From an uncultured Caryophanales bacterium (GTDB lineage: Bacteria; Bacillota_I; Bacilli_A; RF39; UBA660): a DNA stretch of 51,241 bases. The DNA lies in NCBI GenBank assembly GCA_947089915.1, contig CAMUMB010000004.1, positions 1-51,241 of the forward strand. The letters run 5' to 3'. The notes beneath the pieces were generated by a model. That model saw only the letters and a list, made by a program, of their open reading frames with translations, did no database searches and was not told the origin of the DNA. A program made the position numbers and the translations under genes. Below, piece by piece: positions 1-51,241 of the stretch (within the stretch, counting starts at the first letter, position 1; every line of letters starts with the position of its first letter).

Positions 1-66
1 AGTTCTTTCTTTTGAACTTTTTTCTTATACCTTTAATTTTTACCGGAACTCAAATCCTTTACTAAT

Positions 67-627
67 TTATAAACATTTCTGATATCCTTTTTCATTAATG
101 AAATCTATCTCATAAATTCTTTGATCACAATCTAAAAATTTTAATACTTCTTCAGGTTTTAAGAATACACTCATCCCATTATATAATGGATGAAATGCTA
201 TCAATTTACTTTGCAATATCTCTTCATCTAATACCAAATGAACATGTTGTTCTTTATCATAAATTAAATTGAATATAGATACATTACCTGGCTCTGTATG
301 CAAAAGTTCCTCCATTTTTTCGGGAGAAACAAATTCTAATTTTTTGGTAATAAGTTGTTCACTTAACTCTTTTAAGTCTACCCTTTTTTGATAAGGAACC
401 ACAAGTAAAAAAATTCTTTTTTCGCCTTTTCTTTCCTGCAATAATAAATTTTTTCCAATACAATAATCATCTCCTATATAAGAGATAAATCTTTGATAAT
501 ATTGTTCGGATTCCTCACAACCTAATACTTTTTTATGTCGAATACACCACTCATATTGAATACCAAGCTGGACTAAATAATCACAAAACCATTTTCCTTT
601 TTCCAATTTTCTCATTTCTTCTTCCAT
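67..627 (-). CDS. ProX/YbaK-type aminoacyl-tRNA deacylase (trans-editing protein)
   Basis: About 186 residues. The C-terminal two thirds match the YbaK/ProX fold: a PGNVSIFNLIYD stretch (known family pattern: PGxVSPFGLxND), then VHLVLDEEI, then a FHPLYNGMSV segment equivalent to the FHPxxNxxT substrate loop, and a final hydrophobic ILxxxDF-like end. The family hydrolyses mischarged tRNA, typically Ala-tRNAPro, in the cytoplasm. The start at 627 is preferred over 645 because GAGGAAGGTG sits six bases upstream of it. It is the only gene seen downstream of the T-box leader at 648-925, so its expression should respond to uncharged tRNA. Downstream partners lie outside the window. The substrate is not established here; the family call is fairly firm. 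Confidence 0.72.
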   Translation of the reverse strand: MEEEMRKLEKGKWFCDYLVQLGIQYEWCIRHKKVLGCEESEQYYQRFISYIGDDYCIGKNLLLQERKGEKRIFLLVVPYQKRVDLKELSEQLITKKLEFVSPEKMEELLHTEPGNVSIFNLIYDKEQHVHLVLDEEILQSKLIAFHPLYNGMSVFLKPEEVLKFLDCDQRIYEIDFINEKGYQKCL

Positions 628-647
628 AATTGACACCTTCCTCATAT

Positions 648-925
648 AAAAAGACTAGTCTGATATCCCATATCAATGGGACGAAACTAGTCTACCGCGG
701 TGCCACCCAACTTATCATAAAATGATCTCTTTTCAATTTCTATCAAAATCTAGTATGTGGTAACGGCATACAGTTCCAGGCTTAATCTACTCAATCTTTT
801 TCGGTAAGCAACTCCTAAGTGTTCTTTCAGAAAAAGAATTTTATCTAGCTCACACCAATCTAGACTCGCTTCTAAATTCATTCTTCTTACTTTTCTTAAT
901 CTAAGTTTTTCATAAAAGATAACTT
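648..925 (-). promoter_or_regulatory. T-box leader upstream of the editing gene, specifier probably AAC (Asn)
   Basis: The minus strand carries the T-box core GGGTGGCACCGCGG (694-708 region) followed by a terminator: AGACTAGT (693-686) pairs with ACTAGTCT (659-652) and runs into a U-tract at 652-648. Upstream lie an AGTA motif, an apical region with GAGTC and GGTGTGAGCT, and the segment AACACTTAGGAG. Aligned with the Leu leader of this window (CTTGCTTTGGAG), the codon-like triplet is AAC at 823-821, an Asn codon. That reading is tentative, since AGA could also be proposed if the helix boundary is shifted. A Pro codon, which the ProX-like product might suggest, was not found at this position. 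Confidence 0.85.
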
Positions 926-926
926 T

Positions 927-955
927 ATATTACTATTCTATTCTTATTTTGTCAA
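927..955 (-). promoter_or_regulatory. Sigma-A-type promoter of the T-box/editing gene unit
   Basis: TTGACA (955-950), a 17-bp spacer, and TAATAT (932-927) on the minus strand, directly upstream of the T-box leader and just after the aspS stop codon. Confidence 0.8.
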
Positions 956-960
956 ATGTT

Positions 961-2274
961 TCATGGATTTAATCGATTTGGTCCTCTAAATAGAAACATT
1001 GCTTCTTTTAAGGATGGAAGACCCAATAATAACATTGTAAGTCTATCCACACCAATTCCAAAACCACCATGAGGTGGACATCCATACTGGAAGAAATCTA
1101 GATAAAAGGCAACATCATCCTTAAGTCCTTTTTCTTCTGCCTGTTGTTTTAAAATCTCATAGCGATGTTCTCTTTGAGCACCAGTTGTAATTTCAACACC
1201 TCTCCAGATTAGATCATATCCTTGTGGAATTTCATTTTTACGCATATGATAGAAAGCTCTTTTGTCTTTTGGATAATCTGTTACAAAAATAAATTCAGAA
1301 TTGTATACATCTATCGCATATTGATAAGCCAATTTCTCTGCCTCAGATGTCAAATCCAATTTCGCGCCATCTTCTACATGATATCCGTATTTTTCTTCTA
1401 AAACTTTATATAAATCTGCTAATTTGATTCTAGGAAAGGCATTTTCAGGAACAATCACTTTTTTTCCATACATTTCTAAAATCAAATCTCCATAAGTATT
1501 TTTAACCTCTTTTAACATATAAGTTAATAGTTCTTCCTCTAGTTGCATTACATCCTCATAAGAATCAATATAGCTAAACTCTAAATCAAAGCCAGTAAAT
1601 TCTGTTGTATGACGATTGGTATTCGAATTTTCCGCACGAAATACTGGTCCTACTTCAAAAATTTTTCCCATTCCAGACGCCATAGCCATTTGTTTATAAA
1701 ATTGTGGTGATTGTGCAAGATAAGCCTTACGATCAAAATACTTCACTTCAAATACTTCAGAACCTGATTCACTAGCAGCTCCTATTAATTTAGGCGTATG
1801 AATTTCTGTAAACTCTTTTTCATATAGAAATTTGCGCATAGATTCTACCATTTTACTTTGTATTTTAAATATATTCATATTATATTCATTCCGTAAATCT
1901 AAGAAACGATTATCTAATCTCGTATCAATTTCAGCACTATTCCTATCCTTAATATTGATTGGAAGTTCAGGTGCAGATATAGATGTCACCTCTAATATCT
2001 CAGGGATAATCTCCATTCCATTCAATTTTACTTTAGGGCTTTCGAATAATTTACCTTTTACTTTTACTGTACTTTGCAAAGTAATTCCACTCACAATCTC
2101 ATTTAGTTCCCTATTCTCATCATTTTTTTCAATCGTAACCTGCACCTTTTCCGTTCCATCTGTTACAACCATAAATTGAACATATTGTAAATTCCTTAAA
2201 CTCTCTACAAAGCCCTGGACTTCTATCGTTTCATTATAATATTTGTTTAAATTTTTGATTTCAACTCTATTCAT
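961..2274 (-). CDS. aspS: Aspartyl-tRNA synthetase, archaeal/eukaryotic type
   Basis: Class II synthetase charging tRNA with aspartate. An N-terminal OB-fold anticodon-binding domain (about residues 1-105) is followed by the catalytic core with RFLDLR, the motif 2 region GPVFRAENSNTNRHTTEF, and motif 3 GFGIGVDRLTMLLL near the end. The length (about 437) and the C-terminal end RGPNRLNP match the short archaeal-type AspRS rather than the roughly 590-residue bacterial form with its GAD insertion. Archaeal-type enzymes in Bacillota are often non-discriminating and feed tRNA-dependent Asn synthesis via GatCAB; that is not shown here. The second of two adjacent ATGs is preferred for RBS spacing. 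It overlaps hisS slightly and is co-transcribed with it. The natural TGA stop after the family-typical C-terminus argues for the standard code. AsnRS is the main alternative. Confidence 0.85.
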   Translation of the reverse strand: MNRVEIKNLNKYYNETIEVQGFVESLRNLQYVQFMVVTDGTEKVQVTIEKNDENRELNEIVSGITLQSTVKVKGKLFESPKVKLNGMEIIPEILEVTSISAPELPINIKDRNSAEIDTRLDNRFLDLRNEYNMNIFKIQSKMVESMRKFLYEKEFTEIHTPKLIGAASESGSEVFEVKYFDRKAYLAQSPQFYKQMAMASGMGKIFEVGPVFRAENSNTNRHTTEFTGFDLEFSYIDSYEDVMQLEEELLTYMLKEVKNTYGDLILEMYGKKVIVPENAFPRIKLADLYKVLEEKYGYHVEDGAKLDLTSEAEKLAYQYAIDVYNSEFIFVTDYPKDKRAFYHMRKNEIPQGYDLIWRGVEITTGAQREHRYEILKQQAEEKGLKDDVAFYLDFFQYGCPPHGGFGIGVDRLTMLLLGLPSLKEAMFLFRGPNRLNP

Positions 2275-3547
2275 CATGTTCCTCCACTATATGTGCATCT
2301 AAAAATGCAATTAATTCATCTTTCTTTACTTGGTATTGTTCTTGTGTATGATTATCTTTAATCGTTAAAATATTTGTTTTTACTTCTTCTTCCCCTAATA
2401 AAATAACAAAAGAGGCATTGAAACGATCTGCTTGTTTAAAATTTCCTTTCACATTACGTCCCATATAATCCATGTCAACAGAAAATCCATTCATGCGAAG
2501 TTCCTGTGTAAGAGCAAATGCATTTGAAATTTGACTTTCATCTACTGGTATTATATAAAGATTTAAGATATCTTCACCAACTGTTATATGTTCACATTCA
2601 AGTGCTGAAAGTAAACGTTCCATACCAAGTGCGAAGCCAACCCCTGGTGTTGATGGTCCACCAATATTTTCCACTAAATGATTATATCTTCCCCCAGCAC
2701 ATAATACATTTTGACTACCAAAACCTTCAATAGAAGCCTCTACTTCAAATACTGTATGTGTATAATAATCTAAACCTCTTACAACATTGGGATTTACTTG
2801 ATAAGGTATTTCTAATAGATCTAGATATTTTTTCACTTCTTCAAAATGTGTTTTACTTGTTTCATTTAAATAGTCTAAAATCCTAGGCGCTGTTTTCATA
2901 CATTCTAACTCATGATCTACCTTACAATCCAATATACGTAAAGGATTCTTCTCATAACGCGTTTTGCAATCTTCACATAATTCATCTAAATGAGGGTGAA
3001 AATGTTCTAACAATGCCTCACGATAAGCCGTTCTTGATTCTGTATCTCCTAAAGTATTGATATTCACTTTAATTCCTTTTAAACCAAGTAACCGATAAAA
3101 GTTAACGGGAATACTAATTACCTCTGCATCCATCATGGGATTATCCGTTCCAAATACCTCTACACCAAATTGATAGAATTCGCGAAATCTTCCTGATTGT
3201 GGTCTTTCATAGCGATACATTGGTCCCATATACCACGTTTTCACTGGTTGACTTGGATTTCCATACATTTTATTCTCAATGTAACTACGAACCACCCCTG
3301 CAGTTCCTTCAGGACGTAATGTCATATTACGATCCCCTCTATCTATAAAATCATAGGTTTCTTTGGAAACAATATCAGTTGTTTCCCCAACACCTCTATG
3401 GAATAGTTCACTTGATTCAAATATTGGAGTTCTCACATATTCATAATGGTATTTTTCCATGAGTGAATGTAATAGGTTTTCTAGATAGAGAATTTGCCTA
3501 CCTTTTTCTCCATACGCATCATAGGTCCCTTTTGGTTTTTGCAACAT
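2267..3547 (-). CDS. hisS: Histidyl-tRNA synthetase
   Basis: A class II synthetase of 426 residues, the usual length. It starts with the family hallmark KPKGTYD, has motif 2 RNMTLRPEGTAGVVRSY with GPMYRYERPQSGRFREFYQ, and the histidine-binding motifs GLDYYTHTVFEV and GGRYNHLV. It ends with an alpha/beta anticodon-binding domain from about residue 325. The strong RBS overlaps the stop codon of the decayed AAA+ gene upstream, and its own end overlaps aspS, so hisS-aspS form an operon. The nearest upstream regulatory element is the T-box at 5000-5208, now separated from hisS by the pseudogene. Confidence 0.96.
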   Translation of the reverse strand: MLQKPKGTYDAYGEKGRQILYLENLLHSLMEKYHYEYVRTPIFESSELFHRGVGETTDIVSKETYDFIDRGDRNMTLRPEGTAGVVRSYIENKMYGNPSQPVKTWYMGPMYRYERPQSGRFREFYQFGVEVFGTDNPMMDAEVISIPVNFYRLLGLKGIKVNINTLGDTESRTAYREALLEHFHPHLDELCEDCKTRYEKNPLRILDCKVDHELECMKTAPRILDYLNETSKTHFEEVKKYLDLLEIPYQVNPNVVRGLDYYTHTVFEVEASIEGFGSQNVLCAGGRYNHLVENIGGPSTPGVGFALGMERLLSALECEHITVGEDILNLYIIPVDESQISNAFALTQELRMNGFSVDMDYMGRNVKGNFKQADRFNASFVILLGEEEVKTNILTIKDNHTQEQYQVKKDELIAFLDAHIVEEHDE

Positions 3548-3558
3548 AATATTCCTCC

Positions 3559-4985
3559 TTAAAATCCAATCTTTTTCGTTTTTCCTTCTAATTTTAATTC
3601 TTCAAAAATTTCCACATTGATATCTTCTTCTGTCAATGTTGTCAATTCTTTTAAGTCATCACTATTATAACATCAACTCGCATGACTGAGTAAAATTTTA
3701 TCAAATAAGTTGTCAATAAATCGTCCATTTCCAAAATGCTCTTTTCTCATAAAATCAGAAATCAGTAGTTTAACTTTAGCACTTATTTTCTCATCCATAT
3801 GAAGTTTACTAATTTCTACTTTTCTTAAGAAAATAGAATAAAGCTCTTCTAAAGTATAATCTTTAAATTCCAATTGATAACCAATTCTAGATGTTAATCC
3901 AGGATTCATTTGAATAAATTGCTTCATTTCCTCTTGATACCCAGCAAAGATAAAAACAGTTTCTTTTCCATTTCTTTAAGAATTTCTACTAAGGCATCAT
4001 CAACATACAATTGCCCTTCTGAACAAAAATTGTAAGCCTCATCTATAAAAATAACTCCATCTTTGTATTTATTGATAACTTCATGTGCCTTTTTATCTGT
4101 TTGTCCAACATATTGTGCTATAAAATCACGTGTCGATAACTCTCCTACCTTATTTTCCGTTATATAACCCAATTCATAAAACATTTTAGCTAAAATCTTC
4201 GCAACAGTCGTTTTACCAGTCCCCGAATTTCCCATAAATACCATATTTAAGTTGGGCTTTTCTAATATAACTTCAGTTCCGACTTTAGAGGAAAATACAA
4301 GGTAATTTTTAAGTTTCTGTACCTGTTTTTTAATCAACTCTAATCCAAACAAGGAATTCAATCGTTCTTCTGATTTAATATTTTCTATATCATCACTAGA
4401 TACAATTGATTGGTCTGTTTCTATATCTTCTATGAAGTCTTTTGCTTCTTCCAAATTAGATAAAATAGATTTTAAAAAACTTTGTACATCTTCTATGTCG
4501 TTTTTCTCTAAATCATGTAGCAATTGTTCAATGGTTGACAAAGGAATATCTACAAGAGCACCTTCATCTGTTTGATAACTAAGTGAGAAGCTATAATAAT
4601 GCCAATCTGGTTTGTCTTTTTGGATATCTTCGACATTACTATTTACTATTTTTAAATTTTCATTTTTCAAATCTAAAATACCATATCTTATAAAGCTCTT
4701 ACATTCTTCCGTAAAAGTATCAATAATTTTATCTTCATGAATTTCATAAATTTCCATCAAACATTTTTTATCCATTAAATCGCTAAAACAATATTTTTCG
4801 TCTGATATTGTAAAATCAAGATCTTCCATATTAAATAACGTTTTTGGTTTTCCATTTTTCATATAAGTTATAGAATTATCTTTTGCATTATATTTAACAT
4901 TTTCTACTACTTTTATAAATTTATAAATGTAAAAATTTTAAGAATATCTCTCTTTTTCATAAACTGCCACTACATTTTCTTCCAT
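3559..4985 (-). pseudogene. Decayed CbxX/CfxQ-type AAA+ ATPase gene (three lesions)
   Basis: One reading frame of about 476 codons can be followed from an ATG at 4985 (preceded by AGGAGG) to a TAA at 3559-3561, but it is broken three times: an in-frame TAA at codon 16 (about 4938), a frameshift near 3963 (one base missing after GAAATGGAAAA), and an in-frame TGA near 3673. The middle piece has Walker A GNSGTGKTTVAK, Walker B GVIFIDEAYN and a YVGQTDKKAHE segment; after the frameshift come FIFAGYQEEMK, NPGLTSRI and the GNGRFIDNLFDK sensor region. These are hallmarks of the CbxX/CfxQ (SpoVK-like) AAA+ family. The N-terminal 200 residues are unrecognised. It lies between a T-box leader and hisS, so it looks like a gene that entered, or was part of, the operon and is now lost. 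Confidence 0.85.
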
Positions 4986-4999
4986 ACTAAAATCCTCCT

Positions 5000-5208
5000 A
5001 AAAAACAAAAGAAATCTATAGAATAAGGACGGGATTCCCCGCGGTACCACCTTACTTCATAGATTTCTCTATACACTCATATCTTTAACGCAGATTTACG
5101 TTTATCTTTTATTTGATGTCTTCCTATGTACCTGATGTATATTTTCACCCAACATATACTCTCTATCAATCAAAATACAAAGTACTCTTTCAAACAATAA
5201 TGAATATG
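5000..5208 (-). promoter_or_regulatory. T-box leader, specifier probably GAC (Asp), of the hisS-aspS operon
   Basis: T-box core AAGGTGGTACCGCGG (5053-5039), then a terminator in which AGAAATCTATGAAGTAAGG pairs with CCTTATTCTATAGATTTCT and ends in a T-rich tract. Upstream is a stem I with AGAGAGTATATG and GGGTGAAAATATAC arms, followed by GGAAGACATC, giving GAC (5120-5118) as the specifier. An Asp codon fits the aspS gene at the end of the operon. The AAA+ pseudogene lies between this leader and hisS. Confidence 0.88.
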
Positions 5209-5213
5209 TATCT

Positions 5214-5242
5214 ATTATATACTTATTTTTCGTGCTTGTATA
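5214..5242 (-). promoter_or_regulatory. Promoter of the hisS-aspS T-box leader
   Basis: TATACA (5242-5237), a 17-bp spacer, and TATAAT (5219-5214). The promoter lies inside the 3' end of the preceding HipA-like gene, a compact arrangement. Confidence 0.6.
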
Positions 5243-6090
5243 TCCCTTAATAATTTTTTTTGATTTTCATCCTTTAATTGATAGTGTTCCTTTGCTTTAA
5301 AATAGGCAAAGCAATCTTGATTGAAATGATAATCTTCACAAATCTGGTTCCAAGTGCTACTCATCGTTTTTGTTACTAACATAGATAAACATTCCAAAAA
5401 CTGTGGGTACTTTTTACATAAAATTGGAATATTGTTATAAGTCAAAGTTATAATCGGATTAAATATATTAAAAGAGGTTGAATATTGCCACTTATCTGCA
5501 CAATTGGAAAAATCATATATAGGTGCCAAGCCTAAAAATTTAGTATCGCGATTTATTTGGAATTGAAGATTAACACGACTACGATCCATTTGTAACATAT
5601 AAAGATCCAAAGCTAACAATTTGAAAATACAGTCAACTAATTTATCAACATTTATATTATCAATACAGGATGATTTAAACATCTCTATATTGATAAAACT
5701 AGTACTAAACTCTAGCAATTGTGCAATTGGAAGTTGATCAAAAAAATAATAATCACATTCTTTTTCCCGAAAGTTTTTAGATGCCAACCCCACAAATGAA
5801 TCTCTTTTAGCAATTTGAAAAGAAATCGTTGACAATCCTATAAATTGTGCAAGATAGCTTCCCATTAATTCATCCAACAAATAGTATGGATATTTTATCT
5901 CATCATTTTTTTCCTCTTGTTTAAAATAATACCATTCAAAATTTTGGTAATACATATAGTAAGGATAAAATTCATGAGAAAAACCTAGTACACTATACTT
6001 TTGCTGAAGTGTTATAGTAGGGTCTTTCTTTAATTCTAATATAGGAGTGTCCTCTGTAATCAGCTCCCGCAAAAAATGAATAATTTCCAT
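5215..6090 (-). CDS. HipA/CtkA-like kinase-fold protein
   Basis: 291 residues. The C-terminal half resembles the HipA-type Ser/Thr kinase core: DRSRVN at residues 169-174 matches the DRxxxN catalytic loop, and PIYDFS at 190-195 matches the PxYDxx metal-binding motif. The region around ELMGSYLAQFIGLSTISF (about 74-91) resembles the helix before the active site. The typical HipA N-terminal domain and a HipB-like antitoxin gene are absent. It has a good RBS (AGGTGATATT) and lies downstream of sufU by about 60 bp, perhaps in one transcript. A role in toxin-like or regulatory phosphorylation would be inference; the kinase family call is moderate. Confidence 0.5.
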   Translation of the reverse strand: MEIIHFLRELITEDTPILELKKDPTITLQQKYSVLGFSHEFYPYYMYYQNFEWYYFKQEEKNDEIKYPYYLLDELMGSYLAQFIGLSTISFQIAKRDSFVGLASKNFREKECDYYFFDQLPIAQLLEFSTSFINIEMFKSSCIDNINVDKLVDCIFKLLALDLYMLQMDRSRVNLQFQINRDTKFLGLAPIYDFSNCADKWQYSTSFNIFNPIITLTYNNIPILCKKYPQFLECLSMLVTKTMSSTWNQICEDYHFNQDCFAYFKAKEHYQLKDENQKKLLRDIQARKISI

Positions 6091-6151
6091 AATATCACCT
6101 GCAATTTCAATTATTATATCTATTTTTTATAAAATTGCAAATAATAAATAA

Positions 6152-6577
6152 TCACTTTTTATATTGATTGATTATCTTTTCAAAACCCCACCATGGTAAT
6201 AAGGCACACTTTTTACGATTCGGTTGTTTATAGATATCATGATATACAAAAGCTTGTTCTAAAGTTTCTTTATCATAAGGTTCTTCATTCAGCATTGCGT
6301 TAAAATTTTTATAAATTTGAATTGCTTCTTCTACTGTTTTGCCAATCAATGTTTCTACCATAATAGAGGTAGAACTAGTACAGATTGCACAAGCTTCTCC
6401 ATCAAACCGCGCATCTACAATTTTATCATCCGTTATTTTTACCATAAGATGAATCTCATCAATACAAGATTCATTATTGGTATCTGCTTTTAAATAATCA
6501 CTATCTTCAATAAGTCCTCTATTTCTGGGGTTTTGGTAATGATCTAGAATAATTTCTCGTTTCATTTCCTCTTGCAT
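6152..6577 (-). CDS. sufU: SufU-type iron-sulfur cluster assembly / zinc-dependent sulfur transfer protein
   Basis: 141 residues, typical for SufU. The three cysteines and one aspartate that bind zinc are in place: ESCIDEI (C-x-D), GEACAICTSSTS, and RKKCALLPWW near the C-terminus. The N-terminus REIILDHYQNPRNRG is the family signature. SufU receives sulfur from the cysteine desulfurase SufS. In most Bacillota it is in a sufCDSUB operon, but no other suf genes are next to it here; the neighbours are a small unknown gene and a HipA-like gene. GAGGAAATAGT upstream supports the start. Confidence 0.9.
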   Translation of the reverse strand: MQEEMKREIILDHYQNPRNRGLIEDSDYLKADTNNESCIDEIHLMVKITDDKIVDARFDGEACAICTSSTSIMVETLIGKTVEEAIQIYKNFNAMLNEEPYDKETLEQAFVYHDIYKQPNRKKCALLPWWGFEKIINQYKK

Positions 6578-6630
6578 ACTATTTCCTCAATTCTAGATTT
6601 ATTATACTATGAATCGATTTGGTTGTAAAT

Positions 6631-6858
6631 TTATTTTCGCTTTTTATGGGTAAATGCAAGACAAGTATCTATTTTATCTAATTTTTTCTCTAGCAAAGCA
6701 ATCTCCTTTTCATATGAAACATCCCCATATTGCATGGTCATTAAGATTCCCGTCATTGTTTTATTTAGTAACTTTTGTTCTTTTTTTAAAGTATATTTAT
6801 GTGTAGATGCAAGTTCACTAATATCTTCAGAGTGCAAGATATGATCATATAATTCCAT
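6631..6858 (-). CDS. Small hypothetical protein, 75 residues
   Basis: Unrecognised. Charged and probably helical (KKEQKLLNKTMTG, then KEIALLEKKLDKIDTCLAF), with a basic tail HKKRK. It has an AGAGGGAT ribosome binding site and lies 53 bp upstream of sufU in the same direction, so it may be co-transcribed with it. No function can be assigned. Confidence 0.6.
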   Translation of the reverse strand: MELYDHILHSEDISELASTHKYTLKKEQKLLNKTMTGILMTMQYGDVSYEKEIALLEKKLDKIDTCLAFTHKKRK

Positions 6859-6962
6859 AGGTATCCCTCTTTCTATTACTATTATCTCTTTTTTTAAAGT
6901 CGAAAATACAAGTATTTTTGAAATAATTCATATTTTTTAAAATTAAGGGAACAATGTTAAAT

Positions 6963-6991
6963 TTGCTAAAGATATGATGTTGTGGTATACT
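6963..6991 (+). promoter_or_regulatory. Promoter of the kinase-fold gene
   Basis: TTGCTA (6963-6968), a 17-bp spacer, and TATACT (6986-6991), 27 bp before the ATG at 7018, which has an AGGGGA ribosome binding site. Confidence 0.75.
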
Positions 6992-7017
6992 AATCCACAA
7001 TTAAAGGGGAAGCTTAT

Positions 7018-7932
7018 ATGAAAATAATATCCTTATCGCAACGAAAATTTAAAGAATTAACACCACTTGAATTACCAAAAGAGGTTTTTAATACAGAGGC
7101 AAAAATGTTTAATTTCAGATATAAAAACGAAGATAAAGTATTCAAAAAATTATATCAGCAAAGTGGGCATATATTCGCAAATAAATTGTATACTTTAGAA
7201 ATGCTAGACGTTAATAGAAACTATTTGCCTGATTACTTCTTTGAACCTGACTATTTAGTATCTGTTGGAGGAACTATAGAAGGATTTACAATTCCATATG
7301 CTTCAGGTACTACTTTATCCATTTTATTAAATGATAAAAAAGGTAATCCTGCTATTAGCCTATTTTATTTAAAAAAAATAGGTGAATTATTAAATCAATT
7401 AAAATATATTAGAAAAACTACACCATTAAAAGATCTTTACATAAATGATTTACATGAAGCAAATTTTATTGCAAATACGGATAAAGGAGAGCTTTATGTG
7501 ATAGATTTAGATAGTTGCAAAATAGGAATTAATACGGCATGTCCTGCTAGATATCTAACTACAAATGCACTTCTTAATAATGTCAAAGGTAAATATAAAA
7601 TAGTAAAAGATGATGTATCAGATCACATAGTAGCAGATGAAAATACAGATATATATTGTTATATTATAATAATATTAAATTATTTATCTGGTTGTTATAT
7701 TATAATAATATTAAATTATTTATCTGGTTGTAATATTAATAATTTAAGCATAGATAAATTCTATAATTATTTAAATTATTTGGAAAGTATAGGTTTCCAT
7801 AAAGAATTAATAGAATATTTTAGCAGAATAGTAATAAATAAAAATAATGAAAATCCCGTAAATTTATTAGATTCTATATCAAATGAACAAGTTTATAGAG
7901 CAAAAGAAATCGTTTACAGAAAACTTAGTTAA
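7018..7932 (+). CDS. Protein-kinase-fold protein with an internal tandem duplication
   Basis: 304 residues. The central part has the layout of an atypical kinase or aminoglycoside-phosphotransferase-like fold: an N-lobe with KVFKKLY, a hinge-like segment, a catalytic loop INDLHEANF (142-150, D144 and N149 candidates) and a metal-binding VIDLDS (161-166). A 12-residue segment CYIIIILNYLSG is present twice in a row at about residues 213-236 because of a 36-bp direct duplication at 7656-7727; the repeat keeps the frame. The gene is on its own on the plus strand with a good promoter. Substrate unknown. The duplication may alter or inactivate the C-lobe. Confidence 0.6.
   Translation: MKIISLSQRKFKELTPLELPKEVFNTEAKMFNFRYKNEDKVFKKLYQQSGHIFANKLYTLEMLDVNRNYLPDYFFEPDYLVSVGGTIEGFTIPYASGTTLSILLNDKKGNPAISLFYLKKIGELLNQLKYIRKTTPLKDLYINDLHEANFIANTDKGELYVIDLDSCKIGINTACPARYLTTNALLNNVKGKYKIVKDDVSDHIVADENTDIYCYIIIILNYLSGCYIIIILNYLSGCNINNLSIDKFYNYLNYLESIGFHKELIEYFSRIVINKNNENPVNLLDSISNEQVYRAKEIVYRKLS
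7656..7727 (+). repeat. Exact 36-bp tandem duplication within the kinase-fold gene
   Basis: Two identical 36-bp units (7656-7691 and 7692-7727), each beginning TTGTTATATTATAATAATAT, followed by the first four bases of a third. The length is divisible by three, so it adds exactly 12 codons. Confidence 0.95.
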
Positions 7933-8053
7933 AATCTACAAAATAACACAGTTTCATAATGTTCTTCTCATTTTTATTATTTCATTTTAAAACAATACAT
8001 ATTTTATTTTTCTGTTCATAAAATTTAATGTAATCAGAAAGGAAGATATATTT

Positions 8054-8314
8054 ATGGAAACACTTAAAGTTGGAGCGAAATCAAATCCAAATTCAGTTGC
8101 TGGAGCGTTAGCAAATGTATTTAGAGAAAAAGGATCTGTTGAAATTCAAGCAATTGGCGCAGGAGCACTCAATCAAGCAATCAAAGCAATTGCAATTGCA
8201 CGTGGGTTTGTAGCACCAAGCGGTAAAAATTTAATATGTATTCCAGCATTCACAGATATTGTAATTGATGGGGAAGAGAGAACTGCCATCAAATTAATCG
8301 TAGAAGCTAGATAA
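8054..8314 (+). CDS. spoVS: Stage V sporulation protein S
   Basis: 86 residues, exactly the family length, beginning METLKVGAKSNPNSVAGALA and containing the highly conserved VEIQAIGAGALNQAIKAIAIARG and IPAFTDI segments. SpoVS is a small Alba-like nucleic-acid-binding protein needed for spore coat and cortex formation in Bacillus, but it is also kept by non-sporulating relatives. It has an AAAGGAAG ribosome binding site and is followed at once by a strong hairpin terminator, so it is monocistronic. No clear sigma-H promoter was recognised upstream. Confidence 0.95.
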   Translation: METLKVGAKSNPNSVAGALANVFREKGSVEIQAIGAGALNQAIKAIAIARGFVAPSGKNLICIPAFTDIVIDGEERTAIKLIVEAR

Positions 8315-8319
8315 ATAAA

Positions 8320-8347
8320 AAATCTCCCAACTCTGGGAGATTTTTAT
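8320..8347. terminator. Terminator between spoVS and the convergent SirA-like gene
   Basis: AAATCTCCCA and TGGGAGATTTTT form a hairpin with an A-run on one side and a T-run on the other, so it can work in both directions. Confidence 0.9.
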
Positions 8348-8426
8348 TATAATACAATTTTATATACTCAATATTTTTTGAAAATATCGAATCATGACTA
8401 GTAGAATATACAATAACGTATTCTAA

Positions 8427-8783
8427 CTATCTTACAATTAATAAAGTACAAGAAAGTGTAGTATTTCTTTGCCCAGCTGGCGTATTTCCACCAATTACAA
8501 TAATGCAACCATAATTAATCTGTATGGTTGTTTTTTCATAAATGGAATGTACTTTCATTACTTTTGGAGAAATAGTCGTACATGTATATTTACTTTGAAT
8601 GTAATTACTCAGTAAATTAACAGAAAAAGGCTGACATATACTCTTAAATAAAGAAATACCGTAATTCAAATTCGGTTCTTTCAACTGATATAGATTATAC
8701 AAAAGGCCGTATAGAAACTTTGAATTTTTCAGATATAATTTATTATATTCTGTTTGAATGAGAAAAAGATAATATTTTCTCAT
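8427..8783 (-). CDS. SirA-like sporulation/replication regulator (tentative)
   Basis: 118 residues from the ATG at 8783, which has GGTGA five bases upstream; a longer version would need TTG at 8795. The N-terminus MRKYYLFLIQTEY, followed by a leucine/tyrosine-rich helix (FLYGLLYNLYQL) and ISLFKSICQPF, resembles the Bacillus SirA layout (a RHYYTYLI-like start and an IxYITQPI-like segment). Known SirA proteins bind DnaA domain I and block replication initiation at sporulation. The C-terminus ends in a beta-rich stretch. It lies opposite spoVS. The resemblance is by eye and weak; an unrelated lineage-specific protein is possible. Confidence 0.4.
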   Translation of the reverse strand: MRKYYLFLIQTEYNKLYLKNSKFLYGLLYNLYQLKEPNLNYGISLFKSICQPFSVNLLSNYIQSKYTCTTISPKVMKVHSIYEKTTIQINYGCIIVIGGNTPAGQRNTTLSCTLLIVR

Positions 8784-8842
8784 CAAAATCACCAAATATA
8801 ATATAACAATTTCTATATACTAATTTTGTCGAAAATGAAATT

Positions 8843-9745
8843 CTATGGATAAAACATAATACCACTAAAATTTAATCGAGAGTTTGAACTACCCTGTGCA
8901 GGTGTACCAAAACAGATTTGATAATAATCACTAATATCAATTTCCACATTTGTTCCTGAAGTAGCGCTCCATAATGTAGTATATTGATTCGAATTCGCAT
9001 CATCCACAGTCTTATATCCCCGAATATAAGGGTTCCCAAAAGAACTACCAGATGTTGTAATGGAATCTACAACTAATTTAGTATATCCGTTTGTAATTAC
9101 ACTTAATTCACGGTAATTCCAACCGCTACCATCAGAACTACCTCCAAAACTAGTAATTTGAAATGGTGCAGAACCTCCAGCTGTCCCCGTAATCAACTCA
9201 CCTTGTACAACAGCTGTCTTTCCTTCTTTGATCTCTTCTGCTTTCGCATCTCCTTGTTTCTTAAGTGTATTTAACTCTTCTTGTAATGTTTTTATCCTTT
9301 CATTTAATGTATCTACATCACTTATAATTTCAAAGTTTCCTGTTTCTCCATTATACTTACAGCTTCCACTACCTCCTCTTACTTCACTTTCTTCTATATC
9401 TTTATATGCATAATACTTTCCGTCACTTATACATACTACTGTTTTTCCATTCGTATTTAATATCAGTTTCCCCTCTTGTATTTTTCCTTTATATTCTAGT
9501 TTTTCTTCACTTATTTGAACTCCATTTGCAAAGTCAAATACAATTGGTTCTTGTATTCCTTCTTGTATATGTTCTGTATAATACATGTTTGCTGCATCTA
9601 CAAGTCCATATGCACTATCTTGTAATGATGATTTCTTACTCTTTTCTATCACATCCATGATCATTGGCGTTGCGATTAATGCAATCACTGCTAATATTAC
9701 GATTACCGCTAATAATTCTACTAATGTAAATCCTTTTCTTTTCAT
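8843..9745 (-). CDS. Type IV pilin-like surface protein with coiled coil and phage-fibre-like C-terminal region
   Basis: 300 residues. The N-terminus MKRKGFTLVELLAVIVILAV is a class III signal: cleavage after G5, F6 becoming N-methylated, E10 as the conserved Glu5, then a hydrophobic helix to about residue 30. A pilin-like globular region follows (to about 140). A short coiled coil starts at DTLNERIKTLQEELNTL, and then comes EIKEGKTAVVQGELITGT. That last motif matches a repeat often seen in tail-fibre proteins of gut Firmicutes phages (ILSGKTAYVNGxxITGT). The remaining roughly 110 residues are Ser/Gly/Thr-rich beta. No pilus assembly genes are nearby. A secreted or anchored adhesin is likely by inference. 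Confidence 0.75.
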   Translation of the reverse strand: MKRKGFTLVELLAVIVILAVIALIATPMIMDVIEKSKKSSLQDSAYGLVDAANMYYTEHIQEGIQEPIVFDFANGVQISEEKLEYKGKIQEGKLILNTNGKTVVCISDGKYYAYKDIEESEVRGGSGSCKYNGETGNFEIISDVDTLNERIKTLQEELNTLKKQGDAKAEEIKEGKTAVVQGELITGTAGGSAPFQITSFGGSSDGSGWNYRELSVITNGYTKLVVDSITTSGSSFGNPYIRGYKTVDDANSNQYTTLWSATSGTNVEIDISDYYQICFGTPAQGSSNSRLNFSGIMFYP

Positions 9746-9795
9746 TCTAACATCTCCTAATTCTATTTTGTATTTCTTTATTCTTTCTTATACTT

Positions 9796-9824
9796 AGTTT
9801 ACTACTTTATTTCACTACTTTCAA
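9796..9824 (-). promoter_or_regulatory. Promoter of the pilin-like gene
   Basis: TTGAAA (9824-9819), a 17-bp spacer, and TAAACT (9801-9796). The same elements are kept at the paralogue at 26507-26535 (TTGAAA, 17 bp, TGAACT). Confidence 0.65.
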
Positions 9825-9852
9825 TCTTTTTACTCCTTTCTTTATACCACTA

Positions 9853-9875
9853 AAAAGAGGGTTACCCCCTCGTTT
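9853..9875 (-). terminator. Terminator after the YtxH operon
   Basis: Minus-strand CGAGGGGGTAACCCTCTTTTT forms a short GC-rich hairpin followed by a T-run, about 50 bp after the YtxH stop codon and before the pilin promoter. Confidence 0.7.
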
Positions 9876-9921
9876 ACAAATAGCTAACACATACATTTCC
9901 TACTCGCAAACTATTTTATGA

Positions 9922-10350
9922 TTATTTCTCTTCTGTTTTTTCTAATCTATTTAATACTTCTTTTGTTACATCAATTGCTTTCTCACGAATTGCTTCTGCT
10001 GCTTTCTCTAAAACTGGCGTCCCCTTTTCCACTGCATACTCTACCAATTCTTCAGCCATATTTTGAATATCTTTTGCTTTCTTCTTTGCAATTTTAACTA
10101 CTTTTTCCTTATCTAACTCAGACAAACTCTCTTTAATTTCATAGATTTTATTCTCAATATTTTCTTTCACTTCTTTTTTGTCTAAATCTTTCACTTTTTT
10201 TAACATTTCATCAAATTTTTGTTTCAATTCTTTTCTAGTATCAGAACCTTTTTTTGGTGCGAATAAAACACCTAACCCAGCTCCAATTGCAACTCCAGCT
10301 AGTAACTTCCCAACTCCTTTTTTCCTTTTCGTTTGTTTATCCTTCTTCAT
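9922..10350 (-). CDS. YtxH-domain general stress protein
   Basis: About 142 residues from the ATG at 10350, chosen because GAGGAGG lies just upstream; the longer frame to 10422 has no RBS. A basic N-terminus is followed by a glycine-rich membrane segment LAGVAIGAGLGVLFAPKKG, with APKKGSDTRKEL the YtxH (DUF745-like) signature. A long charged helix, probably coiled coil or apolipoprotein-like, follows. YtxH proteins are membrane-associated stress proteins of unknown mechanism. It overlaps the DUF948-like gene by 14 bp, so the two are translationally coupled; DUF948 and YtxH proteins are often adjacent in Bacillota. Confidence 0.85.
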   Translation of the reverse strand: MKKDKQTKRKKGVGKLLAGVAIGAGLGVLFAPKKGSDTRKELKQKFDEMLKKVKDLDKKEVKENIENKIYEIKESLSELDKEKVVKIAKKKAKDIQNMAEELVEYAVEKGTPVLEKAAEAIREKAIDVTKEVLNRLEKTEEK

Positions 10351-10639
10351 TTTCTTCCTCCTCCACTTTCTTTTTTCTTTTATGAGAAAATAACCCAGTA
10401 ACAGCTCCAGTAATAAAATCAATCACTTTATCACCAACATTGGAAATCACATCTGTTGTATTATCAATTAAACTAAATACACCATCCAATTTTCTCGCCT
10501 TATTACTGACATCATCTACAACTGTATTGATTTTTTTCAAGGTACCCATACATTTAATTATAAATATAATTAGAACAATTAATAGTACTGCACCTAGTAT
10601 ATATAATATGATTGGAAATACTGTATTAACACATTCCAT
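10337..10639 (-). CDS. DUF948-like single-pass membrane protein
   Basis: 100 residues with one N-terminal membrane helix (about 8-30, VFPIILYILGAVLLIVLII). An amphipathic helix follows (LKKINTVVDDVSNKARKLDGVFSLIDNTTDVIS), typical of DUF948 proteins paired with YtxH, and then a basic/acidic tail (SHKRKKKVEEEENEE). It starts in a TAATG overlap with the preceding gene and overlaps YtxH at its end. Function unknown; position suggests an envelope-stress unit. Confidence 0.7.
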   Translation of the reverse strand: MECVNTVFPIILYILGAVLLIVLIIFIIKCMGTLKKINTVVDDVSNKARKLDGVFSLIDNTTDVISNVGDKVIDFITGAVTGLFSHKRKKKVEEEENEEG

Positions 10640-11661
10640 TATTCTTCATCCCTTTTCTCATACATTGCATCTACTAAATTCAGTAATTCACTTTCAGTTA
10701 AATCTTCCGATGTTTCTTCATCTAGTTGTTCATTCACTTGTTTTGATTCTTCTTTACTTGTTTCCTCTAATGGTTGTTCAACAACAGGTTTTTCTTCTTT
10801 TATTGTTTGTTCCTCCGCATGTTTCATTTGAATTTCATCTGTAATATCTTCTGCAGAACTTTCATTGATATACTCATTAATCTCTTCTAACTTTTTCTTT
10901 TGTTCTTCTAATTGTTTCGCAAGTAGTATGGTATCTTCATCCATATCTTCTTCATTGGGTGCAAATGGCTCATTGCTACTTGAATCTTGAGTATCCTCTA
11001 ATATAGAATTCCTTACAATATCATTATCTTCTATAGTTGGTTTAGATTCTTCTTCATATTGCAATTCGCCAAATATGTCAATGCCTGTTTCTACTGGTTT
11101 TTCGGTTGCTGATTCTTCTATGTCATTAAACAAAATAGACTTATTTCCAAATAAAGTATCCTCTAGATCATCTTCTAATGTACCAAAGGCTTTATTGCGG
11201 ATATCATCCACTGTTACTCTTCTTGGCCTTCTAGTATAATCGTCTGGCTGTTCTTTACGCGTAGGAATATCCTCTTTTCTATAGTTTTTATCTAAAACTC
11301 CATATACTGGTGAAATAATTGGGGAAGCTTCAAATCTGCGTTGTTCTACCTTTTGTACCTTTGTTCCTTGATAAGCTTCTGATTTTGGTATTTCTTTTTT
11401 AACAGGTCTTTGTTCCTTTTTTGGCTTTTCTAAATCATCAAAATCCTTATCATCAAAATAAAGAGGAAAAGAAATTTTATCTTCTTTATTAATAGCAACA
11501 CTATCAGATATCTTTTCACTAACTGATTCTGTCTTAATCTCCCTTGTTTCCCTTTTTGGAGAAGGAATCTCTACATGTCTAACCTCTTTTTTAATCGGTT
11601 TTACAACTTCCTCTTCAACTTCCTCCGTAAATAGATTTTTAAATTTATCCATTAAACCCAT
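10639..11661 (-). CDS. Acidic, largely disordered protein with N-terminal amphipathic helix
   Basis: 340 residues, rich in Glu, Asp, Lys and Ser; almost no globular content is apparent. The N-terminus MGLMDKFKNLFTEE looks like a membrane-targeting amphipathic helix and is similar in style to the start of SepF proteins. A hydrophobic island ASPIISPVYGVLDKNY (about 111-126) and RRVTVDDIRNKAFGTLEDD (about 146-164) stand out as the likely conserved interaction motifs. The C-terminus has helical acidic repeats ending in TESELLNLVDAMYEK. It lies between a lipoprotein gene and the DUF948/YtxH pair, with a 1-bp overlap downstream. Not recognised as a known family; a membrane-peripheral scaffold is inference. 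Confidence 0.7.
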   Translation of the reverse strand: MGLMDKFKNLFTEEVEEEVVKPIKKEVRHVEIPSPKRETREIKTESVSEKISDSVAINKEDKISFPLYFDDKDFDDLEKPKKEQRPVKKEIPKSEAYQGTKVQKVEQRRFEASPIISPVYGVLDKNYRKEDIPTRKEQPDDYTRRPRRVTVDDIRNKAFGTLEDDLEDTLFGNKSILFNDIEESATEKPVETGIDIFGELQYEEESKPTIEDNDIVRNSILEDTQDSSSNEPFAPNEEDMDEDTILLAKQLEEQKKKLEEINEYINESSAEDITDEIQMKHAEEQTIKEEKPVVEQPLEETSKEESKQVNEQLDEETSEDLTESELLNLVDAMYEKRDEE

Positions 11662-11673
11662 TATACATCACCT

Positions 11674-12294
11674 CTAATTTTCATTATTTTCTGCCTCTAT
11701 ATCCGCATCATATGTTTCACCTGTAATTGATGATTCGGGATTCTTGGAAGCAAATGTATCATATTTTTCCTCACGATTCGTAAGATAATCTTCTTGTAAC
11801 ATTAGTTCAATCACATTATCATTAAATTTTACAGTAGATAAAATATAAGATGCATTTAAAATAACATTTTCTATCTCATTCTTATTTACTAATGCTTCTA
11901 TTTTTGCATAATTATACATAAAATCAATGCGATATTTGTCATTTTCTTTTGTAATTTCTAAATAACCTTCTTTTGAACCTTCTATCTTTTTTGAATAATA
12001 TAAATTATCCTTTTCTTGGTAATTCGTTTTTATTTTATAAAAGTAGGAAACTGCATCAATATAAAGGTAATAATACACTCCATTTGAATATAATTTATCA
12101 TTGAGTTCATCTGTATCCATATAAGATACACCTCTTGGAACATAGTATTTATATCCTTTTCCAACTTGATTATATAAATTATTTTCCTTTGAGAGTACTA
12201 CAGACAAAATATTATCAATACTACTCGTATCGATTCTGACAATTGTACAACCTGTTGCCAATATGCACAGGAGTAAAATTATTAACTTTTTCAT
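11674..12294 (-). CDS. Predicted lipoprotein, 206 residues
   Basis: The N-terminus MKKLIILLLCILATGC is a signal peptide with lipobox LATGC, so the mature protein starts at C16 with a lipid anchor on the outer membrane face. The mature part has alternating charged and aromatic beta-like segments (GVYYYLYIDAVSYFYKIK) and a C-terminal acidic tail. It is 12 bp upstream of the acidic disordered protein gene and heads the four-gene operon that ends with YtxH. No family recognised. Confidence 0.75.
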   Translation of the reverse strand: MKKLIILLLCILATGCTIVRIDTSSIDNILSVVLSKENNLYNQVGKGYKYYVPRGVSYMDTDELNDKLYSNGVYYYLYIDAVSYFYKIKTNYQEKDNLYYSKKIEGSKEGYLEITKENDKYRIDFMYNYAKIEALVNKNEIENVILNASYILSTVKFNDNVIELMLQEDYLTNREEKYDTFASKNPESSITGETYDADIEAENNEN

Positions 12295-12314
12295 CTTTCA
12301 CCACTCTTACTATC

Positions 12315-12342
12315 AGTATATCAAATTATTTCAATTTGCAAA
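12315..12342 (-). promoter_or_regulatory. Putative promoter of the lipoprotein-YtxH operon
   Basis: TTTGCA (12342-12337), a 16-bp spacer, and TATACT (12320-12315), 21 bp before the lipoprotein start. The -10 is good, the -35 approximate. Confidence 0.45.
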
Positions 12343-12378
12343 AGTATTTTTCAAAAAGGACGTCTACTTATTGTAAAG

Positions 12379-13008
12379 CTATTTTTCAATTTCCATTTGA
12401 TAAATAGGATATCCTTTGTTTGAAAATTTAATCTCATATTCAGTTGCAATATTATCTTCTAATTTATCATCATATAAATTAAGGGAAATCTGTTTAATTT
12501 GATATCCATAATTTGTACAAGATATAATAGAATATTCAAATAGCTTTCGATTATCTGTTTTCATTATAATATGTTTTTTCTCTTTGAAAATGGAATCATA
12601 TTCTTTTAAAAAATGAAAGCTCGTTAATCTTCTTTTTTCATGCCTATTTTTAGGCCAAGGATCTGAGAAATTTAGATAAACAGTTTCTATCTCTTTATCA
12701 AATATCTGATCAATATCTTTTGCATCCATAGAAATTATTTTTAAATTAGGGAGTTTTTGTAGTTCTAACTGATGAACTGCCTTAACTAATACACTATAAT
12801 ATTTTTCAATTCCAATAAAATTAATATTGGGGTAACGAATTGCCTTTTCTATTAGAAATTTTCCTTTACCCATTCCGATTTCTATGTGAATTGGATTGTT
12901 ATTTGAAAAACAAGAAGCCCAATTTCTACAATGCAATGTAGGATTTTCTACAATATAAGGAGATTGCAATACAGTTTCTTTCGCACCTTTTATATTTCGT
13001 AAACGCAT
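12379..13008 (-). CDS. trmB: tRNA (guanine-N7)-methyltransferase
   Basis: 209 residues, normal for TrmB, which methylates G46 of tRNA using S-adenosylmethionine. Family signatures are in order: N-terminal MRLRNIKGAKE, SAM motif IHIEIGMGKGKFL, GIEKYYSVL, and the strongly conserved YLNFSDPWPKNRHEKRRL, with a final ATEYEIKF. AAGGAGG lies upstream of the start. A monocistronic gene with its own promoter at 13036-13063. Confidence 0.96.
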   Translation of the reverse strand: MRLRNIKGAKETVLQSPYIVENPTLHCRNWASCFSNNNPIHIEIGMGKGKFLIEKAIRYPNINFIGIEKYYSVLVKAVHQLELQKLPNLKIISMDAKDIDQIFDKEIETVYLNFSDPWPKNRHEKRRLTSFHFLKEYDSIFKEKKHIIMKTDNRKLFEYSIISCTNYGYQIKQISLNLYDDKLEDNIATEYEIKFSNKGYPIYQMEIEK

Positions 13009-13035
13009 TTTAATCCTCCTTAGTAAACCATAACT

Positions 13036-13063
13036 AGTATACCATAATTATTCCTTTTTTCAA
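13036..13063 (-). promoter_or_regulatory. trmB promoter
   Basis: TTGAAA (13063-13058), a 16-bp spacer, and TATACT (13041-13036), 28 bp before the trmB start. Confidence 0.7.
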
Positions 13064-13079
13064 AAAAATAAATTAGTCA

Positions 13080-13113
13080 AAAATGGAAAGAACAGATTGT
13101 AATCTGTTCCATA
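13080..13113 (-). terminator. Terminator of the small lipoprotein gene
   Basis: Minus-strand GGAACAGATTACAATCTGTTC hairpin (about 13111-13091) followed by TTTCCATTTTT, directly after the stop codon at 13121. Confidence 0.8.
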
Positions 13114-13120
13114 ACATAAT

Positions 13121-13462
13121 TTAATCTTCTTTTGTATGTGTATATCCACCAAGGATTAATTTATCTTCTTCCATTCGATAATTAAGGGAATCTGTTTTTC
13201 CATCACTATATGTAATTTCTATTGTATTATCCTTTTTCTCATAGGTACAACTGTTTTCAATTACCATATCTGTAATCAATGTTTTCTTGCATGTCTTGTC
13301 TTTTTGGAATTCATATGTCTGTGTAATTTCGCCATACATTCCCAGTTCATATTTTGTTGTCCACTTTCCAATCAATTCTTCTTTTGATTCTTTCTTCCTA
13401 CATCCTGTTAGTATGCCTGCTAATGTGATAAATGTTACAATTATAATTATTTGTTTTTTCAT
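13121..13462 (-). CDS. Small lipoprotein with lipocalin-like beta domain
   Basis: About 113 residues from the ATG at 13462 (AAGGAGGAACAA upstream; the 13486 start lacks an RBS). Signal peptide MKKQIIIIVTFITLAGILTGC with lipobox LTGC. The mature part LIGKWTTKYELG, TYEFQKDKTC and TIEITYSDGKTDSLNYRMEEDKLIL is the pattern of small extracytoplasmic beta-barrel or lipocalin-like domains in which a GxW motif opens the barrel. Binding partner unknown. It is transcribed alone from its own promoter, just after the leuS terminator. Confidence 0.7.
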   Translation of the reverse strand: MKKQIIIIVTFITLAGILTGCRKKESKEELIGKWTTKYELGMYGEITQTYEFQKDKTCKKTLITDMVIENSCTYEKKDNTIEITYSDGKTDSLNYRMEEDKLILGGYTHTKED

Positions 13463-13514
13463 TTGTTCCTCCTTATTGGAATACATCTATTACGTATTCA
13501 ACTACCTTACCTAT

Positions 13515-13543
13515 AGTATACTATTTAATTTTACTTAATTCAA
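13515..13543 (-). promoter_or_regulatory. Promoter of the small lipoprotein gene
   Basis: TTGAAT (13543-13538), a 17-bp spacer, and TATACT (13520-13515). Confidence 0.75.
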
Positions 13544-13573
13544 GAAAGAAAGAGGACTTTTTTCCTCTTTCGT
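13544..13573 (-). terminator. leuS terminator
   Basis: Minus-strand GAAAGAGGAAAAAAGTCCTCTTTC hairpin followed by a T-rich tract, about 20 bp after the leuS stop codon. Confidence 0.8.
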
Positions 13574-13589
13574 TCATTTTTTACTACTA

Positions 13590-16406
13590 TTACTTCACAA
13601 CAATATTAACTAACTTTTTAGGAACCGTAATTACTTTTATAATTTCTTTATCTTCCAAATGTATTTTGACATTCGGAATATCTTTTGCAAGTGTTTCCAT
13701 TTCTTCTTTCGTAGTACTTGTAGATACTTCTATTTTACCTCTTACTTTTCCATTTACTTGCACAATCATTTCATAGGTATCTTCCACTGTCTTTGATTCC
13801 TCATAAGTAGGCCAAGTGGAAACTGCAATGGTTTCATCATGTCCTAAATATGTATGCCATATTTCTTCTGTCATATGTGGACAAACAGGATTTAATAATT
13901 GAATAAAACCTTCTGCATATTCTCTTGATATTTTATCTTCTTTATATACTGCATTGATAAAAATCATCATTTGACTAATTGCAGTATTAAAGTTAAGTGT
14001 CTCATAATCATTAGTAACTTTCTTAACTGTTTGATGATAGATTTTTTCTAATTCAGGTGTAGTTTCTTCCACCATTTTTCCTTCTTCAAAAATACGATAA
14101 ACTCTATCCAAGAATTTTTTAGAACCATCTAATCCCGTTTGACTCCAAGGTTTATCTGCTTGTAATGGTCCCATAAACATTTCATACAAACGTAAGGCAT
14201 CCGCACCATGACTTTCCACTACATCACTTGGGTTCACTACATATTCGGGATATCTTTTTCCCATCTTGATTCCGTTAGCTCCTAAAATCATACCTTGATG
14301 TACTAGTTTTTGGAATGGTTCTTTCACAGGAACAATTCCTTTATCATACAAGTATTCATTCCAAAATCTTGAATATAATAAATGTCCAACCGCATGTTCT
14401 GGTCCACCAACGTATAAATCAACTGGTAACCAGTGTTTCAAAAGTTCAGGATCTGCGATTGCATCTTCATTATTTGGATCAATGTATCTTAAGAAATACC
14501 AACTAGAGCCAGCACTTCCTGGCATAGTAGATGTTTCCCGAATACCTTCTATCCCATCTATTTCAACATGTTTCCATTCTTCTGCATTCTCCAAAGGTGC
14601 TTTGCCATTTCTACCCTTATAATCATCCATCTTTGGTAATATTAATGGAAGTTCTTCATCTTCTAAGACACGATCTGTTTCATCCTCCATATGCACAATT
14701 GGAACTGGTTCTCCCCAATAACGTTGACGAGCAAAAATCCAATCTCTCAATCTATAATTAATCTGTTTTTTTCCAACATGGTGTTCTTCTAACCAAGCAA
14801 TCATTTTTTGGATTGCTTCTTCTTTATAAAGTCCATTTAAAAATTCAGAATTGATGTGAATTCCATCCCCTGTCATCGCACCACCGTTTTCGGTATATTC
14901 AAATGTTTTGAGATGCAATGCATCCTTGATTTCCTCAAGTACTATATCCTTAGAAACCCATTCTACATCAAATGCTTCATCCTCATCCAGATTTTGAGTT
15001 TGTTTATTATGACTTTTTAATTCAAATAGAAAACCTGTACATTCAATTTGAAAATACTTATCTTTATTATGTGCATAATAATGATGTCTAATTTTAAAAG
15101 TTTCTTTTAACTGTTCAATATCTGTATATCCAGTTTCTTCGGCAACTTCACGAAACGCACATTCTAATGGTGTTTCTCCTTCTTTTATCGTTCCACCTAT
15201 AAATAATCGTCCACCCAATTGATGCCAATTAATGGTTAAATACTGATCCGTTTCCTGATCATGCACAATCGCAACAATACTATTTTTTTGAGATTCATTT
15301 TCTTTTGTCTCTCCTGTTTCCTCTTCAAGAACTTGAATGATTGGAATATTGAATTTTTTCGCAAATTCATAGTCTCTATCATCGTGGGCAGGTACCGCCA
15401 TAATAGCTCCTGTTCCATAAGTTGCGAGTACATAGTCTGAAATCCAAATAGGAATTTCTTTATTGTTCACAGGATTAATTGCATAAGCTCCTGTAAATAC
15501 ACCTGTTTTGTCTTTACTCAGTTCTGTTCTTTCTAATTCTGATTTGGTCGCACAGATTCTTTGATATTCTTCTATCGCTTCTTTTTGTTCTTCTGTTGTA
15601 ATTTCATTTACAATTTTATGTTCTGGAGATAAGACACAATAAGTTGCTCCAAATAAAGTATCACAGCGTGTTGTAAATACAGTAAATGTATGATGGGTAT
15701 TCGCTACTTTAAAATCCACTAAAGCACCCACTGATTTTCCAATCCAATTTCTTTGAATTTCTTTGGTAGATTCAGGCCAATCTAGATCATCTAAGTTATT
15801 CAATAATTTTTCCGCATAGGCAGGAATATCCATAACCCATTGCTTCATATTCTTACGAACAACTGGATATCCACCACGTTCACTTTTCCCATCAATCACT
15901 TCATCATTGGATAGCACAGTTCCTAATTCTTCGCACCAGTTAACAGGCATATCTATATACTTGGCATACCCATCTAAATATAGTTGCTTAAAAATCCATT
16001 GTGTCCATTTATAGTAAGTTGGATTGGTTGTAGATATTTCCCTACTCCAATCATAGGCAAAACCAAGTGATTTTAGTTGTCCCTTAAATGTTTTAATGTT
16101 ATCAAGTGTAAATTGTTCTGGATGATTTCCTGTATTAATTGCATATTGTTCTGCAGGTAAACCAAAAGCATCCCAGCCCATTGGGTGTAACACATTATAC
16201 CCTTGCATTTTTTTCATACGTGTTACAATATCGGTTGCCGTATATCCTTCTGGATGCCCTGCATGTAACCCTACGCCTGATGGATAAGGAAACATATCTA
16301 ATGCATAGAATTTTGGTTTTGAAAAATCCCATACATCGGTTTTGAATGTTTCATTTTCTTCCCAGTATGTTTGCCACTTTTTTTCAGTTTCTTTAAAATT
16401 ATACAT
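13590..16406 (-). CDS. leuS: Leucyl-tRNA synthetase with a Nudix domain inserted in the editing domain
   Basis: 938 residues, against roughly 800-810 for the usual Bacillus enzyme. The class I signature is GLHAGH (46-51). The editing domain shows [13 protein letters not shown] (244-256) and [19 protein letters not shown] (331-349). Catalytic-core and anticodon regions follow, with a KMGKR variant of KMSKS. At residues about 372-505, between IPIIQVLE and the normal [16 protein letters not shown], there is an extra domain with a complete Nudix box: G405, E411, R419, E420, E423, E424, G426 in the spacing GX5EX7REUXEEXGU. The insertion is in frame with no lesions, so the fused enzyme is probably made. 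It is two bases downstream of a small membrane-protein gene and under a Leu T-box. What the Nudix part hydrolyses is unknown. Confidence 0.95.
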
Positions 16407-16408
16407 AA

Positions 16409-16762
16409 TTAATCTTCCTTCCTTTTATGTTTGATTTGATAACTTTTTCCAATGATATGATATACCAATAATTGAAACGGAATTAAAACCGCAAAAGCAA
16501 GTAACATTTTAAGTAATAGATTATTTGTCATTCCAACAACACACAAAGTTACAGTAATAATGGTTGCATTCGCTAAGGCAATCACATGTGCGAGTCCCTT
16601 AATAGATATGGTGTTCGTATCTAAATGGTATACGTTTTCTAAATATTTGACATAGGTATTGTTACGAAATTGTGACAATTTCTTTTTACGAATAATCACA
16701 AATAAAACATAACTCAAATAAAGAATGATAAAAACAATTCCATAAAATAATATTTCTTTCAT
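16409..16762 (-). CDS. Small membrane protein between the Leu T-box and leuS
   Basis: 117 residues with an N-terminal membrane helix (about 4-25), a cytoplasmic basic stretch ([20 protein letters not shown]), two further hydrophobic segments (about 58-80 and 85-105) and a basic tail. Not recognised as a known family. It has an AGAGGTG ribosome binding site, follows the T-box terminator directly, and ends two bases before the leuS start, so it is co-regulated by leucine-tRNA charging. A link to leucine supply is inference from position only. Confidence 0.75.
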
Positions 16763-16780
16763 AAATTCACCTCTTCACAC

Positions 16781-16980
16781 AAAAAAGCATTATGTTTAAG
16801 GACGGAATATCCGCGGTACCACCTTAATTCATAATACTTATGCTCTCTTACATTTAACGCATGTCTACGCCTTTTAGGAACTCCAAAGCAAGTTCATTTT
16901 GTTCATCCCAAAGTTTTCACCAACCACTTTGTCTCTAATATGACATCTCAAAATTACTACTCTTCTTCTTCGTTTTTCTG
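16781..16980 (-). promoter_or_regulatory. Leu T-box leader of the leuS operon (specifier CTT)
   Basis: T-box core AAGGTGGTACCGCGG (about 16825-16811), with a terminator formed by GCATAAGTATTATGAATTAAG and CTTAAACATAATGC, ending in TTTTTT at 16786-16781. In stem I, AATTTTG pairs with CAAAAT, which is followed directly by GAA-CTT-GC; the specifier CTT (16892-16890) is a leucine codon, fitting leuS. Confidence 0.93.
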
Positions 16981-16985
16981 TTATT

Positions 16986-17014
16986 AGTATAATATAAAAC
17001 ATGAGAGAATGCAA
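16986..17014 (-). promoter_or_regulatory. leuS operon promoter
   Basis: TTGCAT (17014-17009), a 17-bp spacer, and TATACT (16991-16986), immediately upstream of the T-box leader. Confidence 0.8.
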
Positions 17015-17254
17015 CTATTTTTGTCTTTCTCCTTGTACAATCGCCACATATGATGTACAACGATATTGTAACTGTTGTAAGGAATCTAGAATTGTTTTAA
17101 TCTGTAGTATTAAACTCTGCGCTTCCGTTAATATTTGAAAGCTACTGGCTTCTTGTACTATATTATAATACTTGTGAAGTAGAACCTCCAAATTTTGAAT
17201 TTTTACCTTCATTTGTTGTTTTTAAAATTCTAAAGTTTGATTCTGTTCTTGCAT
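17015..17254 (-). pseudogene. Small coiled-coil gene interrupted by a TAA codon
   Basis: A frame starting at the ATG at 17254, preceded by GGAAGGATATTAAG, reads ten codons and then TAA. It continues in the same frame as KQQMKVKIQNLEVL and on to a TAG/TAA-type stop at 17015, for about 79 codons in total. The product would be a short helical protein (LTEAQSLILQIKTILDSLQQL). Reinitiation at the ATG at 17212, which has no good RBS, would give 65 residues. The good RBS in front of a ten-codon frame suggests a recent nonsense mutation. Family unknown. Confidence 0.5.
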
Positions 17255-17310
17255 CTTAATATCCTTCCTTCATTACATTAATTATACTGAAAATAACTCT
17301 GTTTGTAAAC

Positions 17311-19716
17311 TTATACCTCTTTGATATAATCAAGCAATTTTAAGAATAACTTAATATATTTTCGTTCCAACTTATGATTACTCAATTTGCGAATACCAAT
17401 TCGTTTTTTCTTGATAGAATCATTACTAAACATAACTGCATCAATCCTGTTTTTCATCTCTGTTTCAATTGGTAAATCGGAAATAATAGACTCAATATCA
17501 TCATTGATGATACGTACTGCATCTATTTCAATATCTTTTCCCTTACAGTTTAAAGTAAGTTGTCCCAATGTTGACACATGTTTTACCTCTACAATAAAAT
17601 TGGTATCCTCTACATAAGAATTTGCCTCTATTTTTTGATCGTTAAAATAAACAATCACATCTTCTGCTTCTTTGGTGTTACGGAAAACAAATTTGTACTC
17701 TCGATATTCTGGAACAATACCTGTTTTTCCTGAAATAGGGCGCATAATAACAGTGTAATTATTTGGCATATAATTGTAATCAATATTGGTAATGAGACAA
17801 TACTCTTTTCTATATAATTCACTTACACCATCATCTTCATATAAGTCATAGGAATTGCTTCGTCCTGGAAAAATTTGAATTTCCATTTTTTCTGGTGGAG
17901 TTGTATCATTGATATTCTCATGGTCCCCTAGTACAATAATAGATCCGGCTTTTGCGAATACTGGATAATCTTCATCTTTAAAGAATGAAATATATTTTTT
18001 ACCACCTGGGAATTTTTTACCTGTTACATAGTCATACCATACACCTGATGGTAAGAAAAACTTATGAATGACACGATTCATGATTGGTTCTTTTTTATTG
18101 ATAATTGGACAAACGAATAATTCGCTTCCAAAATAGTATCCATTACGATAATTAATATCATCATACATTTCTGGAAATTTATAATAAATTGGTGTAATCA
18201 TTGGTGTTCCATACTTATGATATTTATAGGACTCTGTATAAATATATGGAATCAAACGATGACGTAATGTCATATAATCCTTTACAATTTTATAGGTTTT
18301 ATAATCCCAAAGCCATGGTTCCCTTTTATAATATTTTCCATCTTCTGAACCCAGTTTTAAAATGGGACTAAGTACCCCTAGTTGCACATATCTAATATAA
18401 AGTTCGCTATCTTCGATTCCATTATAATATCCACCAATATCGTGGCTCCAATAGCTAATTCCTATATTCGCTGCATTTCCATTATAAAAAGGTATCATTC
18501 TTAAGGTATCCCAACTAACAATACTTTTTCCAGAGTACAAAACTGGGTAACGATGAGGTGCGACCATAGCATTTCTTGTACAAATCATTGCTCTTCTTTT
18601 ATAATCTTTTTGCATATCCAAATAATGATAATGGTTTAATGCCCATAATTCTGTTGGATTTTTTGGCTTTTCATCTAGAAAATAGAAATCAACCCCCATT
18701 TGATCGAGTGGATGGATACATAACTTGAAATACAAATCAAGTGTTTCAGGATTGAATACTTGAAAAGGAATGACTCCATTCTTATCTGGTTGAATATGCT
18801 CCTTAATTTTTTCATAATTTTCTTCATAAGGAAGAAATCCATGTAATGGTTTTACATTGAGTCCCAAACGAATACCATTTCGATGTAGAAATTCAATTGT
18901 TGACTCTGGATTTACAAATTGATTGTGGTTCCATGTAAATCCAGATTCTCTTTTTTTACCATTATAATCTTGTAAATGCCAAGATTCATTTAACAAAAGG
19001 ATAGATAAAGGAATTCCCTTATCTTTGAATTTTCCAATCAACTCCGATAGGGTTTGATCATTATATGATTCTTCTTTACCCCACCAGTTACCAAGAGCAT
19101 AACGTGGCAATAAAGCAGGTTGTCCTGTCAATGCAAAGTAATCCTGTAAACAATATCCAAAATCCTTTAAATACATAAATAAGTAAATATCTATTTCTGC
19201 AATACTGCGTTCTTCTAAGGTTCCATTCTCTGTTAAAATCATATGTTCTGCATCATCAATTGTCGCAAAACCATCTGTAGAAAATAGGCCTTTTTTTAAT
19301 TTGATTTTTTTATCATAAGCATCTAAAGACATTCCGGGTGCCCCATAATTTCTAACTTCTGGATGATTGTAGTACCAAATTCGATTGGAATTTAAAAGTT
19401 CTACTCTTAAATTTGCCATAGCATTCAGTCTTCCACCATCAAATGGTTTTTCTTTCACATAACGAAGATGAAAATATTTGGTTTTAATTTCTAGTACACG
19501 GTCTGTTTCTTTTTTAGTAAAAGGAACAGGATCCATGTTACGATACCAAATTAAGGTCGTTGGTCTATCTTCAAATAATCCTTCCTTGTTATATTCCATA
19601 CGAATGACACGTTCACTTAAAATAGTAAAACGATAATATTTACCTTGAATCACATTTTCTGGATTGGCTTTGGCTAATGTATAATCCATTTTAAATTGTT
19701 CTCCTAGATTGTACAC
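17311..19716 (-). CDS. Glycoside hydrolase family 31 alpha-glucosidase-like enzyme
   Basis: About 801 residues. GH31 architecture: an N-terminal beta-sandwich (1-200), a (beta/alpha)8 core starting near LLPRYALGNWWGKEESYND, and C-terminal beta domains (PIINKKEP, FLPSGVWYDYVTGKKFPGG, YDLYEDDGVSELY). Core motifs include GVDFYFLDEKP, where the nucleophile Asp normally sits in a DMNE-type motif, and SWDTLRMIPFYNGNAANIGISYWSHDIGGYYNG, which carries the acid/base region (shown here only as a motif span). The divergent nucleophile motif makes the exact substrate uncertain. No signal peptide, so probably an intracellular oligosaccharide hydrolase. A GTG at 19716 with AAAAGGGG upstream is the preferred start. 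It is downstream of pyk in the same transcript, joining sugar release to glycolysis. Confidence 0.88.
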   Translation of the reverse strand: MYNLGEQFKMDYTLAKANPENVIQGKYYRFTILSERVIRMEYNKEGLFEDRPTTLIWYRNMDPVPFTKKETDRVLEIKTKYFHLRYVKEKPFDGGRLNAMANLRVELLNSNRIWYYNHPEVRNYGAPGMSLDAYDKKIKLKKGLFSTDGFATIDDAEHMILTENGTLEERSIAEIDIYLFMYLKDFGYCLQDYFALTGQPALLPRYALGNWWGKEESYNDQTLSELIGKFKDKGIPLSILLLNESWHLQDYNGKKRESGFTWNHNQFVNPESTIEFLHRNGIRLGLNVKPLHGFLPYEENYEKIKEHIQPDKNGVIPFQVFNPETLDLYFKLCIHPLDQMGVDFYFLDEKPKNPTELWALNHYHYLDMQKDYKRRAMICTRNAMVAPHRYPVLYSGKSIVSWDTLRMIPFYNGNAANIGISYWSHDIGGYYNGIEDSELYIRYVQLGVLSPILKLGSEDGKYYKREPWLWDYKTYKIVKDYMTLRHRLIPYIYTESYKYHKYGTPMITPIYYKFPEMYDDINYRNGYYFGSELFVCPIINKKEPIMNRVIHKFFLPSGVWYDYVTGKKFPGGKKYISFFKDEDYPVFAKAGSIIVLGDHENINDTTPPEKMEIQIFPGRSNSYDLYEDDGVSELYRKEYCLITNIDYNYMPNNYTVIMRPISGKTGIVPEYREYKFVFRNTKEAEDVIVYFNDQKIEANSYVEDTNFIVEVKHVSTLGQLTLNCKGKDIEIDAVRIINDDIESIISDLPIETEMKNRIDAVMFSNDSIKKKRIGIRKLSNHKLERKYIKLFLKLLDYIKEV

Positions 19717-19733
19717 ACTTACCACCCCTTTTC

Positions 19734-21149
19734 TTATAAATCTTCAATTTTCATGAAGTTTGTATGTTTCACTTCTTTCAGTGGATATCCACCTGTTATC
19801 ACAATGCGATCTCCTAATTCTGCTTTGGTAATTTGTTTTGAAACTTCTTTAGATTGTTCCATCATTTCATCAAATGATTTAATTGGTTTGATGATTTTTG
19901 GATAAATTCCATAATAAATTGTCAAATTTCTTACCGTTTTTCCATCAGGGCTAATGGCAAGAATTGGACAAGATGGGCGAAAACGACTAATTTTCCTTGC
20001 AGTATAACCACTCATAGTTGGCGTTACAATCGCATTTGCTTTTAATCTACTTGCACACTCTACTACACTATATGCGATAGATCCTGTGGTATCCTGTTTT
20101 TCAGTACGCATTGCTTTATCTAGTAATTCATAGTAATTGACATCTTCTTCTGCTGTTTCAATAATTTTACTCATAATATCAACTGTTTGAACTGGATATT
20201 TTCCAATTGTAGTTTCTCCCGATAACATAACTGCATCTACACCATCTGTTACTGCACTGGCAACATCAGATACTTCGGCACGTGTTGGACGAGCTGCATT
20301 TTCCATAGATGCCATCATTTCGGTTGCGACAATACTTACCTTTCCCGCACGATGACATTTACTGATAATTGTTCTTTGAATACCAGGAACCCGTTCAAAA
20401 GGAAGTTCTACTCCTAAATCCCCACGTGCAATCATCACACCATCACTGATATCGATAATTTCATCAATCGCATCTACTGCACGTTCATTTTCGATTTTTG
20501 GAATAATTGCGATATGGTCGTTTCCTAAGTTAATTAAAATATCATTAATTTCTAATACATCTTCTGCATTCGAAACATGTGTTAAAGCTAAAAAGTCGAC
20601 ATCCATTTCATTCGCAAAAGCAATATCTTCTTCATCTTCTTTACTTAAAAAGGGCATATTCAGTCTAACACCGATAACATTAATTCCTTTGTGATCTTCT
20701 ACAAATCCTCCAGTTACCACTTCACATAACAAATAGTCAATTCCCTTATCTAGTATGGTCAATTCAATGAGCCCATCATTTATTTTAATGGTATCATTTA
20801 CTTTTACATCATGAATCAATCGAGGATAAGAAACAGAAAATTTAGTAGAGTCCCCTAGAATGGGATTCATATAGACACGAATTTTATCACCTGTATTCAA
20901 ATATGCACTTCCACTTTCAAATTTTCCTACAGTTACATCTGGTCCTTTGGTATCCAACATGATTGCAACATTAGTATGTAATGTTTCATTCAATCGTCTA
21001 ATTTTTTCAATCACATCTTTACAGAATTCATGACTGGCATGCGTCAAATTGATACGCGCTACATTCATACCATTTAAGATTAGTCCCTTTAATATTTCTT
21101 CATCTTTACTTGCTGGACCAATCGTTGTGATAATTTTCGTCTTTTTCAT
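19734..21149 (-). CDS. pyk: Pyruvate kinase
   Basis: 471 residues. Starts MKKTKIITTIGPAS (the family start), then MNVARINLTHAS, MLDTKGPDV, the catalytic region KIENERAVDAIDEI, GVMIARGDLGVELPFERVP and VATEMMASMENAARPTRAEVSDVASAVTDG. It converts phosphoenolpyruvate and ADP to pyruvate and ATP. It lacks the extra C-terminal PEP-utiliser-like domain found in the Bacillus enzyme, so it is of the standard length. GH31 follows within about 10-18 bp. Confidence 0.97.
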   Translation of the reverse strand: MKKTKIITTIGPASKDEEILKGLILNGMNVARINLTHASHEFCKDVIEKIRRLNETLHTNVAIMLDTKGPDVTVGKFESGSAYLNTGDKIRVYMNPILGDSTKFSVSYPRLIHDVKVNDTIKINDGLIELTILDKGIDYLLCEVVTGGFVEDHKGINVIGVRLNMPFLSKEDEEDIAFANEMDVDFLALTHVSNAEDVLEINDILINLGNDHIAIIPKIENERAVDAIDEIIDISDGVMIARGDLGVELPFERVPGIQRTIISKCHRAGKVSIVATEMMASMENAARPTRAEVSDVASAVTDGVDAVMLSGETTIGKYPVQTVDIMSKIIETAEEDVNYYELLDKAMRTEKQDTTGSIAYSVVECASRLKANAIVTPTMSGYTARKISRFRPSCPILAISPDGKTVRNLTIYYGIYPKIIKPIKSFDEMMEQSKEVSKQITKAELGDRIVITGGYPLKEVKHTNFMKIEDL

Positions 21150-21406
21150 ACTCTCACCTATTATTGATTATATCAATTTTTAAGAAGAATAAAAAGGTCT
21201 TTTTTTGATTTTTTTGAAAATTATAGAGGTAAGGTTACAGTCTTCTTGAGTCAATTAATAACGACTTATTTTATCCACAAAAACAATGATATTGGATAGA
21301 AGTCCATTATTTTAGGAATATATACAAAATTTTAAGGTTAATTCTTTAAGCATATATTTCTTTTATCATTATATCTAGAAGTGTCTATTTTTCCTATGGA
21401 AATAAC
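21150..21406. other. Intergenic region between pyk and the divergent unknown gene
   Basis: AT-rich and without a credible ORF. On the minus strand there is a TATAAT near 21220 that could be the pyk -10, but no convincing -35 at proper spacing. No repeat, tRNA or known riboswitch was recognised. Confidence 0.5.
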
Positions 21407-21435
21407 TTGACAAACATACTATTTTAATATAGAAT
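21407..21435 (+). promoter_or_regulatory. Strong promoter of the 270-residue unknown gene
   Basis: A perfect TTGACA (21407-21412), a 17-bp spacer, and TAGAAT (21430-21435), 34 bp before the start codon. Confidence 0.85.
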
Positions 21436-21468
21436 AACAAGCATATTTGAAAGGATGGGGAGTCGTTT

Positions 21469-22281
21469 GTGTTAAGCATAAAAAATATGAATGATATGCA
21501 GAGAATGATGGAATATTATAGAACAAGTGATATGTTGAATTTATTATATTTTTTTCCACAACTAAGTCCTGTTAGAGATTTAACTATTGTAGAAAATGAA
21601 GATGATTATCTAAACTATCAGGATTTTTTAAATAATTTTGATCAGAACAGAGTTGATACTCTAAAAGGTAGAACTCCAATTTTAGGTATAGAAAATTCGG
21701 GAAAAAGTAACAGTTTCTATAATACTCTAATAAAGGTAAAAGAAAAGGACCCACATGGAGTATTAGTTTTATTTAATGTAACTAATGAGCCTTCCGAAAG
21801 ATACGAAAGATATGCTGGAATATCGGTAGGAGTTGATTTGGGCAAAGATGTTTTTATAGATGCTGTTTCAAAAGGTTTTGATGGAAGAGAAGTGTCAAAA
21901 AGTATTTGTACTCATGAAAGATATTTTATTCCATGGTATGATTTAAGAAAAATTAGTATCGGTAATTTGAAAGAATATCAAACATTCCAAATTAGTAATG
22001 CAGATTATCAAATGACTAGAAGCGAAAGAATACAATTTTTAAAATCTATTGGGTTAAATCCAAGTGTATTTTCTTCCTATATTCCAGAAAACTATCAAGC
22101 AATACCAAATTTCATATGGTTAAGTGTAATTAGAAACCTTCTTAAGAAATTAGAAAAAAATGAAGATATTTTAGCAAGTTATGGATTCACTAATTTTGCT
22201 ATTTCAGGTCATACAGAAGGTTATCAATTTGCACCATGGCAAATGTTCGATAAAAAGAGATATACATTGGTAAAAAAGTAG
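21469..22281 (+). CDS. Hypothetical protein, 270 residues
   Basis: No family recognised. The predicted start is GTG with a GGGGAG-like RBS; an internal ATG six codons on is an alternative. It looks cytoplasmic and globular: no signal peptide or membrane helix. Distinctive segments are LKGRTPILGIENSGKSNSFY (the GIENSGKS piece superficially resembles a P-loop but lacks GxxxxGK[ST] spacing), VLVLFNVTNEPSERYERYAGISVGVD, and a C-terminal FAISGHTEGYQFAPWQM. It is flanked by its own strong promoter and the small-RNA locus downstream. Function unknown. Confidence 0.65.
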   Translation: MLSIKNMNDMQRMMEYYRTSDMLNLLYFFPQLSPVRDLTIVENEDDYLNYQDFLNNFDQNRVDTLKGRTPILGIENSGKSNSFYNTLIKVKEKDPHGVLVLFNVTNEPSERYERYAGISVGVDLGKDVFIDAVSKGFDGREVSKSICTHERYFIPWYDLRKISIGNLKEYQTFQISNADYQMTRSERIQFLKSIGLNPSVFSSYIPENYQAIPNFIWLSVIRNLLKKLEKNEDILASYGFTNFAISGHTEGYQFAPWQMFDKKRYTLVKK

Positions 22282-22351
22282 AATAATATTACAAATTTAT
22301 AATAAATCATGAAAAAGACTGAGTTCAGCAAAAAATTTTTAAATCGGAAAC

Positions 22352-22380
22352 TTGCATAAAATTAAAGAATTTAGTATAAT
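22352..22380 (+). promoter_or_regulatory. Promoter of the candidate antitoxin RNA
   Basis: TTGCAT (22352-22357), a 17-bp spacer, and a perfect TATAAT (22375-22380). No ORF follows, only a hairpin-rich segment ending in a terminator. Confidence 0.8.
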
Positions 22381-22386
22381 GTATAT

Positions 22387-22498
22387 AGATGGAAGAAATT
22401 CCATACAATAAAAATGGAACACTTGACTTGTAGCAAAGTTGGGTGTTAGCCATAAAGGTTAAACACCTTAATTCACTGAATTAGGGTGCTATTTTTTT
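22387..22498 (+). ncRNA. Candidate antisense antitoxin RNA, about 112 nt
   Basis: Starts a few bases after the promoter at 22352-22380 and ends with a clear intrinsic terminator: CACCTTAATTCA and TGAATTAGGGTG (22464-22488) form a hairpin, followed by seven Ts at 22492-22498. It contains a small hairpin (ATGGAAGAAATTCCAT, 22389-22404) and the motif GTTGGGTGTTAGCC (22438-22451). It runs opposite to the toxin gene at 22489-22581 and overlaps its last codons and 3' untranslated region. This is the tail-to-tail layout of txpA/RatA-type systems. RNA ends are predicted, not measured. Confidence 0.7.
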
Positions 22499-22634
22499 AT
22501 TTCGGCTACTAATAAAAGTAGAAGGAACAAAATGAGAATAATGTTATTTAGAACTTTCAAAATAAAAACTCTTTTTTTCATAATCTCAAGCCTCCCCTCT
22601 ATCCAATTGAATGGAAGTTCGGCAAACACCCAAC
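22438..22634. repeat. Inverted repeat pair flanking the toxin ORF
   Basis: GTTGGGTGTTAGCC at 22438-22451 and GGCAAACACCCAAC at 22621-22634 are inverted copies with 13 of 14 bases matching. They lie either side of the toxin ORF and within the two predicted opposing transcripts. Confidence 0.85.
22489..22581 (-). CDS. Candidate type I toxin: 30-residue hydrophobic peptide
   Basis: An ORF below usual annotation limits: ATG at 22581, TAG at 22491-22489. The peptide starts MKKRVFILKVLNN, has a single hydrophobic helix rich in Ile, Leu and Phe, and ends AEIKK. Charged ends on one membrane helix are the hallmark of type I toxins (TxpA, BsrG, Fst type). A strong Shine-Dalgarno (GGGGAGG) lies nine bases upstream. 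Its mRNA would start near 22652 from the promoter at 22659-22687 region and includes GTTGGGTGTTTGCC (22634-22621). That segment can pair with GGCTAACACCCAAC downstream in the same transcript (22451-22438), a 5'-3' fold-back as in hok or aapA mRNAs. No sequence match to a named toxin family is claimed. Confidence 0.65.
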   Translation of the reverse strand: MKKRVFILKVLNNIILILFLLLLLVAEIKK

Positions 22635-22657
22635 AAAGTCTTGTATTCCTATATTCA

Positions 22658-22688
22658 TTATACTATTTTATAGACTATAAGTAAATAA
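22658..22688 (-). promoter_or_regulatory. Toxin mRNA promoter
   Basis: Minus-strand TTTACT, a 17-bp spacer, and TATAAT in the ATTTACTTATAGTC...AGTATAATG region; the -10 is perfect, the -35 matches four of six. Coordinates are approximate within a few bases. Confidence 0.65.
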
Positions 22689-22809
22689 TTTTTGCCTTAT
22701 TTTACAAAGAAAAAATAACCTTACAGATTTTAAAAATCTGTAATAAAATCCTCTCAGAAATGAGAATTTCTATATGCATTGGATTTTTCAAATTTTCGTT
22801 ATATAAATA

Positions 22810-24027
22810 TCAATGTCTTGATTTTTTAAAGCCTACTTTTTTTCCATCCAATAAAGATGCCGTATCAATCACTCGGTGTCCATACTTTTCTTTTAAAGAG
22901 TCCAGTGTACGTTCTAAGGTAACATCTTGGTCTCTTTTTTCTACTGTTTCAAATAAAGAAACTTGATGTAAACTAGTTGAGGTGAAATGATCTAAACGAA
23001 TTCCGACTAACCGGATAGGTTCTCCCTCCCACATTTCATCTAATAAAAATTTAGATGTTTCAAAAATTTCTTTGGTAAGATTGGTTGCATTTTTTAGTTT
23101 TTTTTGATGAGAGTAACTTCTAAAATATTGATCTTTTAATTGCACACAAATAACACAAGTATACTTATTTTGTCTCCTCAATTCTAAAGCAACATTATTG
23201 GATATCGATTCTAACACCTGATAGAGTTCGACTTTAGAAGTAACATCTTTTTCTAAAGTGGTAGAATTACTAATCCCTTTATTCTCTTCTTTGGTAGAAA
23301 TCACTTCACTCATATCAATTCCATTTGCCATTTCTATGAGTTTTATAGACTGATTTTTAAAATATGGGTATAAATGTTCTGGTGTGGTATGAGCAAGATC
23401 ACCAATCGTTTTAATTCCTATTTTTTTTAATTTCTCGCTACTTTTTTTACCAACCCCAAATAAATCACCAATGGGTAAAGGATGCATTTTCTCTCGTACT
23501 TCTGTTTCATATAATGTATGAATTTGATTGGGTTTACTAAAATCTGATGCCATTTTCGCACATAACTTATTATTGGCAATTCCTATATTGACAGTAAAGC
23601 CTAAAGTATTTTCAATTTCATCTTTTATTTTTTGTGCAAACAGATAAGAATCACCATATAAACTTTGTACTTTTCCATAATCCAAAAAGCATTCATCAAT
23701 CGAAAATACTTCAATATCACAAGTATATTTACTTAGTAGCTGAAATAAGTTTTTAGACATTTTCTGATACCAAAGATAATTAGGCGGAAAGGTACGCAAG
23801 GCTGGACATTTTTTTCTAGCACTATATAAAGTTTCACCTGTTTGAACTCCCATTTTTTTCGCAAGTGGACTTTTGGCTAAAACGACTCCCCTTCTTGTTT
23901 TTTCATCTCCACCAATTACAGCATAACTATCTCTAATATCATAGCCAAAGCCTTGATTTAGTAAGTCAACTGCACTCCATGATAAAAAGGCATTATTGAC
24001 ATCAATATGCATGATAATTCGCTCCAT
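22810..24027 (-). CDS. dinB: Y-family DNA polymerase IV
   Basis: 405 residues. Translesion polymerase of the DinB branch: palm motif MHIDVNNAFLSWSAVDLL with the first acidic residue, EVFSIDECFLDYG with the catalytic SxDE, a helix-hairpin-helix FGVGKKSSEKLKKIGIKTIGDLA, and a little-finger domain. The C-terminal QVSLF is a beta-clamp-binding motif. The first acidic motif reads VNNAFLSW where many DinB proteins have VDxDAFF-like text, which places it with the UvrX/YqjW-like Gram-positive branch or DinB2. The stop codon is TGA. Start supported by AAAGGTGATAGT. It is transcribed divergently from the flippase gene. Confidence 0.9.
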   Translation of the reverse strand: MERIIMHIDVNNAFLSWSAVDLLNQGFGYDIRDSYAVIGGDEKTRRGVVLAKSPLAKKMGVQTGETLYSARKKCPALRTFPPNYLWYQKMSKNLFQLLSKYTCDIEVFSIDECFLDYGKVQSLYGDSYLFAQKIKDEIENTLGFTVNIGIANNKLCAKMASDFSKPNQIHTLYETEVREKMHPLPIGDLFGVGKKSSEKLKKIGIKTIGDLAHTTPEHLYPYFKNQSIKLIEMANGIDMSEVISTKEENKGISNSTTLEKDVTSKVELYQVLESISNNVALELRRQNKYTCVICVQLKDQYFRSYSHQKKLKNATNLTKEIFETSKFLLDEMWEGEPIRLVGIRLDHFTSTSLHQVSLFETVEKRDQDVTLERTLDSLKEKYGHRVIDTASLLDGKKVGFKKSRH

Positions 24028-24177
24028 ACTATCACCTTTTCAACCCAAAGCAAATCATTATTTATATTTTATCACGAACAAATGTTTTCGTAAATGGGTT
24101 TGCTATGAAAAATTTGCATATATTTATATACATAATAATTTAGTGAAAAACATCATACATTGAACTAAGGTGAATAT

Positions 24178-25467
24178 ATGAAAAGCAAATTTATAAAGTC
24201 TACAATTATATTAATTATTGGTGGTTTTATTACAAAAATATTAGGTATGATTATCAAAATTGTCATGACTAGATTGATGGGAACAGAAGGTATTGGTGTC
24301 TATATGCTATTAATGCCTACTTTTTCATTGTTAATTGCCTTAGCACAGCTTGGATTTCCCGTTGCAATTAGTAAATTAGTTGCCGAAGATAAAAAAAACA
24401 ATAAAAATTTAGTGTTCTCTATTATTCCCATTTCTTTGATTTTAAACATTCTTATCATGGTATTATTGTTATTTTTTGCAAGTACAATCTCTACGCATTT
24501 ATTACATGAAAGTAGAACTACACTAGGTATAATTTGCATTGGATTTGTTTTACCATTTATCAGTATTTCTTCAATTTTAAGAGGTTACTTCTTTGGAAAA
24601 GAAAGAATGATACCACATGTGATATCAAATATTACAGAAGATATCGTCCGATTGATTGTACTTATCATTGGAATCCCCCTTTTTATCGTAAAGGGAATTG
24701 AATTTGCAGTTGCATTTATTGTAATCTCTAATATTTTAAGTGAACTTACTTCTATCTTAATCTTATTCTTATTTTTACCAAAAAATTTTAAAATAAATAA
24801 AAAGGATTTTGTTCCTAAAAAAGAAAACATTAAAGATGTACTTAATATCAGTATTCCTACAACAGGAAGTCGTATTATTGGCAATATAGGCTATTTTTTG
24901 GAGCCAATTATTTTAACATTTGTTTTACTAAGGATGGGTTATTCAAATGAATTCATCGTAACAGAATATGGAATTGTCAGTGGATATGTTATGCCATTGT
25001 TATTATTACCATCATTTTTTACTATGGCAATTTCACAAGCATTAATTCCAGTTATCAGCAAATCCTATGCAAATCATCATTATCACTATGCATCTTCCAA
25101 AATCAAGCAAGCTATCTTTTTTTCCCTTATGATTGGAATACCTGTTACCATCCTTTTCTTACTATTACCAAATATTCCGCTTAAATTTATATACAATACA
25201 ACAGAAGGAGTAACTTATTTAAGAGTATTAGCTCCTATCTGTTTATTACACTATATTCAATCTCCACTTACCAGTAGTTTACAAGCAATGGGAAAGGCAA
25301 AAGAAGCAATGAACGGAACTATATTAGGAGTAGTTGTAAGAACCATTACACTTTGGATTGGGTGCTCTCTTAAAATTGGAATGTGGGGGCTTGTAATTGC
25401 AACCGCATGTAATATCACTTTAGTAACTCTTCATCAAGCAAAGTGTGTGAAAAAAGCGTTCTATTAG
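24178..25467 (+). CDS. SpoVB-like lipid-linked precursor flippase (MOP superfamily)
   Basis: 429 residues with about 12-14 membrane helices and almost no soluble domain. The N-terminus MKSKFIKSTIILIIGGFITKILGMIIKIVMTR and the motif GTEGIGVYMLLMPTFSLLIALAQLGFPVAISKLV are typical of SpoVB/polysaccharide-export flippases; a second family block is ILRGYFFGKERMIPHVIS. SpoVB proteins move lipid-linked peptidoglycan or polysaccharide precursors across the membrane; in spore formers SpoVB acts in cortex synthesis. No cluster of wall genes surrounds it. Start supported by AAGGTGAATAT. A MurJ-like general role is an alternative. Confidence 0.85.
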   Translation: MKSKFIKSTIILIIGGFITKILGMIIKIVMTRLMGTEGIGVYMLLMPTFSLLIALAQLGFPVAISKLVAEDKKNNKNLVFSIIPISLILNILIMVLLLFFASTISTHLLHESRTTLGIICIGFVLPFISISSILRGYFFGKERMIPHVISNITEDIVRLIVLIIGIPLFIVKGIEFAVAFIVISNILSELTSILILFLFLPKNFKINKKDFVPKKENIKDVLNISIPTTGSRIIGNIGYFLEPIILTFVLLRMGYSNEFIVTEYGIVSGYVMPLLLLPSFFTMAISQALIPVISKSYANHHYHYASSKIKQAIFFSLMIGIPVTILFLLLPNIPLKFIYNTTEGVTYLRVLAPICLLHYIQSPLTSSLQAMGKAKEAMNGTILGVVVRTITLWIGCSLKIGMWGLVIATACNITLVTLHQAKCVKKAFY

Positions 25468-25540
25468 GATGTTAAATATTCCATATTCATGTTTCCTTTC
25501 ACTATTAGCACGTGAATAGAAGATCTTTGGAATGTTGCAG

Positions 25541-26462
25541 TTAGTTTACATTCACTTTAGCTGTATCACTTGTAGCAGACATGTAATATCTTTTCATATT
25601 AATCATGCCATTAGTGTCTGTTTGTTGTGCAGGTGATGATTGCATATCTGATGTATAGGATAAGCCACTATAGGTAAATGTAGAGGTATAGGTCAGTTCA
25701 TTTGAACTATGGCTTACCGTAGTATATACCAATATAGTTAATTTATCCCCAATAGCTATATTATTAATTGTAACCGATAATTCAGGAATACGTGCCGTTG
25801 TAGTAGCACCTCCATCATATACTTTGTAGTAGAGTATATCAGTATTATTCTCTAATGTTCCTGTAATCAACTCCCCATTGACATAAGCAGTTTTACCTGA
25901 TGCAATATCTGAAGCACTTGCCGTTCCTCCTGTTTTGAAGATATTTAGTTGTCTATTTAGTTCATTAATCTGTGCTTCATATGCCTCTTTCTGGGTCTTT
26001 ATCCTATCTTCATATTCTGCTCTTATTTGTGCGATATCTGCTTCTTTATTTGCCTCTAATTCTTCTATCCTTCTATTTAACTCTTCTATTTGATCTTTAT
26101 AGGTGTTTTCTATTGTTTTCTTCTGTTCTTCATAATCATTTGTTAGATTACTGATTCTTTCTTCATACTCATTTCTTATTTCTTCTATTTTTTTATTATT
26201 TTCTTCTTTTACTTTTTCTAATTCACTTTCTAAGTCACTACAGATCCCTACTGTCTCATATTCTTCTGTTGCTTCATTATAACTACATCTTCCACTACTT
26301 ATTCTTACTTCTTCTTCATCTATATTCTTGATTGCTACATACTTTCCATCACTATATAAGTACATACTTCCTTTTTCGATTCTTCCTTTATATCAAAGCG
26401 ATCACTGCAAGTATTACGATTACCGCTAATAGTTCTACTAATGTAAAACCTTTTTCCTTCAT
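25541..26462 (-). pseudogene. Second pilin-like/phage-fibre chimera gene, broken by an internal deletion
   Basis: The ATG at 26462 opens a prepilin N-terminus, MKEKGFTLVELLAVIVILAVIALI, then runs straight into TAA. Right there the sequence joins in another frame to KGRIEKGSMYLYSDGKYVAIKN, which aligns with residues near 85-110 of the intact paralogue at 8843-9745 (KGKIQEGKLIL, DGKYYAYKD). About 60 codons of pilin domain are missing and the join shifts the frame. The rest is intact: a coiled coil about 95 residues long with heptads (EEIRNEYEERISNLTNDYEE), then ASDIASGKTAYVNGELITGT and a beta-rich end. Without its signal the remaining 274-codon frame cannot be exported as a pilin. Confidence 0.8.
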
Positions 26463-26469
26463 TTTATTC

Positions 26470-26635
26470 ACTCCATTTTGTATTTTCTTTATTCTTTCTT
26501 ATACTTAGTTCACTACTTTATTCTCCTACTTTCAATCTTTTTACTCCTTTCTTTACACCAATAAAAAGAGGGTTATCCCCTCCCGTTTACAAATAGTTAA
26601 CCTATGTATCTACTCATAAACTATTTTATGATTTA
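26470..26635 (-). repeat. Upstream cassette shared with the intact pilin gene
   Basis: Near-identical to 9757-9925. It includes the promoter TTGAAA-17 bp-TGAACT (26535-26507), the hairpin GGGAGGGGATAACCCTC with T-run (about 26588-26567) that also ends the CPBP operon, and CATAAAATAGTTT. Confidence 0.85.
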
Positions 26636-26674
26636 TTTTTGATAGTCTTATTGTAACTCTTTTATTTTATTTCT

Positions 26675-27481
26675 TCAATACTTTTTTCTCCACTGTGTAA
26701 AGCAAAACATATAAAATATAATTCCACTTATAATAAAGATTAGTAGTGTAATAGGAACGTATATATTTTGTAAATGAGGAATTAACAAAAGGGATGTGAG
26801 ATTTACAATACTATGAAATAAAATTGGAATTTTAATATCTTGATATCGATCATATAACAAAATTAATATAGTGCCTAATAAAAGTGCAAAAATGATTTGT
26901 ATGAAATTGCCATGAAATATGGCAAACAAAACAGTACAAAATATCATTGCATTTTTTTTAGAATATAATTCCTTTAATTTATGATAGACAATACCACGAA
27001 ATAAATATTCTTCTATGATAGGTCCAATGATTCCTTCACTCAATAACAAAATGCAAAAATAAGAAGTAATCATTACTTCATAACGAACACCTAACCATAT
27101 GAGTGGAATATGAAATAATAAACAAAATACAATTGGGGCAAAAAGCAAAAGAATTGGAGAACTAACTTTAGCTTTCTGCTTTTGATACCTATACTTACGA
27201 TACTGATAAATTAAAATCGGGATGATAAAAACTATGTTTACAAGAATCACATAAATCATATGCGATTCTATATATGCATTTAATGGAACACTTAAATCAA
27301 GCTGATTCACACGTTCTATAATCTGTTGTTCCGTTTCAGATGGATATGCTAATTTCATCTGATTTACTTGTTTTTGCATAAAAATAAATGATAAGATCGC
27401 AACAATTAAAAATTGGCCTATTCCAATTAGGATAGGCCAAATCAAAATACGAATCACTTTTCCAAAATAAGAACGATTCAT
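26675..27481 (-). CDS. CPBP family intramembrane metalloprotease
   Basis: 268 residues with about 6-7 membrane helices. The Abi/CAAX-protease motifs are all present: IIEEYLFRG (EExxxR, 157-162), a second-motif FAIFHGN (His near 190), and a third HSIVNL near the C-terminus. These residues bind zinc in CPBP glutamic/metalloproteases. It is the last gene of an nfeD-SPFH-CPBP operon, starting in a TAATG overlap with the SPFH gene. SPFH proteins organise membrane proteases, so an envelope quality-control unit is plausible; the substrate is unknown. Confidence 0.9.
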   Translation of the reverse strand: MNRSYFGKVIRILIWPILIGIGQFLIVAILSFIFMQKQVNQMKLAYPSETEQQIIERVNQLDLSVPLNAYIESHMIYVILVNIVFIIPILIYQYRKYRYQKQKAKVSSPILLLFAPIVFCLLFHIPLIWLGVRYEVMITSYFCILLLSEGIIGPIIEEYLFRGIVYHKLKELYSKKNAMIFCTVLFAIFHGNFIQIIFALLLGTILILLYDRYQDIKIPILFHSIVNLTSLLLIPHLQNIYVPITLLIFIISGIIFYMFCFTQWRKKY

Positions 27482-28368
27482 TATTTTTCCTTTTTAAACA
27501 TTTCTGATATTGTAGTACTAATTGTTGCAATGTTTTGTAAGTCTGATGGAACAATAATTTTTGTTGATTGACCATTTGCTACATTTGTTAAGGCTTCAAA
27601 ACTCTTAAGAGTTAGTACTGCATTATCAGCCTTTGCTTCTTTTAATAATTTAATTCCTTCCGCTTCAGCAGTTTTTAATTTCAAAATTGCTTCAGCTTCT
27701 CCTTCTGCTTCACGAATTTGTGCTTCTTTTTTCGCTTCAGCTCTTAAAATGGCACTTTCCTTTTCTCCTTCAGCAATTAAGATATTAGATTTCTTTTCTC
27801 CTTCCGCTTGCAGAATCTTTTCACGACGTTCACGTTCTGCACGCATCTGTTTTTCCATGGCTTCTTGGATATCTCTAGGCGGTATGATATTTTTTACTTC
27901 CACACGATTGACCTTAATTCCCCATGGATCTGTTGCTTCATCTAGAATAGAACGCATTTTAGAATTGATAATATCTCTTGAGGTTAAAGTTTGATCAAGT
28001 TCCAATTCTCCAATTAGATTACGTAAAGTAGTTGCTGTTAAATTTTCGATTGCGCTAATTGGATGTTCTACACCATAAGTATATAATTTTGCATCTGTAA
28101 TCTGATAATAAACTACTGTATCAATTTGCATGGTAACATTATCTTTTGTAATAACAGGCTGTGGTGCGAAATCTTTTACGATTTCTTTGAGGGACACCGA
28201 ATTTGCGACACGATCTAAAAATGGTATCTTAAAATGTAATCCATGTTGCCACGTTTGGGAGTAAGAACCCAAACGTTCTATCACATATGTTTTTGCTTGT
28301 GGTACTACTTTAATATTTGGTATTACAAGTACTGCCACAAGAATAAGTAAAGTAATAAAAATTTCCAT
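27481..28368 (-). CDS. SPFH/Band 7 protein (stomatin/paraslipin, QmcA type)
   Basis: About 295 residues from the ATG at 28368 (GGGAGGATTAATT upstream). An N-terminal membrane anchor (IFITLLILVAVLVIPNIKVV) is followed by the SPFH domain (KTYVIERLGSYSQTWQHGLHFKIPFLDRV; AIENLTATTLRNLIGELELDQ; DPWGIKVNRVEVKNIIPP). A long Glu/Ala/Lys coiled coil comes next (AEGEKESAILRAEAKKEAQIR), and a C-terminal oligomerisation part. These proteins form large rings at the membrane. The preceding nfeD gene is the standard partner in bacteria. Confidence 0.93.
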   Translation of the reverse strand: MEIFITLLILVAVLVIPNIKVVPQAKTYVIERLGSYSQTWQHGLHFKIPFLDRVANSVSLKEIVKDFAPQPVITKDNVTMQIDTVVYYQITDAKLYTYGVEHPISAIENLTATTLRNLIGELELDQTLTSRDIINSKMRSILDEATDPWGIKVNRVEVKNIIPPRDIQEAMEKQMRAERERREKILQAEGEKKSNILIAEGEKESAILRAEAKKEAQIREAEGEAEAILKLKTAEAEGIKLLKEAKADNAVLTLKSFEALTNVANGQSTKIIVPSDLQNIATISTTISEMFKKEK

Positions 28369-28370
28369 AA

Positions 28371-28790
28371 TTAATCCTCCCACTCTTCTACTTTAATCTT
28401 TACACCATCTATTAATAATACTTTTACAGTACTATCAACCTTAATTTTTTGATCCGCAAAAGCAGTCCATTTTTTACCATCCACTTTTACTTCTCCTGTG
28501 CCATTTTTTAAAATTTCCTCTGTTACAATTCCCTTCATACCAATAATACGATCTAAATTGGTATTTTCTTTTTTACCAGAAAGCCATTTTTGTAATATTG
28601 GTCTCGTTGTAATTAAAAGTAGAATTCCTACAATACAAAATACACCTACTTGTAACATAAAATTATCATTTATGAAAGAAAGTGCTAAAGCAAGTAACCC
28701 ACTCACAACAAACCAAATTGTGGTTAAGTTGATTGTCATAACTTCCACTATTGCTAACAAAATAATAATTGCAATCCAAATATAAAACAT
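28371..28790 (-). CDS. NfeD-like membrane protein
   Basis: 139 residues: three to four membrane helices (about 3-22, 25-45, 47-66) followed by a C-terminal OB-fold NfeD domain (residues about 82-139, IGMKGIVTEEILKNGTGEVKVDGKKWTAFAD). This is the short form without the N-terminal serine protease domain. It is two bases upstream of the SPFH gene, the typical NfeD-SPFH pair. Confidence 0.9.
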   Translation of the reverse strand: MFYIWIAIIILLAIVEVMTINLTTIWFVVSGLLALALSFINDNFMLQVGVFCIVGILLLITTRPILQKWLSGKKENTNLDRIIGMKGIVTEEILKNGTGEVKVDGKKWTAFADQKIKVDSTVKVLLIDGVKIKVEEWED

Positions 28791-28864
28791 AAATCATCAC
28801 CTACTTAAATTATACTATTGACCTTTTTAAAATACAACCAAATTATTTATAAAAAAAAGAATTT

Positions 28865-29914
28865 TTATTTTCTTTTTCCAATATCTTCCTCTATCTCTTT
28901 TGATATATAGCTATACATAGTTAGAAGATGTTTTAACATATCTATGCATTGTTGCCGTGCAACAGGATTATTCGCCGTTTTTGTTATAAACTCATCGATT
29001 AATTTTTGAATAGTTGTTATACTTTCCTGATTTGCATTTATAATAGGAGAACTAGTTGAAGTGGAAACAACTGTCTTATTTTTTAATGATTGTGGTTTCT
29101 TTTTTTCTTTCATTTTATTATTCATAAAACTTTTGAAATCCATGACAGGTGCAGTAACAACACTAAGAAGTCCTTTAGCAAATACAAATGGTGTTGAAGT
29201 AACAAGGAACAATTTAACCTTTTGCTTTGAATTGGCCTTTAATTCCTCCAATAATTGTTGCTTACGATTTATTAAATTGTTCATCGTATCAAAATGATTT
29301 CGTTTAAACTGTTGTTGTGCTTCTTTTAATTTTTTAAGTGTTTCTTCATCATCTCTAGCCATTGCATCAAGTAGTATTGCTGAATCTCGTTGATGATGTT
29401 CTCCTTCTTCATTTATAAAATCATTGTATAATTTATTTTCTTCTCCCATTGCAGTCTCTATTTTAGCTAGTACATTTGAGTAATTCACTTCATATAGCCT
29501 TGATAATGTTTCTACATTGTTTCTTAGGGCATTGTTTACATTAATATCTCTATCATAGTGACTTTTTTTATCTGATAGCTTTTGTTTTAAAAAATTGAAC
29601 TGTTGAATTCTTTCTTGATACCACTTCATTTTTTGTCTTGCATTTTCTTGTTCTTTTTCGGTAAACAAAGTACTATATAATTTTTTCATCGCTATAAAAT
29701 CTTCTTTTTCATCCCTTATTTGCATATCATAATCAGTCATTTTCTGTTCAAATGTATGATAGATATGTATATAGCCTAAAGAAGCTAAAAATTCCTTCCA
29801 TTTTGCAGAAATCAAACAAGTACGTTTTCCTCTTATTTCAGCTTCCATTCCTTTGACTTCATTGCCAATTTTCTTTAATGTTGCTACCACTATTTCGTCT
29901 GCATTATTTTTCAC
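28865..29914 (-). CDS. Coiled-coil protein, 349 residues, function unknown
   Basis: No family recognised. Helical and charged throughout, with long coiled-coil stretches (about residues 50-235). A short hydrophobic patch follows (KLFLVTSTPFVFAKGLLSVVTAPVM, about 236-260) that may insert in or touch a membrane, then a Ser/Thr linker and a C-terminal helical domain (TTIQKLIDEFITKTANNPVARQQCIDMLKHLLTMYSYISKEIEEDIG). It starts with GTG in a TAGTG overlap with the DUF1292-like gene. Co-translation suggests a shared role with that gene. Confidence 0.7.
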   Translation of the reverse strand: MKNNADEIVVATLKKIGNEVKGMEAEIRGKRTCLISAKWKEFLASLGYIHIYHTFEQKMTDYDMQIRDEKEDFIAMKKLYSTLFTEKEQENARQKMKWYQERIQQFNFLKQKLSDKKSHYDRDINVNNALRNNVETLSRLYEVNYSNVLAKIETAMGEENKLYNDFINEEGEHHQRDSAILLDAMARDDEETLKKLKEAQQQFKRNHFDTMNNLINRKQQLLEELKANSKQKVKLFLVTSTPFVFAKGLLSVVTAPVMDFKSFMNNKMKEKKKPQSLKNKTVVSTSTSSPIINANQESITTIQKLIDEFITKTANNPVARQQCIDMLKHLLTMYSYISKEIEEDIGKRK

Positions 29915-30186
29915 TACTTATCTTCCCCTTTTTGATGCATTAAGTCACGCATTTTATCTTTAACAATTTTCCATTCATCATCAGAAATATCTTCAAAAAC
30001 AATCTTATCATTTGATTCTATCATAGCAGATGCATATAGTATAATCATATCCTCACCGTTCTTTTCATTTTGTGTATATACAATATATTGCTTATTTGTT
30101 TTTTCAGATACAAAGGCTAAAATTACTTCTACTGCTTGTTTTTGACCATCCGAATTTACAATTTCTATGGTTGTTTTATTCTTCAT
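29914..30186 (-). CDS. DUF1292-like small acidic protein
   Basis: About 90 residues from the ATG at 30186, chosen for the AAGGTGATTATA site; the frame opens at 30204. Segments EVILAFVSEKTNKQYIVYTQ, MIILYASAMIE, and a C-terminal ISDDEWKIVKDKMRDL match the layout of DUF1292 proteins (a beta-sheet with xxxxYIVYT and a final DDEEWxxV helix). The function of the family is unknown. Overlaps the start of the coiled-coil gene. Confidence 0.65.
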   Translation of the reverse strand: MKNKTTIEIVNSDGQKQAVEVILAFVSEKTNKQYIVYTQNEKNGEDMIILYASAMIESNDKIVFEDISDDEWKIVKDKMRDLMHQKGEDK

Positions 30187-30242
30187 TATAATCACCTTAA
30201 CCATTATAACATATTTTAAAACATAAATATTGATTTTTTAAA

Positions 30243-31436
30243 TTATGGCTGTACTCGTTTTACAATTGCAACATGTGATTCACTTCCCAATAATGCTCTA
30301 TCTCGTTTTTCTAGCGATAATTTTTTATATTTTAGTGTAAGAATTTTATAAACAGATTCATTAATTCGTTCCTCCGTTATTTTTCCTTCTGCGACACTTT
30401 GTTTGATATAAGTAACTGCACCTTCTAAACTACTAGGCATTAATAATAAATCAACACCTGCATTAATTGCTAGTTCATAAATATCTTTTTCAGAATAATG
30501 ATTCGTCAAAGCCTTCATATTAAGGGCATCTGTAACAATCAAACCATTATATCCCATTTCCTGTTTCAATAGTCCAGTAATCAATTCTTTGGAAAGGGAA
30601 GCAGGTATTTCACTCTTTGTAATACTAGGAACTGCTAAATGCCCTATCATGATGACCTCAGCACCAGATTCAATCGCACGTTTAAAAGGAACTAAATCAG
30701 AAGAAAAGAGTTCCTCTTTGGTTTTCTCAATAACCGGTAAATCATAGTGGGAATCTAATATAGTGCTTCCATGTCCTGGAAAATGTTTATATACTGCAAT
30801 AACCCCATTATCTTCTAATCCCTTTGCCAAAGAAATTCCCATCTTAGAAACAAGATCGGCATTAGATCCAAAACTTCTATCTCCAATTACTCGATTTTGT
30901 ACATTATCCACAATATCCAATACTGGGGCAAAATCCATGTTAATTCCAAATACTTGTAACTCTTCTGCAATTACTTTGCCTACATCATATGCCAATGTTA
31001 AATTATTGGTATTTCCTAATTCTGTCATAGAAGGAATTTGCGTCACATAAGAATCCTCTAATTCTTTTAACCTCTGTACTCTGCCACCTTCTTGATCAAT
31101 TGTAATAAATAGCGGAATTTTAGCTGTATTTTCAATTGTCTCAATTAATTGAATCGTATTTTCATAATTTGTAAAATTTTCACGAAATAGAATAAATCCA
31201 CTAGGTTGATATTTTTCTAATTCTTCTTTAAATTGATCATCAACTGTTTCTTTACGGTAATAAGTAATCAGCATTTGACCAATTTTTTCTTCTAATGTCA
31301 TACTTTCTAATTGTTGTTCTACTTCTGTTTTAATTTTGTTATCCATTTGAATAGCTTTATTTTCTATACTAACAAAATTTAAAAATAAAAAAACACATAA
31401 TATTATACAAGCTATAAATATCTTTATTTTCTCCAT
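30243..31436 (-). CDS. nagZ: Glycoside hydrolase family 3 beta-N-acetylhexosaminidase (NagZ-like)
   Basis: 397 residues with an N-terminal signal anchor (about 5-25, IFIACIILCVFLFLNFVSI). The GH3 barrel shows EEKIGQMLI, FITIDQEGGRVQRL, the KHFPGHG loop (217-223) that carries the NagZ-specific His acid/base, and VTDALNM with the nucleophile D303. It lacks the second GH3 domain, as NagZ does. Acting outside the membrane, it would cut GlcNAc from muropeptides or glycans. It is not near other recycling genes. Confidence 0.92.
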   Translation of the reverse strand: MEKIKIFIACIILCVFLFLNFVSIENKAIQMDNKIKTEVEQQLESMTLEEKIGQMLITYYRKETVDDQFKEELEKYQPSGFILFRENFTNYENTIQLIETIENTAKIPLFITIDQEGGRVQRLKELEDSYVTQIPSMTELGNTNNLTLAYDVGKVIAEELQVFGINMDFAPVLDIVDNVQNRVIGDRSFGSNADLVSKMGISLAKGLEDNGVIAVYKHFPGHGSTILDSHYDLPVIEKTKEELFSSDLVPFKRAIESGAEVIMIGHLAVPSITKSEIPASLSKELITGLLKQEMGYNGLIVTDALNMKALTNHYSEKDIYELAINAGVDLLLMPSSLEGAVTYIKQSVAEGKITEERINESVYKILTLKYKKLSLEKRDRALLGSESHVAIVKRVQP

Positions 31437-31626
31437 AATATTACCCTCTTTAGTACTATAATAAAATTAAATCAAAAAAGAAATCGATTTATGTCACGTT
31501 TTAAATAAATTATATATAAAAGACTCCTTTCAAGTTAAGAATATATTTTTATTATACATTCTTTTTTGAACTTTTCGAAGCCATTTCATTTCCCAATGAT
31601 GCCCTTCGGGAGGACGTTCAACAACT

Positions 31627-32310
31627 TTATTTTTTACATGTATCAATAAAACGTTTAAAAATATTATTCATATTTTCATCGTTTTTATACAAACTTTCTG
31701 GATGAAATCTTACACCAATATAAAATTTTTTATCTTTGGATTCTACTACATCTGCATATCCATCTTCACAAAAAGCAACTTGATCTAAAAATGGTGATTT
31801 ATCAATACTTTTCTTATGTCTTGAATTAACTGCCATTTCTTCTACATTAACAATACTATAAAATTTAGATGATGGATTAATTTTTATATTATGTGCATAT
31901 TCTTTCATCAATTGATTATGTTTTTCTAGATTAGAAATTTTGTATGTTGTACCGCCTAAAGCTCTAACAATAACATTTTGACCACAACAAATACCCAAAG
32001 TTGGAATATCGTTTTCGTAACAGTATTTTGCAATAATCATTTCATAGTTATCACATGCTCCCCCACCTTGAAATATTATCCCATCGCAAAGGTTAACTTG
32101 GGTAATTAAAGCATTATACTCATCTTGAGATAAATTATTATTCCAATCATCCCCAACATCTAGTATCTCATCTTTAGGTAATAAAATTCCAATTGCAATT
32201 GCTTCATTATCAAATATAGCTTGTTTTACTTCGTCTCTTATATATGTATTAGGTCTAATATTATTTTCAATAAAATGTTTAGAAACGATTCCTATTATCG
32301 GTTTACTCAT
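31627..32310 (-). CDS. Class I glutamine-amidotransferase-like hydrolase (peptidase C26 / PuuD type)
   Basis: 227 residues from the ATG at 32310, with AGGAGATGTAAAT just upstream; the ORF opening at 32385 is less likely. It begins SKPIIGIVSKH, has a CDGIIFQGGG turn, the nucleophile elbow LGICCGQN (C108 in the Cys-Gly-x-Gly-type position) and the RFHPES His-Glu pair near residue 210. C26 enzymes cut gamma-glutamyl amides such as gamma-glutamyl-GABA or polyglutamate. The stop codon sits in a run of six As on the coding strand, after which the other frame stays open for about 35 codons (31530-31630). A hairpin lies upstream at 32429-32466. Confidence 0.8.
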   Translation of the reverse strand: MSKPIIGIVSKHFIENNIRPNTYIRDEVKQAIFDNEAIAIGILLPKDEILDVGDDWNNNLSQDEYNALITQVNLCDGIIFQGGGACDNYEMIIAKYCYENDIPTLGICCGQNVIVRALGGTTYKISNLEKHNQLMKEYAHNIKINPSSKFYSIVNVEEMAVNSRHKKSIDKSPFLDQVAFCEDGYADVVESKDKKFYIGVRFHPESLYKNDENMNNIFKRFIDTCKK

Positions 32311-32428
32311 ATATTTACATCTCCTACACATGTTCATTGATTTTGTCAATGTACAAGTGTGTTTTACTAAATTGACAAAATTCAATTTAACTTTCTACAA
32401 ATATTTTGTCATATTTAAAAGCATATTA

Positions 32429-32466
32429 AAACTCGAATTTCTATAAAAATAGAAAGTTCGAGTTTG
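32429..32466. terminator. Long perfect inverted repeat, probable terminator of the zincin gene
   Basis: AAACTCGAATTTCTAT and ATAGAAAGTTCGAGTTT form an almost perfect stem around AAAA, with Ts on both outer sides. On the minus strand it is about 125 bp after the metalloprotease stop codon. Confidence 0.65.
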
Positions 32467-32592
32467 GTATCAATCTAGTGGACCTGACGAAGTCAAAAAC
32501 AAACTATTTTGTATTTAGTTGTGGATTTGCTTTAATCGTAAAACTATAAGAACAAATTTATTTTTCATATATCTAATTTAGTTAAACGTAGC

Positions 32593-33435
32593 TTACTTAA
32601 TTAAATCTATACTATTCTGTATTTTTCTTTTAACATAACAGTTTTTATCTAACACCAAAATTGGAGCGTAATCAGGATTTAACATAAAGGAAGATAATTT
32701 TGAAACAAACAAATCTTTTTCTATTTTAGAATTATCACAAGAAAAATACTCTTCAATAATTATGTCGAACAAATTAGGTAAAGATTTATTAAAACGATTT
32801 AAAGTTTGCTCCATACATTCAATAATTTCTTTTCTAGCCACTTTGCTTTTATCCATGACCTCTTCTAAATTTTTTCGCATATAAATTATAATTTCTATTT
32901 CTTGTATACTTAAATGGTAATCATCTAAGTTTTGTGCAAAACCAATTATATTATAAAAGCGATTATCCATTAATAATCCTAATGGATTGTTTAAAAACGA
33001 ATATTCTAAAATTTCTTCTCCATATATGCTAATTAATAAATCAGTAAAAAAATATTCTATTACATGCCCCTTAGAAAACTGGCATAATCTTGTTAAATAT
33101 TCGGCAAAACCTTCAGTTAAGCCATTGAGATGTTTTCTATCTTTTATTATATGTTTAAAACATACACCATTTCCATAAATAGTGTTATCATCTATTTTTT
33201 TGCCAACTTTTTCCTTATCACGAAAGGACATATGAAATAATTCATGAGCTATAGAATTATTATTATTTCCATAAATAGTAATAATGTTATCTTCATGGTT
33301 GTAATCCGCGGTTATACTTTTTATTTTTTCTTCATGTTTAACTATTAAATCCTTTTTATTTTTAAAATAATTCTTTTGCCAATCCAACGGATATTTTGAT
33401 AATATTTTTTCTACTAACTCAAAGTATAAATACAT
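32593..33435 (-). CDS. Zincin-like metalloprotease domain protein
   Basis: 280 residues with HELFH at 64-68 (a HExxH zinc site) and EGFAEYL at 108-114, offering a downstream Glu ligand in the gluzincin manner. The rest is helical. No signal peptide, membrane segment or known family. RBS is GGGGGA before the ATG. It is located just downstream of the tmRNA gene and may be read through from it, since the only intervening element is an A/T hairpin. Host-directed or housekeeping role cannot be told from sequence. Confidence 0.65.
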   Translation of the reverse strand: MYLYFELVEKILSKYPLDWQKNYFKNKKDLIVKHEEKIKSITADYNHEDNIITIYGNNNNSIAHELFHMSFRDKEKVGKKIDDNTIYGNGVCFKHIIKDRKHLNGLTEGFAEYLTRLCQFSKGHVIEYFFTDLLISIYGEEILEYSFLNNPLGLLMDNRFYNIIGFAQNLDDYHLSIQEIEIIIYMRKNLEEVMDKSKVARKEIIECMEQTLNRFNKSLPNLFDIIIEEYFSCDNSKIEKDLFVSKLSSFMLNPDYAPILVLDKNCYVKRKIQNSIDLIK

Positions 33436-33458
33436 GAAAAAATCCCCCTAAATTTATT

Positions 33459-33480
33459 TAAAAACAAACAATTTGTTTGT
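33459..33480 (-). terminator. A/T-rich hairpin after tmRNA
   Basis: Minus-strand ACAAACAAATTGTTTGTTTTT, a palindrome followed by Ts, immediately after the tmRNA 3' end. Its low GC makes it a weak terminator; a regulator-binding palindrome for the zincin gene is possible. Confidence 0.5.
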
Positions 33481-33492
33481 TTTATAACCACA

Positions 33493-33872
33493 TGGTGGAG
33501 CTGAGGAGAATTGAACTCCTGTCCGAAAATACCCTACCAACAGTATCTACAAGTTTAGTTGATTATTTCATTTCCTAAACTATGTTAGTAACCAACAACC
33601 CATAATTTAGTAAGCTCAAATCATTCATTGCTACTGTTGAGCACAATAACAATATATCCTACTCAATCGTGCCTTCTTAAATTCCCGTAGGAAAAGAAGA
33701 AAAGAAAGCTGCATTCCTTAAATTCGATTAGGCGAAGGCTACAGTATTCTTAGTGAATAAAGTAGCAAATGCATTTTTTAATTTATTTCCGTTTAATTTT
33801 TGTTTGTACGTAAGGTGTACCTCCCACTTGCAACTGAAAGCGGAACATTTCCGTCGAAACCAAAGCAGCCCC
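33493..33872 (-). ncRNA. ssrA: Transfer-messenger RNA
   Basis: About 380 nt. The 5' GGGGCTG (33872-33866) pairs with the 3' CAGCTCC before an encoded ACCA (end at 33493). The invariant TTTCGACGG follows the 5' end, and a T-arm with GTTCAATTCTCC lies near the 3' end. Resume-frame text reads down to AAC-ACT-GTA-GCC-TTC-GCC-TAA region, giving a tag ending NTVAFA. The tag appears long, about 25 residues, with an AFA end as in Mycoplasma tags rather than the ALAA of Bacillus; its first codon cannot be fixed by eye. tmRNA rescues stalled ribosomes with SmpB (34799-35239). RNase R (36-38 kb), also nearby, degrades the faulty mRNA. Confidence 0.97.
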
Positions 33873-33880
33873 GTGAAAAG

Positions 33881-33909
33881 ATTATAACATACTTTCATTA
33901 ATCATACAA
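33881..33909 (-). promoter_or_regulatory. ssrA promoter
   Basis: TTGTAT (33909-33904), a 17-bp spacer, and TATAAT (33886-33881), nine bases before the tmRNA 5' end. Confidence 0.8.
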
Positions 33910-34737
33910 TTATTTTTTTGATTTTTGCAATTCTGTTTCTAACAAATAAGATAACTTGGAACACATCTTATTTCTACTTTCACCTGTTACACACCCATAC
34001 AATTTATTCAGTCCAAGAGAAGTTTTTAACTTCGTTAAAATACATCCTATTAGCACTGGTTGCAACATTGGTAAACAAGACTTTATATATAAAATCATAG
34101 GGAGTGTCTCATTCGTTATTTCACAATCCGATAATCCCATTAAATAATTCATCAATTCCTCTACCTTTTGATAAATATAGACAGAGCTCATTTCTAATTC
34201 CTCATGACTCATATTACGATTATTAAAAGGTAAAAAGCATTCTTCTGTAAAAATATTGTCTTCAATAGGAGTCGACGTTGCTAAAAGCCCATACCGAAAA
34301 TCAATCAATGTTTCTCTTTCTTCTTTTGATTGTTTTCCATGGTGCAAATAATAACAAATTGAATTATAAAAACTAACATCTAAATTGCTTTGCAATACTT
34401 GATAATCTTCTTTCAAAACAACTCCATCTAATGTATAAAGATATTTATCATCCAAATAGTTTGCAAATCGAATTGCTGCAAGCGTTTCTGGTTCTATCGG
34501 TACAAAATAATTATTGTTTGATTGCCTATAAACCATATTCTGATAATATACCCTTCCAACTTGTTTATCAATACCTCTCTCTTTTTCTTTTTCCCGAATA
34601 AGTGCATATCTCAGTAGATCCATCATCTCTTTATATTCTTTCGATCTTTGTTTTTTCGCTTTTTCTAACTCTGCTAATTTAAGATAAAGATTAACAACAG
34701 TCTTAGTCAGTTCAAAAATATCATGATAACGTTTCAT
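33910..34737 (-). CDS. Hypothetical protein between smpB and ssrA, 275 residues
   Basis: No family recognised. The start is an amphipathic/coiled helix (ELTKTVVNLYLKLAELEKAKKQRSKEYKEMMDLL). A mixed region YLYTLDGVVLKEDYQVLQSNLDVSFYNSICYYL follows, and then a helical C-terminal half with a hydrophobic patch (MLQPVLIGCILTKLKTSL). Cytoplasmic by composition. It has AAAAAAGGAGAA before the ATG. Position between smpB and ssrA makes a link to ribosome rescue conceivable but unproven. Confidence 0.7.
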   Translation of the reverse strand: MKRYHDIFELTKTVVNLYLKLAELEKAKKQRSKEYKEMMDLLRYALIREKEKERGIDKQVGRVYYQNMVYRQSNNNYFVPIEPETLAAIRFANYLDDKYLYTLDGVVLKEDYQVLQSNLDVSFYNSICYYLHHGKQSKEERETLIDFRYGLLATSTPIEDNIFTEECFLPFNNRNMSHEELEMSSVYIYQKVEELMNYLMGLSDCEITNETLPMILYIKSCLPMLQPVLIGCILTKLKTSLGLNKLYGCVTGESRNKMCSKLSYLLETELQKSKK

Positions 34738-34798
34738 AAAATTCTCCTTTTTTTGCTAATTAGTATAATCAAACATCCTTGTTTTGTCAAATAAAAAA

Positions 34799-35239
34799 TT
34801 AGAAAATTTTATATTGCTTTCTAATTTCTCTTTCCATATCTCTTTTTTTAATACTTTCTCTTTTATCATATGTCTTTTTACCTTTAGCAATTCCTAATAA
34901 TATTTTAGCTCTGTTTTTTTTGAAATATAGCTTGATAGGTACTAAAGTATATCCATCCAATTCTATAAAATCCCTTATTTTCCAAATTTCCTTTTTATGT
35001 AATAATAACTTTCTTGTACGTAGTTCATCATGATTAAATTGATTTCCTTCCTTATAAGGACTAATATGCATACCTAGTAAAAAAACTTCTCCATTCTTGC
35101 AAATGGCATAACTGTCTTTTAAATTGGCATTCCCATTCCGAATCGATTTAATTTCCGTACCCGTTAAGACAATTCCTGATTCATACGTATCTAATATTTC
35201 ATAATCATATCTTGCTTTACGATTGTTGATTTCTATCAT
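34799..35239 (-). CDS. smpB: SsrA-binding protein
   Basis: 146 residues. An OB-fold protein that brings tmRNA to stalled ribosomes. Family motifs: [34 protein letters not shown], the central [11 protein letters not shown], and the basic tail [15 protein letters not shown] that mimics the codon-anticodon helix. RBS CAGGTGAAAT. Lies in the rnr-smpB-ssrA neighbourhood common to many Bacillota. Confidence 0.97.
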
Positions 35240-35292
35240 ATTTCACCTGCTATTCTGTTTTTCCAATTCCTCCAGCTTTACCTCTATATTAT

Positions 35293-36013
35293 TTAACTCT
35301 TCAATAGTGCAACCAACTCTGGATCATTTTGTAATTGATTTTCACAACCAATACTAATTTCTTGCTGTCTTGCTTCAAAATCAGCCTTTTTTTGTCTATA
35401 CTCATCAAATGTTTGCTTCAATTGATCATAATGTACTTGTAATTTTTCTATTTGTTTTTGATAAATTTTTGGCATAAACTGATATGATTTTTTATTTACA
35501 AAGTTAGAGAGATCCCTTTCAGCCATACGAACTCTTTCTTCTATAGTATTATATTCGGGTATATACATAAAATTAATTCGTTCACGATTTAACTGTTGCT
35601 GTGATTCACCCCATAACTGACGTATTTGCGACTGTTTTTCCATTATTTTATATTTGATTTCCAACTTTTGCTGAGACAGATTAGACCTATATTTTTCAAT
35701 AGAAGTATCTTTGAAAAGTACTGTATGAATACTTTTTATAAATTCATTCATAACCTCCTCTTGCCAACTGAGAACTTCAGAATAATCTGTTTGAAAATTT
35801 CCTGCATCATATGCCTCTCCTTTTTCCATATAGTAAAATGCTGGCAGATACTGTTATATCCTTCATTTTTGCTTCTGCAACTTTTTGTTCAGATTCAGTT
35901 GCATTTGCCCAAACATCAGGATGATACTCTTTTGATAATGCCCTAACTGCTTTTTTGATTTCTTCTTCAGTTGCATTTCTTTCAACACCTAAGACATCAT
36001 AAGGATTTTTCAT
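35293..36013 (-). pseudogene. J-domain protein gene split by a frameshift
   Basis: The ATG at 36013 starts a J-domain: MKNPYDVLGVERNATEEEIKKAVRALSKEYHPDVW with HPD at 31-33. The frame then shifts near 35851-35859 (after KMKDI), leaving a dead-end of about 13 codons. In the other frame the text continues as QYLPAFYYMEKGEAYDAGNFQTDY and on to a 178-residue helical region with coiled coils. Read together it would be about 240 residues: an N-terminal J-domain plus helical C-terminal domain, a DnaJ-like co-chaperone. A single lesion means sequencing error or recent mutation are both possible. Located between rnr (17-bp overlap) and smpB. Confidence 0.75.
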
Positions 36014-38144
36014 AGCCAACATATTCCTTCCCATACAATTTACGATTTTCTCCACTCGCAATTACAAAATCAACTGTTCTTAATTCTTTATTTGCCGATT
36101 TTACAATCACAGAAATCTTATCTCCTAAACGATAACCCCTTTTATTGTTGATACCACGCAAGGTAAGTGTAGACTCATCATATAAATAATGATCATCTGT
36201 TAAATCTTCCACACGTACTAAACCTTCTACTAAATTAGGAAGTTCAATAAACATTCCAAAACTTAAAATACTACTGATCATTCCTTCATATTCTTCTCCA
36301 ATATGTTTTAGCATATATTCTGCTTTTTTCATATCGTCAACTTCTCGCTCACAATCAACTGCATCCCTTTCTGACTGTGAGGTATGTTCACATAAAATAG
36401 GTAACTCTTTCTCCCAAAAACCAACTGTATCTTTATCAACTTGATGCTTAAATAAATATTTACGAAGAAGACGATGTACAGTTGTATCAGGAAATCTTCG
36501 AATTGGAGATGTAAAATGCGTATAACATTTACTTGCAAGCCCAAAATGTCCAATATTGGTAGAATCATAAATAGCTTTTTGCATACTCCTTAACAATAAA
36601 GACGATAAAATATGGAATTCCTTTTTATCACTCAATTGTTTTAATATATCTTGTAACACTTTAGGATGCATTTTCTTTATGTCACCTTTGACATGATATC
36701 CTAAGCTATTCACAAAATTTAGGAAATTAGTAATCTTCTCTTCATTTGGTTCTCCATGCACACGATATACAAAAGGAAGTTCCATAAAATAAACACAAGT
36801 TGCGACCGTTTCATTCGCAGCAATCATAAAATCTTCAATTAATTTTTCACCTGTACCACGCTCTCTTAAAATAACATCAATTGCTTCTCCCTTTTCATTT
36901 ACGATAATCTTAGATTCATCAAGCTCAAAATCAATATACCCTTTTTCTTCCTTATTTTTTCTTAAAATGGAAGCAAGCTCTTTCATTTTTAATAAAGATT
37001 CTTGATAAGGCTCATATCCTTCTGGAACAATATTTTTTTCTAAAATTTGATTGACTTTCTTATATGTCATTTGTTTACGGGAACGGATGACACTTTCAAA
37101 AATATCATAGGAAACAACTTCACCTTTTGTATCAATTTCCATTACACAAGATACCGCAAGGCGATCCTCTAAAGGATTCAAAGAACAAATCCCATTCGAT
37201 AATTTATGAGGTAACATGGGGATAACGCGATCTGCTAAATAGACACTTGTACCCCTTTCATAAGCTTCTTCATTTAATTTGGTCCCTTCTTTCACATAGT
37301 AACTCACGTCTGCAATATGAACACCCAACTCATAATTTCCATTTTCTAACTGTTTAATTGAAATAGCATCGTCAATATCTTTGGTATCGTCTCCATCAAT
37401 CGTAAAAATTTCTTGATCCCGTAAATCTCTTCTTCCTTCCATTTCTTCAGGCTTTACATAATCTGGAATCATATCTAATTCACTCATCACCTCAGATGAA
37501 AATGTATCATGAATACCATATTTATTGACAATTGATAAAATATCAACACCTGGATCATTTTTATGACCAATGATTTTTACAATTTCCCCATTGTAACTAT
37601 TATTTTTTAGTTTATTGGTAATTTTTACAAGTACCTTATGACCTTCTATCGCACCCATACTATGTTCTTTTGGAATCACGATATCAAGTTTTACTTTCTC
37701 GTCATCTAAAATAATAGTTCCAACACCTTTTCTTATGCTATATTCTCCTACCATAAGTTTAAGTTGTCGAGCAACAATTTTGACAATACGTCCTTCCAAA
37801 TCAGTTCCCTTTTTAGAAGTAATTTCAACAATTACTTTATCGCCATGAATTGCATTATTCATGGCATTTGGTGGAATAAAAACATCTTCATCACCTTCTA
37901 TATCAACAAATCCATATCCTTTTTTTGTTGCCATCATACGACCTAATTTCAAATGACTATTATTAAATAACATATAATTGTCTTTATTAGTACGATATAA
38001 CAATAATTCATCTTCCATTGCGTTAAGTTCCCTTAATAATGCCTTAAAATCATCTACAGATTTATAACCCAATGCATCATTGATTTCAGTTACAGATAAC
38101 GCTTTTTTTTCTTGCTTCAGAAGTTCTAATATTTGTTCTTTCAT
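35997..38144 (-). CDS. rnr: Ribonuclease R
   Basis: About 715 residues from the ATG at 38144 (AGAGGTGGAACT). Order of parts: winged-helix region (about 1-60), two cold-shock OB domains (GYGFVDIEGDEDVFIPPNAM), the RNB catalytic domain with DGDDTKDIDDAISI, VHIADVSYYVKEG and SIRRFPDTTVHR, and a C-terminal S1 domain (YEGMISSILSFGMFIELP). It is a 3'-5' exoribonuclease that removes structured RNA and the non-stop mRNAs released by tmRNA. No long Lys-rich tail is present. Confidence 0.96.
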   Translation of the reverse strand: MKEQILELLKQEKKALSVTEINDALGYKSVDDFKALLRELNAMEDELLLYRTNKDNYMLFNNSHLKLGRMMATKKGYGFVDIEGDEDVFIPPNAMNNAIHGDKVIVEITSKKGTDLEGRIVKIVARQLKLMVGEYSIRKGVGTIILDDEKVKLDIVIPKEHSMGAIEGHKVLVKITNKLKNNSYNGEIVKIIGHKNDPGVDILSIVNKYGIHDTFSSEVMSELDMIPDYVKPEEMEGRRDLRDQEIFTIDGDDTKDIDDAISIKQLENGNYELGVHIADVSYYVKEGTKLNEEAYERGTSVYLADRVIPMLPHKLSNGICSLNPLEDRLAVSCVMEIDTKGEVVSYDIFESVIRSRKQMTYKKVNQILEKNIVPEGYEPYQESLLKMKELASILRKNKEEKGYIDFELDESKIIVNEKGEAIDVILRERGTGEKLIEDFMIAANETVATCVYFMELPFVYRVHGEPNEEKITNFLNFVNSLGYHVKGDIKKMHPKVLQDILKQLSDKKEFHILSSLLLRSMQKAIYDSTNIGHFGLASKCYTHFTSPIRRFPDTTVHRLLRKYLFKHQVDKDTVGFWEKELPILCEHTSQSERDAVDCEREVDDMKKAEYMLKHIGEEYEGMISSILSFGMFIELPNLVEGLVRVEDLTDDHYLYDESTLTLRGINNKRGYRLGDKISVIVKSANKELRTVDFVIASGENRKLYGKEYVGYEKSL

Positions 38145-38278
38145 AGTTCCACCTCTAGTATTATTATAAGCCAATTTCATCAAAAAATATAGTATTTTGT
38201 AAGCAATACTATAGGAGTATGTAAACTAAATTAAAGAATAAGGTTAGTTCACATTCAAATAAGGAATCTATTTCTAGT

Positions 38279-40474
38279 TTAAATAAGATATTGTTTATAA
38301 TCTTCATTCAAATCTGTGAAGCAAATGGTGTTGACGTGATTAAAATAATCTCCTACTTTCAATTTAGCATCTTCTTTACAATAATAAATTTTTGTATAAT
38401 TTTTATATTCCTGAATCAAAAACTGATGTCCATTTTGATCTTTCATAGTAAGCACATTTGATGTATGATAATAACTTGGAAGTTTCAATTTACTAATCAT
38501 TACTTCTGGATAAGATGTAATAAAATATTCTAAATTGGGAGTTTTATGGTAACGATTTTGATATGCCGTTACAAGTGCTTCTATCTGTTGCTCACTCAGT
38601 TCCATGGAGAGTGTAACACGTTCAATTCCCATCGCATGCAAAAAGGCAACTGTATAAGAATTCGTTACATTAAGTGAAAAATCAGAATAACAAGTATGAT
38701 AATACGCTATACTACCTAGTTCCCCTATCATTACTTTTCCTAGTTCATGTTCAAAATGATCCATGACCCTAGGTAAAAGCAAAACAACTCTAGAATCTTC
38801 TTTTAATCTATGATACAATTCTTTATCTTCCACATAAATTTGTTTGAATGATTTTTCCCTAATATCAAAATATGTCTTTTCCTCATGAATTCGAATTGCA
38901 TAACCTCTTTTTTCCTCAAAAGTAGGCATTTCACGATAGTATGTCTCTTTATGATAAGGAATTTGATATTGTCTTTTTTGATTGAGTAACTCTACACTTT
39001 TTCTTCGAATTTGATTCAATTCCTGTATTGGAACAAAGATAGAATCATCAATATCAACTTCTAACGTTTGTAATGCATAAACCGTATCTCCTAATTTTTG
39101 AAGTTGTTCTTCTATTCTTTGTTTTGAAAGAGGTGCTGTTTGTGCTTTCATAACAGGGACTTCTCCCATAACTGTTACTTGATTTTTACCATCTATTACT
39201 TGAAACTGAATACATTCTCCAATTTTGCATTTTATTTTTCCCTGTATGAAAATCTTTCTTCGCTTTTCTTTAATCTCATTTTGAATCATCTCTAACTCAC
39301 TTTGATCACTGGTCAAAACGAGAACATCTTTTGGTACAAATTTTCCTTTTAAAGAAAAAGAAATAACGTCACCAATGTTTCCCTGACTGGTTAATTTATT
39401 ATCATGATAAATTTTATTGAGTATACAACCGTTATCTTCGAAACATCCTAAAATACGAATGCCATCATTTTGGTGAACGGGATAGAACAATTTGCAAGTT
39501 ACGATCCCATTTTTATAGGAAACAACCTCTCCCGCCTTTATTCCAATATGATTTGGTCGGTATGGATTTAGCCAATTTTGATCTTTTTCTTGAAATAAAT
39601 AGCCCTTTGTAAATTCTCTATGGAATAACTTTTTTAAAATATCCTCTTCCTGTTTAGAAAGAATAAATGATTGATTATTCGCATAAGCATCAATTGCACG
39701 CCTATAAAGTTTTGTAACATAATATACATATTCAGGACGTTTCATCCGTCCTTCTATTTTAAGACTATCTACACCAATTTCCATTAAGGGTTTTAATTGT
39801 TCCAAGGTATTTAGGTCCTTTGGACTTAAAACATAGGATTCTTTATTCAGCATTTTTTCTTGATCATAAAGTGTATAAGGCATACGACAACATTGACTAC
39901 AAGTACCACGATTCCCACTTCTACCGCCAATCATACTACTCATAAGACATTGACCAGAATAACTGAAACATAATGCACCATGAACAAAGATCTCTAATTC
40001 AATATTAGCGTCTTGCTTGATTTTACGAATCGTTTCAATATTAGTTTCACGCGCAAGTACAACCCGTGTTAATCCCATTTGTTCTACGAATTTAACACCT
40101 TCTATATTATGAATATGCATTTGAGTAGAAGCATGCATCTCTAAATCAGGATAGGTCTGTCTAATAAGATCCATCATTCCCAAATCTTGTATAATAATCG
40201 CATCCACATTGTTTTGATATAGAAAATCGATATAATGTAAAAACAGTTCTACTTCGCTTTCATATACCAATGTATTTACTGTCACATATACTTTTACTCC
40301 ATAAAGATGCGCATAGGAAATCGCTTCTTCAATTTCTTCATTCGAAAAATTGCCAGCAAAGCTTCTTGCACCAAATACATAACCGCCTAAATAAACAGCG
40401 TCACAACCACCTTGTATTGCTGCTTTTAAGCATTCCATATTCCCAGCTGGGCTTAGTAATTCTGGCTTTTTCAT
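38279..40474 (-). CDS. U32 family protein, RlhA-like (rRNA hydroxylation) with C-terminal extension
   Basis: 731 residues. The N-terminal U32 domain is complete: KPELLSPAGNMECLKAAIQGG, DAVYLGG, DLEMHASTQMHIHN, VLARE, EIFVHGALCFSYSGQCLMSS, GGRSGNRGTCSQCCRMPY (cysteine cluster) and SLKIEGRMKRPEYV. The long C-terminal part (about 380-731) fits the DUF3656 extension of RlhA/YdcP proteins, which hydroxylate a 23S rRNA cytidine in E. coli; other U32 proteins hydroxylate tRNA uridine. The family was once called collagenase-like peptidase, which is not supported by catalytic residues. It starts directly after the small gene at 40475-40741. Confidence 0.88.
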   Translation of the reverse strand: MKKPELLSPAGNMECLKAAIQGGCDAVYLGGYVFGARSFAGNFSNEEIEEAISYAHLYGVKVYVTVNTLVYESEVELFLHYIDFLYQNNVDAIIIQDLGMMDLIRQTYPDLEMHASTQMHIHNIEGVKFVEQMGLTRVVLARETNIETIRKIKQDANIELEIFVHGALCFSYSGQCLMSSMIGGRSGNRGTCSQCCRMPYTLYDQEKMLNKESYVLSPKDLNTLEQLKPLMEIGVDSLKIEGRMKRPEYVYYVTKLYRRAIDAYANNQSFILSKQEEDILKKLFHREFTKGYLFQEKDQNWLNPYRPNHIGIKAGEVVSYKNGIVTCKLFYPVHQNDGIRILGCFEDNGCILNKIYHDNKLTSQGNIGDVISFSLKGKFVPKDVLVLTSDQSELEMIQNEIKEKRRKIFIQGKIKCKIGECIQFQVIDGKNQVTVMGEVPVMKAQTAPLSKQRIEEQLQKLGDTVYALQTLEVDIDDSIFVPIQELNQIRRKSVELLNQKRQYQIPYHKETYYREMPTFEEKRGYAIRIHEEKTYFDIREKSFKQIYVEDKELYHRLKEDSRVVLLLPRVMDHFEHELGKVMIGELGSIAYYHTCYSDFSLNVTNSYTVAFLHAMGIERVTLSMELSEQQIEALVTAYQNRYHKTPNLEYFITSYPEVMISKLKLPSYYHTSNVLTMKDQNGHQFLIQEYKNYTKIYYCKEDAKLKVGDYFNHVNTICFTDLNEDYKQYLI

Positions 40475-40741
40475 TTAATACCTTCTATCTAATTTACTCG
40501 TCTTTTCCTTTTGTTTTTCTGTTACATTACTATTCTGCTTTGTACTCAAGTATTGCTTAAAATCACCCTGAAAATAGAACATATCAGTATCTTTCTCTAT
40601 ATCGTGTCCTATAATTAACAGTTGAATAGATTCATCAGAAAAACATTCCAAGATAAATGCATCTAATAATTGCCTTGACACTGTCTGAACATATTGATAT
40701 TCCATATTATGAGCTATTTTATAATATATTTTATACTCCAT
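40475..40741 (-). CDS. Small hypothetical protein upstream of the U32 gene
   Basis: 88 residues, unrecognised. Alternating aromatic and charged beta-like segments (MEYKIYYKIAHNMEYQYVQTVSR), a helix (LLDAFILECF), a further strand pair (IQLLIIGHDIE, TDMFYFQGDF) and a polar tail. Good RBS (AAGAGGG); the stop codon directly abuts the U32 start codon, so the pair is translationally coupled. Confidence 0.7.
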   Translation of the reverse strand: MEYKIYYKIAHNMEYQYVQTVSRQLLDAFILECFSDESIQLLIIGHDIEKDTDMFYFQGDFKQYLSTKQNSNVTEKQKEKTSKLDRRY

Positions 40742-40821
40742 TAAACCCTCTTAACAACTAACAACTGATTGATTTTATCATACCACAAAATAGAACAATT
40801 AAAAAGTACATGATTATGATA

Positions 40822-42816
40822 TCAATCCAAATCCATTGATTTTTCAATCAAATTTATAATTTTATTCGATAAAGAATCTTTACAATCTAATTGTTCTAAA
40901 AAGTCTTCACTATCTTGTCTTGCATTTAATAAAATTGAAAAATCATTTTTTAAATTCGCCATTTGAAATACCATATCTCCACTTTGTTTTGCACCAAACA
41001 AATCTCCACTACCTCGCAGTAAAAAATCCTCTTCACTCACTTTAAACCCATCATTGGTCTTGGTTAAAATGTGAAGTCGCTCTGTTTCTCTCTCACTTAC
41101 TAGAATACAATAAGATTGTAAATCATTTCTTCCAACACGTCCGCGCAATTGATGTAATGCAGATAAACCAAAACGGTAACTATCAAAAATTACCATCATT
41201 GTTGCATTCGGAACATCTACTCCTACTTCTACTACAGTTGTACTAATCAAAATTTGTATTTCGTTATTCGCAAATTGATTCATAACTATTTCTTTCTCAG
41301 CAGATTTCATTTTTCCATGTAATGTACCTATTTGGCATATTTTACCAAATGCCTTATTCATTTTTTCTGAAAGCTCATTGACATTCTCAAAATCACTTTT
41401 ATCACTTTCTTCAATTAAAGGCGCAATTACATAAATCTGATGTCCCTGTTTAATTTGTTCATACATGGCTTCCAATACTTGCTTCATCTCACGATTAGAA
41501 GCAACTGTCGTAATGACTGGTTTCCTTCCCCTAGGAACTGTTTTAATACTCGAAATATCCATATCTCCATATAACGTAAGTGCATAAGTTCTTGGAATTG
41601 GTGTCGCACTCATATATAAAATATCCGGCGTAATTCCCTTATTTTTTAAACTACTTCTTTGGTTGACCCCAAAACGATGTTGCTCATCTGTTATCACAAA
41701 TCCTAAATTTGCGTACTCCACAGTATCTGTAAATAATGCGTGCGTTCCAATAATAAGATCAATATCTCCATTTTTTATAGCTGAATAGATCTCTTTTTTC
41801 TCCTTTGCTTTCATCTTCCCTGTTAAAAGACCAATTTGCATTCCTGTATCCTTACAAAGAGAAAGTGCATTTTGATAATGTTGTTCTGCTAGTATCTCAG
41901 TTGGTGCCATTAAAGCTGTTTGATATCCACTCAAATAGTTAATGTAACTTGCAATCAAGGCAACTACTGTTTTTCCACTACCAACGTCTCCTTGTAACAA
42001 ACGATTCATTCGCGTAGGAGACATCAAATCTTGATAAATCGCCTGCACACTTTTCTCTTGATCTTCTGTAAGAGCATAAGGGAGAGTACCAATAAATGCC
42101 TGTACTTTTTGATAGTCTACATTTCTTTTTAAACCAATTTTATTTTGTTTATTATTTTTTAAATAGTTCATCTTTAACATAAACAAAAATAACTCTTCAT
42201 ATTTAATTCTTTCCTCTGCTTTTTTCAAGGCCCCTTCATTGGTTGGTTGATGTACAATTCGAATACTAATTTCCTTAGAAGGAAAATGATATTTTTCTTG
42301 ATAAATAGTGGGGATATAATCTTCTGTATCTACTTTTTCCTTTAATGCAAGGCTAATATAATGTGATAACTGCTTGCTGGAAATGCCATATATGGTATGA
42401 TAAACAGGTTCAATCGTTTCCTTTTCGAGTAAGCCAATCCGTAATTCTGAAGCAACAATATGACTATGAATAGGATCATATTTTCCAATAACTGTTACCT
42501 CTTTTCCAATTGGTAATTGCGATTTTAAAAATCCACGATTAAAGATTGCAATATTTAATAAATGATTTTGTGCATTTATCTTAAAATCCATTTTGTCCAT
42601 TTTATGGTTAATATGAAATACACGTGGTACACTTTCTACCACACCATCTACAATTACTTTATCATCCTTAGCAGCACAATTTAAATCACTCCGCTTTAAA
42701 ATATCATATCGGAAAGGAAAATAATGAATTAAATCATTTACCGTATGAATTCCTAACTGATTTAATAAACGCAAACCTTTCGGTCCAAGTCCTTTTAGTT
42801 CTTCCAATTGTTTCAT
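40822..42816 (-). CDS. recG: ATP-dependent DNA helicase RecG
   Basis: 664 residues, full length. The N-terminal wedge domain begins LEELKGLGPKGLRLLNQLGI. Helicase motifs: I LLQGDVGSGKTVVALIA, Ia MAPTEILAEQH, II ITDEQHRFG (the RecG-type DEQH), III YMSATPIPRT, VI QLRGRVGRNDLQSYCIL. It rescues stalled replication forks by branch migration. Monocistronic here. Confidence 0.97.
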   Translation of the reverse strand: MKQLEELKGLGPKGLRLLNQLGIHTVNDLIHYFPFRYDILKRSDLNCAAKDDKVIVDGVVESVPRVFHINHKMDKMDFKINAQNHLLNIAIFNRGFLKSQLPIGKEVTVIGKYDPIHSHIVASELRIGLLEKETIEPVYHTIYGISSKQLSHYISLALKEKVDTEDYIPTIYQEKYHFPSKEISIRIVHQPTNEGALKKAEERIKYEELFLFMLKMNYLKNNKQNKIGLKRNVDYQKVQAFIGTLPYALTEDQEKSVQAIYQDLMSPTRMNRLLQGDVGSGKTVVALIASYINYLSGYQTALMAPTEILAEQHYQNALSLCKDTGMQIGLLTGKMKAKEKKEIYSAIKNGDIDLIIGTHALFTDTVEYANLGFVITDEQHRFGVNQRSSLKNKGITPDILYMSATPIPRTYALTLYGDMDISSIKTVPRGRKPVITTVASNREMKQVLEAMYEQIKQGHQIYVIAPLIEESDKSDFENVNELSEKMNKAFGKICQIGTLHGKMKSAEKEIVMNQFANNEIQILISTTVVEVGVDVPNATMMVIFDSYRFGLSALHQLRGRVGRNDLQSYCILVSERETERLHILTKTNDGFKVSEEDFLLRGSGDLFGAKQSGDMVFQMANLKNDFSILLNARQDSEDFLEQLDCKDSLSNKIINLIEKSMDLD

Positions 42817-42865
42817 AGCTCACCAACTTTTTCTCATTATAACACGAATTTTTGTTCGCTACAAG

Positions 42866-42894
42866 AAAAAGATATCATTTCTGATACCTTTTTT
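42866..42894 (-). terminator. Terminator of the YfhO-like gene, overlapping its stop codon
   Basis: Minus-strand AAAGGTATCAGAAATGATATCTTTTT; the left arm encodes the last residues of the protein and the TGA stop lies inside the hairpin. Confidence 0.75.
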
Positions 42895-45361
42895 GATAAA
42901 TAGAGTAAACGAGTAAAATTACCAATGTAAAACTACTTACAATTTTACCAAGATTATAATAAGGTGCTTCATATACAATTTCAATTAGATGATTTCCTTT
43001 TTCTAATGGAAAACCTAAAAAAGCAGTATTGACCTTTTCATAAGATATTCTTTTTCCATCCACTTTTATAGCAAAACCTTCATCATAGGGAATCGATAAT
43101 GCAAAGTAGCCATCTTCTTCCATTTCGATATTACCAACAACTGTATCCCCTTTTGACTCGTTTCTATCTATTACAAATGGATATAGCGTATCTTTTGCCA
43201 TTACAACGTCTGCATAATCCCATGTATAAATATGAAAATCCTCTAACCTGTAAGTCCCCTTTGAAAATGTAATCTCCAATTTGTCTAAATTATTTTCCGA
43301 AAGAATATAAGTAAAACGATGATTTTGGTTTTTATATTCCCAACTAGAACAGGTCAATTTATTGGTAATGTCATTCATCGTAAGTGTTAAATCTCCGTCA
43401 TTACAAGAGGGTTCTTCCACTACATTGAAATCAATCAATAACAATTGGTTTTGTAACGGTTCTTTTAATGTATAAATAATTTTGTCCTTGTCTGTTGCCG
43501 TTACCGTATATCCATTTGTTTCTTGTGCAATCATAAGATTTTTTCCTACTTCTTTTGTTTCATATGCAAAGGGAATTTCATGTATCAAATTTTTTATTTT
43601 TGTAGTAGAAGCATCCGATACAATAATGGCATTGAAAAGTGCTTCCATAGAGTATGGATACGATAAATTGTCAAAATCTTTTTGCGATAAAATATTACTA
43701 CTGCCATATCCAAGCGGATAAACATCATTATTTTCATATAAACAAACATCACCTTGGTATGCTATTTTGGTATAGCCAATAAAGTTCTTTTGACAGGTAC
43801 TAATAAGATACCGTTCTCCCATGAATACTTGAAAAGGAAAATTACTAGTCGTCCCTAAAATAAGACGATTGCGGTAAGGTAAAGCGTTTTCAAAGGTATT
43901 CTTAAAAAAGTTAGAATATTCATTGTTGTAAACAGATGAATATAAAGAAGTACTATAATGATTGGAACTATAAATTTGATTAATGCCATATAGGGTATTG
44001 GTCTGAATACTTGTTCTCCATAGAGAATCTGTAGTAGGGATTTTTCTTATTAACTTTTCTATATTCGAATCTGAGTAAGTTTTTTTGACATAATCATCTT
44101 TTACATTTGCGGCAATCATAACAACAAATGCAGTCACCACTAAAGGAACATAGAAAAGCCAATCTTTATGATATTTATGGAAAAGGAAAAGTGCTACTAA
44201 CATAATAAGTAAATCTACATAATAGGCAACTGAATGAAATCCACTAAAAAGAGCAATGAGATGAAAGATGAGGAGCAAAATACCAAAATTGAAATAAGAA
44301 ACTTTATGCGCAAAAATATCTTCTAAAAATATACCTATCAAATAAACTGCTAAAGGTAAAAAAGGAATCAATGATTTTGCTCGTACATAGAGTGTCCCAT
44401 TTAAAAGATAGATGAAAATAGGAAAGAAACATATGATAAATAAAATTATTCCTAACCATTTATTTTCCCTTTTTTTATGACAAATAGAAGATAGTAATGC
44501 AAGTATAAAAATACTCGTTAACCCAATGGAATAAGATGTGTAGAGTATTTGATCCAAATTGAAATTAGGTAGAAATAAGGAAAGGAAAGAGATTTCTTTT
44601 GGGCTTCCTTCTCTTCCACTCAATAAACAATATGCGGTTGGTAATAAAAAGAAAGCAGATAGTAAAACTCCAAAGATAATAGGAAGTAAAAATTGAAGTC
44701 CTTCTTTGATAAATTTTGAAGTTTTGAATTTATTTTCTTTCAGCCAACAATGAATTCCATAAATGACAAGAACACAAATTCCACCAATGCTATAATAGTA
44801 ACTAGTTAATATCATGAAAAATGCACTCAAGGTAAGACCTAAGGTCTTTTTTTCTTTGAAGTAACAATCGACCGCAATCAGACCCCAAATCAAAAATGGC
44901 ATGTAACTTACAAACATAATATGACGATGCGCATGGAAGAATACAGGACAAGCAAGGAAATAAAGTAAGCAACATATAAAAGAAGTAGATTGGTTCAATT
45001 TTGTCTTTAAGAAGTGATAAAGTAAAACCATAGAAACAAATACTCCTAGTAAACTAGTCACTATAATATAATCCTTCATAGAAACAAAAGGTAATAAGTA
45101 AGATACCAATATAATAGGATTGAATAATCCATAATAAGAGAAATTGAAGATATTTTGTCCTCCACCCAAGTGCATAGAAAAGGAAGGAAATAAATCACCT
45201 GTTTGATAAAATAGACTTCTAAAGTAATCTGGAAAGGCAATATGTTGCCCTAACCAATCTGTTTTTGATCCAAAGATATATGGAGAAAAGAAAAAGATTC
45301 CACCTAATATGAAAACGAGTATTCCCATAATCAAAATATATCGTTTGTCTTGTTTTTTCAT
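42875..45361 (-). CDS. YfhO family integral membrane protein
   Basis: About 828 residues from the ATG at 45361. Roughly 12-13 membrane helices in the first 430 residues, then an extracytoplasmic domain (about 430-800) rich in beta segments, then one last membrane helix and a basic end. N-terminal WLGQHIAFPDYFRSLFY and the LGGGQNIFNFSYYGLFNPI segment are typical of YfhO (DUF6044/GT-C-like) proteins, some of which glycosylate wall teichoic or lipoteichoic acids. It is a single-gene unit with a hairpin terminator. The glycosyltransferase role is by family only. Confidence 0.85.
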   Translation of the reverse strand: MKKQDKRYILIMGILVFILGGIFFFSPYIFGSKTDWLGQHIAFPDYFRSLFYQTGDLFPSFSMHLGGGQNIFNFSYYGLFNPIILVSYLLPFVSMKDYIIVTSLLGVFVSMVLLYHFLKTKLNQSTSFICCLLYFLACPVFFHAHRHIMFVSYMPFLIWGLIAVDCYFKEKKTLGLTLSAFFMILTSYYYSIGGICVLVIYGIHCWLKENKFKTSKFIKEGLQFLLPIIFGVLLSAFFLLPTAYCLLSGREGSPKEISFLSLFLPNFNLDQILYTSYSIGLTSIFILALLSSICHKKRENKWLGIILFIICFFPIFIYLLNGTLYVRAKSLIPFLPLAVYLIGIFLEDIFAHKVSYFNFGILLLIFHLIALFSGFHSVAYYVDLLIMLVALFLFHKYHKDWLFYVPLVVTAFVVMIAANVKDDYVKKTYSDSNIEKLIRKIPTTDSLWRTSIQTNTLYGINQIYSSNHYSTSLYSSVYNNEYSNFFKNTFENALPYRNRLILGTTSNFPFQVFMGERYLISTCQKNFIGYTKIAYQGDVCLYENNDVYPLGYGSSNILSQKDFDNLSYPYSMEALFNAIIVSDASTTKIKNLIHEIPFAYETKEVGKNLMIAQETNGYTVTATDKDKIIYTLKEPLQNQLLLIDFNVVEEPSCNDGDLTLTMNDITNKLTCSSWEYKNQNHRFTYILSENNLDKLEITFSKGTYRLEDFHIYTWDYADVVMAKDTLYPFVIDRNESKGDTVVGNIEMEEDGYFALSIPYDEGFAIKVDGKRISYEKVNTAFLGFPLEKGNHLIEIVYEAPYYNLGKIVSSFTLVILLVYSIYQKRYQK

Positions 45362-45407
45362 ATCATCACCCACTATAATTCCTTTTCAGTATACCATATT
45401 TTGGGAT

Positions 45408-45432
45408 AAAAAAACAGGATATTATTCCTGCT
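45408..45432 (-). terminator. Terminator of the Nudix hydrolase gene
   Basis: Minus-strand GCAGGAATAATATCCTG hairpin followed by seven Ts, about 30 bp after the Nudix stop codon. Confidence 0.85.
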
Positions 45433-45460
45433 TATATAATGCATTTTAAAGAATTTCATT

Positions 45461-46075
45461 TTAAAATTTTATCTTTATTCTCCCGCTAATATAATTTTTA
45501 TAAATCTCTATTAAATCAGGATCATTTTGATTTTGAGGTAAATTATCTAAATCAAAGAATTTCATTTCCTTGGATTCAAAATCCCATTTTAATTCTCCAG
45601 AGTAATTTCTGATACAATAAAATGCTGTATTATTTATAACTACATCTCCATTTGGATAATCATTTCTCCTACTCTCACCAGAAACTACATCAATTAATTC
45701 TAAATCTTCTTCTTTTACATCCAAATTCGTTTCTTCTTTCACTTCTCTAATAATAGTATCTTGAAATCTTTCTCCTAATTCTTGACAACCACCAGGTAAC
45801 CCCCATTTATCTCTATCAGCTCTTCTTTGTAATAATATTTGTCCTTTTTCATTTACAATGATAGCAGCCGCACCATCTTGCAACAATACAAATTTATGTT
45901 TTAAAGCACCCATACAAAGTCTTGTAAATACAGGATAACCTATTATATTACTTAATTCAATTATCTCAGCTGATGAAAGTTTATTAATAATATTTACTAA
46001 CTCCTCATATGATAGATTTCTTTGTTCTTGAACAGATAAATTTCTAATTTTATTTAAAATTTCTTGGTTACTCAT
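45461..46075 (-). CDS. Nudix hydrolase with N-terminal helical extension
   Basis: 204 residues. A helical N-terminal segment (1-50, NLSYEELVNIINKLSSAEIIEL) precedes the Nudix fold. The Nudix box is complete: GGCQELGERFQDTIIREVKEETNLDV. A preceding GQILLQRRADRDKWGLPGG and a following DYPNGDVVINNTAFYCIRN match the nucleoside-diphosphate hydrolase type. It acts on an XDP compound that cannot be named from sequence. It lies about 40 bp after the broken SDR gene and may share its transcript. Confidence 0.9.
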   Translation of the reverse strand: MSNQEILNKIRNLSVQEQRNLSYEELVNIINKLSSAEIIELSNIIGYPVFTRLCMGALKHKFVLLQDGAAAIIVNEKGQILLQRRADRDKWGLPGGCQELGERFQDTIIREVKEETNLDVKEEDLELIDVVSGESRRNDYPNGDVVINNTAFYCIRNYSGELKWDFESKEMKFFDLDNLPQNQNDPDLIEIYKNYISGRIKIKF

Positions 46076-46114
46076 ACCTACATCTCCTTATAAGCAATTC
46101 TAGTATATCATATT

Positions 46115-46801
46115 TTAAATTAATCTTCTACCTTTTCGATTAATAGTAATCTCAGATATTTCTATTTGTTTTGGAAGATTTAATAAATACATTATGATAT
46201 TTGCAATATCACTTGGATTCATCCAAACACTAGGATCTTCTATTTTAATACCATAATCTTTTTCATGCATTTTAGTATTCATACCACCCAAGTTAATATG
46301 AATGACACGGCTTTTTGTTGACTTAAGTTCTAATCCAAAATTATATGACCCACCTCTAAGAGCATATTTTGTTGTAGTATATGCCAACTGATTTGAAAAT
46401 CCAGGTTTTAAGGGGCGGATGCAGTTGTTCCAATATTTAAAATATCGGCTTCATTTTGAACAATAGTATCATAAAGTGCTGAAAACAAATAAAGTGGTGC
46501 AATGGTATTAACTTTATAGGCTCTACTAAATTTATCATATGTTATTTCATTAATCTTTTCCATAGCTACAATTGTAGCGCAATTTATTATTGCATCAAAT
46601 TGATTATAATCTTTTTTTATTATTGATATTACATTATCCAAATCTTCTTCAATTGCTAAGTCACATTTAATGTTTATAACACCCTTCAATATCACATGGT
46701 GTTCTGCTAATATTAATCACTTCTAGATTTTAATTTAAACATAAATTGACAATTGTTTTTCCAAGTCCATCGCTACCACCAATTACAATTATTTTTTTCA
46801 T
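46115..46801 (-). pseudogene. Short-chain dehydrogenase/reductase gene with several lesions
   Basis: The ATG at 46801 (GGAGGAATAAGTA) gives MKKIIVIGGSDGLGKTIVN, the Rossmann GGxxGLGxx motif. After 23 codons there is an in-frame TAA, then NLEVINISRTPCDIE. A frameshift near 46690 leads into GVINIKCDLAIEEDL and AIINCATI (the NxA motif). A second frameshift near 46410 leads into QLAYTTTKYALRG (the YxxxK catalytic motif, Y and K both present) and the C-terminal part. At least three lesions, so it is not expressed as a whole enzyme. Confidence 0.85.
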
Positions 46802-46835
46802 TACTTATTCCTCCAATTTATAAATCATTAGAAAA

Positions 46836-49800
46836 TTACTTTACTACAACCAAATCTAAAGTAACCTCATGTCCATTAATATCAAATGTTTCTGCTGTTA
46901 CTTTTTCTTCTATTGTTTCTGCAAGTGTTTCTTTCTCAATAAATTCTTTGTAACATGTAATAGCATTTTTTACTTCTTCGTCTCCACTATAGTATAAATG
47001 AATGCGGTCTACAATATTGAAATCCTTTTGTTTTCTTAAATTTTGAACTTTTGAGACAATTTCACGCGCAATTCCTTCTGCAAGCAATTCATCCGTTAAA
47101 GTCGTATCTAGAATGATAAACTGATTGTTTTCCATACCCACATCGAAACCTTCTTTAGAAGCAATGCGGATTTCAACCATATCTGGTGTGATTTCTTTTG
47201 ATTCCTCACCAATGTTCATCATAATTGCATTTCCATTTTGTAATTCTGTTACTTCACTAGTAGATAACATTTCCAATTTTGTTTGGAACTCTTTCATCAA
47301 AGGCCCAAATAATTTTCCTACTACTTTAAAATTTGGTTTGACAGAAAGATTCATATAATCATTTAAATTATCCGTAAAGATAACTTTCTTAATATTTAAC
47401 TCTTCTTCAATCAAAGGAACTAAGTCCGCAATTAACGCTTTGTTTTTTCCATCAAGTAGTGCTTCCGCAAGTGGTTGACGTACTTTAATTTTTGTTTCTT
47501 CTCTCACATAACGACCAATCGAAATAAGATTTCTTACCAGATCCATTTTCGTTTCAATCTGCTCATTGATTACATCATAGTTTACTTCTGGATATTCTTC
47601 CAAGTGAACAGATTCCAAACCAGTTAAATTACGATATAATTCTTCAGCTAAGAAAGGCGTAACAGGAGCCATCAATTTGGATAACCCAACAAGTACCTCA
47701 TAAGTTGTCATATAAACTGATTTTTTCGAATTATTGAGTTCACTCCCCCAAAAACGATTTCTGTTTCTTCTAATATACCAGTTCGATAGTTCTTCTGAAA
47801 CGAAGGTAGATAAATAATGAACTACTTTATTCAAATCATATTCATCAAAAGCTTCTCGTACGTTTTGAACCAAACGATTGTATTTGGATAATAACCACTT
47901 ATCAATTTCTTCTCTATTTTCATATGGAATATTACATACTTCTGTATCAATTTCATCAATATTTGCATACATAGCAAAGAAACTATATGTATTTTTAAGT
48001 GGATTGAAGAATTTAGAATATACTTCTTTTAATCCTTCGATATCAAATTTTAATGGAGTCCATACAGGTGATACATATGGTAAATAGAATCTTACTGTAT
48101 CTGCACCATATTCATCAATCGTCGTAAATGGCTCTACAATATTACCACGAGATTTGGACATTTTCTTACCTTCTGCATCCAACAACAAATCATTAACGAG
48201 TACATTTTTAAATGGAGAACATCCCTTTACAAAAGTAGAAATGACCATTAATGTATAGAACCAACCTCTTGTTTGATCGATTCCCTCACAAATGAAATCC
48301 GCTGGGAATTGAGATTCCCATAATTCTTTATTTTCAAATGGATAATGATATTGTGCAAACGGCATTGCACCAGAATCAAACCAACAATCTAAAACATCTG
48401 GAATACGTGTCATTTGTCCACCACAATCTGGACATGTCAAGTGAATGTTATCAATGTATGGTTTATGTAAATCAAAATCTTCACCAATTTCTTCAATCGC
48501 AAGTTCCTTTAGTTCCGCAATCGAACCTACCATATGGGCATGGCCACATTCACACTTAAAATAAGGAATTGGGCTTCCCCAATAGCGACTACGGGATACA
48601 TTCCAATCACGGGCATTTGCTAACCAATTGGCAAAACGTTTCTCACCAACATAGGCAGGATACCAATTGACTTTAGAATTGGCTTCCACTAATTGATCTG
48701 TCATTTCACTTACCCTAATATAATAACTTGGCATTGAATAATATAAAAGCGGAGTATCACAACGCCAACAATGTGGATATTCATGCGCTAATTTTTGTTT
48801 CTTAAATAATTTTCCATTTTCCTTTAAATAATCGACTACCTCTTCATTGACATCGTGGACGAATTTTCCAGTCCATAAACCATCTGTATAACATCCATCT
48901 TTTCCAACTGGATTCAAATATGGCAAATCATATTTTTTTCCAACATTGGCATCATCCTCACCGAATGCTGGTGCGATATGAACAATACCCGTTCCATCTT
49001 CCATCGTTACATAGGAATCACAAGTGACATAGAATGCTTTCTTATCGACTGATAAAGAAGGAATTAACTGTTCATATTCTTGATATTCTAATTCTTTTCC
49101 TAAATAAGTTTCTAACACAGTTACTTCCTCGCCAAATACCTTTTCCACTAAGGCTTGTGCTAAAATAAATTTAGTTTCTTTAGATTCTACTAATGCATAT
49201 GTTTCTTCTGGATTGACACACAAAGCAACATTGGCAATTAAGGTCCAAGGAGTTGTTGTCCATACCAAGAAATAGACATCTTCGTCTTTCTTCTTAAATG
49301 GGACATATACGGTAATCGCTGTATCGGTTTGATAATTTTGAGCAACTTCATGGGTTGCTAAACCAGTACCACAATGTGGACAATATGGTACTACTCTTGT
49401 TCCTTCATAAAACTTATTTTGTTCAAACATCTGCTTTAATATCCACCACTCGGTTTCAATATATTCATTCTTATAAGTTAAATAAGGATTTTCAACATCA
49501 AAAAATTGTCCCATTTTCGCAGTTAATTTCGTAAAAGCATCTTCATTTTCCCTTACACTATGACGACATTCTTCATTGAATTTTTCAATTCCTAAGGTCT
49601 CAATCTCTTTTTTCGAAGAAATTCCTAGTTTTTTTTCTACATGGTTTTCAATTGGTAACCCATGGGTATCCCATCCAATTTTACGAATGACTTTTTTTCC
49701 ATTCATCACATGATATTTGGTAATACAATCCTTTAGGTTTTTGGCCACCATATGGTGTAACCCTGGAAAACCGTTTGCGAAAGCTGGTCCATCATAAAAA

Positions 49801-49931
49801 ACAAAAGTCTCATTCTTTTCATTCTTTTTCACTTGCGCATCATGCATTTGGTTCATACTACCCCAAGATTCCAAAATAGCGCTTTCTACTTGGCTCACTG
49901 GTCGTTTGTCTAATTCTTTAAATTGCTTCAT
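46836..49931 (-). CDS. ileS: Isoleucyl-tRNA synthetase, type 2, with GXHH signature
   Basis: About 1031 residues from the ATG at 49931 (GGAGGATTATT). The eukaryotic-like type 2 enzyme: DTHGLPIE, VWTTTPWTLIANVALCV (editing domain), two Cys pairs (CPHCG; CECGH with CPDCG), KKMSKSRGN, and no bacterial C-terminal zinc finger. The class I signature, normally HXGH, reads G57-L58-H59-H60 (FPGLHHMVAK). First and third positions are swapped, a variant described for type 2 IleRS with very high mupirocin resistance. Controlled by the Ile T-box upstream. Confidence 0.96.
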   Translation of the reverse strand: MKQFKELDKRPVSQVESAILESWGSMNQMHDAQVKKNEKNETFVFYDGPAFANGFPGLHHMVAKNLKDCITKYHVMNGKKVIRKIGWDTHGLPIENHVEKKLGISSKKEIETLGIEKFNEECRHSVRENEDAFTKLTAKMGQFFDVENPYLTYKNEYIETEWWILKQMFEQNKFYEGTRVVPYCPHCGTGLATHEVAQNYQTDTAITVYVPFKKKDEDVYFLVWTTTPWTLIANVALCVNPEETYALVESKETKFILAQALVEKVFGEEVTVLETYLGKELEYQEYEQLIPSLSVDKKAFYVTCDSYVTMEDGTGIVHIAPAFGEDDANVGKKYDLPYLNPVGKDGCYTDGLWTGKFVHDVNEEVVDYLKENGKLFKKQKLAHEYPHCWRCDTPLLYYSMPSYYIRVSEMTDQLVEANSKVNWYPAYVGEKRFANWLANARDWNVSRSRYWGSPIPYFKCECGHAHMVGSIAELKELAIEEIGEDFDLHKPYIDNIHLTCPDCGGQMTRIPDVLDCWFDSGAMPFAQYHYPFENKELWESQFPADFICEGIDQTRGWFYTLMVISTFVKGCSPFKNVLVNDLLLDAEGKKMSKSRGNIVEPFTTIDEYGADTVRFYLPYVSPVWTPLKFDIEGLKEVYSKFFNPLKNTYSFFAMYANIDEIDTEVCNIPYENREEIDKWLLSKYNRLVQNVREAFDEYDLNKVVHYLSTFVSEELSNWYIRRNRNRFWGSELNNSKKSVYMTTYEVLVGLSKLMAPVTPFLAEELYRNLTGLESVHLEEYPEVNYDVINEQIETKMDLVRNLISIGRYVREETKIKVRQPLAEALLDGKNKALIADLVPLIEEELNIKKVIFTDNLNDYMNLSVKPNFKVVGKLFGPLMKEFQTKLEMLSTSEVTELQNGNAIMMNIGEESKEITPDMVEIRIASKEGFDVGMENNQFIILDTTLTDELLAEGIAREIVSKVQNLRKQKDFNIVDRIHLYYSGDEEVKNAITCYKEFIEKETLAETIEEKVTAETFDINGHEVTLDLVVVK

Positions 49932-49947
49932 AATAATCCTCCATTTC

Positions 49948-50160
49948 AAAACAAAAAGTCCATAACTTAAGGGCGAAATCAAATCCGTGGTACCACCTTA
50001 ATTTATGAACTAATCATACACTCAATACTTGTAACGTAAGTAATTCGATTTTTCCTAATGTTCAGAAAAACACATCGAGAGTGATCTATAATCATAGTTC
50101 TGTTTCGTTTGCACCAACCACGAACTCTCTAAACTTCCTATTGATTACCGTCTCTGTCAT
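49948..50160 (-). promoter_or_regulatory. Ile T-box leader of ileS (specifier ATC)
   Basis: T-box core AAGGTGGTACCACGG (about 49999-49985; ACCACGG instead of ACCGCGG), with a terminator formed by TTCATAAATTAAGG and CCTTAAGTTATGGA ending in TTTTTG. Stem I carries AGAGAGTTCG and GGTTGGTGCAAAC, then GATCACTC; ATC (50085-50083) is an Ile codon and fits ileS. Confidence 0.9.
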
Positions 50161-50165
50161 CTGTT

Positions 50166-50666
50166 TTATAATTCTACTTCATCTAATTCATTGACTACTT
50201 CTAATTGTGCTTCTACAATATCTTTGACTCTACGCTTGAAGATATTGATATTTCTTCTTAACGTATTGGCTTCTCTTTCGGTTTTTTCTGCTTTAAGTAA
50301 TGCTTCATTAATAATACGGTTGGCATTTTTCTTTGCCTCATCTACCATAGCATCACTTTCTCTTTGCGCTGAAACACGAAGTTGTTCAGATGTTTTTTGT
50401 GCCATTACAATTGCCTTACTCATTGTTGCTTCCATCCGTCCAAATTGTTCTGCCTTTTGTTTTAAGTTTTTATTTTCCTCTTCTAAGCCCTGAAGTTCTG
50501 AAATTCTTTTATTTTGCTGAACAAGTTTTTGATTTTGTTCTGCAATTTTTTTATCTTTTTCTTTGATTTCAGATACCATGCCTTCTACTTGACCAATAAT
50601 TTTATCTAAGAAAGCATTGACTTCATCAGGGTCATAGCCACGAAGTGTTCTTGTAAATTTTTCCAT
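50166..50666 (-). CDS. divIVA: DivIVA-like cell-division/polarity protein
   Basis: About 166 residues from the ATG at 50666 (AGAGGTGATAGG); the ORF opens at 50702. N-terminal RTLRGYDPDEVNAFLDKII is the DivIVA membrane-binding domain (FxxxxRGYDxxEVDxFLD pattern). A long coiled coil follows (about 25-155). The family marks negatively curved membranes at septa and poles. Placed between sepF and ileS, as in the ylmE-sepF-ylmG-ylmH-divIVA-ileS neighbourhood of Bacillus, here without ylmG and ylmH. Confidence 0.93.
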   Translation of the reverse strand: MEKFTRTLRGYDPDEVNAFLDKIIGQVEGMVSEIKEKDKKIAEQNQKLVQQNKRISELQGLEEENKNLKQKAEQFGRMEATMSKAIVMAQKTSEQLRVSAQRESDAMVDEAKKNANRIINEALLKAEKTEREANTLRRNINIFKRRVKDIVEAQLEVVNELDEVEL

Positions 50667-50726
50667 CCTATCACCTCTTGGCACTACGCCATATTGTAGC
50701 ACACAATTTTCTCTATTTCAAGATTT

Positions 50727-51137
50727 TTACCACTCAATATTAATATCGTCATTGTCGTGGATATCTTTTCCTTCTGTCTCCTCTGTAATCTTTCCTTGTA
50801 CATTGATATTATTTGGAGTACATAAGAAAATACCACCACCAATTTTTTGTAAATCTCCGCCAATCGCATAAATTGTACCTGCTAAGAAATCAACAATTCT
50901 CTTTGCTTGGTCTGATGTAACTCTTTTTAAGTTAACAACAACTGTATTTCTCATTTTTAAATGATCTGCAATTTGTTGGGATTCTGAATAAGCACGTGGT
51001 TCTAGCAAAATCATTTTACTTTGACCATCATTTTCTTGGAGTGCTTCTTCTGGTTTTAAATCGTAATATTCATCACCAGATATATCATTGGCGAAAACAT
51101 CATCATCGCCACTTAACCATTTTTTTAGTATTCCCAC
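50727..51137 (-). CDS. sepF: SepF, FtsZ membrane anchor
   Basis: 136 residues. N-terminal amphipathic helix [10 protein letters not shown], an acidic linker, then the SepF core: [68 protein letters not shown]. SepF aligns FtsZ filaments and tethers them to the membrane. It is 60 bp upstream of divIVA in the same direction. Confidence 0.96.
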
Positions 51138-51241
51138 TTTGTATTCCTCCTCTAGTTTTCCTATGTTTTCATTCTATAGTTCATTTTAACACACTTTAGA
51201 AAAAAAGAAAACCATTTTTTTTTGAGTTTCGGTTTTTTACG

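Follow-up and report, generated by a model that had tools for sequence, protein, structure and literature searches.

What kind of protein carries the N-terminus of a type IV prepilin in front of a coiled coil and a motif resembling those of phage tail fibres, and what might it do for the cell? A preliminary description of the window (the whole stretch of 51,241 nt analysed here, which is contig C4 of a 1.27-Mb MAG of 79 contigs, 91% complete; G000, called the own genome below) had placed such a gene at 8843-9745, and had proposed that it belongs to a family of variable surface fibres that use a pilin export route.

Organization of the C4a gene

The ORF was found exactly as claimed: C4a (8843..9745, minus strand, on which all of its parts lie) is a modular prepilin gene of 300 aa with an ATG start. 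The N-terminus of its product reads MKRKGFTLVELLAVIVILAVIALIATPM..., with a class III signal (MKRKG|FTLVE) that has the G|F site, the E at +5 and the hydrophobic helix of type IV pilins. The signal peptide with the start of the helix (MKRKG|FTLVELLAVIVILAVIALI; 9671..9745) matched the N_methyl profile PF07963 (E 1.2e-7), over its curated cut-off, and TIGR02532, likewise over its cut-off. It is followed by a pilin module (about residues 26-140; 9326..9670), which comprises the remaining long helix and a beta-sheet, and by a short coiled coil (about residues 143-166; 9248..9319) that was read from the sequence and is a helix in the AlphaFold model. The constant region ends at the GKTAVVQGELITGT hinge (residues 175-188; 9182..9223), where identity with the C48 gene stops and whose motif is also present in a phage tail protein. 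The variable C-terminal head (residues 189-300, 112 aa; 8846..9181) belongs to no known family and matched no Pfam family; one homologue of it was found, in the sister genome G003. Upstream, a probable sigma-A promoter, TTGAAA-N17-TAAACT (9796..9824), was read from the sequence between a leader element and the start codon.

The AlphaFold model contained a helix at residues 8-62 and strands at residues 68-140 (block-mean pLDDT 68-84; 60-84 over the pilin module), with a pTM of 0.39. When the model was used for a Foldseek search, no significant match was obtained, and the best pilin matches had E-values above 0.6. The model supports the long helix and the sheet but not the head, and the predicted pilin fold is only moderately confident. 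The identified neighbours of C4a encode SpoVS and a YtxH-like protein, in agreement with the earlier remark that no pilus machinery stands beside the gene.

The prepilin family and the pilus machinery of the genome

The proposed family was recovered genome-wide, with 18 matches to the N_methyl profile in the own genome. According to their C-termini, several of these 18 proteins were ordinary small pilins, and in the others the C-termini were long and of different kinds. The architecture of coil, GKTA motif and head was found in C4a, C48a and C48b, as well as in a gene on contig C37 that was detected through the motif search, its start running off the contig. The C8 pilin carries a Phage Tail Collar domain (E 6.7e-17), C17 holds two pilin genes with lectin-like heads, and C7, C35 and others have long tails of other kinds. 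An extra defined non-T4P domain on a pilin signature (Collar, Fib_succ_major or LRR_5) is a property of siblings; C4a has an extra C-terminal part, but one without a Pfam match. All five GKTA matches in the own genome fell in prepilin genes, of which one is broken and another truncated where its contig ends, and the same motif search gave no headless silent (pilS-like) cassettes. Prepilins fused to Fib_succ_major and LRR_5 domains were also seen in related genera (L088 1480-2670; L065, minus strand).

The preliminary description had named the lack of any prepilin peptidase as one finding that would speak against its proposal. An A24 peptidase (PF06750 A24_N and PF01478) was found on C38, adjoining a PilC-type platform (PF00482, T2SSF), and a PilB-type ATPase (PF00437, T2SSE) on C19, adjoining small ComG-like minor pilins. 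Peptidase, platform and assembly ATPase are all encoded, so that a pilin export route exists in this genome, and the dispersal of its genes explains why none of them lies near C4a.

The ComG-like pilins beside the ATPase, together with the resemblance of the N-terminus to ComGC, ComGE and GspG over short stretches (all under curated cut-offs), would suit pseudopilins of a secretion system or a competence pilus, whose long C-termini would be enzymes, substrates or assembly factors, not adhesive tips. This reading is regarded as very improbable, given that many paralogues with unrelated heads, heads of phage type and exchange of heads at a fixed locus are unexpected for conserved pseudopilins, and that no enzyme domain was found among the heads examined. 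Somewhat less improbable, although still unlikely, is that these are prepilin-anchored surface proteins which stay in the membrane, the N-terminus serving as export signal and anchor without assembly into a filament. In some relatives, the GKTA motif and a head do follow a different N-terminus, short and hydrophobic (MKKKGFATSAILYT...), with the same leader in front. Against such an anchor stand the full T4P machinery of the genome and a pilin-like module that lies between helix and coil and is conserved across the paralogues.

Comparison of heads between loci

The first 564 nt of the C4a and C48a ORFs are identical, and divergence begins right after GELITGT. The two genes have most of the leader and the 5' region in common, and their heads are unrelated (z -0.2). 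The C37 gene agrees with C4a at 92% over 346 nt up to the GELITGT point and again carries a different head. Moreover, when the C37 gene was compared with the orthologous locus of a sister species (G003:C49), the flank was 95% alike over 4.9 kb, as far as the stretch before the next gene, and the coil DNA was again 93% alike, whereas the heads between flank and coil were unrelated (z -0.4). As each head is contiguous with its own 3' flank, this difference is independent of assembly through the 5' repeat. The earlier expectation of variability was therefore borne out, as heads differ both between close paralogues and at an orthologous locus.

The C4a site of G003 retains the leader, the start codon and the first codons, after which the spoVS flank follows at once. 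In G003, the C4a head has a homologue beside hpf (z 50), and in the own genome the head itself lies near spoVS. The own site matching the hpf locus of G003 (on C34) holds a transposase-like gene with a weak helix-turn-helix Pfam match only, which is probably of the IS30 type, judging from its sequence. The pattern at the C4a, C37 and hpf loci is read as loss and exchange among paralogues, in a comparison of MAG assemblies with one genome per species. The assembly breaks at the repeats of this family (contigs C37 and C59 end inside them), so that the carrier-head join at C4 and C48 could be misassembled; each of these heads is nevertheless contiguous with its 3' flank.

A second version with a longer coiled coil had been described at 25541-26462. 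This copy, C4b (25541..26462, minus strand), is indeed a related prepilin gene with a longer coil, but it is a pseudogene: the reading frame runs from the start through 24 codons to a stop that a 182-bp deletion has created, and a further 27-bp in-frame deletion lies downstream. The 274-aa ORF at 25541-26365 is the 3' part of C4b and lacks a prepilin start and signal. An intact relative is present at C48:2000-3109, and a leader element precedes the broken copy (26559..26634, minus strand; RNA model E 3.6e-13, the sequence itself being part of the model).

Phage tail relatives of the motif and of sibling heads

The phage-fibre-like character of the GKTA motif was supported by a relative with four GKTA repeats in genome G014, which matched PHROG 13589 at 2.6e-29 and PHROG 38337 at 3.6e-24. 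It also matched three phage records, one of which is an annotated tail protein of the gut phage Dulem virus 36 (E 8e-7) that contains AADILSGKTAYVSGSKITGSM. Whether the motif is general to unrelated proteins was tested in part, and it was found on prepilin-type or prepilin-like N-termini and on phage tail proteins.

The suggested likeness between the C-terminal domains and phage tail fibres held for sibling heads (the C8 collar and the lectin-like C17 type) and not for the head of C4a. The C8 pilin (the protein read from locus L079) matched PHROG tail fibre 1858 at 2e-18, and the collar domain is also present in pilins of G003 and G057. Aligned over about 355 aa, the two C17 heads were 60% and 62% identical to a tail protein of a G001 prophage (PHROG 5302), and the C17-type head matched PHROG 5302 with an E-value of 3e-53. 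This prophage also has tape measure, holin and endolysin genes, and its tail gene is immediately followed by several template-like repeats and a DGR reverse transcriptase. Several pilins of G002 and G003 have the C17 head type with strongly diverged ends. Transfer of C17-type heads, presumably from phage to pilin, would be the natural reading. Neither for the C4a protein nor for its head was a phage relative found in IMG/VR (by a pattern-based scan) or in phage records, and since its own head has none, the phage link of C4a rests on the GKTA motif and on the siblings.

Two DGRs were seen in the course of the comparisons. The one of the G001 prophage (L146, G001:C2, 6232-9878) has about five tandem template-like repeats between the tail protein and the reverse transcriptase. 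The own-genome DGR (L046, G000:C55, 923-2601) consists of a template repeat (923-1002), a reverse transcriptase ORF (1165-2250) and a variable repeat (2522-2601), inside which the target ORF (2313-2558) ends; 10 of the 13 differences between template and variable repeat are at template adenines. An intergenic segment of the window (22675-22774) is 76% similar in DNA to the start of the same contig C55 (L046 52-145).

The leader element and its G runs

Many family copies are preceded by a leader of ~80 nt with a possible hairpin, a G run and a CCCTC-TTTTT stem. At C4a, the element (possible hairpin, G run and terminator-like stem) lies at 9848..9924 on the minus strand (RNA model E 3.8e-14, the sequence itself being part of the model). 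The leader was found almost only in this genus: the RNA model gave 17-35 matches per genome, some of them weak, in the five genomes that represent it, 8 weaker matches in one sister-genus genome and a single borderline match elsewhere among 98 genomes. Most leaders for which sufficient downstream sequence was available have a prepilin or prepilin-like start within the next ~130 nt, a proportion that is biased because the loci were fetched partly for that similarity. At least three leaders of the own genome stand before genes in which no prepilin start could be recognised. For three genes of this type, behind the leaders at L028 2370-2451, L129 3546-3625 and L130 3985-4063, Pfam gave no confident match.

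A run of at least 8 G was present in 38 of 50 distinct family leaders, the usual length being 9-12 G. Eight separate runs of at least 9 G were found in the own genome, seven of them inside leader matches, against about 0.1 expected per genome in an independent-base estimate from base composition. Two pairs of leaders from sister species were taken to be orthologous; one had 9 versus 10 G, and the other had equal runs (10). Folding suggests that longer G runs may pair deeper into the U tract, a possible route to altered termination. In the first leader helix, 89.7% of cells pair, versus 39-45% for slid versions; covariation support for this helix was not found, as there is no pair in which both sides change, and shuffles gave equal values. 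A known riboswitch was considered and rejected, the Rfam match being at chance level only (E 8.1). From the G runs, we infer that phase variation through the leader may act at the level of the family, not at C4a. The run in the C4a leader is degenerate (GAGGGGG, 5 G) and falls short of the long homopolymer of a phase-variable gene, which makes switching of C4a by G-run slippage unlikely at present.

The family might also be an ordinary multigene family in decay, in which divergence and occasional gene conversion proceed without functional switching. Its relics, namely C4b, the reduced C4a site of G003 and, upstream of mraZ, a leader with what is probably a fragment of a pilin, speak for decay. 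This is considered very improbable in view of the intact long ORFs, which predominate among the members collected, of constant parts that are homogenised while the heads differ, and of long G runs kept far above chance.

Further G runs were seen outside the leader arrangement, in relatives from other genera. In G014, a run of 13 G lies between TTGACA and TAAAAT before a GKTA surface protein (L086, about 5685; G014:C40:10684-10696), a candidate for promoter-spacer phase variation. In G057 (G057:C50; L087, about 6835), 10 G stand just before the prepilin motif of a collar pilin, apparently inside the first codons, which makes them a candidate for translational phase variation.

A second class of N-terminus (MKKKGFATSAILYTMLLLF) was seen behind the common leader at L085 5600-5980, L091 3415, L162 5909 and L158 5046, and at G004:C58 this class is joined to a GKTA motif and a head. 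A scan of GTDB genomes gave one locus only; it belongs to the MAG of an uncultured Bacilli bacterium, and its contig and protein seem to be those of G004:C20. At L048 42-806 (G000:C6), a truncated leader lies 3' of a murC-like gene and 5' of a short ORF that resembles part of a DNA cytosine methyltransferase. The window further contains four T-box leaders (674-912, 5022-5201, 16795-16979 and 49966-50169) and a tmRNA gene (33493-33872).

Discussion

Several known systems combine a constant and a variable part. In the PilV shufflon of IncI plasmids (e.g., TP114), a minor pilin has a constant N-terminus and a variable C-terminal adhesin. The C4a family shares this division, whereas its variants are separate full-length genes. 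A shufflon of the PilV/Rci type was rejected for C4a: around the gene there are only imperfect inverted repeats (77-93%) and no long perfect ones, no headless cassettes were found, and no Rci-type recombinase was recognised among the neighbouring ORFs. In Neisseria pilE/pilS, recombination between paralogues alters the exposed part of the pilin; here, in contrast, the difference extends to whole, unrelated heads, and no silent partial copies were found.

As in DGR targets (PMC8144416, PMC6642488), sibling pilin heads are homologous to the tail protein beside a prophage DGR, and among the proteins that carry DUF1566, a domain often targeted by DGRs, "putative pilin structures" have been noted (PMC6642488). 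The C4a head is of another type, without the lectin-like end. C4a was rejected as a DGR target on this ground and because the own-genome template (C55) pairs with another ORF; no template repeat matching the sibling pilins was found. Sibling heads match the tail-collar and tail fibre proteins of phages (PF07484, PHROG 1858 and PHROG 5302) at E 7e-17, 2e-18 and 3e-53, but here these heads sit on prepilins.

Modular type IV pilins are already known. In PilB and PilC of Streptococcus sanguinis, a functional module is grafted on a small pilin (PMC8179133, PMC9934059), and such pilins are widespread, with more than 1,200 proteins in 264 architectures (PMC8179133). By its sequence, the C4a family fits this kind: a module on a small pilin, predicted to be displayed on a filament, in a monoderm host. 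It differs from the S. sanguinis pilins in that one genome holds many paralogues whose carriers are similar and whose heads are unrelated, in the head difference at an orthologous locus, in the phage tail heads of some members and in the common leader before many copies. The main text of PMC8179133 has "phage" once and "collar" never. A limited search of the open-access literature gave no description of phage tail heads occurring together with a common G-run leader and with heads that are unrelated at an orthologous locus.

What was observed is a constant carrier (prepilin signal, pilin-like module, coil and GKTA hinge) with a head that differs between close paralogues. Our preferred reading, to which we give a probability of roughly 65%, is that C4a is a modular minor type IV pilin, a displayed constant carrier whose head is swapped by recombination between paralogues, with G-run slippage perhaps also at work in the family. 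PilD would cut the G|F bond of the prepilin, and PilB and PilC would build the carrier into a type IV filament, probably at its tip or close to it. The head, which is thus predicted to be displayed on the surface, may bind a ligand on host tissue, a glycan or other microbes. The comparisons between loci suggest that paralogues swap heads by homologous recombination, for which the conserved 5' part would provide the shared sequence. More tentatively, in many family members, C4a at present excepted, slippage of the leader run of 9-12 G might switch or tune expression, and might thereby give a population with changing sets of tips.

A wider proposal is that the genus took phage receptor-binding heads onto its type IV pilins, exchanges them between many loci by recombination and switches the loci stochastically by poly-G leaders; this is put forward as a speculative possibility that we consider rather doubtful. 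The comparisons suggest that the cell may display and exchange virus-style receptor binders on its surface. If the wider proposal is true, it would be the counterpart in cells of phage host-range switching, each cell having a different set of tips. The carrier set, the phage-type heads and the exchange of heads would then tie phage tail evolution directly to bacterial adhesion, and would explain, in a testable way, surface variation in uncultured Bacilli with small genomes.
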